A stretch of DNA of 64,000 bases from the NCBI GenBank assembly GCA_016195085.1, contig JACQAG010000055.1:62001-126000 (forward strand), in the 5' to 3' direction. A program made the translations under genes and the position numbers. The stretch is from Pseudomonadota bacterium (GTDB lineage: Bacteria; Pseudomonadota; Alphaproteobacteria; SHVZ01). Position 1 is the first letter of the stretch. Every line of letters starts with the position of its first letter. This document shows positions 1-64,000 of the stretch, one piece after another. A model generated the notes under the pieces. The model ran no database searches, was not told where the DNA came from, and was given only the letters and a program-made list of their open reading frames with translations.

Positions 1-2658
1 CACCCGCTCGCCCTCCTCGACCTTGAAGAGGGTGACGCCCTGGGTCTTGCGCCCGGCGATGCGGATGTCGTCGACCGGGCAGCGGATGAGCTGGCCGCGG
101 TTCGTCACCAGCATGATCTGGTCGGTGCCGCCCACCGGGAAGCTCTGCACCAGCGGCCCGGTCTTGTCGGTCAGCTCCATATTGGCAATGCCCGTGCCGC
201 CGCGGTTGGTGATCCGGTACTCGTAGGCGGAGCTGCGCTTGCCGAAGCCATTGGCGCTCACCGTGAGGATGAACTCATCCGCCGCGCCGAGCTCGGCCAG
301 CCGCGTCTCGGAAAGCTGCACGGTCGGAACCTCGGGTGGCACCGTGTCGCTGTCCACGGGCTCCGCCTCGTTGCCGGCGCCGCGGCGGAGCAACGCGGCA
401 TGCCTGAGATAGGCGGCGCGCTCTTCCATCGCATAGTCGACGTGACGCAGCATGGAGAGCGAAATCACCTCATCGCCGTTCGCCAATTTGATGCCGCGCA
501 CGCCCGTCGAGTTGCGGGACGCGAACACGCGCACGTCGCTCACCTGGAAGCGGATGCACTTGCCGTTGCGCGTGGTCAGCAGCACGTCCTGATCCTCGCG
601 TGCCGGCTGCACGCCGATCAGGCGCTCGCCTTCCTCCTCCAGCTTCATCGCGATCTTGCCGTTGGCCTTGACCGAGGTGAAATCGCCGAGCGCGTTGCGG
701 CGCACATTGCCCTTGGAGGTGGCGAAATAGATCGTGAGATCCGACCAGGCGGATTCGTCCGTCGGCAGCGGCATCACGGTGGAGATCTTCTCTCCGGCTT
801 CCAAGGGCAGGATGTTCACCATGGCCTTGCCGCGGGATTGCGGCGTCCCCAGGGGCAGCTTGTAGACCTTGAGCAGGAAGACGATGCCCCGCGAGGTGAA
901 GAACAGCACCGGCGTGTGGGTATTGGCGACGAAGACCTCGCTGACGAAATCCTCTTCCCGCGTCGCCATGCCGGTGCGGCCGCGGCCGCCGCGGCGCTGG
1001 GCGCGATATGTGGACAGCGGCACCCGCTTGATGTAGCCGCCATGGCTGACGGTGATGACCATGTCCTCACGCTGGATCAGGTCCTCGATATCCTGGTCGG
1101 AGAGCGAATCCTCGAGCGTAGTGCGCCGCGGCGTGGCGAACTGCTCCTTGATCGCCACCAGCTCGGAGCGAAGGATGCCCATCAGCCGCTCCTGGGAGCC
1201 GAGTATGGTCAGGTATTCGGTGATCTGCTTGGCGATGTCGCCGAGCTCGATGGCGATCTTGTCGCGCTCGAGCCCGGTCAGCCGCTGCAGCCGCAGATCC
1301 AGGATGGCGCGCGCCTGCGCCTCGGAGAGCCGGTAGGTGCCGTCGACGATGCCGCGCTCGGGATCGTCGATGAGCCGGATCATCGGTGCCACCTCCTCGG
1401 CCGGCCAGGCCCGGGCCAGGAGCTCGGTGCGGGCGGCGGCCGGATCGGAGGCCTTGCGGATGAGCTGGATCACCGGATCCAGATTGGCGACCGCGATGGC
1501 AAGCCCGACCAATACATGGGCGCGCTCGCGCGCCTTGCTCAGCTCGAAGATGGTACGCCGGGTGATGACCTGCTCGCGGAACTGCACGAAGGCCTGGACG
1601 ATGTCCCGGAGGTTCATCAGCTCCGGCCGTCCGCCGTTGAGCGCCAGCATGTTGACACCGAACGAGGTCTGCAGCGGCGTGAACTTGTAGAGCTGGTTCA
1701 GCACCACCTCTTCCACCGCGTCGCGCTTCAATTCGATCACCACGCGCACGCCGTCGCGGTCGCTTTCGTCCCGGAGCTCGGCGATGCCCTCGATGATCTT
1801 GTCGTTGACCACCTCGGCCATGCGCTCGATCAGCCGCGCCTTGTTCTGCTGGAACGGCACCTCGGTGACGATGATCGCCATGCGCTCGCGGCGGATCTCC
1901 TCCATATGCGTGCGCGAGCGCATGACGATGGAGCCGCGGCCGGTGCGGTAGGCCTCAACGATGCCGGCCTTGCCCATGATGATGCCGCCGGTTGGGAAAT
2001 CCGGGCCGGGCACGTGCTGCATCAGCTCATCGATCGTGATCCCGGGATTGTCGACATAGGCGCAGCAGGCGTCGATGACCTCGCCCAGATTGTGGGGCGG
2101 GATGTTGGTCGCCATGCCGACGGCGATGCCGCCGGCGCCGTTGACCAGGAGGTTCGGGAACTCCGCCGGCAGGACAGTTGGCTCGCGGCCGGACTCGTCA
2201 TAGGTCGGCTGGAAATCGACCGTTTCCTTGTCGATGTCGCGCAAAAGCGCTTCCGCCGAACGCGCCAATCTGGCTTCGGTGTAGCGCATCGCCGCCGGCG
2301 GATCGCCGTCCATGGAGCCGAAATTGCCTTGGCCGTCGACGAGCGGCAGACGCATGGAGAAGTCCTGCGCCATGCGCACGAGGGCGTCGTAGATCGCAAG
2401 GTCGCCATGGGGATGGAAGTTGCCCATGACTTCGCCCACCACCTTGGCGGCCTTGCGATAGGGCTTCGACCAGTCGTAGCCGCCCTCTCTCATGGCGTAG
2501 AGGATGCGTCGATGCACCGGCTTCAAGCCGTCGCGCACATCGGGCAACGCCCGCGCCACGATCACGCTCATGGCGTAATCGAGATACGAGCGGCGCATCT
2601 CCTCTTCGATGGTGACCGGCGCTATGTCGGAAGGCGGCAGCGGAGGAGTCGTCGTCAC
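1..2658 (-). CDS. gyrA: DNA gyrase subunit A (partial, C-terminus beyond left edge)
   Basis: DNA-cutting and rejoining subunit of gyrase, which acts with GyrB to put negative supercoils into DNA. The frame is open from a GTG at 2658 to the window edge, so 886 N-terminal residues are present. Visible are the start of the breakage-reunion domain near residue 21 ([12 protein letters not shown]), catalytic Tyr126 in AAMRYTE, and the GyrA box QRRGGRG, which separates GyrA from the paralogue ParC. The start is uncertain: no clear Shine-Dalgarno precedes the GTG, but the next ATG (MRRS) would cut close to conserved sequence. Residue 87, equivalent to E. coli Ser83 by alignment of HPHGD, is Leu; the Asp equivalent to Asp87 is kept. 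No competing gene is present on the other strand. Confidence 0.96.
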
Positions 2659-2888
2659 GAAGGGCCCATGCGTGCGTGGAAACGAAAGCGGAACCGCGGC
2701 TCAGATCGTCCAGTGTTCCAAGGTCTTGTTTCTAGCACATGTTGCACCTGCGAACAACTTTGCCCGAGTTCCGGGGAGGCTTCCCCGATACGACCCGACG
2801 GACCGTCATTCGCCTCGGATTTCCAATGCCTTATGCACCGATCCGACGATGCTGGAGCCGAGTTCCCGCACCGGCCCGCGCGCTCCCC
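2659..2888. other. intergenic stretch between ABC permease gene and gyrA
   Basis: No gene, tRNA or clear repeat is seen. It must hold the gyrA promoter. A weak candidate on the minus strand is TTGTTC followed 17 bases later by TAGAAA, but neither box is close enough to consensus to call it. Confidence 0.4.
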
Positions 2889-3737
2889 TCATCCCTTCAA
2901 GGCGGCGGCGGTCAAGCCCTTGATGAAGTAGCGCTGCAGGAACACGAACAGGCAGGCGATGGGCAGCGTGGCGATGGTCGAGGCCGCCATCTCCGCACCC
3001 CACATCGGCGCCCGCTGATAGGGGACGGTGTAGTTGGTGAGACCGACCGCGAGCACGTTCAGCTCCCGGTCCTGGACGATGACCAACGGCCACAGAAACG
3101 CGCCCCAAGACCAGATGAAAACGATGATGGCGAGGCTGATCAGCGCCGGCTTGAGCAGCGGCAGCACGATCCGGAGGAAGATGTGGAACTCGGCGGCGCC
3201 GTCGATCCGCGCCGATTCCAGGAGCTCGTCCGGGAGTTCGGAGGCGTATTGGCGCATCATGAACACGCCGAAGGCGTTCATCATGCCGGGGATGATCAGG
3301 CCTGGATAGCTGTTCTCCCAGCCGAACGCCTTCACTTCGATGAATAGCGGCACCACCAGCACCTGGAACGGGATCATCAAGGTGGAGATGACGAAGAAGA
3401 ACAGGAATGTGCGGCCGGGAAACCGGTATTTGGCGAAGCCGAATCCGGCGAGCGCGCCGAAGAACACGGTCACCGCGACATGGACGAGGGAGAACAGCGA
3501 GCTGTTGGCAAAGTAGTGCCAGAGCGGCGCGAACTCGGCGGCCTCGCGGAAGCGCTCCAGCCCCTGGAAGTCGTGCGGCAGCCAGTGAATGGGGATCGCC
3601 TGGATCTCCGGCTCGGCCTTGAAGGCCGAGGTCACCATGAACCAGATCGGAAAGGCGAACAGCGCCGCCACGCCGAGCGCGGCCGCGAACAGGATTCGCC
3701 TTCGGTGCGGGCTTGCGCCCGGAAGCTCAGTTGACAC
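2889..3737 (-). CDS. sugar-type ABC transporter permease (MalG/UgpE-like)
   Basis: Inner-membrane permease of a carbohydrate-type ABC importer, 282 residues, the usual length for the MalG/UgpE class. The first membrane segment lies near residues 14-35, and the cytoplasmic EAA loop that docks the ATPase is visible as ESARIDGAAEFHIF near residues 180-195. The GTG start overlaps the end of the upstream permease gene by 11 bases, so the two are probably translationally coupled. It is the last gene of a solute-binding protein-permease-permease set. No ATPase gene follows; the next gene is gyrA, so the energising subunit must be encoded elsewhere. The substrate cannot be read from the sequence. Confidence 0.9.
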   Translation of the reverse strand: MSTELPGASPHRRRILFAAALGVAALFAFPIWFMVTSAFKAEPEIQAIPIHWLPHDFQGLERFREAAEFAPLWHYFANSSLFSLVHVAVTVFFGALAGFGFAKYRFPGRTFLFFFVISTLMIPFQVLVVPLFIEVKAFGWENSYPGLIIPGMMNAFGVFMMRQYASELPDELLESARIDGAAEFHIFLRIVLPLLKPALISLAIIVFIWSWGAFLWPLVIVQDRELNVLAVGLTNYTVPYQRAPMWGAEMAASTIATLPIACLFVFLQRYFIKGLTAAALKG

Positions 3738-4611
3738 GGCGGTTGAACCAGAGCTGCACCGCGGTCAGTGCCAGGATGATCGCGAACATGACCACCGAAA
3801 CCGCCGCGGCGTCGCCCATGCGGAAGTATTGAAAGCCGTATTTCAGCACGAGCAGCGCCAGCACCAGGGTCGAGTTGGCCGGGCCGCCGGGATCGGGTGC
3901 CAGCACATATTGCAGGGTGAAGGTTTGGAAGGAGTTGATGGTGCTGAGCGCCGCCACCAGCACGGCGGTCGAGCGCAGCTGCGGCAGATCGACATGCCAG
4001 AAGGTCTCGACCGCCGTCGCGCCGTCGATGCGGGCTGCCTCGTGCAGCTCCGGCGCGATGCCCGCGAGGCCGGCGAGCCAGATCAGCGCGAAGAATGGGA
4101 TCACCGCCCAATCATGCACGGCGATCATCGCCAAGGGCGCCAGCACCGTGTCGGCGAGCCATCGGATCTCGCTGATGCCGTGAAACGACCCGGCGATCCA
4201 GGTGGCGATGCCGTTGGGATGCAGCAGCATGCGCCAGACCACCGCCACCACGACGACCGGCGGCAGGATCGGCAGGATGAAGACCGCCTGGAGAACCACG
4301 CGGCCGCGGAACGCCTGATCGAACAGGAGCGCCGCCAAGAGCGAGAGGACCCAGACCGGGACGGTGCTGCCGGCGACGAAGACGAGCGTATTGGCGAGCG
4401 CCCTCAGGAACAGCTTGTCGTCGAGGAGATTGCGGAAATTATCGAGCCCGACCCATTCCGGCGGATTCAGGAGGTCGTAGTCGGTCAGGCTCAGATAGAA
4501 GCCGAACAGCACCGGAAAGACACTGAACAGCGCGAAGAACACCACCACCGGGAGGACGAAGACCAGGCCCCACCATTTATGGTCGAGCGGTCTTCGTCCT
4601 TTCCGGGACAT
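3727..4611 (-). CDS. sugar-type ABC transporter permease (MalF/UgpA-like)
   Basis: Partner permease of the same importer, 294 residues with about six predicted membrane helices. The first is near residues 15-38 (LVFVLPVVVFFALF). The EAA loop reads HEAARIDGATAVETF. The gene starts 10 bases after the solute-binding protein stop codon and overlaps the next permease by 11 bases, a compact operon. MalF/UgpA-type permeases form heterodimers with MalG/UgpE-type partners, which fits this pair. It is clearly a carbohydrate-family permease, but sugar, polyol and glycerol-phosphate systems share this architecture. Confidence 0.9.
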   Translation of the reverse strand: MSRKGRRPLDHKWWGLVFVLPVVVFFALFSVFPVLFGFYLSLTDYDLLNPPEWVGLDNFRNLLDDKLFLRALANTLVFVAGSTVPVWVLSLLAALLFDQAFRGRVVLQAVFILPILPPVVVVAVVWRMLLHPNGIATWIAGSFHGISEIRWLADTVLAPLAMIAVHDWAVIPFFALIWLAGLAGIAPELHEAARIDGATAVETFWHVDLPQLRSTAVLVAALSTINSFQTFTLQYVLAPDPGGPANSTLVLALLVLKYGFQYFRMGDAAAVSVVMFAIILALTAVQLWFNRRVN

Positions 4612-4621
4612 CGCCGGCCGG

Positions 4622-5926
4622 CTATTTGCGCATCGCTTCGAAGCGGGCCCTTTCGCGCTTCAGGGTCGCGTTCAGATCCTCGTTCACCGACGCCAGCACG
4701 GCCGGCACCGGCTCGGCGCCCTGAATAATCCGGTCGCGGCCGCGCAGGATGCCGTCGAGCACCTGGTCGAAGCCGACGACGCGGGGCGAGAATTTCGCCT
4801 TCTTCAGCTCGGTCAAGAACACTTGGCTGTTGGCGTCGCCGGCCTTCGCGGCGACCTCCTGCTTGGGTACGAACAGCCCGGCGCCGGCGAACAGCTCTCC
4901 GGCACGATCGACGTAGGATCGGGCGAGCTTCCACGCCGCCTTCTGCACGGCCGCCGACGAGCGGGCATTCACCATCATGTAGAACGCATAGGCGTCGAAG
5001 CCGCTGTCGTTGGTGGCATCGGCAAAGCGCGGCGCCGGCTGCACCGTGAAGTCGATCTTGGCATCCTTCATCTGGGGAATGCCCCAGATGCCCATGCTGC
5101 ACTCGGTGGCGAGCTTGCCGCCGAGGAAATCCGTACGCGAATCGGTGTATTGCGGACCGCCTAGCTTCTGCTTGTTCGACCAATCCGCCAAGAATTGCAT
5201 AACCTTCTGCCCCGCCGGCGTATCGAGGGTCGCCTTGTAAGCCTCCTCGTCCACCGCCTCGGCCTGACGCTGATGCATCAGCGAGTTGAGCGTGTTCCAG
5301 AAGGCGTTGCGATTGACCCAGTTGAAATCGAAGCCGCGGCGGATCGGCACGCCGTTGGTATCGCGCTTGGTCAGCTTCTCGGCGACCGATTGCATGGCTT
5401 CCCAGGTCTTCGGGAAGTCCTTCGCCGGATCGAGCCCCGCCTCCTTCCACAAGGCGTTGTTGGCGTAGCAGCCGTAGTTGCTGACCTCGGTCGGGATGCC
5501 GTAGGCCTTGCCTTGGAAGCGGATGCCCTCGAAGCCGCTCGAATACTGGCCGATGAGCGCCTTCTCCTCGGCGTAGCCCATGGCCGCGTAGTCGATGGGT
5601 GCGAGGATGCGGGCGTTGTAGTATTGCCCCACCAAGCCGGAATACTGGTTGAACAGGTCGGGCCCGGCCCCCGAGGCGAATGCGGTCAACAGCTTGGTCG
5701 GGTATTCCGCGACCGGAATCACCTCGTATTGAATCTTGACGTCGGGGTTGGCTTTCTCGAAATCGGCGATGATCGCCTTGTCGATGGCGATGCGCGGCGG
5801 GTGCTCGTGCATCCACATCTTGATGGTGACTTGCTGGGCGCCGGCCGGCGACGAGCCGATCGCGGCTGCCGATACGGCGATCGCCGCACCGGCGAGAAAA
5901 CGCGCCAACAGCTTCCCGGGTTTCAT
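4622..5926 (-). CDS. extracellular solute-binding protein, family 1 (ABC importer)
   Basis: Periplasmic binding protein that would deliver a substrate to the two permeases just downstream. 434 residues with a Sec signal peptide: MKPGK, a hydrophobic stretch rich in Ala, and probable cleavage after SPAGA near residue 30. The mature part begins QVTIKMWMHEH and continues in the style of family 1 sugar-binding proteins (FEKANPDVKIQYEVIPV, then SGAGPDLFNQY). A good Shine-Dalgarno (GGGAGG) lies about ten bases before the ATG. It is the first gene of the three-gene operon. UgpB-like and MalE-like proteins share this fold, so the ligand is unknown. Confidence 0.9.
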   Translation of the reverse strand: MKPGKLLARFLAGAAIAVSAAAIGSSPAGAQQVTIKMWMHEHPPRIAIDKAIIADFEKANPDVKIQYEVIPVAEYPTKLLTAFASGAGPDLFNQYSGLVGQYYNARILAPIDYAAMGYAEEKALIGQYSSGFEGIRFQGKAYGIPTEVSNYGCYANNALWKEAGLDPAKDFPKTWEAMQSVAEKLTKRDTNGVPIRRGFDFNWVNRNAFWNTLNSLMHQRQAEAVDEEAYKATLDTPAGQKVMQFLADWSNKQKLGGPQYTDSRTDFLGGKLATECSMGIWGIPQMKDAKIDFTVQPAPRFADATNDSGFDAYAFYMMVNARSSAAVQKAAWKLARSYVDRAGELFAGAGLFVPKQEVAAKAGDANSQVFLTELKKAKFSPRVVGFDQVLDGILRGRDRIIQGAEPVPAVLASVNEDLNATLKRERARFEAMRK

Positions 5927-6016
5927 TGTCGAACCTCCCTCCCTTGTTATTCAATTTGCGGCATTCTAGTCGCAGAGAAGCAGGGAACAACAGCCCTATG
6001 GCATGAGGCGAGCGGA

Positions 6017-6418
6017 TTACCCGACCAGCATGCGGATGATCTGAATGAAGGCGACCGCGAGCAGCACCAGGCCGGCGAGCGTGCCGATGAGAAAGCCGAC
6101 ATGGCGACGGTCGGCCGCCTGGTAGTAGCCGCGCGCATAGACGATGCGGCCGACGACCCAGACCGCGCCGCCGAGCGCCGCCCAGCGGTCGCCGAGAGTG
6201 AACGAAGCCAGCCATAGGCTCGGCAGGAAGAAGACGATCTGCTCCAAGGTGTTCTGCTGCACCCGGAAGTACCGCTCGAAATCGGCATGCCCGGTGATCG
6301 CCGGAGCATCGATCTTGTATCGGCTGCGCGCTCGGCCGACCATGATCGACACGCCCAGCAGCACCAGCAAGGCCGCCACCGTGGCCAGCGCCGTCCACAG
6401 ATAGCTCGCGAGCATCAT
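6017..6418 (-). CDS. MAPEG family membrane protein
   Basis: Small membrane protein of the MAPEG family (glutathione transferase and eicosanoid-type membrane enzymes), 133 residues with four hydrophobic segments near 8-27, 56-75, 80-96 and 108-130. The family signature is visible as RVQQNTLEQIVFFLPSL near residues 52-68. The bacterial members are largely uncharacterised; glutathione conjugation or peroxidase activity is only a family-level possibility. Two ATGs sit side by side, and a run of GGGGG a few bases upstream fits either. It lies between the ABC operon and a secreted protein on the same strand, with no obvious functional link. Confidence 0.82.
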   Translation of the reverse strand: MMLASYLWTALATVAALLVLLGVSIMVGRARSRYKIDAPAITGHADFERYFRVQQNTLEQIVFFLPSLWLASFTLGDRWAALGGAVWVVGRIVYARGYYQAADRRHVGFLIGTLAGLVLLAVAFIQIIRMLVG

Positions 6419-6448
6419 CGATCCCCCTAACGTGTTTCTGGCGTCGGA

Positions 6449-7081
6449 CTAGCGCGCCATCCGTCGCCTGAGATCGGCGACATGGGCGTCCTCGCCCCGC
6501 GATGACGCGGCGACGAGTTGGGCCGCCAGGGGCTGATCCAGCCCGATGAATACCGTGCCCGAGCGGTCGGCCCGCCCATAGGTCTCGGCGAACACCCCGG
6601 CCTGAATGCCGTAGACATCCTCGCCATTCTTGACCAGCACGCCGCCGGCTTCGATCGATTGCTGCTCGCCCCAGGGCGCCTTAAAGGTGACGCCTTCCTC
6701 GAGCAGAAACGCCTGCACCGTGCCTTTGGCGCGGTATTCCTCAGGGTTCGCCGGATCCTTCTCGTAAAGCCGCGGGAACCGATCGGCGGCAATGACGTAG
6801 CGCTCGCCGGCAGCGCCGGTGACGATCACGTCTCCGGGCTTGGCCCGGTTTTTGGTCTCAGGCTTGCCGGCGACGACGGTGACCACCTCCTGCTCCTTGT
6901 CGGCGATCAGGATGCTCTCGGCCTTGAGCCGGGCGGTCTTGCGAAAGAGCGGCGCACCGGCGAAATCCACGCCCTTCGCTTCGATCGCCTTGAAGCTGCC
7001 GGAGCCGGGGGGTTGCTGTGCCAGCGCCGCCCAGCTCAACGAGGCCAGGATCACCCCGGCCGCAATCAACCCACGTCCCAT
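6449..7081 (-). CDS. secreted protein of unknown function with PGDYG-like segments
   Basis: A 210-residue exported protein with a signal peptide (MGRGLIAAGVILASLSWAALA, cleavage near residue 22). I do not recognise a named family with certainty. Residues near 66-100 (KPGDVIVTGAAGERYVI followed by RFPRLYE) resemble the short PGDYG motif found in bacterial proteins of unknown role, and a second weaker copy follows (AGGVLVKNGEDVYGI, then VFAETY). The ATG at 7081 was chosen over upstream in-frame starts because it places the signal peptide at the N-terminus. It is followed after 30 bases by the MAPEG gene on the same strand; a shared transcript is possible. Confidence 0.65.
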   Translation of the reverse strand: MGRGLIAAGVILASLSWAALAQQPPGSGSFKAIEAKGVDFAGAPLFRKTARLKAESILIADKEQEVVTVVAGKPETKNRAKPGDVIVTGAAGERYVIAADRFPRLYEKDPANPEEYRAKGTVQAFLLEEGVTFKAPWGEQQSIEAGGVLVKNGEDVYGIQAGVFAETYGRADRSGTVFIGLDQPLAAQLVAASSRGEDAHVADLRRRMAR

Positions 7082-7115
7082 CGTTCGAGCCCTCCGTCGC
7101 CGCAACCTGCCGTTT

Positions 7116-7616
7116 TCAGAATGGAATTTCGTCGTCGAGGTCGGATTTGCCGCCGCCGCGCCCGCCCTGAGCACCGCCCGTCCCGGAGCCGGAGCCCGAT
7201 CCGGAGCCCGATCCGGAGGACGGCTCGCCGCCGAAATCGCCGCCCGAGCCGCCGGTGTCACCGCGGCCATCCAGCATGGTGAGCTCGCCGCGATAGCGCT
7301 GCAGCACCACTTCGGTCGTGTAGCGGTCCTGACCGGATTGCTGATCCTGCCATTTGCGGGTTTGCAGCTGACCCTCGATATAGATCTTGGAGCCCTTGCG
7401 CAGATATTTCTCGGCGACGTCGGCGAGGTTCTCGTTGAAGATCACCACCCGATGCCACTCGGTGCGCTCCTTGCGCTCGCCGGTTCCGCGATCACGCCAG
7501 CTCTCCGAGGTGGCGAGCGACATGTTGACGATCTTCTTGCCGTCCTGGGTGTGGCGCACCTCGGGGTCGCGTCCGAGATTGCCGACGAGTATCACCTTGT
7601 TGACGCTACCAGCCAT
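7116..7616 (-). CDS. ssb: single-stranded DNA-binding protein
   Basis: Binds single-stranded DNA during replication, repair and recombination and recruits partners through its C-terminal tip. 166 residues: OB-fold at about 1-110 ([20 protein letters not shown], then ESWRDR and EWHRVV), a glycine/serine linker with an alternating GSGSGS run, and the acidic tail DDEIPF. The ATG at 7616 is chosen because the OB-fold begins exactly there; the longer reading upstream is not conserved-looking. It is divergent from uvrA, an arrangement common in proteobacteria, where both genes are often in the SOS regulon. I could not find an alphaproteobacterial LexA box with correct spacing between them. Confidence 0.97.
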
Positions 7617-7892
7617 GGCGCCGCTATCCCTTGTTGCCGCATCCCTGATGACAGACTGGCGGACTCTACACGCAAGCCCCACGCCCTATCCAGAATCGAT
7701 TCCGCCGCGGTCCGATTTTGGCGATCGGAACCCGCCTCACCGGTGCGGGGGCGGCAAAAACCTGAAGGCTGCTAAGGGAAAACCGGCTTACCCGGCAATC
7801 GATCTATCAGGAGTCGCCTCCGCCACCGGGGCACCCTATATTCAACCCGTTCCAGTGAACCCAGTTCGGCACATTTCGGCGGTCTAAGCCCG

Positions 7893-10745
<2,853 letters not shown>

Positions 10746-10824
10746 GCGAAGCCTCCCAGCTCTGCCGGCGGCGGCCGTCGGAAAGACATCGCAACCTGTC
10801 CCTAATGCCGTGTCTCACCCAAGG

Positions 10825-11005
10825 GGTGCAGTCCAAGCCTGTCCCTCCCCACGCATGCCCGGCCCTGGGACAGCGGGACAGGGCGTGAACGGGAAGCTGC
10901 CCCCACCCCAACCCTCCCCCGCCTGCGGCGAAGGAGGGAGTCGGAAGCGCATGCGCTCTTGTCCCCTCCTCCACCGCCAGGTGGGGGAGGGCTAGGGTGG
11001 GGGCA
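10825..11005. repeat. GC-rich palindromic repeat R1 downstream of uvrA
   Basis: Non-coding region between uvrA and the cytochrome c gene. A hairpin-forming pair CCTGTCCC/GGGACAGG comes first and may end the uvrA transcript. It is followed by a 108-bp element at 10898-11005 whose 28-base ends (10898-10925 and 10978-11005) are inverted copies with about three mismatches, around a central AGCGCATGCGCT palindrome. Positions 10899-10930 match 45156-45187 inside the nuo operon at 27 of 32 bases, so it belongs to a dispersed family. Confidence 0.75.
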
Positions 11006-11028
11006 TCGCCGCGCACGACGCTCGGCCC

Positions 11029-11424
11029 CTACCCGCCATTCGCCTTCAAATACGCGATCAGCGCCTGGCGATCCTCAGGCTCGGCGATGCGCAGATATCC
11101 CATGGCGGTGCCGGGCACATAGGCATCGGTGTCGTCGAGATACTCCGCCATCGTCGCCTCGCTCCAGACGAGGCGGCGGTCGCGACCCGCTTCGATCATA
11201 GCCTGGGAGAAATCGAAGCCGGAGAGCGTGCCCGCCGACCGCCCGATGACTCCCCTGAGGCTCGGTCCCGGCATCCGCTTCGGCCGGGCATCGAGGGAAT
11301 GGCAGGCGGCGCAGCGCTGGAAGAGCTCGCGGCCGCGCTCGGGCGCGCTTTCCGCCACTCCATCCCAGGCGATGAGCGTCGCGGCCAGGCAAGCGGCGAC
11401 GCCGATTCCGAAGGCCGCCCTCAC
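11029..11424 (-). CDS. small periplasmic c-type cytochrome
   Basis: Haem-binding electron carrier, 131 residues. The signal peptide is residues 1-23 or so (AAFGIGVAACLAATLIAW), the haem attachment motif is CAACH near residue 38, and a probable axial Met lies in PGTAMGY near residue 105. Class I cytochrome c by length and layout. The GTG start at 11424 overlaps the stop codon of the Vgb-like gene (GTGA), so the two are translationally coupled and probably act together in the periplasm. The redox partner is not identifiable here. An upstream longer frame exists but lacks a signal peptide start. Confidence 0.88.
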   Translation of the reverse strand: MRAAFGIGVAACLAATLIAWDGVAESAPERGRELFQRCAACHSLDARPKRMPGPSLRGVIGRSAGTLSGFDFSQAMIEAGRDRRLVWSEATMAEYLDDTDAYVPGTAMGYLRIAEPEDRQALIAYLKANGG

Positions 11425-12401
11425 TCGCCCGTGCGCAGGAGCACGATGCGGCCTTGGCCGGATTCCGGCACCCAGACCTCGCCGGAGCGGCCATGGATCT
11501 GCCGCACATTGGCGCCCGAGCGCGTGCTCGGAATGGCCTGGAACTGCTCGGTCGACGGATCGAAGCGCAGAATGGCGTTGGCACCCCAGTCGCTCACCCA
11601 GACGACGTCGTGGTCGTCCACATAGACGGCATAGGCGTGCTCCTTGTCGCCCGGAAGCTTGTAGGTCTTCCATTGCTTGGTCAGGGTGTCGTAGCGGCTG
11701 AGATTGCCGGCGTTCCACTCGCTGACCCAGACCCCGCCCTTGGAGTCCGACCACACCCGGCGGGCACCCTGCTCTTGCGTCGGCGGCTCCAGCACCTCGG
11801 CGGCGCCGGTCTCGAGGTCGAGGCGGCCGACATAGCTGCCGGCGAGCGAGGCGAAGTAGACCTCGCCCTTGGGCGTGACGGTGATGCCGTAAGGGCCGAA
11901 GCCTTTGGGCGCCTCCCAAACCTGCATGGCGCCGGTCTTCGGATCGAGGCGGCCATAGATGCCGTTCTGCCCGGTGAACCAGATCCGGCCCTGATGGTCG
12001 AAGGCCGCGGTGTTGAGATTGGCCTCCCGGCTGCCGGCCGGCAGGCGCCAGACCTTGACCTCGTTGGTCTTCGGATCGACGCGGACGATGGCGTTCTGAC
12101 CGCCATCGGTGACCCATGGCGCCCCGTCCGGGCCGATGATGACCCCGTGCGGCGCCGAGCCCTTGCCCAAGGCGATGTGCTCGGTCTTGCCGGTGGCCGG
12201 ATCGAGCTTGCCCAAGGCGCCGTCGCGCTGGGCGGTATACCAGACCGGACCGCCCGGCTCCGGGCTGGGCGCCACGTCATGGACATAGGTGCGGGGCGGG
12301 AGCGGATACTCCCTGGCTTCGACCTCGGCGGCCCAAGCCGAATTCAGGGTGGCCGGCGCCAGCGCGGCCAGAAGGACAGCGATCGCAATCGGTGCGCGCA
12401 T
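11421..12401 (-). CDS. virginiamycin B lyase (Vgb)-like beta-propeller protein
   Basis: Exported 326-residue beta-propeller made of repeated blades, each with a pattern like GVIIGPDGAPWVTD followed by IVRVDPKT. At least six blades are visible (for example GITVTPKGEVYFAS, VWSDSKGGVWVSEW, VYVDDHDVVWVSDW). The signal peptide is about residues 1-28 (IAIAVLLAALAPATL, ending SAWA). The blade pattern matches streptogramin lyase-like proteins, but this fold is used for many purposes and a drug-resistance role should not be assumed. A strong AGGAGG site lies nine bases before the ATG. It overlaps the downstream cytochrome c gene, suggesting a redox-linked periplasmic function. Confidence 0.85.
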   Translation of the reverse strand: MRAPIAIAVLLAALAPATLNSAWAAEVEAREYPLPPRTYVHDVAPSPEPGGPVWYTAQRDGALGKLDPATGKTEHIALGKGSAPHGVIIGPDGAPWVTDGGQNAIVRVDPKTNEVKVWRLPAGSREANLNTAAFDHQGRIWFTGQNGIYGRLDPKTGAMQVWEAPKGFGPYGITVTPKGEVYFASLAGSYVGRLDLETGAAEVLEPPTQEQGARRVWSDSKGGVWVSEWNAGNLSRYDTLTKQWKTYKLPGDKEHAYAVYVDDHDVVWVSDWGANAILRFDPSTEQFQAIPSTRSGANVRQIHGRSGEVWVPESGQGRIVLLRTGE

Positions 12402-12522
12402 CTTCGGCCTCCTTTGCGGGGCTGATAGTCTATACCACGGCGACCCACCCGCCATCCTGCGTTGTGCGGCCCCATCGCGGTACCGCTTGCGAGCGGCCGG
12501 GGTTGCTGCCATGTGAAGGGTG

Positions 12523-13872
12523 ATGTCCGAACCCATCCATGTCATCGGCGGCGGCCTTGCCGGCTCGGAGGCCGCCTGGCAGATCGCCACGGCCGGGGTT
12601 CCTGTCGTGCTGCACGAGATGCGGCCCCTGCGCCGGACCGAAGCCCATGTGACCGACGGGCTGGCGGAGTTGGTGTGCTCCAATTCCTTTCGCTCCGACG
12701 ACGTCGAATACAACGCCGTCGGCGTGCTGCATGAGGAGATGCGACGCCTCGGCTCTCTCATCATGGCCGCGGCCGACCGCAACAGCGTGCCCGCCGGCGG
12801 CGCGCTCGCGGTCGATCGCCACGGCTTCTCCGCCGGCGTCGAGCAGGCGATCGGGAACCAGCCCCTGATCCGGCTGGAGCGGAGCGAGGTGGCGGGTCTG
12901 CCGCCCGCGGATTGGTCGAGCGTCATCATCGCCACCGGGCCCTTGACCTCGCCCGCTCTGGCAGCCGCGATTGCCGGCCTGACCGGCGAGACGGCACTTG
13001 CCTTCTTCGATGCCATCGCGCCCATCGTCTACCGGGAGTCGGTCGATACCTCGATCGCCTGGTTCCAATCCCGCTACGACAAGGCAGGACCGGCCGGCAC
13101 CGGGTCGGACTACATCAACTGTCCCTTGGACAAGGCTGAGTATCAGAGCTTCATCGAAGTTCTGCTCGCAGCCGAGAAGACCGAGTTCAAGGAGTGGGAG
13201 AAGGACACGCCCTATTTCGAAGGCTGCCTGCCGATCGAGGTGATGGCCGAGCGTGGGCCCGACACCTTGCGCTATGGCCCGATGAAGCCGGTCGGCCTGA
13301 CCGATCCCCGTACCGGCCGCAGACCTCATGCCGTGGTCCAGCTGCGTCAGGACAATGCCCTGGGCACCCTCTACAACCTCGTCGGCTTCCAGACCAAGCT
13401 GAAGCATGCCGAGCAGGCCCGCGTGCTGCGCATGATCCCCGGCCTCGGCCAGGCGGAGTTCGCGCGGCTCGGCGGGCTCCACCGCAACACCTTTCTGAAC
13501 GCGCCCAAGCTGCTCGATCCCGAGCTCAGGCTGAAGGTGATGCCGCGGCTTCGCTTCGCCGGGCAGATCACCGGTGTCGAGGGCTATGTGGAGAGTGCCG
13601 CGATCGGCCTCATCGCCGGTCGTTTCGCGGCGGCGGAGAGGCAGAGCCAGACTCGGTTGCCGCCGCCGCCCACCACCGCGCTGGGCGCGCTTCTCGGGCA
13701 TCTGACCGGCGGCGCGGCGATCGAGACCTTCCAACCGATGAACGTCAATTTCGGATTGTTCCCGCCGATCCCCGGCGCCGAGCGCGGCCGCGAGCGCAAG
13801 CGTGCCCTCAGCCGCCGCGCGCTGGCCGACATCGATGCCTGGCGCGGCCGGCTGCAGGCGGCGGCCGAGTAG
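12523..13872 (+). CDS. trmFO: methylenetetrahydrofolate-tRNA-(uracil-5-)-methyltransferase
   Basis: FAD- and folate-dependent enzyme that makes 5-methyluridine at position 54 of tRNA. 449 residues. The N-terminal Rossmann motif [18 protein letters not shown] binds FAD. Family landmarks are [11 protein letters not shown] near residue 50 and [12 protein letters not shown] near residue 200, each carrying one of the two conserved cysteines, plus the C-terminal [14 protein letters not shown] codon lies immediately before the ATG; the ATG at 12523 is preferred. It is flanked by genes on the opposite strand and is probably transcribed alone. This folate-dependent enzyme replaces TrmA in many alphaproteobacteria. 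Confidence 0.95.
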
Positions 13873-13875
13873 CGT

Positions 13876-14415
13876 CTACTCCAGCAGCACCCGCACGCCT
13901 TCCTCGAAATCGGCGCTTTGCCCGTAGGGCCGTGCCGCAGAATCCGCGCTGCGCTGGCTGACGAGCTGCGCCAGCACCAGCATTCCCACGGCCGTGCCGG
14001 CTCCGGTCGTCGGCAGGATGAGCCGCGATGTCCAGCGGTCGGACAGAAGCGGTCCGCGAAAGCTGCTTTCGGCGAAGAGCGGCCGGCCCTCGGTCAAGAC
14101 CTCGCGGTGGATGCCGAGAAGATAGTCGAGATAGGGGCCGGCCGGCAGGCCCTCGCTCATGAGCCTGCCCGTGTTGTCGACGCCGACCGCGTCGATGAGC
14201 GTCGACCCGGAATAGAGATAGCGGAAATCCCCGCCGTTCCCGATCGGCTCGATCAGCACCAGATGCGGCAGCACCAACGGAATTTCCGCTACGTCGATGT
14301 CCGCATAGCGCGGCAGCGCTCCGCTTCGGCGTTTGCTCTGCCAATAGTCGTAGAGGAGCTGCAAGGTCTCCGGCAGCTTCCACTGAATCGCGGACAAGGC
14401 GTGATCCTTCGCCAA
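13876..14415 (-). CDS. PAS_5-type domain protein (copy 1 of 3)
   Basis: A 179-residue protein built almost entirely of one PAS_5-like domain, a family common in Rhodospirillales. The pattern begins LQLLYDYWQSKRRSGALP near residue 19, then IPLVLPHLVLIEPIG, FRYLYSGSTL, and the Tyr-rich PYLDYLLGIHREV. There is no membrane segment, kinase, GGDEF or DNA-binding domain, so the output of any sensing is unclear. It starts 19 bases after the stop of copy 2 and shares its ending style (FEEGVRVLLE), so the two are a duplicated pair in one operon. PAS domains bind ligands or mediate dimerisation; no cofactor-binding residue can be assigned here. Confidence 0.8.
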   Translation of the reverse strand: MAKDHALSAIQWKLPETLQLLYDYWQSKRRSGALPRYADIDVAEIPLVLPHLVLIEPIGNGGDFRYLYSGSTLIDAVGVDNTGRLMSEGLPAGPYLDYLLGIHREVLTEGRPLFAESSFRGPLLSDRWTSRLILPTTGAGTAVGMLVLAQLVSQRSADSAARPYGQSADFEEGVRVLLE

Positions 14416-14433
14416 AACCGGTTGCGAGCGATC

Positions 14434-14955
14434 CTAATCCAGCAGCACCCGCACGCCCTCTTCGAATTCGGCGCTCTCGGAGAACGGCGGCGCCGGCGTG
14501 GATGGGCTCAAGCCGCCGAAGACCTGGGCCGCCATGATCATCCCGACGGCCTCGCCCTCGCCCGCCAGCGGCAGGATCAGCCGGCACGTCCAGCGGTTGG
14601 ACAGGCGCTCGGCGCGGAAGCTGCTCTCCGAGTAGAGCGGCCGCTTTTCATGCAAGACCTCGCGGTTGAGGCCGAGGAGGTAGTCGAGATAGGGGCCGGG
14701 CTTCAAGACCTCGCGCATGCGGCGGCCGGTGCAATCGATCCCGGTCGCCTGGATGACCGCCTCGCCCATCACCCGGTAGCGGAAATCATCGCCGGCCGCG
14801 ATCGGCTCGAGCAGCATCAGATCTGCCGCGAGCTGAGGCAGCTCGGCCACTGCGATGGTCCCGCTTGGCGGTAGGGCCGCACCGATGCGCTTGGCACGCC
14901 AATAGTCATGAAGCGACTGCAGCGTCTCCGGAAGCTTCCACTGAATCGGTGCCAC
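14434..14955 (-). CDS. PAS_5-type domain protein (copy 2 of 3)
   Basis: A 173-residue paralogue of its neighbours. It starts MAPIQWKLPETLQSLHDYW, closely matching copy 1 (IQWKLPETLQLLYDYW), and keeps PYLDYLLGLNREVLHEKR and the C-terminal FEEGVRVLLD. It is a stand-alone domain with no signal peptide or membrane helix. The gene shares an upstream motif with copy 3 (see the site at 14996-15024). The high similarity between copies 1 and 2 points to recent tandem duplication; copy 3 is more divergent. The function is unknown. Confidence 0.8.
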   Translation of the reverse strand: MAPIQWKLPETLQSLHDYWRAKRIGAALPPSGTIAVAELPQLAADLMLLEPIAAGDDFRYRVMGEAVIQATGIDCTGRRMREVLKPGPYLDYLLGLNREVLHEKRPLYSESSFRAERLSNRWTCRLILPLAGEGEAVGMIMAAQVFGGLSPSTPAPPFSESAEFEEGVRVLLD

Positions 14956-14995
14956 GTGTGTCCGTAGGGTTGAAAATACCGTGTTGTCCTAGCCA

Positions 14996-15024
14996 TACAC
15001 GGTTCAAATCCGGGCCGGCAAGGC
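14996..15024 (-). promoter_or_regulatory. motif shared upstream of PAS_5 copies 2 and 3
   Basis: Read on the minus strand, the bases before copy 2 contain CCGTGTATGGCTAGGAC and those before copy 3 (15598-15630) contain CCGTGTAAGGCTAACAC, both preceded by a T-rich GG-TTT stretch. The match of about 20 bases in non-coding DNA suggests a common promoter or operator. It could equally be leftover similarity from the gene duplication. Confidence 0.4.
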
Positions 15025-15052
15025 ATCCCCGCGCGTCGATGAATTCTCGGGG

Positions 15053-15586
15053 TTAGTCGAGGACGAGGTAGGCTCCCGCTTCGAAGTCGGCGCTCTCGGC
15101 CACCGGCGGCGGCGCCGGAAGATTGGCCCGCGCGCCGAAGACCTGGCCGGCGAGCATCATTCCGACCGCCTCGCCGTCGGTCGCCAGCGGCAAGATCAAC
15201 CGGAAGGTCCAGCGGTCCGACAATCGGTGCGAGCGATAGCTGCTCTCGGCATAGAGCGGTCGCCGCTCGCGCATGACGAGGCGGTTGAGCCCTTGCACAT
15301 AGTCCCGGTAGGGGGTCGGCGGCAGCAGCTCGTTCTGGCTCTTGCCGGTGAAGTCCATGCCGGCGGCCTCGACCACGGCGGTGCCGACCAGCCGGTAGCG
15401 GAAATCGGCACCACCATCGATGGGCTCGCTCAGCATGAGATGCGGCAGCAGCCGCGGAATCTCCACGGGATCGATCGCATCGCGCCGGGGCAGAGCGGTG
15501 CCCCGGCGCTTGCTGCGCCAATAATCCAGGAGTTGCTGCAGTTTCGCGTCGGCAATGGTAATCGTGGGCGCGGCCGGCATCGGCAC
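15053..15586 (-). CDS. PAS_5-type domain protein (copy 3 of 3)
   Basis: A 177-residue member of the same family. The order of conserved blocks is the same: LQQLLDYWRSKRRGTALP, IPRLLPHLMLSEPI, FRYRLVGTAVV, YRDYVQGLNRLVMRERRP and RWTFRLILPLATDGEA. It ends FEAGAYLVLD, without the VRVLLE/VRVLLD ending of copies 1 and 2. It is separated from copy 2 by about 97 bases and has its own upstream copy of the shared motif, so it may be transcribed separately. A single small PAS-like domain, probably cytoplasmic; partner and ligand are unknown. Confidence 0.8.
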   Translation of the reverse strand: MPMPAAPTITIADAKLQQLLDYWRSKRRGTALPRRDAIDPVEIPRLLPHLMLSEPIDGGADFRYRLVGTAVVEAAGMDFTGKSQNELLPPTPYRDYVQGLNRLVMRERRPLYAESSYRSHRLSDRWTFRLILPLATDGEAVGMMLAGQVFGARANLPAPPPVAESADFEAGAYLVLD

Positions 15587-15620
15587 CTTTGCATACGGGA
15601 GAGTGTTAGCCTTACACGGA

Positions 15621-16472
15621 TTAAAACCGCCCGCGCAAGGCGCGCCACCCCATCCGCCATAGGGCGGAGGGGGGGCTTTCGGCGAGGCTTGGATGGAAGA
15701 CGTCGTGACCGACCCGTGCGAGCCGGCGGAGATAGAGATCGGTCGCCACCGCCGGTAGCAAGGCTGGGACGGCAGCCCGTGGGATCGCCCGGTGCTGCGC
15801 CCGGGCTTCGGCCAGCAGCGAACGCGCCTCCTCGGCCAAGCGCCGGGTTAATTCAGGTAAGCCGTTAGAAGGCTTTAAATCGAACAATTGCTGTGTGTTG
15901 ACGCTAAACTCTTCGAGCATTACACGAGGAAGATACAGGCGCTGGGCGCGGGCGTGGAAGGGCACGGCCCGCAACAGGCCGACGAGCGCATAAGCGATGC
16001 CGACCTGGCGCGCGATCTCCAACGCGGCGGCCTCGCCGGCGCCCAGCACGGTGAGCGCCAACCCCACGAGGCTGCTGGACGTGCCTTCGGCATAGGCGCG
16101 CAAGGCCACGAGATCCGCCGGCGGCTCCGCCTCGAGATCCTGCTCGCGGGCATCGAGCAGGCGATAGAAGGCCTCAGCGGGTAGACCATGACGACGGATC
16201 GCCTGGGCCAGCGGCAAGATCACCTCGTGCTGGCGCGGCGGCCGCCCGGCATAGATCTCCTCGATCGCCTCGCGCCACCATTGCAGGCGAATGCCGCCCA
16301 GCATCGGCTCGCGCACGACCTCGCGGGTCTTGGCGACCTCGACATTGAAGGCATAGAGGGCAAACAGCGCCTGGCGCTCGGCCGTCGGCGCAAACAGGCT
16401 GGCGAGGTAGCGGTCGCGGTCGTAGCGGCGCACCAGACGACCGGCCGCATCCAAGTTCCCGTGCTCGGCCAT
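15621..16472 (-). CDS. squalene/phytoene synthase-fold protein, NDUFAF6-like
   Basis: A 283-residue isoprenoid-synthase-fold protein. The start of the fold, RYLASLFAPTAERQALFALYAFNVEVAK, followed by the tryptophan pair LQWWREAIEEIY, matches the NDUFAF6 branch, whose mitochondrial member helps assemble complex I. The two Asp-rich metal-binding motifs of true squalene synthases are missing: the first site reads EVAKTREVVRE and the second LLRAVPFHARAQRLYLP, with no DDxxD. A catalytic prenyl-transfer role is therefore unlikely. It is divergent from hpnC. The ATG at 16472 gives the right family N-terminus; the longer frame upstream runs over the hpnC promoter. The nuo operon lies in the same window. 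Confidence 0.82.
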   Translation of the reverse strand: MAEHGNLDAAGRLVRRYDRDRYLASLFAPTAERQALFALYAFNVEVAKTREVVREPMLGGIRLQWWREAIEEIYAGRPPRQHEVILPLAQAIRRHGLPAEAFYRLLDAREQDLEAEPPADLVALRAYAEGTSSSLVGLALTVLGAGEAAALEIARQVGIAYALVGLLRAVPFHARAQRLYLPRVMLEEFSVNTQQLFDLKPSNGLPELTRRLAEEARSLLAEARAQHRAIPRAAVPALLPAVATDLYLRRLARVGHDVFHPSLAESPPSALWRMGWRALRGRF

Positions 16473-16500
16473 CCAGAAAATCCGCCCAGGCGCCTGTAAA

Positions 16501-16562
16501 TTGCCGATCGTGAGCCTACTGTATAAGCGTCGTGACGGCACCGGCCGGCTCCTATATAGGAG
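16501..16562. promoter_or_regulatory. divergent promoter region and palindrome before hpnC
   Basis: The space between the NDUFAF6-like gene and hpnC carries TATAAG at 16522-16527 (a possible -10 for hpnC, though its nearest TTGCCG is only 15 bases upstream) and a perfect 14-base palindrome CTCCTATATAGGAG at 16549-16562, flanked by CCGG on both sides. The palindrome has the size and position of an operator for a dimeric regulator. No regulator gene is adjacent. Confidence 0.4.
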
Positions 16563-16596
16563 ACCGGTGCCCCAAAATGCCCCGAGCCATGCGCGC

Positions 16597-17481
16597 ATGA
16601 GCGGCGATCTGGACTCCAGAGCCCCGGCCCAGAAGCCGGCCAATGCCTCCTGGACCGACACCGCGTCGGGCAAGTCCCAGGCGACGGAGAATTTTCCCGT
16701 GGCCTCGCGCATCATTGCGCCGGCCGAGCGGCGCCATGTGCTCGCCTTCTACACCTTCGCCCGCGCCGCCGACGATGTCGCCGACCATGCGGTGCTGGCC
16801 CCCGAGGCGAAGCTGGCGCGCCTGGAGGCCTTCGCCAAGGCGCTGGACGATGACACCAGGAGCGAGCCGCCTGAGGCGGCCCAGCTCCGGCGGAGCCTGG
16901 CGGAGACCGGCGTCAGCTCCGCGCACGCCCATCATCTCTTGCAGGCGTTCCGCCAGGACGCGACCAAGCAGCGCTACCACGCCTGGAGCGATCTGCTGCT
17001 CTATTGTGCCTATTCGGCGGCACCCGTCGGCCGCTATCTCCTCGACCTCCACCGCGAGAGCCGCTCGATCTGGCCGGCCGCCGACGCGCTGTGCAACGCC
17101 TTGCAGGTGATCAATCACCTGCAGGATTGCCGCGACGACCATGCCGCGCTCGACCGGGTGTATCTGCCCACCCTGTGGTTCGCGGCGGAGGGCATCACGG
17201 TTTCGGCGCTGGCGGAGCGGGCGACGAGCCCGGCCTTGCGCCGCGTGCTCGATCGGACCCTCGACCGGGTGGACGAGCTCCTCATCGCCGCCGATCCGTT
17301 GCCGCGCGCTCTTGCCAGTCGGCGCCTGGCACTGCAATCCGCTATCACGCTTGCCATCGCCCGCCGGCTCAGCCAGCGGCTGCGCCGCCGCGATCCCTTG
17401 GTCCGGCGCGTCAGGCTGGGGGCCTGGGACTATCTCATCGCCACCGCAACCGGCGTCGCCTCCCTCCTATCCTGGCGATGA
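16597..17481 (+). CDS. hpnC: hydroxysqualene synthase HpnC
   Basis: Converts presqualene diphosphate to hydroxysqualene in the three-step bacterial squalene route that feeds hopanoid synthesis. 294 residues. The HpnC hallmark ENFPVAS lies near residue 32, the first Asp-rich site is ARAADDVADH and the second is LQDCRDDHAALDRVYLP; both metal sites are intact, unlike in the divergent neighbour. The ATG at 16597 is chosen; an in-frame extension to 16501 would cross the promoter palindrome. HpnE follows 226 bases downstream, with a palindromic repeat between. HpnD, which makes the presqualene diphosphate substrate and usually sits between hpnC and hpnE, is absent from this window. Confidence 0.9.
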   Translation: MSGDLDSRAPAQKPANASWTDTASGKSQATENFPVASRIIAPAERRHVLAFYTFARAADDVADHAVLAPEAKLARLEAFAKALDDDTRSEPPEAAQLRRSLAETGVSSAHAHHLLQAFRQDATKQRYHAWSDLLLYCAYSAAPVGRYLLDLHRESRSIWPAADALCNALQVINHLQDCRDDHAALDRVYLPTLWFAAEGITVSALAERATSPALRRVLDRTLDRVDELLIAADPLPRALASRRLALQSAITLAIARRLSQRLRRRDPLVRRVRLGAWDYLIATATGVASLLSWR

Positions 17482-17527
17482 GCCGGCAAAGACGCTCTAC
17501 CGTGGCTCGCCAACACTGCGCATACCG

Positions 17528-17664
17528 ACCCTCACCCGCCTCGCTGACGCTCGGCACCCTCTCCCGCCGGGGGTGGGATTTGGGAGGGGGTGCGGCGCAC
17601 CCCCTCCCCGACCCTCCCTGGGCGGGAGAGGGGGGACCCGCGCCTAGCGCGGGTGGGTGAGGGT
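17528..17664. repeat. GC-rich palindromic repeat R2 between hpnC and hpnE
   Basis: A 137-bp non-coding element ending in ACCCTCACCC (17528-17537) and its complement GGGTGAGGGT (17655-17664). Inside are a second inverted pair CTCTCCCGCC/GGCGGGAGAG and a central perfect hairpin of 12-base arms around GGC at 17583-17609. Positions 17567-17610 match 59347-59390, upstream of clpP, at 38 of 44 bases. The folded structure could attenuate transcription from hpnC into hpnE. Confidence 0.75.
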
Positions 17665-17707
17665 CCGGTTCCGCGCATCGCCTATTTGCGATGGCCGGTA
17701 CTAGACC

Positions 17708-18970
17708 GTGACCACGTTGCATGTCGTCGGCGCCGGACTGGCCGGGCTCGCCGCCGCCCTCCATGCCGGCCGCGCCGGGCTCTCGGTCAGGCTCTACGAA
17801 GCCGGCACCCGCGCCGGCGGACGGTGCCGGACCTACCACGACCCGGTGCTGGATCGCTCGATCGACAATGGCGCGCATCTGGTCTTGGGCGCCAACCGCG
17901 CGGCGCTTGCCTATCTCGATCGGCTCGGCGCCAGCGGGCAGATGCTCGAAGTCGCCCCTGCCCGCTTCCCCATGCTCGACCTGGCGACCGGCGCGCTCTG
18001 GAACCTCCGGCCGAATGCCGGGCCCTTGCCGTGGTGGCTGTTGAGCCGGGAACGCCGCACCCCCGATTGCAGCCCCTGGCAGCATCTGGCCGGAGCCAAG
18101 CTGCTCTGGGCTTCGCCCGAGGCGACCGTCGGCCAGGTGCTGGGAGGGGACCATCCGACCTTCGAGAGGTTGTGGCAGCCCTTCTGCGCCGCCGTGCTCA
18201 ACACCGATCCCAAGGAGGCCTCGGCCCGCCTCATGGGCCGCACCTTGCTCAGAACCTTCCTTGCCGGCGAGCGCGCCTCGAGGCCCCACATCGCGCGGAG
18301 CGGCATCGGCGCCGCCTTCGTCGATCCGGCGGTGGCGGCGCTGGCGGAAGCCGGTTCGCCAGTGGAGTTCGCGAGCCGGCTGAAGGCGATCGAGAGCGGG
18401 GACGGGCGGGCGCGGGCGCTGGTCTTCGAGGGACGGCGCATCGAGCTGGCGCCGGGCGACGGCGTGGTCTTGGCCGTGCCCCCGGCAACGGCCGCGAGCC
18501 TGGTTCCCGGGCTCACCCTCGTCCCCAATGAGAGCCGCGCCATCGTCAACGCGCATTTCCGCCTTGAGCGGCCAGCGGTCTTGCCGGGCGGATTGCCGTT
18601 CCTCGGGCTCGTCGGCGGCAGCGCGCAGTGGCTGTTCCAGCGCGGGGACGTGGTGTCGGTGACGGTCAGCGCCGCCGACGATTTGGTGCAGGAGTCAGCC
18701 GAAACCAGCGCCGAACATCTGTGGAGCGATGTCGCCCGCGCGCTCGGGATCGTGCACGCGCCGCCGCCGGCGAGCCGCATCATCAAGGAGCGCCGTGCCA
18801 CTTTTGCGCAGACGCCCGAGCAGCTGCGCCGGCGCCCGGGGCCGGTCACCGGGCTCCGCAATGTCATGCTCGCCGGCGATTGGACCGACACCGGGCTTCC
18901 GGCCACCATCGACGGCGCCATCCGGTCCGGCGAAACCGCCGCCTCGGTCTGGCTCGCGCATCGCCCCTGA
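17708..18970 (+). CDS. hpnE: hydroxysqualene dehydroxylase HpnE
   Basis: FAD-dependent amine-oxidase-fold enzyme that reduces hydroxysqualene to squalene. 420 residues. The N-terminal dinucleotide-binding motif is VVGAGLAGLAAALHAG, followed by the flavin-contacting AGGRCRTY and DNGAHLVLGAN near residues 37-65, which is typical of HpnE. The C-terminus carries the second FAD contact, MLAGDWTDTGLPATIDGAI. It lies in the same direction as hpnC, which makes its substrate. No other hopanoid genes (hpnD, shc, hpnH) follow; the next gene is a PuuD-like protein. Confidence 0.9.
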   Translation: MTTLHVVGAGLAGLAAALHAGRAGLSVRLYEAGTRAGGRCRTYHDPVLDRSIDNGAHLVLGANRAALAYLDRLGASGQMLEVAPARFPMLDLATGALWNLRPNAGPLPWWLLSRERRTPDCSPWQHLAGAKLLWASPEATVGQVLGGDHPTFERLWQPFCAAVLNTDPKEASARLMGRTLLRTFLAGERASRPHIARSGIGAAFVDPAVAALAEAGSPVEFASRLKAIESGDGRARALVFEGRRIELAPGDGVVLAVPPATAASLVPGLTLVPNESRAIVNAHFRLERPAVLPGGLPFLGLVGGSAQWLFQRGDVVSVTVSAADDLVQESAETSAEHLWSDVARALGIVHAPPPASRIIKERRATFAQTPEQLRRRPGPVTGLRNVMLAGDWTDTGLPATIDGAIRSGETAASVWLAHRP

Positions 18971-19121
18971 ACCCGGCGATCGGAGGCATGCCGCGGTATG
19001 CCCGGCCGGCCCGACGGCAATTGCGACCGATTCGCGCTCGCGTCGCTAGCGCATTGAACACGCTAAGGTTTGGGCTATAATGCCCGGCTCTAAAGAACCC
19101 CCAACGCATGAGGCCGCGACC

Positions 19122-19724
19122 ATGGCTTCCATACTCGAAAACCTACGCAACGCCGTGATCGCCGGTTTCGTGCTGGCGGCGATCATCTATTGGGCTTTGG
19201 TCGGCGTCCCTTGGGATGCCACCTATCTCGCCTTCTTCATCCGCTGGCTGCACGTGCTGAGCGGCGTCATGTGGATCGGACTGCTCTGGTACTTCAACTT
19301 CGTGCAGATCCCCTCGATGCCGAAGATTCCCGACGAGCAGAAGCCGGCGGTCTCCAAGGTGATCGCGCCGGCGGCACTCTTCTGGTTCCGCTGGGCGGCG
19401 GCCGCGACGGTCGTCACCGGGCTCATCCTGGCATGGCTCAACGGCTTCCTCGTGCAGACGCTCAGCTTCGGCCTGACCGCCGACAGCATCAGGGGCCACA
19501 CCGCGCTTGGCATCGGCATGTGGCTCGGCCTGATCATGGCCTTCAATGTCTGGTTCATCATCTGGCCGAACCAGCAGAAGGCCTTGGGCATGGTCGAGGC
19601 GTCGGCAGACGACAAGAAGAAGGCGGCGCGCTTGGCGATGCTGACCTCGCGGCTCAACACCGTGTTGTCCGTGCCGATGCTCTACGCCATGGTGAGCGCC
19701 CAGAACATCTACGGCTTGCCCTGA
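19122..19724 (+). CDS. urate hydroxylase PuuD-like membrane protein
   Basis: A 200-residue integral membrane protein with about five helices (near 10-30, 36-60, 88-110, 130-150 and 177-195). It contains FFIRWLHVLSGVMWIGLLWYF, similar to the N-terminal membrane part of PuuD-type urate hydroxylases (Urate_ox_N family). It lacks the C-terminal cytochrome c domain of full-length PuuD, so urate oxidation is not established. Such short forms are common in alphaproteobacteria and have no assigned role. The second ATG, at 19122, was chosen because it precedes the first helix directly; the ATG at 19080 would add 14 polar residues. A terminator follows. Confidence 0.75.
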   Translation: MASILENLRNAVIAGFVLAAIIYWALVGVPWDATYLAFFIRWLHVLSGVMWIGLLWYFNFVQIPSMPKIPDEQKPAVSKVIAPAALFWFRWAAAATVVTGLILAWLNGFLVQTLSFGLTADSIRGHTALGIGMWLGLIMAFNVWFIIWPNQQKALGMVEASADDKKKAARLAMLTSRLNTVLSVPMLYAMVSAQNIYGLP

Positions 19725-19747
19725 TACCGGCGATCATCCGAGATGGG

Positions 19748-19775
19748 AAAAGGGGCCGCTCGGCCCCTTTTCTTT
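19748..19775 (+). terminator. intrinsic terminator after PuuD-like gene
   Basis: Perfect 10-bp stem AAAAGGGGCC/GGCCCCTTTT around a GCTC loop, followed by CTTTT. It lies 23 bases after the stop codon and ends the plus-strand transcript; the A-run at its base allows some function in the other direction too. Confidence 0.88.
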
Positions 19776-19841
19776 TGCGTGTGGGTGTCTTGAGGCCGTC
19801 GTGATCCGGATTGGAACGCGCGCCGCATTTGGGAACCGCCA

Positions 19842-20720
19842 ATGGGCCAGAATTCTCTGCGCATCCGCCACGGCGACGTCGGCTGGCATGGCTGCTTCTT
19901 CGAGTTCATGGCGCAGGCATTCGCGCCGGGGGGCACTTTCAAGACATGGGCCGAACGCGACGGCTGGGATGCCGGCTATGAGATCTTTGCGATCGAGAGG
20001 GACGGCCAAATCCTCAGCACCGTGGGCCGGCAGCGCATGCATTTCGTCATCGACGGCGCGGAGCGCGAGGGGTTTCAATTGGGAGCGGTGGCGACAAGAT
20101 CGGACCATCGCGGCCGCGGCCTCTCGCGGCTCGTGCTGAGCCAGGCCTTGAGCGACGGCGATGCCACGAAGCAGCCGACCATCCTCTTTGCCAATCGATC
20201 GGTCCTCGATTTCTATCCGCGCTTCGGCTTCAGACGGATCATGCAGAAACGCTTCGTGGCGACCGAGCGGATCGAAGCTGCCGCAAATCCAGCTCCGACG
20301 ATCGACCTCGCCATGGCTCCGGACCGCACGCGACTGGCTCAGCTCTGCGCGCGGGCCGGCGCCGTCGGAAGGACGTTTTCGGCGCGCAACTATTATTCGA
20401 CTGTGCTCTGGCACCTAACCCATAAGCCGAAATCGGTGTTCTGGTTCGACGGGCTCGATGCAGCCCTGATTGCAAGTGTTGACCATGAGCGGCTCGTCCT
20501 CCATGATTTGATTGCGACACGGCCATTCGACCTGACCTTGGCCCTGCCACACCTGATCCACCGTCCGGTGAGCGAAGTGGAATTCCGCTTCGGCCCGGAC
20601 GACTGGTGGCCAACGGCGCGGGTCCTGGAGGCGGAGGAAACGGACTCGCCGTTGTTCGTTCGCGGTCTCGAGTTCCTGTCGACCGCCGCGTTCCGATTTC
20701 CGGATTTGGCGCAAACGTGA
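19842..20720 (+). CDS. GNAT-family N-acetyltransferase
   Basis: A 292-residue acetyltransferase-fold protein, probably cytoplasmic. The acetyl-CoA-binding motif A is visible as LGAVATRSDHRGRGLSRLVL near residues 78-97, and FYPRFGFRR near residue 129 is the usual motif B ending. The C-terminal 140 residues form an extension with a less obvious second half (FWFDGLDAALIASVD), so this may be a degenerate tandem GNAT. The substrate is unknown. It stands alone between a terminator and a convergent zinc-finger gene. Confidence 0.85.
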   Translation: MGQNSLRIRHGDVGWHGCFFEFMAQAFAPGGTFKTWAERDGWDAGYEIFAIERDGQILSTVGRQRMHFVIDGAEREGFQLGAVATRSDHRGRGLSRLVLSQALSDGDATKQPTILFANRSVLDFYPRFGFRRIMQKRFVATERIEAAANPAPTIDLAMAPDRTRLAQLCARAGAVGRTFSARNYYSTVLWHLTHKPKSVFWFDGLDAALIASVDHERLVLHDLIATRPFDLTLALPHLIHRPVSEVEFRFGPDDWWPTARVLEAEETDSPLFVRGLEFLSTAAFRFPDLAQT

Positions 20721-20793
20721 GCCTGCAGGGCTCGACGCGCCACACCGGCTCGACGCACCCCTGCCCGCAAATCTCGCGGACGAACTCACCCCG

Positions 20794-21150
20794 TCAGGAG
20801 AAGCGCTCCCACGCGGCTTGACGGGAAATGCCGAGAGCAGAGCCGATATCAGCCCAGCTCACCGCGCGCTCGCGCAGAATCTCGACCTTTACCTGCAAGG
20901 CGCCGCGCACCGCTTCCAGCATCTTCTCCCCGCCGCGGAGCGCGCCGAGTAGCTGTTCCGTGCCCATCTCGCCATAGCTCCCGAGGTCAGGGTGATGGTG
21001 GCGCGCCGCTGTCTTGAGGATGCGGTTGCAGGCGGCGATGCACTCGTTGCAGATGTAGCAGCCCGGCCCGGAGATGAGCTGCTTGATCCGGTCGCTCGAC
21101 TTGCTGCAGAAGGAGCAATGCAACACGTCCTTGCGTCTTGCCATCGCCAT
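20794..21150 (-). CDS. ClpX-type C4 zinc finger fused to helix-turn-helix
   Basis: A 118-residue protein. Residues 10-42 copy the zinc-binding domain of ClpX (ligands Cys12, Cys15, Cys34, Cys37: CSFC and CYICNEC); the true ClpX in this window has the same layout. There is no ATPase domain. A helical linker follows, and residues 99-118 look like a helix-turn-helix (WADIGSALGISRQAAWERF). This suggests a small DNA-binding regulator that dimerises through the ClpX-type finger or meets Clp partners; no function is established that I know of. The start at 21150 has GGAGG seven bases upstream. Two palindromic operators sit just upstream, making autoregulation likely. Confidence 0.85.
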   Translation of the reverse strand: MAMARRKDVLHCSFCSKSSDRIKQLISGPGCYICNECIAACNRILKTAARHHHPDLGSYGEMGTEQLLGALRGGEKMLEAVRGALQVKVEILRERAVSWADIGSALGISRQAAWERFS

Positions 21151-21173
21151 GCCGGCCTCCACTTCGGATGCGT

Positions 21174-21217
21174 GTCAAGGTAACCTTGACGAATTCTATC
21201 GTCAAGGTGACCCTGAC
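21174..21217 (-). promoter_or_regulatory. tandem 17-bp operators overlapping the zinc-finger/HTH promoter
   Basis: Site 1 (21174-21190) is GTCAAGGTAACCTTGAC, a perfect palindrome with 8-base arms around one base. Site 2 (21201-21217) is GTCAAGGTGACCCTGAC, with one arm mismatch. Their centres are 27 bp apart. On the minus strand TTGACG of site 2 and TACCTT of site 1 are separated by 17 bases, the spacing of -35 and -10 boxes, so a bound dimer would block the promoter. Confidence 0.7.
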
Positions 21218-21257
21218 ACATCGAAGCATCGCCGGATCGCCCGATGAAGCGGGGTTT

Positions 21258-21731
21258 TTACAGCGGTTTCACCATTAACAGGCACGGATCGCCTGACCTG
21301 AACAGCGTTTTGAACGCTTCGAGCGGAAGAAAGCCCATCGCCGCGTAGAATTTACGAGTGCGCGCATAGTCCGGGCTCGGGTCGAGATCGGCTACGGTCT
21401 TGACGGAAAGGAAACCTAGCCCGTTGTCCCGCGCCCGCCGCTCGGCCATTCCGATGAGCGTTCGGCCGACGCCCTTTCGGTGCCACTCCGGCTTCACGCC
21501 CAATACGTAAACTTCGAGGGAATAGGTCGCGTGGGTCTTGAGCGAGAGAAAGCCGACCGTGCCGCCGGCGACCTGGCAGCCCAGCATCGGCAACTGCGGC
21601 ACGCTTCGTACGTAGCCATCCACAGCACCGGGCCAGCCAAACCACTCAGGCAGCCCGCTCAGGATCTCCCTGCAGACCGACGCCTTGTCGGAGGTGATTT
21701 CTCGGACTTCCAATTGATCATGCTCCCGCAT
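21258..21731 (-). CDS. GNAT-family N-acetyltransferase
   Basis: A 157-residue single-domain acetyltransferase. Motif A reads VLGVKPEWHRKGVGRTLI near residues 76-93, with the pyrophosphate-loop pattern RKGVGRT. FYAAMGF near residue 127 is the conserved C-terminal element. It is unrelated in detail to the larger GNAT protein at 19.8-20.7 kb. The preceding 187 bases (21732-21918) hold no gene. The closest functional relatives acetylate small molecules or proteins, but the substrate cannot be inferred. Confidence 0.87.
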   Translation of the reverse strand: MREHDQLEVREITSDKASVCREILSGLPEWFGWPGAVDGYVRSVPQLPMLGCQVAGGTVGFLSLKTHATYSLEVYVLGVKPEWHRKGVGRTLIGMAERRARDNGLGFLSVKTVADLDPSPDYARTRKFYAAMGFLPLEAFKTLFRSGDPCLLMVKPL

Positions 21732-21918
21732 GGATTATCTCGGCTCATCACGAACCGGCAGCAACGATTTCGAGCCCCAGGCCAACCCTGATCGCGAACT
21801 CGACCGGAGAATAGTCGGCATCGACGCGCTGCGGCGTTAGCGGTGCTTTCAATCTCCACGTCGCTCGTTGGTTGCTGCCTTATCAGATCTCACATTCTGT
21901 CAGAGGCGCGCACACCCC

Positions 21919-22326
21919 CTACGCAAATCCCGCCGGTAGCTGCTGCACCCCGTCGACGATGGCGTAATAGTCGCCGGCCGACTCGGTGAACAGGTGCTCG
22001 GAGGTGATGAGCCCGGTCGGCGCATCCAACGTGCCGGCGGCGATCGCGATATAAGGCTTGCCGTCGGGCTTCCAAAAGAGGCTCGAGCCGCAGTTCCGGC
22101 AAAAGCCGCGCCGCGCCTTGTCCGAGGAGCGGAACCAGGCGAGCGCATCATCGCCCTCGATCGTGAGATCGTTTTCCGCCGCCGCCGTATAGGCGCCGAC
22201 ATGGCCGTGCCAGCGGCGGCATTGACTGCAATGGCAAATCAGGACCGAGCGCAAGCGGCCACTCACGGTGTAGCGGATTTTGCCGCAGAGGCAATGACCG
22301 GTTGCGACGGGTTTCGGATCGGCCAT
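21919..22326 (-). CDS. GFA / CENP-V fold zinc protein
   Basis: A 135-residue member of the glutathione-dependent formaldehyde-activating (GFA/CENP-V) fold. Zinc-binding cysteines are seen in GHCLCGKIRY near residues 11-20, ICHCSQCRRWHG near 30-41 and FCRNCGSSLFW near 75-85. Proteins of this size with these motifs are usually annotated as GFA family, but formaldehyde chemistry has been shown for very few, so the activity here is open. The ATG at 22326 is preferred over an upstream one at 22395, which would lie inside a hairpin. A long perfect palindrome separates it from the glycosyltransferase gene. Confidence 0.85.
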   Translation of the reverse strand: MADPKPVATGHCLCGKIRYTVSGRLRSVLICHCSQCRRWHGHVGAYTAAAENDLTIEGDDALAWFRSSDKARRGFCRNCGSSLFWKPDGKPYIAIAAGTLDAPTGLITSEHLFTESAGDYYAIVDGVQQLPAGFA

Positions 22327-22341
22327 CTGTGACGCTCCTCT

Positions 22342-22389
22342 AGTGTCCCGCCCCTGAAATTCGTCCGCGAATTTCAGGGGCGGGACACT
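22342..22389. repeat. perfect 22-bp inverted repeat (48-bp hairpin)
   Basis: Positions 22342-22363 and 22368-22389 are exact inverted copies around the loop TCCG. It sits 7 bases after the glycosyltransferase stop and 16 bases before the GFA start. There is no T-run on either side, so it is not a standard intrinsic terminator. A perfect stem of this length is unusual in non-mobile DNA and may be a REP-type or miniature element. Confidence 0.85.
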
Positions 22390-22395
22390 CATCAA

Positions 22396-23232
22396 TCAAC
22401 ACTCGTGTGACTCAGATTCCGCAGTTCGCTTGCGAACTTTGGAATCATCACGCGAGTCCAAGGGCTTGCCGGCGTCTTCATCGGCGCGGGCCTTCAGATA
22501 GGAGAGGATCGGGTAGAGCGCGGAGAACAGGCCCAGGACCAGACCATAGACGCCCTCGCGGTAGCCGCGACGGCCGACATAGGACTTCCAGAAGCGGGTC
22601 ACCATGCGCCGGAGATTGGGCGCCAGGGTTCCGATGCGGCCATCGGCGCGGAGCTGCCTTGCCTGCAGGCTCGAATAGCGGTTGAGCCGGTCCCAGGTAT
22701 CGTGCAGATCGCGGTCGACGAAGTGCAGCATCGGCTGGGTGAGACGCCGCCGTTCGCCCGTGAGCTCGATCTTTGGGTGAACGCGCTGGCGTCCCCAGCG
22801 CTTGGCGCCGCGGCTGAACAAGGCGGGCTTCATCGAGATGCCGTTATAGGCGCCCCAGCCATGGCGGATGAGACGGCCGCCGATGTGATTGGCGTAGGGG
22901 ATGAGGAAGTAGCCGGGCCCTGCCCCGTGCAACACGCCGCCGATCTCGCGCGCCAGCGCCTCGGTCACCCGCTCATCGGCATCGACCTCGAGGATCCATT
23001 CCTGGGTGCAGGCGGCAATGCCCGCCTCGCGCCGATCGCCCTCGATCGGCCAACCGCCTTCCAGGATCTTCGCCCCGAACCCTTCGGCGATGGCACGGCT
23101 GCCATCGGTGGTGCGGTCGAGCACGACCACGATCTCCCGGGCGAAGCCGAGGGTGGAAAGACAGTCGCCGAGCTCAGCCGCAGCGTTGCGCGCGACGATG
23201 AGCGCCGAAAGCGGGAGCGGGCTTGCGGCCAT
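22396..23232 (-). CDS. glycosyltransferase family 2 (LPS core WaaE/KdtX-like)
   Basis: A 278-residue GT-A fold glycosyltransferase. The start LSALIVARNAAAELGDCLSTL and the metal-binding WILEVDADERV near residue 83 fit family 2. The layout (GYFLIPYANHIGGRLIRHG, then HPKIELTG) resembles WaaE/KdtX enzymes that add a sugar to the lipopolysaccharide core. A hydrophobic stretch near residues 229-245 may hold it at the inner membrane. The last 17 residues or so are encoded by an imperfect hairpin (22401-22457), so the C-terminus was probably changed by insertion of a palindromic repeat. It overlaps the start of the downstream-listed Mth938 gene by one base and is likely cotranscribed with it. Confidence 0.85.
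   Translation of the reverse strand: MAASPLPLSALIVARNAAAELGDCLSTLGFAREIVVVLDRTTDGSRAIAEGFGAKILEGGWPIEGDRREAGIAACTQEWILEVDADERVTEALAREIGGVLHGAGPGYFLIPYANHIGGRLIRHGWGAYNGISMKPALFSRGAKRWGRQRVHPKIELTGERRRLTQPMLHFVDRDLHDTWDRLNRYSSLQARQLRADGRIGTLAPNLRRMVTRFWKSYVGRRGYREGVYGLVLGLFSALYPILSYLKARADEDAGKPLDSRDDSKVRKRTAESESHEC
22401..22457. repeat. imperfect hairpin within the 3' end of the glycosyltransferase gene
   Basis: The arms ACTCGTGTGA...GATTCC...AGTTCGC and their near-complement pair around a two-base loop, with small internal bulges. It is coding (C-terminal tail of the glycosyltransferase) and lies 11 bases from the perfect 22-bp palindrome, forming a two-hairpin array. Confidence 0.6.
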
Positions 23233-23606
23233 TACACCGAGATCAATGCGGCGGCGACCCGGCGCTCCTCGGAAAGCAGCACGTTGAAGGTGCGGCAGGC
23301 GGCCCCGGTATCCATGGTATCGGCGCCGATGCCCCGCTCCCGCAAAGCTTGCCTCAGCGCCCGCGCCATCGGCACCAGACGGGGGCCGCAGCCGATGAGC
23401 AGCACCTCGACCGGCGGCTCGGCGACGAGCACGGGGGCCAGGCTGTCGAGATCGAGCTCGGCGATCGCCTTGATCGGCCAGGCGATGGTGCGGCTCGGCA
23501 GGACCACGACCGAGCCCCTGTGGACGGTTCCGGCGATGCGAAATTTACCGTCGCCATACCCCTCGATGATCTGCCGACCGTCGGCGATGAGCGGGGTGAT
23601 GTCCAA
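23232..23606 (-). CDS. Mth938-like domain protein (DUF498/NDUFAF3-like)
   Basis: A 124-residue cytoplasmic protein of the Mth938 fold, starting MDITPLIADGRQIIEGYGDGKF with the conserved VLLIGCGPRLVPM near residues 75-87. Homologues regularly sit next to secF in alphaproteobacteria, as here (16 bases downstream of secF). The mitochondrial relative NDUFAF3 takes part in complex I assembly; in bacteria the role is not settled. The stop codon shares one base with the glycosyltransferase start, so the end of the secDF operon continues into the glycosyltransferase. Confidence 0.88.
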   Translation of the reverse strand: MDITPLIADGRQIIEGYGDGKFRIAGTVHRGSVVVLPSRTIAWPIKAIAELDLDSLAPVLVAEPPVEVLLIGCGPRLVPMARALRQALRERGIGADTMDTGAACRTFNVLLSEERRVAAALISV

Positions 23607-23621
23607 GGGCGTCCTCGTCCC

Positions 23622-24575
23622 TCAGGGAACGGTTTTGCCGCCGGCCGGGCTTCCCTGGACGTCGTCGGCTTCCACCTGACGGCGCATGTTCATGTAGAGC
23701 AACAGCGGCACGGAGATGAAGCAGGTCGAATAGGTGCCGACGATCACGCCCCAGATCATGGCGATGGAGAAGCCGGAGATGACCTCGCCGCCGAACATCA
23801 CCAGCGCCACCAGCGCCAGCATGGTGGTGAGGCTGGTCAGCACGGTGCGCGACAGCGTCTCGTTGAGCGCCAGATTGAACAGCTCGACCAGCGGCATCTT
23901 CTTGTATTTGCGCAGATCCTCGCGGATGCGGTCATAGACCACGACGGTATCGTTGAGCGAATAGCCGGCGATCGTCAGGATGGCGGCCAGCGTGTTCAGG
24001 TCGAACTGCATCTGGGTGAAGGAGAACAGCCCGACGGTGGTGATCATGTCGTGGAAGACGGTCGCAGCACCACCTAGCGCGAACTGCCATTCGAAGCGGA
24101 ACCAGATGTAGGCCATGATCCCCAAGAGCGCCATCACCGCGGCGATGATGCCGGCGCGGACCAGCTCGTCGCCGATCTTGGGGCCGACAAACTCCACCCG
24201 CCGATAGTCGAAGCCGGGGCCGAGCGCGGTTCGCACTTTCTCGACGGCGCGCTGCTGTGCCGCCTCGCCGCCCGGCTGCTGGGCGATGCGGATGGCTGCG
24301 TCGCTCGGCTGGCCGAAGCCCTGCAGATCGTGCTCGCCCAGGCCGAGGCCGCCCAGCTTGTCGCGCATCAGGGCGAGATCGGCCACACCTTCGCGCGCCC
24401 GCACCTCCATCAAGATGCCGCCCTTGAAGTCGATGCCGTAGGCGAGGCCCTGATGGAAGAAGAAGAAGATCGCCATCAGCGTCAGCGCGCTGGAAAAGGC
24501 GAATCCGACCCGGCGCCCCCCCATGAAGTCGATGCGGGTGCCGGGCGGGATCAGCGGTTTCGGTCTGTACCACAT
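23622..24575 (-). CDS. secF: protein translocase subunit SecF
   Basis: Inner-membrane partner of SecD that uses the proton gradient to help pull exported proteins through SecYEG. 317 residues. The first helix is near residues 22-41 (FSSALTLMAIFFFF), followed by the conserved GIDFKGGILMEV, a periplasmic domain, and the C-terminal helices with AGYSLNDTVVVYDRIREDLR near residues 209-228, the SecF hallmark. The ATG at 24575 shares one base with the secD stop codon (TGATG), so translation is coupled. An in-frame GTG/ATG further upstream would overlap secD and is not needed. Confidence 0.97.
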   Translation of the reverse strand: MWYRPKPLIPPGTRIDFMGGRRVGFAFSSALTLMAIFFFFHQGLAYGIDFKGGILMEVRAREGVADLALMRDKLGGLGLGEHDLQGFGQPSDAAIRIAQQPGGEAAQQRAVEKVRTALGPGFDYRRVEFVGPKIGDELVRAGIIAAVMALLGIMAYIWFRFEWQFALGGAATVFHDMITTVGLFSFTQMQFDLNTLAAILTIAGYSLNDTVVVYDRIREDLRKYKKMPLVELFNLALNETLSRTVLTSLTTMLALVALVMFGGEVISGFSIAMIWGVIVGTYSTCFISVPLLLYMNMRRQVEADDVQGSPAGGKTVP

Positions 24576-26149
24576 CAGATTGGCAGGGCCTTCGGCCGGG
24601 TCCACATGAGCCAGCGCACGATGAGCAGACGCGTCACCATGATGGCGGTGAAGATCGAGGTTGCGATACCGATCACCAAGGTCACGGCAAAGCCGCGGAT
24701 AGGGCCCGAGCCGAGCCCGAACAGGAGCACGCCGGCGATAACGTGGGTCAAGTTCGAGTCGATGATGGTCGCGAACGCCCGTTGGAACCCGGCATCCACG
24801 GCCGCGATCACCGAGCGGCCGTTGCGGATCTCCTCGCGCATGCGCTCATAGATCAGCACATTCGCATCCACCGCCATGCCCATGGTCAAGACCATGCCGG
24901 CAATCCCGGGCAAGGTCAGCGTGGCGCCCAAGGCCGAGAGCAGGGCCACGATCAGCACCATGTTGAAGAACAGGGCGATGTTGGCGAAGATTCCGAACAG
25001 CCCGTAAGCCACCAGCATGAAGCCGACAACGAGCACGCCGCCCAAGATGCTGGCATTGACGCCGGCGGCGATGGAGTCCGCACCCAATCCGGGACCGACG
25101 GTGCGCTCCTCGACCACGGTCAAGGGCGCCGGCAAGGCCCCGGCTCTGAGCAGCAGCGCCAGATCCTGGGCCGACTGCACCGAGAAGCTGCCGGAGATGA
25201 CCCCGGAGCCGCCCAGGATCGGCTCGCGGACCACCGGCGCGCTGATGACCTTGTTGTCGAGCACGATGGCGAAGGGCTTGCCCACATTCTCGACCGTGGT
25301 GTCGCCGAAGCGCCTGGCGCCGATCGAGTCGAACTTGAAGCTCACCACCGGCTCGCCGTTCTGGAACGTCGCCTGGGCGTCCACCAGGTTCTCGCCGCTG
25401 ACGATCACCCGGCGTTGGATGGCCATCGGAACCGGCGGCTGTCCGGGCTGGCGGGACTCCTCAAAGAGGATCTCCGATCCCGCCGGCGCGCGACCGCTGG
25501 TGAGCTCGACAGGCGTCGCGCGCAGATCGACCAGCCGGAAGACCAGCTTGGCGGTCTTTCCCAAGAGCGCCTTCATGCGCTCGGGATCGTCGACGCCCGG
25601 CAGCTGCACCAGGATGCGGTCCTCGCCCTGGCGAATGATCGTCGGCTCGCGCGTGCCGGTCTCATCGATGCGGCGGCGCACGATCTCGATCGACTGCTCG
25701 ACCGCCGCCTTTCTGCGCGCAGCCACGGCCAGCTCGCTCAACCGGACGACGCCATCGCCGTCGGGCGTCATCGTCACCGCGGCCTCGTTGTCGACTCCCT
25801 GCAAGGTCGACAGCAGGGTGTCGCGCTCACTCGGATCGCGCAGCTTGAAGGTGACGGCGTCGCCGGTGATGCCGAGATTGACATAGCCGCCCTTGGCAGC
25901 GCGCAAGGCAGTGCGCACGCCATCGAGAATGCTGTTCAGGCGCTCGGTCCTGACCGCATTGACGTCGACCTCGAGCAGCAGATGCGAGCCGCCGCGCAGA
26001 TCAAGCCCGAGGCTCACCTGGCGCGCCGGCAACCAGCGCGGAAGCTGCTCCAGGGTCGATTTCGGGATCATGTTCGGAAGCGCATACAGCATGCCCGCCA
26101 AGCAGGCGAGCAGCACCAGCACAGCCTTCCACTGCGGATAATGGACCAT
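24575..26149 (-). CDS. secD: protein translocase subunit SecD
   Basis: 524-residue inner-membrane protein of the SecDF motor. One N-terminal helix (AVLVLLACLAGMLYALP near residues 9-25) is followed by the conserved LGLDLRGGSHLLLEVD, a large periplasmic P1 region with a head containing GREPTIIRQGED-like sequence (TGTREPTIIRQGEDRILVQL), and five C-terminal helices with GMAVDANVLIYERMREE near residues 434-450. It starts six bases after yajC. The order yajC-secD-secF is conserved across proteobacteria. Confidence 0.98.
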   Translation of the reverse strand: MVHYPQWKAVLVLLACLAGMLYALPNMIPKSTLEQLPRWLPARQVSLGLDLRGGSHLLLEVDVNAVRTERLNSILDGVRTALRAAKGGYVNLGITGDAVTFKLRDPSERDTLLSTLQGVDNEAAVTMTPDGDGVVRLSELAVAARRKAAVEQSIEIVRRRIDETGTREPTIIRQGEDRILVQLPGVDDPERMKALLGKTAKLVFRLVDLRATPVELTSGRAPAGSEILFEESRQPGQPPVPMAIQRRVIVSGENLVDAQATFQNGEPVVSFKFDSIGARRFGDTTVENVGKPFAIVLDNKVISAPVVREPILGGSGVISGSFSVQSAQDLALLLRAGALPAPLTVVEERTVGPGLGADSIAAGVNASILGGVLVVGFMLVAYGLFGIFANIALFFNMVLIVALLSALGATLTLPGIAGMVLTMGMAVDANVLIYERMREEIRNGRSVIAAVDAGFQRAFATIIDSNLTHVIAGVLLFGLGSGPIRGFAVTLVIGIATSIFTAIMVTRLLIVRWLMWTRPKALPI

Positions 26150-26155
26150 CAGACC

Positions 26156-26533
26156 TCAGTCGCCGGCGCCGGATTTACCGCGCTGGCCGTCCTCTTCCTC
26201 GCGGTCATCCGCCTTCACCGGCTCGGTCTTGGCGAGCACCTCGGTGATGGTCGAGCGCATGACGCGAACGCGCACGCCCTCGGCAATCTCCACCGCGACC
26301 TCGTTGTCGCCGACGATCTTGGTAATCGTGCCGACGATCCCGCCCCCGGTCACCACCCGGTCGCCCCGCCTGAGCGCCTGGAGCATGTCCTTGTGCGTCT
26401 TCAGCTTCTTTTGCTGCGGGCGGATCAGCAGGAAGTAGAAGACGACGAAGATCAATACAATTGGGAGGAACTGGACGAAATCCAAGCCCCCCAGACCCCC
26501 TCCGGTCTGCGCATAGGCCGAAGAAATCAGCAT
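26156..26533 (-). CDS. yajC: SecDF accessory protein YajC
   Basis: A 125-residue single-span membrane protein that associates with SecDF. It has a short N-terminal part with an alanine-rich AYAQ stretch, one helix at about residues 22-40 (LPIVLIFVVFYFLLIRPQQ) and the family's PQQKKLKTHKDML, followed by a cytoplasmic KOW-like segment (LRRGDRVVTGGGIVGTITKI). The C-terminal tail is charged. The ATG at 26533 places the helix correctly. First gene of the yajC-secD-secF operon, divergent from the DUF815 ATPase gene. Confidence 0.95.
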   Translation of the reverse strand: MLISSAYAQTGGGLGGLDFVQFLPIVLIFVVFYFLLIRPQQKKLKTHKDMLQALRRGDRVVTGGGIVGTITKIVGDNEVAVEIAEGVRVRVMRSTITEVLAKTEPVKADDREEEDGQRGKSGAGD

Positions 26534-26685
26534 GTTATCGGCACTCCTGCGCCGTCCTTGAAACCGCGGGGGACTATAGCGGCCCCGCCGGGGATTGCAA
26601 CGGCGCCGGCGGGGCCTTGGAGCGGGCCCACCACAACCATCGCGAGGGGGCCCGCGACCTGCTAAGGTCCGCCGCTTTTCGCCCG

Positions 26686-27552
26686 ATGGATGCCATGAAA
26701 GAGCCCGAGACGACCGCCCTCCTCCAGCGCATCGCCGCCGCCCTCGACCGCCTGGCCCCACCCTCGCCGAAGCCGGTCGACCTCGATAGCGCCGATAGCT
26801 TCGTCTGGCACGCCGAGAGCGAGCGGCTGCAACCCATCGACAAGGTCAACCGGGTGGAGCTCAGGCTGCTCCGCGGCATCGACCGGCAGCGCCAGATCCT
26901 GCTCGACAACACCGAGCGCTTCGCCCTGGGCTTGCCGGCGAACAACGCGCTCCTTTGGGGTGCGCGTGGCATGGGCAAGAGCTCGCTGGTGAAGGCGGTC
27001 CATGCCGAGATCAACCAGTCCCAGCCCCGATCGCTGCGCCTGGTTGAGATCCATCGCGAAGACATCCCCTCGCTGCCGGCGCTGCTGGCGACGCTCAGGC
27101 AGAGCAGCGCCCGTTTTCTCCTGTTCTGCGACGATCTCTCCTTCGACGGCAGCGATGCCAGCTACAAATCCCTGAAGGCGGTGCTCGAAGGCGGTATCGA
27201 GGGGCGGCCGGACAATGTGCTGCTCTACGCCACGTCCAACCGGCGGCATCTGATGCCCCGCGACATGATCGACAACGAGCGCTCGACAGCGATCAACCCG
27301 GGCGAGGCGGTGGAGGAGAAGGTGTCCTTGTCGGACCGGTTCGGCCTTTGGCTCGGCTTCCATTCCTGCGACCAGGATACCTACTGGGCGATGGTCGAGG
27401 GCTATGCCGAGGCTTATGGATTGATGCTGCCGGTCGACGAGCTGCGGCACCAGGCCAATGAATGGTCGGTCACCAGGGGTGCCCGCTCGGGCCGCGTTGC
27501 CTGGCAATTCATCCAGGATCTAGCTGGGCGGTTAGGCCGACGGCTGGATTGA
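26686..27552 (+). CDS. AAA+ ATPase of the DUF815 family
   Basis: A 288-residue single AAA-type ATPase. Walker A is LLWGARGMGKSSLVKAV near residue 88, Walker B is RFLLFCDDLSF near residue 145, and a sensor-like YATSNRRHLMPR follows near residue 182, all typical of DUF815. It has no signal peptide or extra domain. The gene commonly lies between nlpD and yajC in alphaproteobacteria, as it does here, but its role is not known. It is divergent from yajC and convergent with nlpD; a palindromic repeat fills the convergent gap. Confidence 0.9.
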   Translation: MDAMKEPETTALLQRIAAALDRLAPPSPKPVDLDSADSFVWHAESERLQPIDKVNRVELRLLRGIDRQRQILLDNTERFALGLPANNALLWGARGMGKSSLVKAVHAEINQSQPRSLRLVEIHREDIPSLPALLATLRQSSARFLLFCDDLSFDGSDASYKSLKAVLEGGIEGRPDNVLLYATSNRRHLMPRDMIDNERSTAINPGEAVEEKVSLSDRFGLWLGFHSCDQDTYWAMVEGYAEAYGLMLPVDELRHQANEWSVTRGARSGRVAWQFIQDLAGRLGRRLD

Positions 27553-27660
27553 CTCTCACCCCGACCCTCTCCCGCGATGCGGGAGAGTGAGTCGAATGAC
27601 ATTCGCCCGCATCACGAGAGAGGGAGGCGCCCGTCGCGCAAGCGATGGGAGGGTGAGGGT
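27553..27660. repeat. GC-rich palindromic repeat R3 between convergent genes
   Basis: Starts two bases after the DUF815 stop. The left part contains the hairpin CTCTCCCGC-GAT-GCGGGAGAG (27568-27588), and the outer ends CTCACCC and GGGTGAGGGT are inverted copies. It resembles R2 in its ACCCTC/GAGGGT ends. The position suits a bidirectional transcription stop for DUF815 and nlpD. Confidence 0.65.
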
Positions 27661-27671
27661 TTTCGCGGAGA

Positions 27672-29024
27672 TCATCCTGAGCCCGGCGACTTTGCTCCCG
27701 CCGCCAGGTCGAGCGCCTGGCCTTGCTCCAGATAGGGCCGGGGATCGACCGCGTGCTGGCCGCGGCGAAGCTGAAAATGCACCTGCGGCTGGGTGACGCT
27801 GCCGGTGGATCCCACCCGGGCGATGACCTGCCCGCGCTTCACTTCCTCACCCCGATGCACCAGCAGCTTGTCGTTATGCGCATAGGCGCTGACCCAGCCG
27901 CCGGCATGCTTGATCAACAGCAGATTGCCGAAGCCCCTGAGCTCGTTGCCGGCATAGGCGACGACGCCGTTGTCGGCGGCGCGCACCGACGTGCCGGCGG
28001 GGGCCGCGATGTTCATGCCGTCATTGTGCAAGCCGCCCGGCTGCGGTCCGAAATTCGACAGGACGGTGCCCCTGACCGGCCACAGAAAGGCGCGGCCACC
28101 GCGGGGCGGCGGCTCCGGGACGGGCCCACGGGCGATGCGCCGCGTCGGCCCTGACAGGGCGGCAACCTCCGGGGTCGCGGCCCCGCTCCGGCCTGGCTTG
28201 GCTGCGGTGCCCGCGCTCGAAACCGGCTCCTCGGTGGCCCCCGCCCCCGCTTGGCTCACAGCCGGTGCGTGGGGCGTGGCGCTGGGCGCCGTCGGCGCCA
28301 GCAGCGGCACGGTCGGCATCACCGCGGCGGCCGGCGTCGCCTGGCTCTTCTCCGGCAGTGCAGACGGCATTGCTCCTGGAGGGGGGGCTCCCGCAGGCGG
28401 CGCCAGCGCCACCGCCTCGATGCCGGTCTTGGGGGCAGCGGATTCGGTCGCATTCGACACCGGGCCGGCCGCCGCCGGCGGGATCGACGGCGCCATCACC
28501 GCCAGCGCCCGCTGCTCCGGCATGGGACGAGCGCCGGGCTGAGCTGCCTGCTGCGGCGCGCCCTCGACCGGCGCCGGCAGCGCCAGCTTCTGGCCCGATT
28601 GGATGGCAAAGGGCCGCGTCAGACCATTCACCTGCACGAGCGTGCTCATGTCGACGCCGAACCGCCTGGCGATCAGCGTCAGCGTGTCACCGGGCTGCAC
28701 CGTGTAGAAACGCTGCTCTGGCCGGCGCAGCGCCCGGCCCGGCTGCAGCACATAGGGAGGTGTGAGCCCATTCGCATCGATGAGCGCGCGGGCCGGCACG
28801 CCCTCGCGCTGGGCGATGCGATAGAGAGTGTCGCCGGGACGGACGATGAGGTTGCCAGAAGATTGGGTCGCTGCTTGTTGTGAGGCGGGAGGTGCGCTGG
28901 CGACGACCGGCGCGCCGGTCGGTGCCGGCGGACCTTGGCTCGAAACGCAGGCGGCCAGCGCCAGCATCGCCATCGCGATGATGGCGCCACGACCGCGAAT
29001 GGATTTGGTGAGGCTGCGACTCAT
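27672..29024 (-). CDS. nlpD: LysM-M23 lipoprotein-like cell-division factor (NlpD-like)
   Basis: A 450-residue envelope protein. The signal sequence ends in LALAACVSS, a lipobox-type LxxC with Cys near residue 26, so it is probably lipid-anchored. Two LysM repeats bind peptidoglycan (LIVRPGDTLYRIAQREGVP near 57 and FYTVQPGDTLTLIARRFGVD near 107). A long Pro/Ala-rich linker is followed by a C-terminal M23 domain (FLWPVRGTVLSNFGPQPGG). The metal-binding HxxxD and HxH sites are degenerate (GLHNDGMNIA, PQVHFQLR), so it is more likely an amidase activator than an enzyme, as for E. coli NlpD. It ends the surE-pcm-nlpD series. Confidence 0.9.
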   Translation of the reverse strand: MSRSLTKSIRGRGAIIAMAMLALAACVSSQGPPAPTGAPVVASAPPASQQAATQSSGNLIVRPGDTLYRIAQREGVPARALIDANGLTPPYVLQPGRALRRPEQRFYTVQPGDTLTLIARRFGVDMSTLVQVNGLTRPFAIQSGQKLALPAPVEGAPQQAAQPGARPMPEQRALAVMAPSIPPAAAGPVSNATESAAPKTGIEAVALAPPAGAPPPGAMPSALPEKSQATPAAAVMPTVPLLAPTAPSATPHAPAVSQAGAGATEEPVSSAGTAAKPGRSGAATPEVAALSGPTRRIARGPVPEPPPRGGRAFLWPVRGTVLSNFGPQPGGLHNDGMNIAAPAGTSVRAADNGVVAYAGNELRGFGNLLLIKHAGGWVSAYAHNDKLLVHRGEEVKRGQVIARVGSTGSVTQPQVHFQLRRGQHAVDPRPYLEQGQALDLAAGAKSPGSG

Positions 29025-29058
29025 GGCCGCATCAAAATACGGAGCAAAGCGCTGCCGC

Positions 29059-29727
29059 TCAAGCTGCGGAGTCGTCGGCGGCGGTTTGCGTGTCCTCGGG
29101 CATGCCGACGACGAGCGGGACGAAGCGTGCCTGCGACAGCCGCTCCTCGGCAAAACCCGTGGCCTCCCGGCGCACGCGCAAGAGCCATTGGTCGCTGGCG
29201 CGCTCGCCGATCGGCAGCACCATGATGCCGCCGATCGCGAGCTGGTCGGCGAGGGTTTCCGGCACCTCTGCGGCGGCGGCGGTGACGATGATTCGCTCGA
29301 ACGGCGCCTGCTCCTGCCAGCCTTTGCTGCCGTCGCCGACCTTGACGGTGAAGTTGCTGTAGCCCAGCTGATAGAGGCGCCGCTCGGCTTCGCCCGCCAG
29401 ATCCCGGTGCCGCTCGATCGAGTAGGCGCGCCTGGCGAGCTGGCACAAGACGGCGGTCTGATAGCCCGAGCCGGTACCGATCTCGAGCACCTTCATGCGC
29501 TCGCCGGCATCGAGCACCTGGGTCATCAGCGCCACCACCAGGGGCTGGCTGATGGTCTGGCCATGGCCGATGGGGAGCGCGGTATTCTCATAGGCCTGGT
29601 CGGTGAAGGTCGAGGGCACGAAGCTCTCGCGCGGCACCCGCTCGATCGCCGCCAGCACGCGCGTGTCGGTGATGCCGGCGCGACGAAGCTCGAGGATGAG
29701 TCGGATCTTGCGCGCCGCTTGCGTCAC
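29059..29727 (-). CDS. pcm: protein-L-isoaspartate O-methyltransferase
   Basis: Repairs proteins by methylating isoaspartyl residues with S-adenosylmethionine. 222 residues. The N-terminal AIERVPRESFVP and the SAM-binding VLEIGTGSGYQTAVLCQLA near residues 79-97 are family hallmarks, as are YSIERH and the C-terminal PIGERASDQWLLRV. The ATG at 29727 overlaps the surE stop codon by four bases (ATGA), so translation is coupled. The order surE-pcm-nlpD is conserved in proteobacteria. Confidence 0.96.
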   Translation of the reverse strand: MTQAARKIRLILELRRAGITDTRVLAAIERVPRESFVPSTFTDQAYENTALPIGHGQTISQPLVVALMTQVLDAGERMKVLEIGTGSGYQTAVLCQLARRAYSIERHRDLAGEAERRLYQLGYSNFTVKVGDGSKGWQEQAPFERIIVTAAAAEVPETLADQLAIGGIMVLPIGERASDQWLLRVRREATGFAEERLSQARFVPLVVGMPEDTQTAADDSAA

Positions 29728-30506
29728 TTGAACAGCGGCTGCAGCCGCTTCAAGGTCGGCTCATCGGTCAAGTTGAGGTCGATCGGCGTCATCGCGATGC
29801 GCCCCTGGCGAAGGACCCAAAGATCGGTGCCGCGCAGCGCTTCGTCTTCGGTGCGAGCATCGCCGATCCACCAATAGAGCCGCCCGCGTGGATCGGTGCT
29901 CTGCACCAAACTGTCGCCGAGCTTCCGCCGCCCCTGCCGGGCAAGCGTGACGCCGCGCACTTCCGCCACCGGCAAATTGGGAAAGTTGATGTTGATCAGG
30001 ACGCCGTCAGGCCAGCCCGCCTTGGCGAGCTTGCGGATGAGCTTCGGGGCGAAATGCTCCGCGGTCGCCCAATGGGGATGCTTGTTCCAAGCCACACCGA
30101 GACTCAAGGCGACCGCGGGAACGCCGAGCAGGGTTGCCTCCATCGCCGCGGCGATGGTGCCGGAGTAGGTCACGTCCTCGCCCATATTGGCGCCGCGATT
30201 GACCCCGGACAGGACCAAGGTCGGCCGATGATCCTTGAGCAGATGGTTGATCGCCAGCAGCACGCAGTCGGTCGGCGTCCCATCGACCGCGAATCGCCGA
30301 GCAGAGACCCTGCGCATGCGCAGCGGCTGACGCAAGGTCAAAGAATGCCCGGCGCCGGACTGCTCCTGCTCAGGCGCCACCGTCCATACGTCTTTGGTCA
30401 GACTGCGCGCGATCCGCTCCAAGACCTTGAGACCGGGGGCGTAAATGCCGTCGTCGTTGCTGACGAGAATGCGAGCCTTCGACCAGTCGATCGGAAACTT
30501 AGCCAC
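29724..30506 (-). CDS. surE: 5'-nucleotidase SurE
   Basis: Metal-dependent nucleoside monophosphate phosphatase linked to stationary-phase survival. 260 residues. The metal-binding Asp pair is in [14 protein letters not shown] near residue 12, and [20 protein letters not shown] near residues 95-114 is the second conserved block. The GTG start at 30506 overlaps the end of serS by eight bases; the longer in-frame readings run inside serS. Typical length for the family. Part of the serS-surE-pcm-nlpD operon. Confidence 0.95.
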
Positions 30507-31776
30507 GGGCTTTGATCGCCTCGAGCCCGCCGAGATAGGGTCTGAGCGCTTTTGGAATCTCGATGCTGCCGTCTTCACGCTGATAGTTCTCCAGAATGGC
30601 GATGAGGGTGCGCCCGATGGCCAAGCCGGAGCCATTCAGCGTATGCACCAGGCGGGTCTGCTTCTCGCCGGTGGGACGGAAGCGCGCTTTCATGCGCCGT
30701 GCCTGGAAATCGCCGCAGTTCGAGCAGCTCGAGATCTCGCGAAAGCGCTCCTGCCCGGGGAGCCAGACCTCGATGTCGTAAGTCTTGCGTGCGGCAAAGC
30801 CCATGTCGCCGGTGCACAGCACCACCACCCGATAGGGCAGCTCGAGCCGTTGCAACACCGTCTCCGCTGCGTTGGTCATGCGCTCATGTTCGGCTTCGGA
30901 GCGGTCGGGATGCGCGATCGAGACCAGCTCGACCTTGTTGAACTGATGCTGGCGCAGCATGCCGCGGGTGTCCTTGCCGGCAGCACCAGCCTCCGAGCGG
31001 AAGCAGGGCGTGAACGCCGTGAAGCGCCGCGGCAGCTCGCCCTCCTCGAGGATGCTGTCAGCCGCCAAGTTGGTAAGCGGCACCTCGGCGGTCGGGATCA
31101 GCCAGTAGCCGTCGGTGGTTCGGAACTGGTCTTCGGCGAATTTCGGCAGTTGGCCGGTGCCGTAGAGCACGTGATCGCGCACCAGGAGCGGCGGCTGGAT
31201 CTCCTGATAGCCGAACTCGCTGGTGTGGATATCGAGCATGAAGGCGGCGAGCGCGCGTTCCATGCGGGCAAAGGCGCCCTTCAGCACGACGAAGCGGGCA
31301 CCGGAGAGCTTGGCCGCCGCCTCGAAGTCCATGAGACCGAGGGCCTCGCCCAGCTCGAAATGCTCCTGCGCCTTGAAGTTACGCCGCTTCGGCTCGCCGA
31401 TCCGGCGCAATTCCCGGTTCTGGCTCTCATCCTTGCCGTCCGGCACATCGGCGGCGGGCAGGTTCGGTAGGGATTCCAGGATGCCTTCGAGCTCGGCCGC
31501 CAGCACCTTGTCGGCGGCTTCCAGCTCGGGCACACGCTCCTTCAGCCGGGCGACCTCGGCCATGAGCGCGTCGGCATCACCGCCTTCGCGCTTGAGGCGC
31601 CCGACCTCCTTCGATGCCTCGTTGCGGCGCGCCTGCAGGCCTTGCAGCTCGGTCTGCACTTGCCGGCGCCGCTGATCCAGCTCCAGGATGCGCGCCGATT
31701 GCGGCTCCAGGCCGCGGCGCATGCAGGCACCGTCGAACCCGGCGGGATCGTCACGCACTGCCTTGAGATCGATCAT
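30499..31776 (-). CDS. serS: serine-tRNA ligase
   Basis: Class II aminoacyl-tRNA synthetase charging tRNA-Ser and tRNA-Sec. 425 residues. The N-terminal two-helix coiled-coil arm (about 28-100, rich in Arg/Glu) is followed by the catalytic core: motif 2 is [20 protein letters not shown] near residues 260-279 and motif 3 is [18 protein letters not shown] near residue 380, ending in [13 protein letters not shown]. It is preceded by tatC and coupled to surE by an eight-base overlap. Confidence 0.98.
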
Positions 31777-31862
31777 GAATCGCTATCCGGTGAGGGCGCC
31801 CGTTTATACGGGCATGGCAGGCGAGCGTCCAGCATCGTTCACAATCAGCGGGCGAAGCCCGG

Positions 31863-32693
31863 CTACTCGGCGGCGCCCGTCTTGCCGGCGGCAGCCGCCT
31901 CCTCTTCCCGCTCCAGCCGTTCCTGCTCGGCTTCGCGCTTGGCCCGGTCTTTCTCGATCATGCGGGCGATTACGATGGAGATCTCGTAGAGGATGATGAT
32001 CGGCACCGCGAGCGCCACCTGGCTGATGACATCGGGCGGCGTCAGCACCGCGGCGGCGACGAAGGAGAGCACGATCGCATAGCGCCGCTTGCTTGAGAGC
32101 TGCTCGGCCGAGACCATGCCGGCCCGCGCCAACAGCGCCAGCAGCACCGGCAATTGGAAGGCGATGCCGAAAGCGAAGATGAGGTGCATGACCAGCGAGA
32201 GGTACTGGTCGACCTTGGCCTCGAGCTGGATCGGCAGCTCGTCCGGCCCGCCTGGAGTCTCGAAGGAGAGGAAGAACTTCCAGGCGAGCGGAAAGATCAC
32301 GTAGTAGACCAAGGCGCCACCGCTGAAGAACAGGACCGGTGTGGCCACCAGGAACGGCAGGAACGCCTTCCTCTCGTGCTTGTAGAGCCCGGGCGCGATG
32401 AACATCCAGAGCTGGGTTGCCACGATCGGAAACGAGATGAAGGCGGCGGCGAACATCGACACCTTGATGTAGGTGAAGAACGCCTCGTAGAGCGCCGTGT
32501 AGATCAGCCGCCGATTCTGTCCTTCCAGCAGATGGGAGAGCGGCTCGACCAGGAAGGCGAAGATATGCCGGGACACCGCATAGCAGAGCAGAAACGCGAT
32601 GATGAAGGCGATGAACGACTTGATCAACCGCGAGCGCAGCTCAATCAGGTGGTCCATCAGCGGCATGCGCGTGTCGTCGGCGTCGCCTGACAT
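31863..32693 (-). CDS. tatC: Sec-independent protein translocase TatC
   Basis: Core of the twin-arginine receptor complex that recognises RR signal peptides of folded proteins. 276 residues with six membrane helices. The conserved start DDTRMPLMDHLIELRSRLIKS, followed by a Phe/Ile-rich first helix, and the block FETPGGPDELPIQLEAKVDQYL are TatC landmarks. The C-terminal tail is highly charged (Glu/Arg/Ala). The ATG at 32693 is preferred to an upstream TTG in frame. It is separated from tatB by a 219-base gap holding a palindromic repeat. Confidence 0.96.
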   Translation of the reverse strand: MSGDADDTRMPLMDHLIELRSRLIKSFIAFIIAFLLCYAVSRHIFAFLVEPLSHLLEGQNRRLIYTALYEAFFTYIKVSMFAAAFISFPIVATQLWMFIAPGLYKHERKAFLPFLVATPVLFFSGGALVYYVIFPLAWKFFLSFETPGGPDELPIQLEAKVDQYLSLVMHLIFAFGIAFQLPVLLALLARAGMVSAEQLSSKRRYAIVLSFVAAAVLTPPDVISQVALAVPIIILYEISIVIARMIEKDRAKREAEQERLEREEEAAAAGKTGAAE

Positions 32694-32739
32694 TACGGAT
32701 AACCAATCCAAGAATCACAGCCTGGCAGCACGTCCAACA

Positions 32740-32835
32740 AAGTCGTCATGCGCGGGCTTGACCCGCGCATCCACGTCGTACCGTCGCACAATCGAAGACG
32801 TGGATGCTCGGACCAAGTCCGGGCATGGCGGATTG
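32740..32835. repeat. palindromic repeat between tatC and tatB
   Basis: Non-coding element in which GCATCCACGTC pairs with GACGTGGATGC about 20 bases later, and an outer CATGCGCGGGCTTG pairs with CAAGTCCGGGCATG. In sequence style it matches the CGTCATGCCCGGGCTTG-type repeats scattered through many alphaproteobacterial genomes. It interrupts the tat operon and may act as a transcript stabiliser or partial terminator. Confidence 0.7.
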
Positions 32836-32912
32836 GGCTAGCGTTCGCGCATCCGCGGACGGCTTTTTCAAGACCACCAACTCCAAGCCTAACAGCCATC
32901 TCTGCCATCGTT

Positions 32913-33431
32913 CTATGACGCGGCCTTGGCGGGCGGGGCCGGCTCGCTGGCGATGGCCGGGTTCGGGCCGGGTGCGGGAGCACCGACCGGCTCCGCCGGC
33001 TCGAGGGCGGCCGGGCTTGGCGTCGGCGGGGCGACCTCGACCGAAGCGCTTGGCGAGGCCAGCGGCGCCAATGTCTCGCTCGCCGCCGCCTCCGCCGAAA
33101 ATTCGGGAGCGGGCGGAGAGAGCGCCGATGGCGGCTCGGTCAAGTCCGGAGGGGCTTCGAATGCCTTCTGCATCTCGCCGCCGGGATCGACCGACTGCTT
33201 CACGTCCTCGACCACTCCCGAGGTCGCCTTTTCAATCTGGTTTTTGAGGTCGCTTAGCTCGGCCTCGCGCATCATCTCGTCGACGTTGCGCTGAAAATCC
33301 GCCGCCAGCTCGCGGGCCTTGCGGATCCATTGGGTGAGCGCACGCAGGACTTTCGGCAAGTCCTTCGGCCCGATGACCACGAGCGCCACCGCGGCGATCA
33401 CCAGGAGCTCGTTCCAGCTGATGTCGAACAT
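32913..33431 (-). CDS. tatB: Sec-independent protein translocase TatB
   Basis: Partners TatC in the Tat receptor. 172 residues: one N-terminal helix (MFDISWNELLVIAAVALVVI) followed by the conserved GPKDLPKVLR and an amphipathic helix, then a long Pro/Ala/Glu tail of about 90 residues with low complexity. The glutamate in the helix (NELL) is the TatB signature. 42 bases separate it from tatA. Confidence 0.95.
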   Translation of the reverse strand: MFDISWNELLVIAAVALVVIGPKDLPKVLRALTQWIRKARELAADFQRNVDEMMREAELSDLKNQIEKATSGVVEDVKQSVDPGGEMQKAFEAPPDLTEPPSALSPPAPEFSAEAAASETLAPLASPSASVEVAPPTPSPAALEPAEPVGAPAPGPNPAIASEPAPPAKAAS

Positions 33432-33473
33432 GGGGCGAGCGCGGTACCTCCGGCGCCGACAGCCGGATCGGCG

Positions 33474-33734
33474 TTAGGAGCGAGCCGGCTGGTCCGTCCG
33501 CGGATGGGTCGGCGCCGCCGCGTCGTGCGGCTGGGTCGGGCCCATCGCGTCCGCCTTGATGGCGGTCGCCGGCTGTCCGGCCTGCGCCTCACCCTCCTCG
33601 GCCAGCCCGCGCTTGAAGGCCTTCAAACCCTTGCCGAAGTCGCCCATCAGCTTCGAGATCTTGCCGCCGCCACCGAATAGGATGAGGACGACAGCGAGAA
33701 CGATGAGCCAATGCCAAATGCTGAAGCTACCCAT
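33474..33734 (-). CDS. tatA: Sec-independent protein translocase TatA
   Basis: Forms the protein-conducting Tat pore. 86 residues. The single helix ([21 protein letters not shown]) is followed by [20 protein letters not shown], the usual hinge and amphipathic helix, then an Ala/Pro-rich tail. The ATG at 33734 is chosen over one 54 bases upstream because TatA starts directly with its helix. First gene of the tatABC-serS-surE-pcm-nlpD run; the scpAB genes often found upstream in alphaproteobacteria are absent here. Confidence 0.95.
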
Positions 33735-33845
33735 TGCACCACTCCCGACAATGCCGCTTCTTTTTAATGGTTTCCGCGGCAAACACAAAGTTCTGTCTTA
33801 AGGCCTGCAATTCCTTGCGGGATGAAGCCGCTAGGACTGCGGCGC

Positions 33846-34295
33846 CTACTTCATCTGGGCCGCACAGGCCTCCGCAATGGCACGCGCCTCCGGATCGCCC
33901 AGGGGCTGGCCGTTGTAATAGGCCCGCCCGTCCTTCACCGTGACATAGCCAAGATAGGCCTTGGCGTCGAAGGCCGGGGTCTTGGTCGTTTTGGCGCTGG
34001 ATCCGCCGGCAACTCCGGGAAGCGTGCGCGTGATCTCGATCGCAAAATCCTTCGGCACCTCGATCCGCCGGCGGTTCCCAAGATCGGCCGGGGCGACCGC
34101 GCGTCCCTGGGCATCCACACCGGGCTGATACTTGACCCCCGGGGGCGTCTTGTAGACCTGGATGTTGCTGCAATCATTGGGAGTAATGGCGATCCGCGAG
34201 GCCCCTGACGGTGCCTGCTGGGCCGCCGCCGGCATGCCTGCGCAAACCAGGGCAGCGATGATCGTCCGCTGCCAATTCAGCCTCTTTGTGGACAT
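33846..34295 (-). CDS. secreted protein of unknown function
   Basis: A 149-residue exported protein. The signal peptide is residues 1-25 (TIIAALVCAGMPAAAQQ). The mature part has two cysteines (DCSNIQVYK and EACAAQMK) that could form a disulphide bridge, and no recognised domain. The ATG at 34295 is preferred to one 30 bases upstream because the positively charged N-region (STKRLNWQR) follows it. It lies upstream of tatA on the same strand with a 111-base gap; a link to Tat export is not supported. Both ends lack neighbours that would suggest a role. Confidence 0.7.
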   Translation of the reverse strand: MSTKRLNWQRTIIAALVCAGMPAAAQQAPSGASRIAITPNDCSNIQVYKTPPGVKYQPGVDAQGRAVAPADLGNRRRIEVPKDFAIEITRTLPGVAGGSSAKTTKTPAFDAKAYLGYVTVKDGRAYYNGQPLGDPEARAIAEACAAQMK

Positions 34296-34377
34296 GGCGC
34301 TTAGATGGGCCTCGCCCGGGAACAATACGAGACCCAGCCATTATCGCATGACGGGTCGACGTCCTGACGCTTTTCTC

Positions 34378-34406
34378 GTGACGCCGGGCACGAAATCGAC
34401 TAGGTT
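34378..34406 (+). promoter_or_regulatory. candidate promoter of the small RNA
   Basis: GTGACG (34378-34383) and TAGGTT (34401-34406) are separated by 17 bases and match the -35 and -10 consensus at about four of six positions each. They lie on the plus strand, with a possible start near 34413. Confidence 0.4.
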
Positions 34407-34412
34407 CGGCCA

Positions 34413-34577
34413 ACTGAAAAAGGCTGAAAAAGAGCGCGCCACAGAGCGCAGCGCGGCCCGAGTTTAGGGAGGAAACGCCAACAGGCGTCTGGAAGGGACA
34501 GCGTCCCTTACCAAAATCATAAATGCATACGCGCCTACAGCATGGCAAGACCCAAAATGGATCTTGCCATTTTTATT
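34413..34577 (+). ncRNA. candidate small RNA with three hairpins and a terminator
   Basis: Non-coding stretch between two minus-strand genes. Successive hairpins are ACGCC-AACA-GGCGT (34475-34488), AAGGGAC-AGC-GTCCCTT (34493-34509, perfect 7-bp stem) and a strong terminator stem (34542-34570). An unpaired GGAGG lies just before the first hairpin but no start codon follows at a usable distance, so it is not a small coding gene. No known RNA family was recognised; I considered 6S, SRP and tmRNA and none of their signatures is present. Confidence 0.45.
34542..34577 (+). terminator. intrinsic terminator on the plus strand
   Basis: Stem ATGGCAAGA/TCTTGCCAT (34542-34550 and 34562-34570) extended inward by three pairs around an AAA loop, followed by TTTTT then ATT. 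The T-run is only on the plus strand, although both flanking genes are on the minus strand. Confidence 0.8.
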
Positions 34578-34655
34578 GTGCGGATTTCTGCAGAATTGAT
34601 TGAGCTATAGGCACAAGCCGAGAAATTGATCGGGTTGTTGCTCAAACCAACGGCA

Positions 34656-35213
34656 TCATTTCTTGCGGCTGCGGTGGCGGTCCTTGCCCATCCACGGTGG
34701 ATTGAGCTTGGCGATCTGTCGGTAGACCGGGCAACCGGCGTCATGCGCGCCCGGCAGATAGCCGATGCTCATCAGGAACTCGCCCACGATCTCGCCGCCG
34801 GTGAAGCGGAAGGTGCGCTTGAACAGCTTGACCCAGTCGGCCTTCTCCAACGGATGGTGGCGATGGATCCACTGGGCGAAGGAGCCGTGCTCGCGCGCCA
34901 GCGCGAGGATGACGCCGGCATTGTGGATGACGGCGTCGATCTTCAGGCGATTGCGGATGATGCCGGCATCCGCCATGAGACGCGCCCGCTCCTTGGCACC
35001 ATAGGCGGCGACCCGCGCCGGCTCGAAGCCTTGGAACGCCGCGCTGAACGCTTCGCGTTTGCGCAAGATAGTGAGCCAGGACAAGCCCGCCTGGTTGATC
35101 TCCAGCGCCAGGCGCTCGAACAGCACGGAGTCGGAGTCGACCGGGAAGCCGTATTCGCCGTCGTGATAGGGCGCATGGAAGGGGTGGCCGGGGGCGATGT
35201 CGCAGTAGCTCAT
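34656..35213 (-). CDS. tag: DNA-3-methyladenine glycosylase I
   Basis: Removes 3-methyladenine from alkylated DNA as the first step of base-excision repair. 185 residues. The zinc-binding set is intact: Cys4 (MSYCDI), His17 (APYHDGEYG) and the C-terminal His and Cys of GAHDAGCPVY. The core has LFERLALEINQAGLSW near residues 31-46 and the helix-hairpin-helix region FQGFEPARVAAYG. The ATG at 35213 shares one base with the DUF1467 stop codon (TGATG), so the two are coupled. The 360 bases after it hold only the candidate small RNA. Confidence 0.95.
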   Translation of the reverse strand: MSYCDIAPGHPFHAPYHDGEYGFPVDSDSVLFERLALEINQAGLSWLTILRKREAFSAAFQGFEPARVAAYGAKERARLMADAGIIRNRLKIDAVIHNAGVILALAREHGSFAQWIHRHHPLEKADWVKLFKRTFRFTGGEIVGEFLMSIGYLPGAHDAGCPVYRQIAKLNPPWMGKDRHRSRKK

Positions 35214-35449
35214 CAGGGCTCTCGGAAGCTGAAGAGATCGAGTTGGATGACGGCGATTATAGCGGCGGAAATCACCGCGGTGATTGCCGTGGTGACGGCC
35301 GCCTTCCACCAGAGATGCGGATGCTCGGGCGCGCTTTCGGCGAAGCCCGGCTCGGTCTTCTCCGGGATCTCCACCCTCCAGGGCAAGACCGCGAACCAGA
35401 CGATCGACCAGGTGATGATGAAGACCAGGACGGCGCTCGTCCACGCCAT
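35213..35449 (-). CDS. DUF1467 family membrane protein
   Basis: A 78-residue protein with two membrane helices, near residues 5-24 (SAVLVFIITWSIVWFAVLP) and 49-70 (AAVTTAITAVISAAIIAVIQ). The first helix, followed by WRVEIPE, is typical of DUF1467, a small alphaproteobacterial family usually found next to mce and proS. Its function is unknown. The start lies three bases from the left end of the 270-bp nested palindrome, so its ribosome-binding site is supplied by that element. Confidence 0.85.
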   Translation of the reverse strand: MAWTSAVLVFIITWSIVWFAVLPWRVEIPEKTEPGFAESAPEHPHLWWKAAVTTAITAVISAAIIAVIQLDLFSFREP

Positions 35450-35451
35450 GG

Positions 35452-35721
35452 CTAGCCCCTATTTCTCGCCAGGATCGGGAGCAGCGTCGCATCGCGCGGG
35501 TCGCCCCGCAAGGAGCGGGCCGAAAAGCGTAGCATAGCTACGGTTGAGGCCCGCGACGACGTCGGGCGACCCGCGCGATGCGACCCGAAGGGACGGGCTC
35601 CTGCGATCACATGCCGCGTCAAGCCGCTCGACCGATGCTCTGCATCGCTCTTCGCGGCTTTCCTCGCCTGTGATCGCATGAGCCCGTCGCTGCCCCGATC
35701 CTGGCGAGAAATAGGGGCTAG
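35452..35721. repeat. 270-bp nested-palindrome element with terminal inverted repeats
   Basis: The ends (35452-35486 and 35688-35721) are inverted copies over about 34 bases with a single extra base, starting CTAGCCCCTATTTCTCGCC. Between them lie two further palindromes: arm 1 with perfect 21-base arms (35486-35506 and 35564-35584), enclosing GCGGGCC/GGCCCGC and CGTAGC/GCTACG, and arm 2 with 20-base arms and one mismatch (35592-35611 and 35669-35688), enclosing AAGCCGC/GCGGCTT and CGATGC/GCATCG. The whole can fold as a three-way junction. There is no open reading frame of note. The mce stop codon TAG lies in the right end. It looks like a miniature mobile element. Confidence 0.85.
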
Positions 35722-36122
35722 GCCTGCTCCAGCTCGATGAGGGTGCCGTGAAAATCCTTGGGGTGCAGGAACAGGACCGGCTTGCCATGGGCGCCAATGC
35801 GGGGCTCGCCGTCGCCAAGCACGCGGGCCCCTTGATGCTTGAGGCGATCACGCGCAGCCAGGATGTCCTCGACCTCGTAGCAAACGTGGTGGATGCCGCC
35901 CGCGGGATTACGCTCGAGGTAACCCCGGATCGGCGAGGAGTCGCCGAGCGGCTCCAAAAGCTCGATCTTGGTGTTGGGCAGCTCGACGAACACCGTGGTG
36001 ACACCATGCTCCGGCATCGCCACGGAAGCCGAGACGCTGGCCCCCAGCACCGATCGATAGGTGTCCGCCGCCTTCGCCGCATCCGGGACGGCGATTGCGA
36101 CGTGGTTCAACCGGCCGATCAT
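35718..36122 (-). CDS. mce: methylmalonyl-CoA epimerase
   Basis: Interconverts the (R) and (S) forms of methylmalonyl-CoA in propionate breakdown. 134 residues of vicinal-oxygen-chelate fold, with metal ligands in LNHVAIAVPD (His near 7), GGIHHVCYEVED (His near 78) and the terminal Glu of TLIELEQA. The ATG at 36122 has GAGGGG seven bases upstream and is preferred to one 21 bases further up. The coding end is shortened or fixed by the TAG at the border of the 270-bp element, which comes directly after the usual end of the fold, so the protein looks complete. Confidence 0.93.
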   Translation of the reverse strand: MIGRLNHVAIAVPDAAKAADTYRSVLGASVSASVAMPEHGVTTVFVELPNTKIELLEPLGDSSPIRGYLERNPAGGIHHVCYEVEDILAARDRLKHQGARVLGDGEPRIGAHGKPVLFLHPKDFHGTLIELEQA

Positions 36123-36139
36123 GAATGTCCCCTCGCCCA

Positions 36140-37813
36140 TCACACTCGCATCAGATGGATGTCGGTCTGCGGCTTCTTGCCGAGATGATCGTGGAGACAG
36201 CGGCGAAGTGCGACGCGAACCGCTTCGCGCACGAGATCGTCATCCCGCCGCGCGGCACCGCTCAAGCCAGCCACGGTATCGCGGGCGACATCGGCGGCCA
36301 ACGCCGACATCTCCGCCTCGCCCGCTTCCTCGATCACGCCTTGGAAGGTCACCACGGGATCGCCCCTGAGCTTGCCGTCGCGACTCAAGAGCAGCGTCAT
36401 CACGGCAGCGCCGTTGCGCATCAGCCGCCGGCGCGATCGGACCGCCTGGCCCTCGAGGGGTACCAGCCGCGTGCCGTCGAGGGCGAGCCTGCCGGTGGCG
36501 ACCTCTTCGACGATTCCGGCCGGACCCGGCGCCAGCCGGATCATGGCGCCGTTCTCGACCACGATCGACTGCGGCACCTGGCATTCGCCGGCGAGCTTGG
36601 CGTGCTCGATGAGATGCCGCATCTCGCCATGCACCGGGATGGCGATCTGGGGACGCACCCATTGGTACATGCGGACGAGCTCGTCGCGGTTCGGATGGCC
36701 GGAGACATGCACGCCGGCCTCGTCGCGTTCGGTCACGATTTCGACGCCGAGCCGGCTCAGCTGGTTCTGCAGGCGACCGATCGCCCGTTCGTTGCCGGGA
36801 ATGATGCGCGAGGAGAAGATCGCCACGTCGCCTGCTTCCAGCACGACATGGGGATGGCCGCCGCCGGCGATGCGGGCGAGCGCCGAGCGGGGCTCGCCTT
36901 GGCTACCGGTGCAGATGAGGAGCACCTTGTCGTTGGGCAGGAACCCGGCATCGTGTTCAGTGACGAAGGGCGGAATGTCGGTGAGATAGCCGGTCTCGCG
37001 CGCCGCATCGTAGATCCGCCACAGCGAGCGGCCGACGAGGGCGGCGTGCCTGCCATGGGCCTCGGCCACCCGCGCCAGGGTTTCGAGCCGGGCGACGTTG
37101 CTGGCGAAGCAGGCCACCGCCACACGGCGCTTGTAGCCCCCGACGAGGCGCATGAGATCGGCGCGAACCTCGGCCTCGGAGCCGGACTCCCCGGGTCGGA
37201 AGACATTGGTCGAGTCGCCGACGAGGGCCAGCACGCCCTCTTCGCCGAGGGCCCGGAGTGCGGGCTCATCGGCGATCTTGCCGATGAGCGGCTCCGGATC
37301 GAGCTTCCAATCCCCGGTGTGCAGGACCGTACCGGCGGACGTGCGGATGGCGAGCGCCATCGGTTCGGGGATCGAGTGGGTGAGACGGATCAGCTCGATA
37401 TCGAACGGGCCGACGGAGAACCGGCCTTCGACCGGGATTTCGATGAGGCTGACCCGGCGCAAGAGGTCCACCTCGGCGAGCTTGCGCTTCAGGAGCGCGG
37501 CGGTGAAAGGGGTCGCGTAAACCGGACAGGCGAGCTCGGGCCACAGATAGGGGATGGCGCCGATATGGTCTTCATGCGCGTGGGTGGCGACGATGCCCAC
37601 GAGATCGCGCCGACGCTCGGCGATCCAGGCCGGATCCGGCATGATCACCTCGATGCCCGGCGTGGTGTCGTCGCCGAAGGTGATGCCGCAATCGACGATC
37701 AGCCATTTGCCGCGATAGCCGTAGAGATTGAGGTTCATGCCGATCTCGCCGGCCCCGCCCAAGGGCAGGAACCTGAGCTCGGAGGTGCCGGAATCGTCGC
37801 CGCGCGGGCTCAT
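36140..37813 (-). CDS. rnj: ribonuclease J
   Basis: Metallo-beta-lactamase/beta-CASP nuclease with endo- and 5'-exonuclease activity in RNA decay and maturation. 557 residues. The metal site HAHEDH lies in IVATHAHEDHIGAIPYL near residue 74, with further ligands in HTGDWKLD near 165 and the beta-CASP motifs VACFASNVARLE, SGHPNRDELVRMYQW and PVHGEMRHLIEHAK. The ATG at 37813 overlaps the coaX stop by four bases (ATGA). The bioinformatic neighbour set birA-coaX-rnj-mce is conserved in alphaproteobacteria. Confidence 0.96.
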   Translation of the reverse strand: MSPRGDDSGTSELRFLPLGGAGEIGMNLNLYGYRGKWLIVDCGITFGDDTTPGIEVIMPDPAWIAERRRDLVGIVATHAHEDHIGAIPYLWPELACPVYATPFTAALLKRKLAEVDLLRRVSLIEIPVEGRFSVGPFDIELIRLTHSIPEPMALAIRTSAGTVLHTGDWKLDPEPLIGKIADEPALRALGEEGVLALVGDSTNVFRPGESGSEAEVRADLMRLVGGYKRRVAVACFASNVARLETLARVAEAHGRHAALVGRSLWRIYDAARETGYLTDIPPFVTEHDAGFLPNDKVLLICTGSQGEPRSALARIAGGGHPHVVLEAGDVAIFSSRIIPGNERAIGRLQNQLSRLGVEIVTERDEAGVHVSGHPNRDELVRMYQWVRPQIAIPVHGEMRHLIEHAKLAGECQVPQSIVVENGAMIRLAPGPAGIVEEVATGRLALDGTRLVPLEGQAVRSRRRLMRNGAAVMTLLLSRDGKLRGDPVVTFQGVIEEAGEAEMSALAADVARDTVAGLSGAARRDDDLVREAVRVALRRCLHDHLGKKPQTDIHLMRV

Positions 37814-38592
37814 GACGAACGGTTGAGGCGATGGATGTGGAGGAGTCCGCGCAAGGTCAGGTCCGGATCGAGATGCTCGATCGCCGGAATCGCATCGGCG
37901 AACAAGGGTGCCAGGCCGCCGGTGGTGATCACCTTCATCGGCCGCCCGAACTCCGCCTTGATGCGGGCGACGATGCCTTCCACCAGCCCGACATAGCCCC
38001 AGAACACCCCGGACTGCATGGCCGGCACGGTGGCCCGCCCGATGACGCTGGCCGGGCGTTTCAAGGCGATGTGCGGCAGCTTCGCCGCCGCCCGGTAGAG
38101 CGCATCGACCGACAGGTTCGGCCCGGGGGCGATGACGCCGCCGGCATAATTGCCCTCGCCGTCGATGACGTCGAAGGTGGTGGCGGTGCCGAAGTCGACG
38201 ACGATGGCGGGCCCGCCATAGTGACGGTGCGCCTCGGCGGCATTGACCAGCCGGTCCGCACCCGCCTCCTCGGGGCGCTCGATGGTCGCCCGCACGCCGA
38301 GATTGACCGCCGCCTCGCCGATGACCAAGGGCTCGCTGTCGAAATAGCGGCGGCAGAAGGTCTTGAGCTCGTAGAGGCCGTCGGGAACGACGCTGGCGAT
38401 GATGGTGTCGCGCACCTGCCCGCGCTCGATCCCGGCGATGTTGAGGAGCTGGATCAGCCACACCCCGTATTCGTCGGCGGTGCGCCTGGGGTCGGTCGCC
38501 GAACGCCAGGGACCGAGCATGGTTTCGCCGTCGAAGATGGCGAACTTGCAGTTGGTGTTGTTGGCGTTGATCGCAAGCAGCATTTCCGTCAT
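37810..38592 (-). CDS. coaX: type III pantothenate kinase CoaX
   Basis: Phosphorylates pantothenate, the first step to coenzyme A, with an ASKHA-fold kinase. 260 residues, the normal size. Landmarks are the N-terminal LAINANNTNCKFAIFDG near residues 5-21 and VVDFGTATTFDVIDGEGNY near residues 129-147. The first phosphate-loop Asp (DxGNTN in most relatives) is replaced by Asn (NANNTN); similar forms may be normal in related bacteria, so loss of activity is not implied. It overlaps birA by four bases and rnj by four bases, so all three are coupled. Confidence 0.93.
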   Translation of the reverse strand: MTEMLLAINANNTNCKFAIFDGETMLGPWRSATDPRRTADEYGVWLIQLLNIAGIERGQVRDTIIASVVPDGLYELKTFCRRYFDSEPLVIGEAAVNLGVRATIERPEEAGADRLVNAAEAHRHYGGPAIVVDFGTATTFDVIDGEGNYAGGVIAPGPNLSVDALYRAAAKLPHIALKRPASVIGRATVPAMQSGVFWGYVGLVEGIVARIKAEFGRPMKVITTGGLAPLFADAIPAIEHLDPDLTLRGLLHIHRLNRSS

Positions 38593-39341
38593 CCCGCCCC
38601 GAAGAAGATCTCGCCCGCGGCGATCGAGCGATGCCCGCCGGGCACGCCCAGCACCAGCGCGCCCGATTCATCCACGCCATCGAAGGTGCCGGACAACACG
38701 TCCCGCTCGAGGTTGACGCGGATGGTGGTCCCGCGGCCGAAGGCCTTCGCCAGCCATTCAGCCCGAATGGGCTCGAATCCCTCCGTCAACCACCGCTCCC
38801 AGCGCACCAGGAAAGCGCGAACGAAGACCTCGAGCGCCTTCTCGATATTGGGTTCGCCCCCGGCCGCGGCAACATGGGTGGCCGGATAGGGCGTCTCGGG
38901 TGGGTGGCTATCGAGGTTGATCCCCACGCCGACGACCAGCCACGGGGAGGCGCCGGCGGCGGCGGCGTCTCCTGCCTCCAGCAAGATCCCGGCGATCTTC
39001 GCCCCATCGAGGAGCACGTCGTTCGGCCATTTGAAGCGCACGGTCCGTCCCGGCGGCGCCAAGGCCTCGATCGCCTCGCCCACAGCAAGCGCCGCGGCAA
39101 AGGAGAGCTGCGCCACCGCCGCCAAGGGGCGCCCGGGCACCAGCAACAGCGAGACATAGAGATTCCCTCGCGGCGAGTGCCAAGCACGGCCTCTCCGCCC
39201 CGCGCCGGCGCTCTGCTCCAAGGCCCAGACGACGCTGGGCATGGCATCGCCAGCCTCGGCCAGCCGCCTGGCAAAGGCATTGGTGCTGTCGAGGCGTTCG
39301 AAAGCAAAGAGCCTGAGGCCGTTCGGCAGCGTTGGAGTCAC
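38589..39341 (-). CDS. birA: biotin-[acetyl-CoA-carboxylase] ligase
   Basis: Attaches biotin to the carboxyl carrier protein of acetyl-CoA carboxylase. 250 residues: only the catalytic and C-terminal SH3-like domains are present, with no N-terminal helix-turn-helix, so unlike E. coli BirA it is not a repressor. The biotin-AMP loop is AGRRGRAWHSPRGNLYVSLL near residues 47-66, and RFKWPNDVLLDGAKIAGILL near 102-121 is the second active-site block. It follows nuoN in the same direction. Confidence 0.94.
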   Translation of the reverse strand: MTPTLPNGLRLFAFERLDSTNAFARRLAEAGDAMPSVVWALEQSAGAGRRGRAWHSPRGNLYVSLLLVPGRPLAAVAQLSFAAALAVGEAIEALAPPGRTVRFKWPNDVLLDGAKIAGILLEAGDAAAAGASPWLVVGVGINLDSHPPETPYPATHVAAAGGEPNIEKALEVFVRAFLVRWERWLTEGFEPIRAEWLAKAFGRGTTIRVNLERDVLSGTFDGVDESGALVLGVPGGHRSIAAGEIFFGAG

Positions 39342-39416
39342 GGGCCAGGGGCGGTCCAGGAGGGGGTGAGGATCACTCCCTCCCTGCTTGCTCGAAGAAG
39401 GGGGATGGACCCGGCA

Positions 39417-40868
39417 TCATGACGGAAACAGGGCCCGCGCGGCAGCTTCCGCATAGGTGAACAAGGGCCCGGGATAGACGAAGAACAACAGGGTGACGGC
39501 AGCGGTGCCGAACTGCACCCAGCCGAGGTCGCGGGCGATCGGGCGATCGAGCTGATCCACGGGCTCGTCGAAATACATCACCTTGACGATCCTCAGATAG
39601 TAGTAGGCCCCGACCACGCTCGACAGCACGCCGATGACCGCCAGCGTGTATTGGCCGGCTTGGATGGCGGCGAGAAACACGTAGAGCTTGCCGAAGAAGC
39701 CGGCGAGCGGCGGGATGCCGGCCATCGAGAACATGAAGATCGCGAGCCCCAGCGCCATCATCGGATGGGTCTTGGAGAGGCCGGAAAGATCGGTGATCTC
39801 TTCGACCAGGCGCCCGCGGCGACGCATGGAGAGCACGCAGGCGAAGGTCCCGGCGCTCATGAAGACATAGATCGCCATGTAGATGAGCACGCCGCGCATG
39901 CCGCCTTCATTGCCGGCGGCTAGCCCGATCAGCGCATAACCCATATGGCCGATCGAGCTATAAGCAAGTAGCCGCTTGATGTTGCGCTGGTTGATGGCGG
40001 CGAAGGCGCCGAGCAGCATCGAGCCGATGGAGATCAGCACGATGATCGGCTGCCAATCCTGGGTGGCCAACCCGAAGGGAGCGGTCATGACCCTGAGCAG
40101 TAGGATCATCGCCGCAAACTTGGGTGCCAGCGCCAAGAGCGCCGTCACCGGCGTGGGGGCGCCTTCGTATACGTCCGGCGTCCACATATGGAACGGCACC
40201 GCCGACACTTTGAAGGCCAGGCCGGCCACCAGGAACACCAGACCGAAGATGACGCCGATGGGCAAGCTGTCGGCGCGGGACAGCGCCAAGCCGATGGCAT
40301 CGAAATTGGTCGTGCCGGTGCTGCCATAGATCAACGAGGCGCCGTAGAGCAGCAGGCCCGAGGACAAGGCACCGAGGACGAAGTATTTCAGCCCGGCCTC
40401 GGTCGAAGATTGGGAGTCTCGGCGAAACGCCGCCACGACGTAAAGCGCCAGGCTCTGCAGTTCGATGGAGAGATAGAGGCTGATCAGGTCGTTGGCCGAG
40501 ACCATCATGATCATGCCCAGGGTCGAGAACAGCACCAGCAACGGGAACTCGAAGCGCTGCATGTCTTCGCGCCTGAGATAGTCATGCGACATGATCACGG
40601 CGATGGCCGAGCCCATGAGGATGAAGACCTTGGCGAACACCGCCAGCCCGTCGGTGACGAACAGCCCGCGCATGGTCACCACGCGGCCGCCATGACCGCC
40701 CATCAGCACCAGGATAGCGGTCACCGCGAGCGAGGCCACGACCAGCCAGGAGACCTGCCTGGTGGATCCATTGCCTTGGAAGACGCCGATGAGCAACAGC
40801 GCCATGCCGGCGAGCGCCAGGAAGATCTCGGGCAAGGTGGGCAGCAACTGCAATTCGGAAACCTGCAT
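39417..40868 (-). CDS. nuoN: NADH-quinone oxidoreductase subunit N
   Basis: Antiporter-like proton-pumping subunit of complex I. 483 residues with about 14 helices. Typical ND2/NuoN blocks are [20 protein letters not shown], the Glu-containing [37 protein letters not shown] and [19 protein letters not shown] with its key Lys. The C-terminal helices end in [17 protein letters not shown]. It is the last gene of the nuo operon and is followed by birA. Confidence 0.96.
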
Positions 40869-40872
40869 CGTC

Positions 40873-42238
40873 CTAGTACCGGTTGTCGGTGAGGAGGCGA
40901 AGATCGCCCTTGGGCAGATGGGCGACGGCGCGTGGGCCCGGCGGAGCCGCGAGCGACAGCTCGTAGCGCGCCACGAGGTTGAGCACCGAGGCGTTCATCG
41001 GCTTCAAGAACGAGGTGGGATAGATCCCCATCCAGAAGGTGACGAGCACGAGCGGGGCGAAGACCGCGATCTCGCGCGGGCTCAGATCCAAGATGACCTT
41101 GAGGTCCGGCTTCTCCAGCACGCCGAAGATGACCCGGCGATAGAGATAAAGCATGTAGGCCGCCCCCAGGATGCAGCCGGTGGTGCCGAGGAACGCCACC
41201 CAGGTATTTACCTGGAAGGCGCCCAGCAGCACCAGGAACTCGCCGACGAAGCCGCTGGTGCCCGGCAGTCCGACGCTCGCGAGCGTGAACACCATGAACA
41301 CGAATGCGTAGCGCGGCATGCGATGCACCAGACCGCCATAGCGGGTGATGTCGCGGGAATGGATGCGGTCATAGACGACACCGACGATAAGGAACAGCGC
41401 GGCGGAGACGACGCCATGGCTCAGCATCTGGATGAGGGCACCCTGGATCGCCTGCAGATTGAGGGTGAAGATGCCGATGGTGACGATACCCATATGGGCG
41501 ACCGAGGAATAGGCGATCAGCTTCTTCATGTCCTCCTGGGCCAGCGCCACCAGCGAGGTGTAGATGATCGCCACGACCGAGAGCGTGTAGATGAGCGGCG
41601 TGAACAGCTCGGTCGCCGCCGGCAGCATCGGCACCGAGAAGCGGATGAAGCCGTAGGCTCCCATCTTCAGGAGCACGCCCGCGAGGATGACCGAGCCCGC
41701 GGTCGGCGCCTCGACATGCGCATCCGGCAGCCAGGTGTGCACCGGCCACATCGGCACCTTGACCGAGAAGGACGATGATGAGGAACATCGGGATCAGCAC
41801 TCCCTCGAAGAACAGATAGAACAGCACGAAGTCGAGCGCCGCGAACATGCCGACCATCAAGGTCTCGAGCACGAGGAAGGCGACCATGTACTCCTTGACC
41901 CGGCTCTGGATCGCCTGCCAGCTCGCCAGCACGCAGATCGGCGTCAGAAAGGTCGACAACAGCACGAAGAACATCGAAATCCCGTCGACACCCATGTGGT
42001 AGTTGATCCCGTAGGCGGGGATCCAGGACGCGGACTCGACGAATTGGAAATCGGCGCTGTCGGTGTCGAAATTCGTCCACAGCGGCAGCGACAAGAGGAA
42101 GGTGATGAGCGAGGTCCAGAGCGCGATGCTGCGGGCATTGCGGGCGACGATGTCCTCCGAGCCGCGGGAGAGGAGGATGAAGGCGGCCCCCACCAGCGGC
42201 AGGAAGGTGACCAGGCTCAAGAGCGGCCAATCGGACAT
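40873..42238 (-). pseudogene. nuoM: NADH-quinone oxidoreductase subunit M, internally deleted and frameshifted
   Basis: Antiporter-like subunit of complex I, broken here. From the ATG at 42238 the frame encodes normal NuoM N-terminal sequence through [13 protein letters not shown], about 155 codons. At about 41772/41773 it shifts directly to sequence that in another frame reads [20 protein letters not shown] and continues to a normal C-terminus and stop at 40873. About 60 codons that normally join these blocks (the FKFFLYTLLGS region around helices 7-8, with its key Lys) are absent, and the length change is not a multiple of three. Translation from the start would end at 41369 with unrelated sequence. 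All neighbouring nuo genes are intact, so an assembly or collapse error is possible. Confidence 0.88.
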
Positions 42239-42240
42239 GG

Positions 42241-44175
42241 CTAGCGGACCTGCCGGTAAAGGTAGAAGGACACCAGCACGACGACGCCGATCAGCATCGC
42301 GAAGGCGTAATGGTAGACATAGCCGGTCTGCAGCCGGCCCGCCCTGCGGGCGAGATCGCGGGTGACCGCGGCGAAGCCGTCCGGTCCGAGGCCGTCGATG
42401 ATGGCGCCGTCGCCCGCCTTCCACAGGCCGCGGCCGATGGCGAAGGCCGGGCGCACGAACAGCCAGTCATAGAGCTCGTCGAAGTACCACTTGTTGAGCA
42501 GGAAGAGGTAGAGGCCGCGGAAGCGCCGGGCCATGACCCCGGGCCATTCCGGCCTGAGGATGTACATCACATAGGCCAGCGCGATGCCGATGATCGCCAT
42601 GATCGTCGGCATGAGCTCGACCATCAGCGGCACGTGGTGGCTGACCTCGATCGGATCGGGATCGACGAGAATGGTGATGGAACGCGCCCAGAACTGCGTC
42701 CGGCCCTCGCCGACGAGATCGAAATGCAGCAGCAGGCCGGCGAACATCGCTCCGGCCGCCAGCACATAGAGCGGCGCCAGCATCACCTGCGGCGACTCGT
42801 GCACATGCTCCATGACGTGGCGATCGGCACGCGGCTTGCCGTGGAAGGTCATGAACAGCAGCCGCCAGGAATAGAACGCGGTCATCAGCGAGGCGGCGAT
42901 GCCGAGCCAGAACGCGAAATGGGCAACTCCGGTGCCAGCGGCCCAGGCGGCGTCCAAGATCTGATCCTTGGAATAGTAGCCGGAGAAGATCGGCACGCCG
43001 GCGAGCGCCAGGCTGCCGATCCACATCAAAGCGTAGGTGATCGGGATCTTCCGCCAGATGCCGCCCATCTTGCGCATGTCCTGCTCGTTCGACATGGCAT
43101 GGATCACCGAGCCGGCGCCGAGAAACAGCAACGCCTTGAAGAAGGCGTGGGTCAAGAGGTGGAACATCGCCGCCTCATAAGCCGACACGCCGGCAGCGAA
43201 GAACATGTAGCCGAGCTGGCTGCAGGTCGAATAGGCGATCACCCGCTTGATGTCGTTCTGCACCAGGCCGATGGTGGCGGCGAAGAATGCCGTCGAGCCG
43301 CCGACGATGGTGACGACCGCGAGCGCGGTGGGAGAGAGCTCGAAGAGCGGCGAGAGCCGGCAGACCATGAACACGCCGGCCGTGACCATGGTGGCGGCGT
43401 GGATGAGCGCCGAGACCGGCGTCGGCCCCTCCATGGCGTCGGGAAGCCAGGTATGGAGGCCGAGCTGGGCCGACTTGCCCATGGCGCCCACGAACAGGAG
43501 GAGGCAGATGACAGTGAGCGCGTGCCAGTCATGGCCGAGGAAGTTCAGGCTGGCGCCGGCCTTTCCCGGGGCGGCGGCGAACACCGTATCGAAGCTGACG
43601 GCATCGAACAGGAAGAACACGCCCATGATGCCAAGCGCGAAGCCGAAATCGCCGACGCGGTTGACGACGAAGGCCTTGATCGCCGCGGCGTTGGCCGAAG
43701 GCCGGTCGTACCAGAAGCCGATCAGGAGATAGGAGCAGAGCCCGACGCCTTCCCAGCCGAAGTAGAGCTGCAGGAAGTTGTCCGCGGTCACCAGCGCCAG
43801 CATGAAGAAGGTGAAGAGGCTGAGATAAGCCATGAACCGCGGCACCGACGGGTCATGGCTCATATAGCCGATCGAATAGATGTGGATCATGCAGGAGACG
43901 AGGGTGACCATCGCCACCATCGAGGCCGACAAGGAGTCGTAGCGGAGCGACCAGGCGACATCGAAGGCACCCGAGGAGATCCAGGTGAAGACCTCGATGG
44001 TGCGCACATTGCCGACCAGGCACACATCGACGAAGAGGAAGGCGCCGAGGACGGAGGCGAGGCCTAAGAGCCCGCAGGTGACGAGCTGCGCGCCCAGGTC
44101 GCCGATCCAGCGACCGAAGAAGCCGGCGATGAAGGCGCCGATAAGCGGCAGGAAGACGATCGAGGCAACCAGCAA
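42241..44175 (-). CDS. nuoL: NADH-quinone oxidoreductase subunit L
   Basis: Largest antiporter-like proton-pumping subunit of complex I, 644 residues with about 16 helices, of which the last spans the end of the long lateral helix HL. Landmarks are NFLQLYFGWEGVGLCSYLLIGFW (split around residues 127-150), the Lys-containing GKSAQLGLHTWLPDAMEGPT near residues 229-248, and AAFFLSLFTAFYSW-like ASLMTAFYSWRLLFMTF. The start is five bases before nuoK's end. The C-terminus lies two bases from the nuoM start. Confidence 0.97.
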   Translation of the reverse strand: MLVASIVFLPLIGAFIAGFFGRWIGDLGAQLVTCGLLGLASVLGAFLFVDVCLVGNVRTIEVFTWISSGAFDVAWSLRYDSLSASMVAMVTLVSCMIHIYSIGYMSHDPSVPRFMAYLSLFTFFMLALVTADNFLQLYFGWEGVGLCSYLLIGFWYDRPSANAAAIKAFVVNRVGDFGFALGIMGVFFLFDAVSFDTVFAAAPGKAGASLNFLGHDWHALTVICLLLFVGAMGKSAQLGLHTWLPDAMEGPTPVSALIHAATMVTAGVFMVCRLSPLFELSPTALAVVTIVGGSTAFFAATIGLVQNDIKRVIAYSTCSQLGYMFFAAGVSAYEAAMFHLLTHAFFKALLFLGAGSVIHAMSNEQDMRKMGGIWRKIPITYALMWIGSLALAGVPIFSGYYSKDQILDAAWAAGTGVAHFAFWLGIAASLMTAFYSWRLLFMTFHGKPRADRHVMEHVHESPQVMLAPLYVLAAGAMFAGLLLHFDLVGEGRTQFWARSITILVDPDPIEVSHHVPLMVELMPTIMAIIGIALAYVMYILRPEWPGVMARRFRGLYLFLLNKWYFDELYDWLFVRPAFAIGRGLWKAGDGAIIDGLGPDGFAAVTRDLARRAGRLQTGYVYHYAFAMLIGVVVLVSFYLYRQVR

Positions 44176-44179
44176 GAGT

Positions 44180-44491
44180 TCAGCCCTTCATGAGGTTGAT
44201 GTCTTCCACCGCGATCGAGCCGCGCTGGCGGAAATAGATGACGATGATGGCAAGCCCGATCGCCGCTTCGGCCGCCGCCACGGTCAGCACGAACATGGCG
44301 AAGACCTGTCCGACGAGGTCCCCCAGATGGGCCGAGAAGGCGACGAGGTTGATGTTGACCGCGAGCAGCATCAGCTCGATCGACATCAAGATGATGATGA
44401 CGTTCTTGCGGTTGAGAAAGATGCCGAAGATGCCGAGCGTGAACAGGATGGCGGCGACGGTGAGGTAGTGGGAAAGCCCGATCTCGAGCAT
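44180..44491 (-). CDS. nuoK: NADH-quinone oxidoreductase subunit K
   Basis: Small membrane subunit of complex I that forms part of the proton path. 103 residues with three helices. The two key glutamates are visible in [19 protein letters not shown] near residues 34-52 and [15 protein letters not shown] near residues 69-83. It starts three bases after the stop of nuoJ and precedes nuoL by four bases. Confidence 0.97.
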
Positions 44492-44494
44492 GGC

Positions 44495-45103
44495 TCAGAC
44501 GCCTCCCCCGGTCGGCACCTTGACGACCGTGACCGTCTCCTCGCGGCGGCGGGCGAGCTGGCGCTGGATGTCCTGCCGGCGCACACCTTCGCGGGTCCGC
44601 AAGGTGAGCACGATCGCCCCGATCATCGCCACCAGCAGCACCATGCCGGAGGCTTGGAAAAGATAGATGTAGTCGGTGTAGAGCACACGGCCGAGGGCCG
44701 CCGTGTTGGTGACCTCGGTTGCCGGCTGCAACGGCTGCAAGGTCATCACTTCGGGCACGAAGGCCCAGGTGGCGAAGCCCAGCACCAGCTCGGCCAGCAG
44801 GATGATGCCGACCAGCCCGCCGATCGGCAGGTATTGCAACGCTCCATGGCGAAGCTCCGCGATGTTCACATCCAGCATCATGACGACGAAGAGGAACAGC
44901 ACCGCCACGGCGCCGACATAGACGACGACCAGGATCATCGCCAGGAACTCGGCGCCGAGGAGGAGGAACAAGGCGGCGGCGTTGAAGAAAGCGAGCACCA
45001 GGAACAGCACGGAATGCACCGCATTGCGCGCCGAGATCACCATCACTCCGGAGGCGACGGCGATGGCGGCAAACAGATAGAAGCTCAAAGCGTGTACGAT
45101 CAT
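44495..45103 (-). CDS. nuoJ: NADH-quinone oxidoreductase subunit J
   Basis: Membrane subunit of complex I, 202 residues. Five helices are expected; visible blocks are FYLFAAIAVASGVMVISARN, VLFLVLAFFNAAALFLLLGAEFL (with breaks), and the conserved ILVVVYVGAVAVLFLFVVMML, which contains the pi-bulge region of helix 3. The C-terminal tail is charged. The start follows a 181-base gap that contains palindromic repeat R4, the only large gap inside the operon. Confidence 0.96.
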   Translation of the reverse strand: MIVHALSFYLFAAIAVASGVMVISARNAVHSVLFLVLAFFNAAALFLLLGAEFLAMILVVVYVGAVAVLFLFVVMMLDVNIAELRHGALQYLPIGGLVGIILLAELVLGFATWAFVPEVMTLQPLQPATEVTNTAALGRVLYTDYIYLFQASGMVLLVAMIGAIVLTLRTREGVRRQDIQRQLARRREETVTVVKVPTGGGV

Positions 45104-45150
45104 GCCGCCCCCCGGCGATCGTTATGGTGGAAACACGGCATCGGCACCAC

Positions 45151-45262
45151 TGACCGCCCCCACCCTTGCCCTCCCCCACCTTCGGCGGGGGAGGGAATCG
45201 GAGGCTGATCATGCTCCCTCCCCCGTGCGGAGCGCGGGGGAGGGTCGGGGGGGGGGCAACGC
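45151..45262. repeat. GC-rich palindromic repeat R4 inside the nuo operon
   Basis: Lies between nuoI and nuoJ. It has two stems, CCCTCCCCCACC-type with CGGGGGAGGG (45168-45193) and CCCTCCCCCG with CGGGGGAGGG (45221-45244), around a central TGATCA. Positions 45156-45187 match the uvrA-downstream repeat R1 at 27 of 32 bases. A run of ten G at 45248-45257 is prone to slippage. It may cause partial termination between the peripheral-arm and membrane-arm genes. Confidence 0.75.
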
Positions 45263-45284
45263 GGCATGGTCAGACCGTGCGACA

Positions 45285-45773
45285 TCATCGATAAGGCGCG
45301 TCCAACAGGAGGTTGGCGGCGATCTCGGTCTCCCAGCGGTCGCCGTTCGCCAGCAGCTTGTCCTTGTTGTAGAAGAGTTCTTGGCGGCTCTCCGCGGCGA
45401 ATTCGAAGTTCGGCCCCTGGACGATCGCATCCACCGGACAAGCTTCCTGGCAGAAGCCGCAATAAATGCATTTGGTCATGTCGATGTCGTAGCGGGTGGT
45501 GCGGCGGCTGCCATCCTCGCGCGGCTCGGCCTCGATGGTGATGGCCAGGGCCGGACAGACCGCCTCGCACAGCTTGCAGGCGATGCAGCGCTCCTCGCCG
45601 GTCGCGTAGCGGCGGAGCGCATGCTCACCGCGAAAGCGCGGGCTCAGCGGCCCCTTCTCATAGGGATAATTCAGCGTCACCTTCGGCTTGAAAAAATAGC
45701 TGAGCGTCAGCGCCATCCCCGAGAAGAGCTCGGAGAGCAGCAGGCTGCGCGCGCCGCGGTCAAGAAACGCCAT
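45285..45773 (-). CDS. nuoI: NADH-quinone oxidoreductase subunit I
   Basis: Carries the two [4Fe-4S] clusters N6a and N6b that pass electrons to NuoB in complex I. 162 residues. Cluster ligands are in [16 protein letters not shown] near residues 62-77 and [16 protein letters not shown] near residues 101-116. The N-terminal segment [20 protein letters not shown] is an amphipathic membrane-binding helix typical of this subunit. It lies 68 bases downstream of nuoH. Confidence 0.97.
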
Positions 45774-45841
45774 GTTTCAATCCCTCCTCCAGGCACCCAG
45801 CCCCCGTAGCGCCGGCGGGCCAGGCCGCACCCGGAATAAGC

Positions 45842-46849
45842 TCAAGGCAGCCAGTCGAACGTCACCAGCACGCCCGCGGTCAGCACGACCCAGGCGAGCG
45901 ACAGCGGCAGAAACACCTTCCATCCCAGCCGCATCAGCTGATCGTAGCGGTAGCGCGGCAGGGTCGCTCGCACCCAGATGAAGACGAAGAGCAGGAAGGA
46001 GACCTTGAGGACGAACCACACAGGCCCCGGTATCCAGGTGAACGGCACGATCCCGAACGGCGGCAGCCAGCCGCCCAGGAACAGGATCGTGGTCGTGCCG
46101 CTCACCAGGATCATGTTCGCGTATTCGCCAAGGAAGAAGAGAGCGAAGGTCATCGCCGAGTATTCGACGAAGTACCCTGCCACCAGCTCCGACTCGCCCT
46201 CCGGCAGGTCGAAGGGCGAGCGGTTGGTCTCGGCCAAGCCGGAGACGAAGAAGACCACGAACATCGGCAACAGCGGCACGCAGAACCAGACGGTCCGCTG
46301 CGCGTTGACGATGTCGGTCATGTTGAGCGAGCCCACGCAGAGGAGCACGGTGATCATGACGAAGCCGATCGAGACTTCGTAGCTCACCATCTGGGCAGCC
46401 GAGCGCAAGGCGCCGAGGAAGGCGTATTTCGAGTTGGACGCCCAGCCGGCGATGATGATGCCGTAGACGCCCAGCGAGGAGATGGCGAAGAGATAGAGGA
46501 TGCCGACATTGATGTCGGCCAGCACGATGCCGTCGCCCACCGGGATCACCGCCCAGGCGACCATCGCCAGGCTGAAGGTCAGCATCGGCGCCAGGAAGAA
46601 GAGGACCTTGTTGGCGCCGGAGGGAAGCACCGTCTCCTTGAACAGGAGCTTGAGGCCGTCGGCAATCGGCTGCAGCAGTCCAAAAGGCCCCACCACATTG
46701 GGGCCGCGGCGGAGCTGCATGGCCGCGATCACCCGGCGCTCGGCGAGGGTGAGATAAGCCACGCACAGCAACAGCGGCACCACGATCGCCACGATCTGGG
46801 CGACGATGATCGCTGTCGGCATGGCGTAGCCGGTCCAAAACTCACCCAT
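45842..46849 (-). CDS. nuoH: NADH-quinone oxidoreductase subunit H
   Basis: Membrane subunit that forms the quinone chamber and its link to the proton path. 335 residues with eight helices. The first loop [20 protein letters not shown] near residues 36-55 is the quinone-site hallmark, followed by [10 protein letters not shown], and [20 protein letters not shown] near residues 203-222 is the Glu-rich loop conserved in all NuoH. It overlaps the end of nuoG by eight bases. Confidence 0.97.
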
Positions 46850-48905
46850 CGGTGCCGGTCTTTCCGCTCGCCCGCCCCAGAATCTCCTCCGTGCAGCGCG
46901 CCATGGTCGGCGAGGCGCGGCTGATGGGGTCGGTCATGTAGTAGTTGGCGATCGGCGGCTGGAACGGCTCGGAGGTCATCGGCCCGGGCAGCCCGAAGGC
47001 GCCCCAGGGTGCGGGCGTAATGGCATCGAGGGTACCGAAGACCGGATTCGCCTCGATGAGCTTGGCCCTGACTTGGCCGAGCGAGTCGAAGGGCAGACGA
47101 TGCCCGAGCGCCTCGGAGAGCGCTCTCAGGATCTTCCAGTCCTCCCGCGCCTCGCCCGGCGGGAAGGAGGCAAAGCGCGCCACCTGCACCCGTCCCTCGG
47201 TGTTGACATAGGTGCCGTTCTTCTCGGTGTAAGCGGCACCGGGCAGGATCACGTCGGCGCGGTGCGCGCCGGCATCGCCGTGATGGCCCTGATAGATGAC
47301 GAAGGCCTGGCCGAGCCGGCTCATGTCGATCTCATCGGCGCCGAGGAGATAGACGACCTCGATCTGGCCCTTGCCCGCTGCCTCGAGGATGCCGGCGACG
47401 TCGCGGCCGCCCGAACCCGGCACCAGGCCGAGATCGAGCCCGCCGACGCGCGCGGCCGCCCGGTGCAGCACGCTGAAGCCGTTCCAGCCCTCGCGCTGCA
47501 TGGCGCTGCGCTCGGCCAGCTCGCGCGCGGCGGCCAAGACGGCGGCACCGTCGGCGCGGGCCAACGCCCCCTGCCCCAAGATCAGCGTCGGGAACTTGGC
47601 GGCCTTGAGGGTGGCGGCGAAGGGATGCTTGCCGGCGGCGAGCTCGGCCAGGCTGGCCGGGCCGGCGCCGATCCGCTCCACCCCATAGGTCAGATCGAGA
47701 ACCGGCCCGATCGAGGCGATCTGGGTCCGGGCGAGCAGCGAGCGCTTGCGGATGCGCGCGTTCACCATCGGCGCTTCCCAACGCGGATTGGTGCCGATGA
47801 GGAGGATGGCGTCCGCCTGCTCGATGCCGGCGATGGTCGCATTGAAGAGATAGCTCGCCCTCAGCTTGGCATCGAGCTTGGCGCCGTCCTGGCGGCAATC
47901 GATATTGGGCGAGCCCAGCCTCTGCATCAGGAGCTTGAGCGCCAGCATCGCCTCGGCGTCGGCGAGATCGCCCGCGATCGCGGCGATGCGCTCGCCGCCG
48001 GCAGATTTGAGGCGCCGCGCCACCGTCTCGAAGGCCTCGGCCCAGCTCGCCGGCACCAGCTTGCCGTCGCGCCGCACATAGGGCCGGTCCAGGCGCTGAT
48101 GCTTGAGGCCGTCGGCGGCGTAGCGGGTCTTATCGGCGATCCACTCCTCGTTCACGCCCTCGTTGAGGCGGGGGAGCACGCGCATGACCTCGTTGGCCCG
48201 GGCGTCGACGCGAATATTGCTGCCGACCGCATCCATGACATCGATGGACTCGGTTTTGTGCAGCTCCCAGGGTCTGGCCGCGAAGGCATAGGGCTTGGAG
48301 GTGAGCGCGCCAACGGGGCAGATGTCGACGACGTTGCCGGAGAGCTCGGAGGTGAGGGCTTGCTCCAGATAGGTGGTGATCTCGGCGTTCTCGCCGCGGT
48401 AGAGGAGGCCGATCTCGTCCACGCCGGCGACTTCGCTCGCAAAGCGCACACAGCGCGTGCAGTGGATGCAGCGGGTCATGATGGTCTTGACCAGCGGCCC
48501 CATATACTTGTCCTTGACCGCGCGCTTGGCTTCCTGGTAGCGGCTGTGGTCGAAGCCGTAGCCCATCGCCTGGTCCTGCAAATCGCATTCGCCACCCTGA
48601 TCGCAGATCGGGCAATCGAGCGGATGGTTGATCAAGAGGAACTCCATCACGCCCTGGCGCGCCTTTTTCACCATCGGCGTGTTGGTCTTGATCACCATAT
48701 TGTCGGCGGCGGGCATGGCGCACGACGCGATCGGCTTCGGCGACTTCTCCATCTCGACGAGGCACATGCGGCAATTGCCGGCGATCGACAGGCGCTCGTG
48801 ATAGCAGAAGCGCGGGATCTCCTCGCCGGCGAGCTCGCAGGCTTGCAGCACCGTGGTGCCGGGAGGCACCTCGACTTCGACGTCGTTGACCTTGAGCTTC
48901 GGCAT
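46842..48905 (-). CDS. nuoG: NADH-quinone oxidoreductase subunit G
   Basis: Largest peripheral-arm subunit of complex I, 687 residues. The N-terminus carries the [2Fe-2S] cluster N1b ([20 protein letters not shown]), the His-ligated N5 ([19 protein letters not shown]) and N4 ([14 protein letters not shown] with [13 protein letters not shown]). The rest is the molybdopterin-oxidoreductase-like domain without a cofactor ([15 protein letters not shown] onward). The extra N7 cluster cysteines seen in some bacteria are not obvious. The ATG at 48905 precedes the ferredoxin domain directly. Confidence 0.97.
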
Positions 48906-48910
48906 GGCCC

Positions 48911-50203
48911 CTACTCCGCCGCGATCTTGGCGCCGCCGTCGCCGGCCAAGACGCGCCGCTCGAGCTCGGGCCGGAAGTGCCTGAGCAATCCTTGGATCGG
49001 CCAGACCGCCCCTTCGCCGAAGGCGCAGATGGTGTGGCCCTCGACCTGCTTGGTCACGTCCTCGAGCAGTCCGATGTCGCTCAAGGTCGCCTGGCCGCGC
49101 GCCATCCGCTGCAGCATGCGGTAGATCCAGCCCGTGCCCTCGCGACAGGGGGTGCACTGGCCGCAGCTCTCATGCTTGTAGAAGAGCGCGAGCCTGGCGA
49201 AGGCACGCACGATGTCCGTCGATTTGTCCATGACGATGACCGCACCTGTGCCCATGCCCGACCTCGCGTCGCGCAGATAGTCGAAGTCGAGCTGGATCGT
49301 GTCGCAGGTCGCCTTCGGCAGGACCGGCATGGAGGAGCCGCCGGGAATGACGGCCAAGAGGTTGTCCCAGCCGCCGCGCACGCCGCCGGCATGGCGCTCG
49401 ATCAGCTCGCGGAGCGGCACGCCCATGGCGTCCTCGACATTGCAGGGTCGCTCGACATGGCCGGAGATGCAGAACACCTTGGGCCCGGTGTTGTTGCGCC
49501 GGCCGATGCCGGCGAACCAGGCGGCCCCACGCCTGAGGATCGTCGGCACCACGGCGACGGTCTCGACATTGTTGACCGTGGTCGGGCAGCCCCATACGCC
49601 GCAGAAGGCGGGAAACGGCGGCTTCAGCCGCGGTTGGCCCTTCTTGCCTTCCAGACTCTCGATCAGCGCCGTCTCCTCGCCGCAGATATAGGCGCCGGCG
49701 CCGCGATGCAGATAGATGTCGCAGTCGAAGCCGCTGCCGCAGGCATTCTTGCCCAGCAGCCCGGCCGCATAGGCCTCGTCGATGGCGCCCTGCAGATTGG
49801 CGTGCTCCTCGTAGAACTCGCCGCGGACATAGATGTAGCAGGCATGCGCAGCCATGGCCGAGCAGGCGATGAGGCAACCTTCGACCAGCTTGTGCGGCTC
49901 GTGCCGCAAGAGGTCGCGGTCCTTGCAGGTGCCGGGCTCGCCCTCGTCGGCATTGATCACCAGATAGTGCGGCCTGCCGTCCGGCTGCTTGGGCATGAAC
50001 GACCATTTCATGCCGGTAGAGAAGCCGGCGCCGCCGCGGCCCCTGAGCTCGCTCTTCTTCATCTCGTCCACGATCGACTCGCGGCCCTTGAGGATGAGAT
50101 CCTTGGTGCCGTCCCAATCGCCGCGCGCCCTGGCGCCTGCCAGGCGCCAATCGGCCTGGCCGTAGAGATTGGTGAAGATGCGGTCGCTATCGGCCAGCAT
50201 CAA
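48911..50203 (-). CDS. nuoF: NADH-quinone oxidoreductase subunit F
   Basis: NADH-binding subunit of complex I that carries FMN and cluster N3. 430 residues. The NADH/FMN site is in [19 protein letters not shown] near residues 53-71 and [20 protein letters not shown] near residues 84-103. The [4Fe-4S] ligands are in [15 protein letters not shown] near residue 350. It overlaps nuoE by four bases and is five bases from nuoG. Confidence 0.98.
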
Positions 50204-50820
50204 TCGCTCCCATTCGGCTTCAGGGTGTTCTCGAACTTCGCCCCGAGGGCAGCCGAGGTTTGGCGCTGGACCTGCGGTCCGGGCTTCGGCTTCTCGCCCC
50301 GGGCCAGGGCATCGAGGATCCGCGTGGTCGAGGCCGCATCGAGGTCCTCATAGAAGGCCTCGTTCACCTGCATCATCGGCGCATTGACGCACGCCGCCAG
50401 GCACTCGACCTCGACGAGGGTGAACAGGCCGTCGGGCGTCGTCTCGCCGACGCCGACGCCGAGCCGCTTCTTGCAGGCATCGAGGACGGCATCCGAGCCT
50501 CTAAGCCAGCACGGCGTGGTGGTGCAGACCTGCACGTGGTTGCGGCCGATCGGCGTCAAGTTGAACATGGTGTAGAAGGTCGCCACCTCGCGCACGCGAA
50601 TGGGCGCCATGTCCAGCATGCGGGCGACATGCTCCATGGCCGCGATCGGCAGCCAGTTGCCGTGCTGGCGCTGGGCCAGCTCCAAGAGCGGCAATACGGC
50701 GCTCTGCTGCTTGCCGGCGGGGTATTTGGCGATGATCCGCTTCGCCCGCTCGAGGTTGTCGGGTGTGAATGAGAAGCTCTCGGGCTGCGCCACGTCCTTA
50801 TGGGCGGCGGGCTGGCTCAT
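50200..50820 (-). CDS. nuoE: NADH-quinone oxidoreductase subunit E
   Basis: Thioredoxin-fold subunit with [2Fe-2S] cluster N1a. 206 residues. Ligands are in [15 protein letters not shown] near residues 97-111 and [18 protein letters not shown] near residues 136-153. A C-terminal extension of about 45 residues ([16 protein letters not shown]) is longer than the E. coli protein but usual in alphaproteobacteria. Four-base overlaps link it to nuoD and nuoF. Confidence 0.97.
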
Positions 50821-51995
50821 CGATCAATCTCGCCGAAGACGATATCCATGGAGCCGAGGATCGCCACCGAATCCGCCAGCATGTGCCCCTTGGAGCAGAA
50901 CTCCATCGCCTGCAGATGGGTGAAGCCCGGCGCGCGGATCTTGCAGCGGTAGGGCCGGTTGGTGCCGTCGGCGACGAGATAGACGGCGAACTCGCCCTTG
51001 GGCGCCTCGACCGCGGTGTAGGTCTCGCCCGCCGGCACGTGGAAGCCTTCGGTATAGAGCTTGAAATGATGGATGAGCGCCTCCATCGAGCGCTTCATGT
51101 CGCCCCTGGGCGGCGGGGTGATCTTGCGGTCCTTGGAGACGTGCGGGCCGTCCGGCATCTTGTCGACCGCCTGGCGGATGATGTTGAGCGACTGGCGCAT
51201 CTCCTCGACGCGCACGAGATAGCGGTCGTAGCAATCGCCGTTCTTGCCGATGGGTATGTCGAAATCCATGTCGGCATAGGCGGCATAGGGCTGGGCTTTG
51301 CGCAAGTCCCAGGGCACGCCCGAGGCTCTCAGCATCGGCCCGGTGAAACCCCAGTCGATCGCATCGTCCTTGCTGACGACGCCGATATCGACCGTCCGTT
51401 GCTTGAAGATGCGGTTCTCGGTCAGCAGGCCTTCCATGTCGTCGACGACCTTGGGGAACTGATCGGCCCACTTCATCACCGAATCGAGGAGACCCGCCGG
51501 CAGGTCCTGATGCACCCCGCCCGCCCGGTAGTAGCAGGCGTGCAGCCTGGCACCTGAGACCCGCTCGTAGAACTCCATCAGCAGCTCGCGCTGCTCGAAG
51601 GCCCACAGCAAGGGCGTCATCGCGCCCACGTCGAGCGCATAGGCGGTGACATTGAGCAGGTGGTTCAGGATCCGGGTGATCTCGTCGAACAGCACGCGGA
51701 TGTATTTGGCCCTGGGCGGCACCTCGAGACCGAGAAGCTTCTCCACCGCCGCCACGAAGGCGTGCTCCTGGCACATGGGCGAGACGTAATCGAGGCGGTC
51801 GAAATAGGGGATCGCCTGCAGATAGGTCTTGTATTCGATCAGCTTCTCGGTGCCGCGGTGCAGGAGCCCGATATGCGGATCGATACGCTCGATGATCTCG
51901 CCGTCCAGCTCCATGACCATGCGCAAGACCCCGTGCGCAGCCGGATGCTGCGGTCCGAAGTTGATGGTCATCGGCTTGATGGTTTGCTCGGCCAC
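50817..51995 (-). CDS. nuoD: NADH-quinone oxidoreductase subunit D
   Basis: 49-kDa quinone-site subunit of complex I, 392 residues. The conserved N-terminal [20 protein letters not shown] contains the quinone-binding His, and [20 protein letters not shown] near residue 70 follows. The C-terminal [20 protein letters not shown] and [20 protein letters not shown] (near the end) are typical of the group. Unlike E. coli, NuoC and NuoD are separate proteins. Confidence 0.98.
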
Positions 51996-52013
51996 GGTGC
52001 TATGCCCTATCGC

Positions 52014-52619
52014 TCATGCCTTGCCCGCCTTCTCGTCGCCCGGCAGGTGGATCATGCCTTCCCAAGGCGACAGGAAGTCGAAGCTGCGGAACTCCTGGCT
52101 CAGCTTCACCTTGTCGTAAACGACGCGCTTCTGCTCGTTGTCGTAGCGGAGCTCGACGAGGCCGGTCAGCGGAAAATCCTTGCGCAAGGGGTGGCCGTCG
52201 AAGCCGTAATCGGTCAGGATCCGGCGCAGATCGGGGTGATCGCTGAAGTAGACGCCGTAAAGATCCCACACCTCGCGCTCATACCAGCCGGCGGACCTGA
52301 AGACGGCAGTGGCGGAGGGCACGGGTGTGTCCTCATTCGCCCTGAGCTTCACCCGGATGCGCTGATTGTGCTTCAGGCTCAAGAGGTTGTAGACGACCTC
52401 GAAGCGCTCCGGGCGCTCGGGATAGTCGACCCCGCAGATGTCGACCAGCATCTTGAAAAGGCACTTGGCGTCGTCGCGGAGCACGGTCAGCACCCTGACG
52501 ATCGCCTCCGGCTTTGCCCACAGCACCAGCTCGTCACCGGCGAGCGCGCAGGCCGTCGTTTCCATCGGGAGCTGGCCCAGGACGTGGTCGCCGAGCTCTT
52601 TGAGTTGGGCCGGCGTCAT
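52014..52619 (-). CDS. nuoC: NADH-quinone oxidoreductase subunit C
   Basis: 30-kDa peripheral subunit of complex I that packs against NuoD. 201 residues. Landmarks are [20 protein letters not shown] near residues 54-73, and the signature ERWVYDLYGVYF-like [20 protein letters not shown] near residues 115-134, ending in [12 protein letters not shown]. The start overlaps the nuoB stop codon by one base. Confidence 0.97.
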
Positions 52620-53173
52620 CAGCGCGCAATCGTCGTGGTGCGCTTGATCTTCTTCTGCAATTGCAGAATGCCGTAGAGCAGCGCCTCGGCCGTGGGCGGA
52701 CAGCCCGGCACGTAGACATCCACCGGCACGATGCGATCGCAGCCGCGCACCACCGAATAGGAATAGTGATAGTAGCCGCCGCCGTTGGCGCAGCTACCCA
52801 TCGAGAGCACCCAGCGCGGCTCCGCCATCTGGTCGTAGACCTTGCGCAAGGCCGGCGCCATCTTGTTGCAGAGCGTGCCGGCGACGATCATCACGTCCGA
52901 CTGCCTCGGGCTCGGACGAAAGACGATGCCGAAGCGATCGAGATCGTAGCGCGAGCACGCCGTGTGCATCATCTCGACCGCGCAGCAGGCGAGCCCGAAG
53001 GTCATCGGCCAGAGCGAGCCGGTGCGTGCCCAGCCGACGAGCTTGTCGAGCTGGGCGACGATGAAGCCCTTGTCGGTCAGCTCCTCGGTTGCCGCCTTCA
53101 GCAAGGCGTCCTGCTCAAGCCCGGGCGGAAGCAGCGCGCCCGAGGCGGCGGGATTGACCACGGTCATTCCCAT
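52619..53173 (-). CDS. nuoB: NADH-quinone oxidoreductase subunit B
   Basis: Carries cluster N2, the last iron-sulfur centre before quinone. 184 residues. Ligands are in [14 protein letters not shown] near residue 60 and [20 protein letters not shown] near residues 127-146, followed by [16 protein letters not shown]. Two ATGs are possible: 53173, which has GGGAG seven bases upstream, and 53167, which would give an ATGA overlap with nuoA. The first is chosen on the ribosome-binding site; the second is close behind. Confidence 0.97.
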
Positions 53174-53529
53174 TCCAACGCTCCCTTCTTCCACTCGTAG
53201 ACGAAGCCGACGGTGAGCACGCCCAAGAACGCCACCATCGACCAGAAGCCGAAGACCCCGATGTCGCTGAGCGCGACGGCCCAAGGAAACAGGAACGCCA
53301 CCTCGAGGTCGAAAATGATGAACAAGATCGCCACCAGGTAGAAGCGCACATCGAACTTGGAGCGGGCATCCTCGAAGGCATCGAACCCGCATTCATAGGG
53401 CGAAAGCTTCTCCGGATCAGGATGCTGGCGGGCAAGCACCAGCGAGGCCACGATCGCGCCCCCGGCGATGGCGATGGCGAGCCCGAGGAAGATCAGGATT
53501 GGCAGGTAATCTCTGAGCAGCGGGTCCAT
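53164..53529 (-). CDS. nuoA: NADH-quinone oxidoreductase subunit A
   Basis: Small membrane subunit of complex I with three helices, 121 residues, first gene of the fourteen-gene operon. Landmarks are [20 protein letters not shown] near residues 41-60, the conserved loop, and [20 protein letters not shown]-like [20 protein letters not shown] near 66-85. A TATAGT box at 53645-53650 on the minus strand may be the -10 of its promoter, but the -35 is weak. tRNA-Asp and its terminator lie just upstream. Confidence 0.97.
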
Positions 53530-53666
53530 GCGTCCGGTATCTCGGGGGCTGGCGGTTCACGAGTGGCCGACGACCGTCGCGCCGACGACGACGACGCAGC
53601 GCAGCAAGCCCGGTCGGCGCCCCCGCCCGACCCGGGCCGGCGCTACTATAATCTTGGTGCGCCGCG

Positions 53667-53698
53667 AAAAAAAGCCGCTGCGAGGCCTCATTGGCGGC
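53667..53698 (-). terminator. intrinsic terminator after tRNA-Asp
   Basis: On the minus strand GCCGC pairs with GCGGC around a GAGGCCTC-containing loop that can pair further, followed directly by seven T. It lies 80 bases after the tRNA-Asp 3' end and separates the tRNA transcript from the nuo operon. Confidence 0.8.
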
Positions 53699-53777
53699 AC
53701 TGCTGACCATGTCCGATCGGGTGCCGTCCTGCGGCGGCGCACCCAGCGAATCTGATGGTCGGGATCGAATTTCGCGA

Positions 53778-53854
<77 letters not shown>

Positions 53855-53928
53855 CTAGGCGCGCATCGCGAGCCCGCCTCAGATACTGTTTCGGCCCCAT
53901 GGTGTCAAGGATGGCGGGGCGGCAAGGA

Positions 53929-54003
53929 TGGTGGGCGATGACGGGATCGAACCGCCGACATCCTCGGTGTAAACGAGGCGCTCTACCGCTGAGCTAATCG
54001 CCC
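53929..54003 (-). tRNA. tRNA-Val (anticodon TAC)
   Basis: 75 bases with encoded CCA. Acceptor stem GGGCGAT/ATCGCCC is perfect; D-arm region TAGCTCAGCGGTAGAGC; anticodon stem CCTCG/CGAGG around TTTACAC, giving TAC; T-loop GTTCGATCC. Likely cotranscribed with tRNA-Asp; the pair sits between hup and nuoA as in many alphaproteobacteria. Confidence 0.96.
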
Positions 54004-54047
54004 GCCTGGGCCGAAGCCGGGTTAACCAAGCATAACCCACAAATGCC

Positions 54048-54078
54048 GATGCCGGCGACCGCCCGGGCCGCCGGCATC
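54048..54078 (-). terminator. probable terminator hairpin after hup
   Basis: GATGCCGGC and GCCGGCATC form a perfect nine-base stem around a GC-rich loop, 26 bases after the hup stop codon. Only a short ATTTG follows, so it is a weak intrinsic terminator. Confidence 0.45.
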
Positions 54079-54103
54079 CAGAAATCCGTCGGGTTCGTGC
54101 TTG

Positions 54104-54376
54104 CTAGTTGATGGCTTCCTTCAGACCCTTGCCGGCCTTGAACTTCGCTTGCTTGGAGGCGGGGATCTTGATCTTCGCCCCCGTCCGCGGGTTGCGACCT
54201 TCGCTCGCCGCGCGCTTGCTCACATGGAAAGTGCCGAAGCCGACCAACCGAACCTCCTTGCCGCCCTTGAGCGCGACGGTGATCTGGCCGAAGACGGCAT
54301 CGACCGCCTTCGCGGCATCTGCCTTCGACAGTCCGCTGCTCTCCGAGACCGAAGCCACGAGGTCGTTCTTATTCAC
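54104..54376 (-). CDS. hup: HU family DNA-binding protein
   Basis: Histone-like protein that bends and compacts DNA. 90 residues, the standard HU length. It starts MNKNDLVASVSESSGLSKAD and carries the beta-arm DNA-contacting block VRLVGFGTFHVSKRAASEGR followed by NPRTGAKIKIPASK. It follows lon with a 256-base gap that contains its own promoter. The order lon-hup is conserved in proteobacteria. Confidence 0.97.
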   Translation of the reverse strand: MNKNDLVASVSESSGLSKADAAKAVDAVFGQITVALKGGKEVRLVGFGTFHVSKRAASEGRNPRTGAKIKIPASKQAKFKAGKGLKEAIN

Positions 54377-54439
54377 TTGCGCCCCCTGATCGAGAATGGA
54401 AAGGCCCCAATCATGGGTCAGATGACTGGCGGCCTGCGA

Positions 54440-54469
54440 ACTCTAGATCGCGGTTAACGGCGCCGTCAA
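54440..54469 (-). promoter_or_regulatory. hup: probable hup promoter
   Basis: On the minus strand TTGACG (54464-54469) and TAGAGT (54440-54445) are separated by 18 bases, matching five and four of six consensus positions. A start near 54433 would give a leader of about 57 bases before hup. Confidence 0.55.
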
Positions 54470-54573
54470 TCGCCCAAAGCACGGGATATCGGGCATTCTC
54501 GACATGTTGCGCAGCATTCTCGCATGCGCAACGCGCACGAATGACAACGCGTGGGGGATGGAGATGAACGACA

Positions 54574-54604
54574 ACGCCCGCCCCGGCCTGGCCGGAGCGG
54601 GCGT
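54574..54604 (-). terminator. probable terminator hairpin after lon
   Basis: Arms ACGCCCGC-CCGGCC and GGCCGG-GCGGGCGT pair with a single mismatch (54574-54588 with 54590-54604). It lies 29 bases after the lon stop, followed on the minus strand by TTGTCGTT, a broken T-run. Very stable stem; terminator strength uncertain. Confidence 0.5.
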
Positions 54605-54632
54605 CATTATTGCCAAGCGGACGGCGTTGGCC

Positions 54633-57044
<2,412 letters not shown>

Positions 57045-57196
57045 GGGTCCTTCTCTCACCCGGGCCCTCCGCCGCCGTCAATGGCCAACGAAGGACCAGG
57101 TCTTGCTACACCATATCAGGTGGCCTGCCGTCGCCTTCGTTCAAGGTCTGGCGTCAGGCCCGGCTCCCCTAAGCGGTGTTCCTCCCCATGCACCGG

Positions 57197-58462
<1,266 letters not shown>

Positions 58463-58631
58463 GATCGCTCGGTTCCTCGTACCTTCGCCGCGCATATCAT
58501 GTTACGCGGCGCCTTTGCTGAGGGACAACAAGTAAAAGCCCGATCCCGCTCTTGTGTCCCCGTGCCTCAACGTCATGCAAGAACCGCACCACGCGCCGCC
58601 CTGCGGCGGCGGCGGGGCGCCCCCCGCAACC

Positions 58632-59273
58632 CTAAGCCGCCGCCTTGTCCATGCCCTCGCGCGGCGGGCGACGCGTCACCACTTCATCGATCAGGCCGAA
58701 TGCCTTGGCGTCTTCGGGCGACATGAACTTGTCACGCTCCATCGCGTCCTCGATCACCTCGATCTTCTGTCCCGTGTGATGGGCATAGATCTCGTTCAAC
58801 CGCTTGCGCGTCGCAATGATCTCTCTGGCCTGGATCTCGATATCCGTCGCCTGCCCCTGGGCGCCGCCGGAGGGCTGATGCACCATGATCCGGCTGTTGG
58901 GCAGCGAGAATCGCTTGCCCTTGGCCCCGGCCGTCAGCAAGAGCGAAGCCGCCGAGGCCGCCTGGCCTATGCACATTGTGGCGATATCGGGGCGGACATA
59001 CTGCATGGTGTCGTAGATCGCCAAACCCGAGGTCACGATGCCCCCTGGGGAATTGACGTAAAGCGAGATCTCCTTGTTCGGGTTCTCCGCCTCCAAAAAC
59101 AACAGCTGGGCGCAGACCAGGCTCGAAACTGCATCGTTTATGGGCCCGACAATGAAAATGATGCGCTCCTTCAGCAACCTCGAATAGATATCGTAGGCAC
59201 GTTCACCCCTTGGAGTTTGCTCCACCACCATCGGGACCAGGGTGTTCATCGTCGGCTCGAACAAGGTGCTCAT
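58632..59273 (-). CDS. clpP: ATP-dependent Clp protease proteolytic subunit
   Basis: Serine protease barrel that pairs with ClpX. 213 residues. The handle and start [19 protein letters not shown] fit the family. The catalytic Ser lies in [16 protein letters not shown] near residue 112 and the catalytic His in [20 protein letters not shown] near residue 137; the C-terminal [17 protein letters not shown] holds the Asp. The residues after the catalytic Ser are Ala-Ala instead of the usual Met-Gly. The ATG at 59273 is followed by a short propeptide-like stretch. Repeat R5 lies upstream. Confidence 0.96.
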
Positions 59274-59340
59274 GGGTCGGGCTCGAGTCCTTTGCGTCGT
59301 CGGGACAGTCAAGTAGGTATCAGGCAGGCAAAAAGCGAGC

Positions 59341-59397
59341 CCCTCCCCCGGGGTGGACTTTGGGAGGGGGTGGGGACCACCCCCTCCCCGGGCAGGC
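59341..59397. repeat. GC-rich palindromic repeat R5 between tig and clpP
   Basis: Contains the perfect hairpin GGGAGGGGGTGG-GGA-CCACCCCCTCCC (59362-59388). Positions 59347-59390 match 17567-17610 (R2, between hpnC and hpnE) at 38 of 44 bases. It sits in the clpP leader region, where a hairpin could affect read-through from tig. Confidence 0.75.
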
Positions 59398-59508
59398 CCA
59401 TGCTTGCCACGCTCGGCTTCCCCGACCAACCTACTCTAGGTCGGAGTCGTTAACCGATGGCTACCGGCCCCAGCGCCACCGAATCCGGCCGGGCGTCACT
59501 CAAAAGCC

Positions 59509-60903
59509 TCAGGCGGCCGGCTCCGCCGCCTCTTCTTCCTTCATGAGCTCATCGATGGCGACGCTGCGCTCGCTTACCTGCGCCATCTCCAGGATGAAGT
59601 CGACGACCTTCTCCTCATAGAGCGGCGCACGCAACGCGGCCATGGCATCGGGGTGGTTCTGGTAGAACTCGATGACTTCGCGCTCCCGGCCGGCATTGCG
59701 GCTTGCCGCCTGGGCTAGCGCTCTGCGCATCTCTTCTTCACTGACCTGGATATTGTTCCGGCGCCCAACCTCGGAGAGGAGCAGGCCGAGCCTGACCCGG
59801 CGCTGGGCGATCTGGCGGAAATCCGCCTGCTCGGTGTCGCTGAGCTGGGGCGCTGCCGGGGCCGCCGGTTCCGCCGGAGGCGTGCCGGCATCCCCGGGGC
59901 TCGCCTGAACGGCGCTCTCGGCCGCAGCGGCCGAATCGGTGCCCCGGGTCACCTGCTCGACGATGCTGTCGTATTCCGCGCCGACCATGCCGGCCGGAAC
60001 CGGGAAGTCATGCTTCTCGGCGAGCACGTCCAAGAGCTTCCGCTTGAGGCGCATGCGCGCCATCTGCTGGTAGTGCCGCTCCAGCCGCTCGCGCAGCATG
60101 CGCTTCAGCCCGTCGAGATTGTCGGCGCCCACGGACTTGGCGAGCTCGTCATCGAGCTTGAGCGGCCCCAGCTCGCGAATCTCCTTCACCGTCACCTGGA
60201 AGACCGCAGTCTTGCCGGCGAGATCCTTGGCCGCATATTCGGCGGGAAACTGGATGGTGACGGCACGGCTTTCGCCGGAAGCGGCGCCGATGAGCTGATC
60301 CTCGAAGCCCGGCACGAAGCTCTTGGAGCCCAGGCCCAGCTCGTAGTCGTTCGCGGCCCCGCCCTCGAACTCTTTGCCGTCGATGCGGCCGACGAAGTCG
60401 ATCATCACCAGGTCGTCGGACTTGGCCGGGCGCGGTTCGGCCAAGGGCTGGCTGCCGCGGTTGCGCTCGGCAATGCGCTTCAGCTCGGCCTCGACCTGGG
60501 CGTCGTCCACCGCCACCGTCAGCCGCTCCAAGGACAGGCCCGAGAAGTCGATCGGCTCGATCTCGGGCATGAGCTCGATCGCCAATGTGTATTTGAGATC
60601 CTTGCCTTCGGCGAACTCGTCGATCTCGATCTTCGGCCGGCCGGCGGAGCGCAGCCCGCGCTCGCTCAAGGCCGCCTGCGAGGTCTCGCGCACGGTCTGC
60701 TCCAGCACCTCGCCCATGACCTGCGGCCCGTAGCGCTTCTTGACCAGGCTCAAGGGCACCTTGCCGGGCCTGAAGCCGGGCAGGCGCACCGCGCCGGCGA
60801 GCTCGGAGAGCCGGGTCGACATCTGCTGGTCGATGGTATCGGCCGGGACCACCACGGTGAAGGTGCGGTTCAATCCCTCGGCATGGGTCTCGGTAACATT
60901 CAT
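59509..60903 (-). CDS. tig: trigger factor (peptidyl-prolyl isomerase chaperone)
   Basis: Ribosome-bound chaperone. 464 residues. The ribosome-docking signature is in LPGFRPGKVPLSLVKKRYG near residues 42-60; the FKBP-type isomerase domain (about 150-250) has LVMIDFVGRIDGKEFEGG; the rest is the C-terminal cradle. A Pro/Ala-rich insertion of about 30 residues (GDAGTPPAEPAAPAAP) interrupts the C-terminal domain, a style seen in other alphaproteobacteria. The ATG at 60903 starts the family N-terminus MNVTETHAEGLNRTF. tRNA-Leu lies 54 bases upstream. Confidence 0.97.
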   Translation of the reverse strand: MNVTETHAEGLNRTFTVVVPADTIDQQMSTRLSELAGAVRLPGFRPGKVPLSLVKKRYGPQVMGEVLEQTVRETSQAALSERGLRSAGRPKIEIDEFAEGKDLKYTLAIELMPEIEPIDFSGLSLERLTVAVDDAQVEAELKRIAERNRGSQPLAEPRPAKSDDLVMIDFVGRIDGKEFEGGAANDYELGLGSKSFVPGFEDQLIGAASGESRAVTIQFPAEYAAKDLAGKTAVFQVTVKEIRELGPLKLDDELAKSVGADNLDGLKRMLRERLERHYQQMARMRLKRKLLDVLAEKHDFPVPAGMVGAEYDSIVEQVTRGTDSAAAAESAVQASPGDAGTPPAEPAAPAAPQLSDTEQADFRQIAQRRVRLGLLLSEVGRRNNIQVSEEEMRRALAQAASRNAGREREVIEFYQNHPDAMAALRAPLYEEKVVDFILEMAQVSERSVAIDELMKEEEAAEPAA

Positions 60904-60957
60904 GGCGCAAAACCGTCCAATATCAGCATGAGTTCGAGAGCGGAGACATGAGAGCGC

Positions 60958-61042
<85 letters not shown>

Positions 61043-61227
61043 AATAGCCGCCCCGCCAGGCGCTCGGCAGCTTCCGGTGGCGAGAGGCGCGAGCTTGTAA
61101 CACAGGCTTTCGGCCCCGTCGATGGTTGCCTTGCCTCTGGAATCATAGTGCAGTCTTGCCGTACCCACGTGCTCGCCGCGGGCGTGCGATAGTCAGTTCC
61201 AAAGCGGACCCTGTGAGACCTCGTTCC

Positions 61228-62316
61228 ATGCGCGCCTGGCTCTACAGTTGCCTCGGTTTTCTCGGCCTGATCCAGGCCGCTTCGGCCCACCAGCTCAACC
61301 TCTCCACCATCTATCTGACCGTCGAGCTGCCGAAGGTCACCGCCGATCTCGGCATCTACGGGACCGATGCGGCACGCATGGCCAGCCGCGACCTGATTGA
61401 TCCCGGCTCCGGGCTGGTCGATCCCGACAAGCTGGATGCGGCCGCCGCCGCGCTTGCTCGCTACTTCGGCCAGCATCTCGCCATTCGCGGCGGCAACGGG
61501 GCCGTCTGCGAGCAGGGTCCGCCGCTGCTCGGGCCGGATTTCGAAAGCGGGCTCCTGGCGCAGATCGTCTTCGACTGCAGCAAGGCCGAGGATGGCCTGG
61601 TGCTCACCTCGACGGTGATGCCGACGATCGATCCGGCCGGACGCCAGGCGATCGTGGTCAGCATCGGCAATGAGGAACGCCAGCTCCCTTTGCTCGACGC
61701 CCAGCACACCGAGGCGATGCTGACCAACGCGCCCCCCGGCGCCTGGGAGGTGGCGGAGAGCTATGTCGGCCTCGGCATCGAGCATGTGCTGACCGGCTAC
61801 GATCACATCGCCTTCATTCTCGCCATGCTGCTCTGGGCCAGGCGCCCTTGGCCGGTGGTGAAAATCGTGACCGCATTCACGCTCGCCCATTCGACCACCT
61901 TGGCGCTGGCCACTCTCGGCATCCTCGAGATCTCGCCCTCGATCGTCGAACCGTTGATCGCCGTCACCATCGTCATTGCCGCAGCCGAGAATTTTCGTTC
62001 GCGCGCCATCGACCGCAAATGGCTCTACGCCCTGGTGCTCGGCCTGATCCACGGCTTCGGCTTCGCCGGCGCGCTGAAGGAAGTGGGCCTGCCCGGCTCG
62101 GCGATCCCCCTGTCGCTCGCCACCTTCAACATCGGCGTCGAGTTCGGCCAGCTCGCCATCGTCGCCGTGGCGATGCCGGTCCTGGCGGCTCTGGACCGGC
62201 TCATCGCCGCCGCCGACGCCCAGCCACAGCGGAGCGCCACCGTCGTCTACGCCGCCTCCGCCGTCATCGCCGCCCTCGGCCTCTATTGGATCGTCGAGCG
62301 CACGCTCTGGGCGTGA
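61228..62316 (+). CDS. HupE/UreJ-type membrane protein
   Basis: A 362-residue exported and membrane-anchored protein. Signal peptide residues 1-20 (LGFLGLIQAASA, mature start HQLNLSTIYL). A periplasmic N-terminal half of about 160 residues is followed by six helices. The membrane part has the HupE/UreJ-like histidine pattern: GLGIEHVLTGYDHIAFILAM near residues 178-197, FTLAHSTTLALATLG near 213-227 and LIHGFGFAGALKE near 272-284. Relatives are proposed metal (nickel or cobalt) transporters, but those lacking urease or hydrogenase neighbours, as here, have no assigned role. Its 3' end overlaps the convergent nnrD gene by 34 bases. Confidence 0.85.
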   Translation: MRAWLYSCLGFLGLIQAASAHQLNLSTIYLTVELPKVTADLGIYGTDAARMASRDLIDPGSGLVDPDKLDAAAAALARYFGQHLAIRGGNGAVCEQGPPLLGPDFESGLLAQIVFDCSKAEDGLVLTSTVMPTIDPAGRQAIVVSIGNEERQLPLLDAQHTEAMLTNAPPGAWEVAESYVGLGIEHVLTGYDHIAFILAMLLWARRPWPVVKIVTAFTLAHSTTLALATLGILEISPSIVEPLIAVTIVIAAAENFRSRAIDRKWLYALVLGLIHGFGFAGALKEVGLPGSAIPLSLATFNIGVEFGQLAIVAVAMPVLAALDRLIAAADAQPQRSATVVYAASAVIAALGLYWIVERTLWA

Positions 62317-63782
62317 AGTGTCGTCAGCACAGTTGGCAAGGTCGCCAGCAGATCTTCGGCGATGAGACCCTGGCCGAATTCCCGCGCCGCCTCGCCATGC
62401 AGCCATGTCGCGGCGCACGCCGCCTCGAATGCCGGCATGCCTGCCGCCAACAGCCCCACCACCATCCCCGCCAGCACGTCGCCGGTGCCGGCCGTGGCCA
62501 AGCTGGGCGGCGCGTTCTCGTTGATGGCGGCGCGCCCGCCGGGCTCGGCGATCACCGTGTCCGGCCCTTTCAAGAGGATCACCGCGCCCAGCGCGTCGGC
62601 GGCCTTGCGGGCGCGGGTGAGCTTATCGCCGGGCTCCGGGAACAGCCGCTGGAACTCGCCCTCGTGGGGGGTGAGCACCGCCGGTCCTCGGATCATGCCC
62701 GCGAGCTCGCCGGCGCGGCCGGCGAAAACGGTGAGCGCATCGGCATCGATGACCGCCGCGCGCCCGGTCGCCAGCGCCGCCGTCACCGCCGCCTCGGTAT
62801 CCGGGCCGACGCCATTGCCCGGACCCACCAGCATCGCGGTGATGCGTCGGTCCGCCAGGCGCTGGACCAGCTCCTCGATGCTGTCGACGGGATGAAAGAG
62901 CGTGCCCGGCTGGTCGGCGGTATAGATCGGCTGCAGTCGCGAGGGTGCCGCCAGGCTCACCAGCCCGGCGCCGATGCGGCGCGCGGCCAAGGCCGCCAAG
63001 CGCGCCGCACCCGTGAGGACGCTGCCGCCCCGCACCAGCGCATGGCCGCGCGCATATTTGTGCGCGTCCAGCGCTGGCCACGGAAACCGGCAAAGCCAGA
63101 GCGACGGCGCATTGGCGAAAATCTGCGGCCGAATATCCGACAGGACCGACGCGGCGATGCCGATGTCGACGATCTCGACGACGCCGCAATGGAGGCGTCC
63201 CGGCAGCATGAGATGGCCGGGCTTGCGGCGAAAGAAGCTGACGGTAAGTGCCGCACGAGGGGCCGCGCCGAGGATCTCGCCGGTATCGCCCTTGATGCCG
63301 CTCGGCACGTCGATCGCCACCACCGGCGGCCCTCCGGCGAGCCGTTCGACCACATCCTTAGCGAGGCCGCCCAGCGGTCGCGCGAGGCCGGCGCCGAACA
63401 GCGCATCCACCACCAGCTCCGCGCCGGCGAGCGAGTCCGCTCCGAGCCTCGCGAGCGGACCGTCCCAACGCTCGAGATTGCGCCGGGCCTCGCCCTTGAG
63501 GCGCTCCGGTGGCTCCAGCAACGCCACCCGAACCGGCCAGTCCGAGCTCATGAGATGCCGTGCCACCACCAAGCCGTCGCCGCCATTGTTGCCGGGGCCG
63601 CAGAGGATCAGCGTCGGCCTCGGCGACCATCCCCGGCGGATGGCTTCCGCCACCCCCGCCCCGGCACGCTCCATCAGCGCATCGCCGGAGGTTCCGTGCT
63701 CGATGGTGATTTGGTCCGCCCGAACCATCTCGGCCACCGAGAGCAGCGCTGCTTCGCCGACCGATGAAGCCGAGATCGTCAT
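62283..63782 (-). CDS. nnr: bifunctional NAD(P)H-hydrate epimerase and dehydratase
   Basis: Repairs damaged NADH and NADPH hydrates. 499 residues with two domains. The N-terminal YjeF_N epimerase domain (about 1-220) has LILCGPGNNGGDGLVVARHL near residues 58-77. The C-terminal ADP-dependent dehydratase domain (about 225-499) carries GTGDVLAGMVVGLLAAG near residue 440, the ribokinase-like active-site motif, and AVLTPHEGEFQRLFPE near residue 365. Overlaps the convergent HupE-like gene by 34 bases. The gene is divergent from the FAA-hydrolase-family gene. Confidence 0.93.
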   Translation of the reverse strand: MTISASSVGEAALLSVAEMVRADQITIEHGTSGDALMERAGAGVAEAIRRGWSPRPTLILCGPGNNGGDGLVVARHLMSSDWPVRVALLEPPERLKGEARRNLERWDGPLARLGADSLAGAELVVDALFGAGLARPLGGLAKDVVERLAGGPPVVAIDVPSGIKGDTGEILGAAPRAALTVSFFRRKPGHLMLPGRLHCGVVEIVDIGIAASVLSDIRPQIFANAPSLWLCRFPWPALDAHKYARGHALVRGGSVLTGAARLAALAARRIGAGLVSLAAPSRLQPIYTADQPGTLFHPVDSIEELVQRLADRRITAMLVGPGNGVGPDTEAAVTAALATGRAAVIDADALTVFAGRAGELAGMIRGPAVLTPHEGEFQRLFPEPGDKLTRARKAADALGAVILLKGPDTVIAEPGGRAAINENAPPSLATAGTGDVLAGMVVGLLAAGMPAFEAACAATWLHGEAAREFGQGLIAEDLLATLPTVLTTLHAQSVRSTIQ

Positions 63783-63850
63783 AATCTTATGGTTGGCTGC
63801 CGGCAGGACTGTGCAACATACAACACTGCGCTCAAGGGAGGATGCTCTGC

Positions 63851-64000
63851 ATGCGGCTGGCGAATTTCGACGATGGCGGCGGCGACCGGCTGGGGGTCGT
63901 CGATGAGGGCGGTCTCATCGACCTCGCCGCCGCCGATCCGGCTCTGCCGAAGACGCTGATCGGGCTGCTCGCCGGCGGCGGGCAAGCCATGGCCGCGGTC
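63851..64000 (+). CDS. fumarylacetoacetate hydrolase family protein (partial, N-terminus only)
   Basis: Fifty residues before the right edge: MRLANFDDGGGDRLGVVDE, GGLIDLAAADPALPKTLIGL, then LAGGGQAMAAV. This N-terminal pattern is common in fumarylacetoacetate hydrolase-family enzymes, which act on dicarbonyl compounds in aromatic or sugar-acid degradation. A GGAGG site lies about nine bases before the ATG. The catalytic domain is outside the window, so the call rests on the N-terminus alone. Confidence 0.6.
   Translation, partial: MRLANFDDGGGDRLGVVDEGGLIDLAAADPALPKTLIGLLAGGGQAMAAV

Follow-up and report, generated by a model that had tools for sequence, protein, structure and literature searches.

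The alphaR8 RNAs (suhB, MmgR, and SisA; family RF00519 in Rfam) have been linked to carbon storage in the case of MmgR and to nutrient uptake in the case of SisA. In PMC7143759, MmgR is described as limiting the accumulation of polyhydroxybutyrate in Sinorhizobium, and the C/U-rich anti-Shine-Dalgarno motifs of AbcR are placed in unpaired regions. PMC12559287 presents a 10-mer as the seed of alphaR8 and names a gene for N-formylglutamate amidohydrolase as the usual neighbour of the alphaR8 gene. It also contains the report, dating from 2025, of an antagonist of the alphaR8 RNAs, the Caulobacter sponge CrfA, in which a G/A-rich loop pairs with the 10-mer. In searches on related subjects, over a literature collection with few subscription journals, no description of an RNA antisense to an alphaR8 gene was found; mmgR, suhB, and RF00519 were likewise not found in an Azospirillum sRNA paper.

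The locus considered here probably contains, on its minus strand, a second, divergent alphaR8-type sRNA gene of the MmgR/SisA kind, and this is the most likely of several readings. Because these readings overlap, their likelihoods may add up to more than one. As a divergent second copy of alphaR8, the gene would extend the family modestly; if the plus strand were also transcribed, the locus would illustrate the origin of RNA sponges.

The gap downstream of tag and its alphaR8 match

The window (the whole stretch of 64,000 nucleotides that was analysed) contains a gap at 34293-34655 in which a preliminary description had placed a plus-strand small RNA, lying between two minus-strand genes. The two genes are indeed there:

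33846..34292, minus strand: gene for a hypothetical protein, with relatives in five of six sister-genus genomes
34656..35204, minus strand: tag, encoding DNA-3-methyladenine glycosylase I (PF03352, E 1.6e-39)

For the open reading frame at 33846-34325, searches of Pfam and NCBIfam at E 0.001 gave no match, and none of the open reading frames across the gap was accepted as a gene. The existence of a small-RNA locus in the gap is well supported. The plus strand had been proposed for it, and a plus-strand RNA is possible; a match to a known family, a promoter of the family type, and a strand-specific hairpin all favour the minus strand.

No known RNA family had been recognised in the gap, and at the curated Rfam cut-offs the interval does remain empty. 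A permissive search of 351 bases, however, places RF00519 at 34493-34419 of the minus strand (37.6 bits, E 2.1e-6), and up to E 10 the only other families in the interval are three weak and unrelated ones. Since 37.6 bits falls short of the Rfam gathering score of 41, which is a curation limit, the window copy is here called alphaR8-type, divergent, and the shortfall is counted against an alphaR8 gene. In a genome-wide search with RF00519, the window copy comes second (E 6.8e-6), and the third match reaches only E 0.025. R1, a covariance model made from 34 other alphaR8 sequences with the window sequence left out, gives the window 40.4 bits (a rough E of 6e-10), the best score among 81 sources, of which the next has 12.4 bits; because the RNAalifold structures behind R1 are poor and miss hairpin 1 (see below), this model acts mainly as a sequence model.

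The main alphaR8 copy of this genome (alphaR8-1; 72 bits; contig C48, locus L009) lies outside the window and adjoins a gene for N-formylglutamate amidohydrolase (PF05013, E 4.6e-74). The minus-strand copy (alphaR8-2) has in common with it an identical stretch of 26 nt, GGCGUUUCCUCCCUAAACUCGGGCCG. It has no amidohydrolase neighbour, a position that is usual rather than obligatory, and its neighbours are tag at one end and, at the other, the hypothetical gene and tatA. Among the tat loci of 80 relatives, R1 found no alphaR8 near tatABC (nothing above 12.4 bits); to judge from match positions, 72 of these loci extend upstream of tatC to at least the distance of the window gene, and 8 end short of it. 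Downstream of tag in four sister genomes, R1 and Rfam gave nothing beyond a single R1 match of 7.7 bits (E 1.3). The position of the minus-strand gene is, in short, not conserved, which is counted against it.

Counted in its favour is the fact that more than one alphaR8 copy per genome is common. Among 190 alphaproteobacterial genomes, 107 have an RF00519 match at E 0.001 and 86 have one that passes the cut-off; at least two matches occur in 52 of the 107 (counted by eye), although part of the weak matches may be other anti-Shine-Dalgarno RNAs. Each of the six sister genomes has one match above the cut-off. A further conserved element of this family, in which CCUCCCUGUUYA precedes a GC-rich hairpin and then a run rich in T, was observed on the minus strands of four loci (L012, at 1501-1576, L026, L027, and L029); it matches alphaR8 weakly (14.9-22.3 bits with R1) and is possibly another family of anti-Shine-Dalgarno sRNAs. 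A terminator-linked element with GUUCCUCCAAAGACUUCGGCCCC was also observed at around 1500-1575 in L028 (minus strand) and L030 (plus strand), with R1 scores of 21.0 and 17.7 bits.

Promoter, seed, and terminator on the minus strand

The minus strand carries the following parts, the 5' end of the RNA being placed from the position of the promoter:

34430..34512, minus strand: predicted divergent alphaR8 (MmgR/SisA-type) sRNA of about 83 nt, from the RF00519 match, with its 5' end near 34512
34520..34549, minus strand: promoter-like site CTTG-N20-CATTTA, from a weight matrix of alphaR8 upstream regions
34490..34513, minus strand: 5' hairpin UGGUAAGGGACGCUGUCCCUUCCA, from the predicted fold
34474..34489, minus strand: alphaR8 hairpin 1, GACGCC-UGUU-GGCGUU, from the RF00519 match and the fold
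34466..34475, minus strand: 10-mer UUUCCUCCCU, the anti-Shine-Dalgarno seed of alphaR8, from the alignment (seed role from PMC12559287)
34424..34459, minus strand: intrinsic terminator of the minus-strand RNA, with its stem at 34459-34432 and the tail TTTTTCAG

The 10-mer is invariant in all 35 aligned sequences (that of the window and 34 high-scoring family matches), and it is largely unpaired in the predicted fold of the minus-strand RNA. Two further family features are present. The first, a weak hairpin upstream of the 10-mer, corresponds to hairpin 1 and is barely telling, being reached by 83 of 3000 shuffled and 486 of 3000 window-drawn flank controls. The second is a Rho-independent terminator directly downstream, at 34459-34424; with the 26-nt core held fixed, it is equalled by only 10 of 3000 shuffled flanks and 1 of 3000 window-drawn ones. 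Its hairpin (34429-34465) forms well on the minus strand only, at −16.3 kcal/mol, versus −8.3 kcal/mol on the plus strand. Since this terminator also has a T-run and points the minus way, the earlier statement that a T-run exists only in the plus direction is wrong for the interval as a whole. Over 34424-34513, the fold has −38.7 kcal/mol (z −3.09) on the minus strand and −32.5 kcal/mol (z −1.88) on the plus strand. An inverted repeat between promoter and body also occurs in several other alphaR8 loci, as read by eye.

The promoter weight matrix was trained on 34 other alphaR8 upstream regions, the window being left out. Of the 127,930 window positions it scored, CTTG-N20-CATTTA comes 21st, and it is the best between 34300 and 34660; the distance of the site to the gene is inside the range of the other alphaR8 loci. 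Two points are counted on the other side: the score of 4.7 is below that of 32 of the 34 training sites, and the four Caulobacter siblings, SisA to SisD, are described in PMC12559287 as having no promoter motif in common.

Sequence, structure, and promoter-like and terminator signals are thus found together on this strand, and the family suggests what the RNA might do. It would be made from its own promoter (34549-34520), would end at the terminator (34459-34424), and, by analogy with the family, would associate with Hfq; its single-stranded UUUCCUCCCU would pair with Shine-Dalgarno regions in mRNAs involved in nutrient uptake and carbon storage, and so repress their translation. The main copy, the one adjoining the amidohydrolase gene, would then be its sibling. 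A decayed and silent remnant, from which neither strand gives a working RNA, would fit the score below the cut-off and the failure to find the locus in relatives; it is improbable, given that the 10-mer, the terminator, and the promoter-like site are intact and in the right order.

Plus-strand signals and a sister-genus sRNA

An alphaR8-type gene on the minus strand does not, by itself, explain everything in the gap. The plus strand has features of its own:

34542..34578, plus strand: intrinsic terminator of a putative plus-strand transcript, with its stem at 34542-34570, a 9-bp outer stem, and the tail TTTTATTG
34378..34406, plus strand: weak promoter-like pair GTGACG-N17-TAGGTT (GTGACG at 34378, TAGGTT at 34401), read from the sequence
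34408..34575, plus strand: candidate antisense or sponge RNA (uncertain), from similarity to a sister-genus sRNA and complementarity to alphaR8

The strong plus-strand terminator that had been described is real by a strict stem scan, which finds just two such sites on the two strands of the 64-kb window, this one included, whereas 40 shuffles average 0.33 sites and contain at most 3; its 45-nt fold has a z of −4.24. The stricter scan was adopted because an energy-only scan, in which this terminator is 9th of 30 candidate sites, does no better than four tile shuffles, which give 22-33. The other strict-scan site, a 9-bp perfect stem with a T-run, is at 19747-19780 of the window (plus strand). 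The plus terminator is unexplained by the minus-strand alphaR8 gene alone. It might mark another, putative transcript, which would be antisense to the minus-strand RNA over its full length. The inverted repeat at 34542-34570 could instead be an operator that extends into the −35 box of the minus-strand promoter, since its 9-bp perfect dyad overlaps the CTTG box at 34549-34546. This is the least probable of the readings: a T-run follows the dyad on the plus strand only, and a genome search for exact matches to the dyad, TGGCAAGA-N6-20-TCTTGCCA, finds this site only.

The start of a plus-strand transcript is less well marked. The promoter with a 17-base spacer that had been put forward is a weak pair, and a sigma-70 consensus scan of the interval finds no promoter with at least 9 of 12 matches on either strand. 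The hairpins described for the plus strand fare partly better. Over 34378-34577, this strand folds at −70.2 kcal/mol (z −3.66), which none of 200 shuffles matches; several of the hairpins are mirrored on the minus strand, and the plus-strand hairpins may be partly a mirror image of the minus-strand RNA.

What gives the plus strand more weight is a conserved element in the gap between tag and groES in sister genomes (L141-L144). On the strand opposite tag, equivalent to the plus strand of the window, this element reads as an sRNA with a modelled span of 112-115 nt. The sRNA is divergent from groES in five of the six sister genomes, with groES adjoining it in all five (L141-L144 and L166), and its end adjoins tag in four of them. 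It has two hairpins with GNRA loops (the first GAAA, GCAA, or GUAA, and the last GAAA, GGAA, or GCAA, in the five genomes), between them a second stem-loop with GGGGAGGA, and then a T-rich terminator. In the RNAalifold structure from four of the five sequences, 98.7% of cells pair, and 2 of 500 shuffles give as high a covariation score. Changes on both sides are seen in two pairs, a number that 239 of 500 shuffles equal and that slid versions, with at most one, do not. The fold is stronger on the strand equivalent to the plus strand of the window in four of four cases.

R2, a model built from four of the five sister sRNAs (that of G003 being independent), finds the sRNA in five of the six genomes at 121-146 bits, and does not find it in G001, which is 77% complete. 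Over 142 genomes of the class, it finds one sister and a weak match in G145 (E 0.02), which was rejected on reading by eye as its stretch is without the core. BLASTN against 190 class genomes gives two sisters and six short matches, judged spurious on reading. The sister-genus sRNA has no name and no Rfam family (up to E 5 in the four loci searched).

This sRNA is a candidate alphaR8 sponge, as predicted by pairing models. In four genomes, it is predicted to pair with the resident alphaR8 in an unbroken run of 15-18 bp; in G002 and G004 the best of 200 shuffles has a run at least as long (18 in the former, and 16 versus 15 in the latter), and the duplex energy is better than that of all 200 shuffles in each of the four. 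In each of the five sister genomes, the cofold gain exceeds that of 60 of 60 shuffles. Scrambling the 10-mer removes only about 4-7 of the 18-24 kcal/mol of this gain, so the alphaR8 seed accounts for only a part of the pairing that is predicted.

The plus-strand candidate of the window lies on the same side and strand beside tag as the sister sRNA. The sister sRNAs have GTGACA in four genomes, 31-32 nt from the leader, and the window has GTGACG at 30 nt. The local similarity of the plus strand to four sister sRNAs is reached by 0-1 of 300 shuffles and the global similarity by 2-9 of 300; with the core masked, the figures are 0-1 and 0-15 of 300. Without the core, the similarity of the upstream flank is reached at 3 of 1500 random places and by 1 of 32 alphaR8 complements (32 of the 34 loci being usable). 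The downstream flank has no similarity (equalled at 1319 of 1500 places and by 24 of 32 complements), and for both flanks together the counts are 74 of 1500 and 3 of 32. R2 gives the window only 13.1 bits, with a higher score of 17.6 at 44661; complements of ordinary alphaR8 genes have similar scores (13.4 for L022), and in the 34 alphaR8 loci four of the six R2 matches are antisense to the gene. Since R2 does not separate alphaR8 complements from the plus strand of the window, its score was not used as proof of orthology, which is suggested, rather than shown, by these sequence comparisons.

The genome has two groES genes (L178 and L179), in different contexts, whose products are 75% and 65% identical to the sister protein; neither locus contains such an sRNA. 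Upstream of the second groES is GGCACTC-N9-GAGTGCTAA, which resembles a CIRCE element.

Two explanations involving the plus strand are serious alternatives to the minus-strand reading. In the first, only the plus strand (around 34408-34575) would give a functional RNA, the orthologue of the sister sRNA linked to groES and tag, acting as a CrfA-like sponge that sequesters alphaR8 via the 10-mer; the minus-strand match would be its mere complement, and most of the alphaR8 score could come from the core that complements the sponge, which is counted against the minus-strand gene. The strong terminator, the equivalent position of the sister sRNA, the similarity in the upstream flank, and the lack of the sRNA at the genome's own groES loci speak for this explanation, as does a cofold gain with alphaR8-1 above that of 60 of 60 shuffles. 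It is nevertheless rather unlikely in view of the low R2 score, the dissimilar downstream flank, the lack of a consensus promoter, and the poor formation on the plus strand of the hairpin upstream of the core.

In the second, both strands would be transcribed, giving alphaR8-2 and a full-length antisense RNA that would titrate both alphaR8-2 and alphaR8-1. Each strand has separate signals, and the plus strand is fully complementary to alphaR8-2 by position and has a 28-bp pairing run with alphaR8-1 (with one G-U), although complementarity to the 10-mer is trivial if the plus strand is the mere complement of an alphaR8 gene. The mean unpaired probability of GGGAGGA, in the stretch complementary to the 10-mer, is 0.55 in the window and 0.57-0.71 in four sisters. 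With its weak plus-strand promoter, and with the same arrangement found in no second genome, this explanation is a possible one, slightly ahead of the first. A narrower form, in which the plus-strand RNA opposite alphaR8-2 is a sponge orthologous to the sister sRNA, the sister genus having kept the sponge only and this genome both, is more doubtful than either. If such a pair were real, it would show a route by which a CrfA-like sponge can arise, namely by antisense transcription of its own target gene after that gene was duplicated, or, the other way round, by which an sRNA can originate on the strand facing its antagonist. If the plus strand is made, alphaR8 would have another candidate sponge in the sister-genus sRNA. 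The divergent alphaR8-type gene on the minus strand is nevertheless the preferred reading.

Comparison with described systems

AbcR (alphar15) and NfeR1 (alphar14) also have anti-Shine-Dalgarno motifs, but they belong to other families, neither of which has a match in the interval up to E 10. CrfA of Caulobacter crescentus, as described in PMC12559287, is closer to the plus strand: a G/A-rich stretch that complements the alphaR8 10-mer is present in the window candidate as well as in the sister sRNA, and the latter has, like CrfA, three predicted stem-loops with this stretch in the second loop. The likeness is one of description rather than of CrfA sequence, and the window candidate, unlike CrfA, lies exactly opposite an alphaR8-like gene. 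The closest system to the minus strand is the alphaR8 family itself (suhB, MmgR, and SisA-D; RF00519). The window copy resembles it in UUUCCUCCCU, in the preceding hairpin, in the terminator, in a promoter of the type of many members, and in the occurrence of multiple copies; it differs in its divergent stems, in its score below the cut-off, and in its neighbours, which are tag and tatABC where the amidohydrolase gene would be usual.
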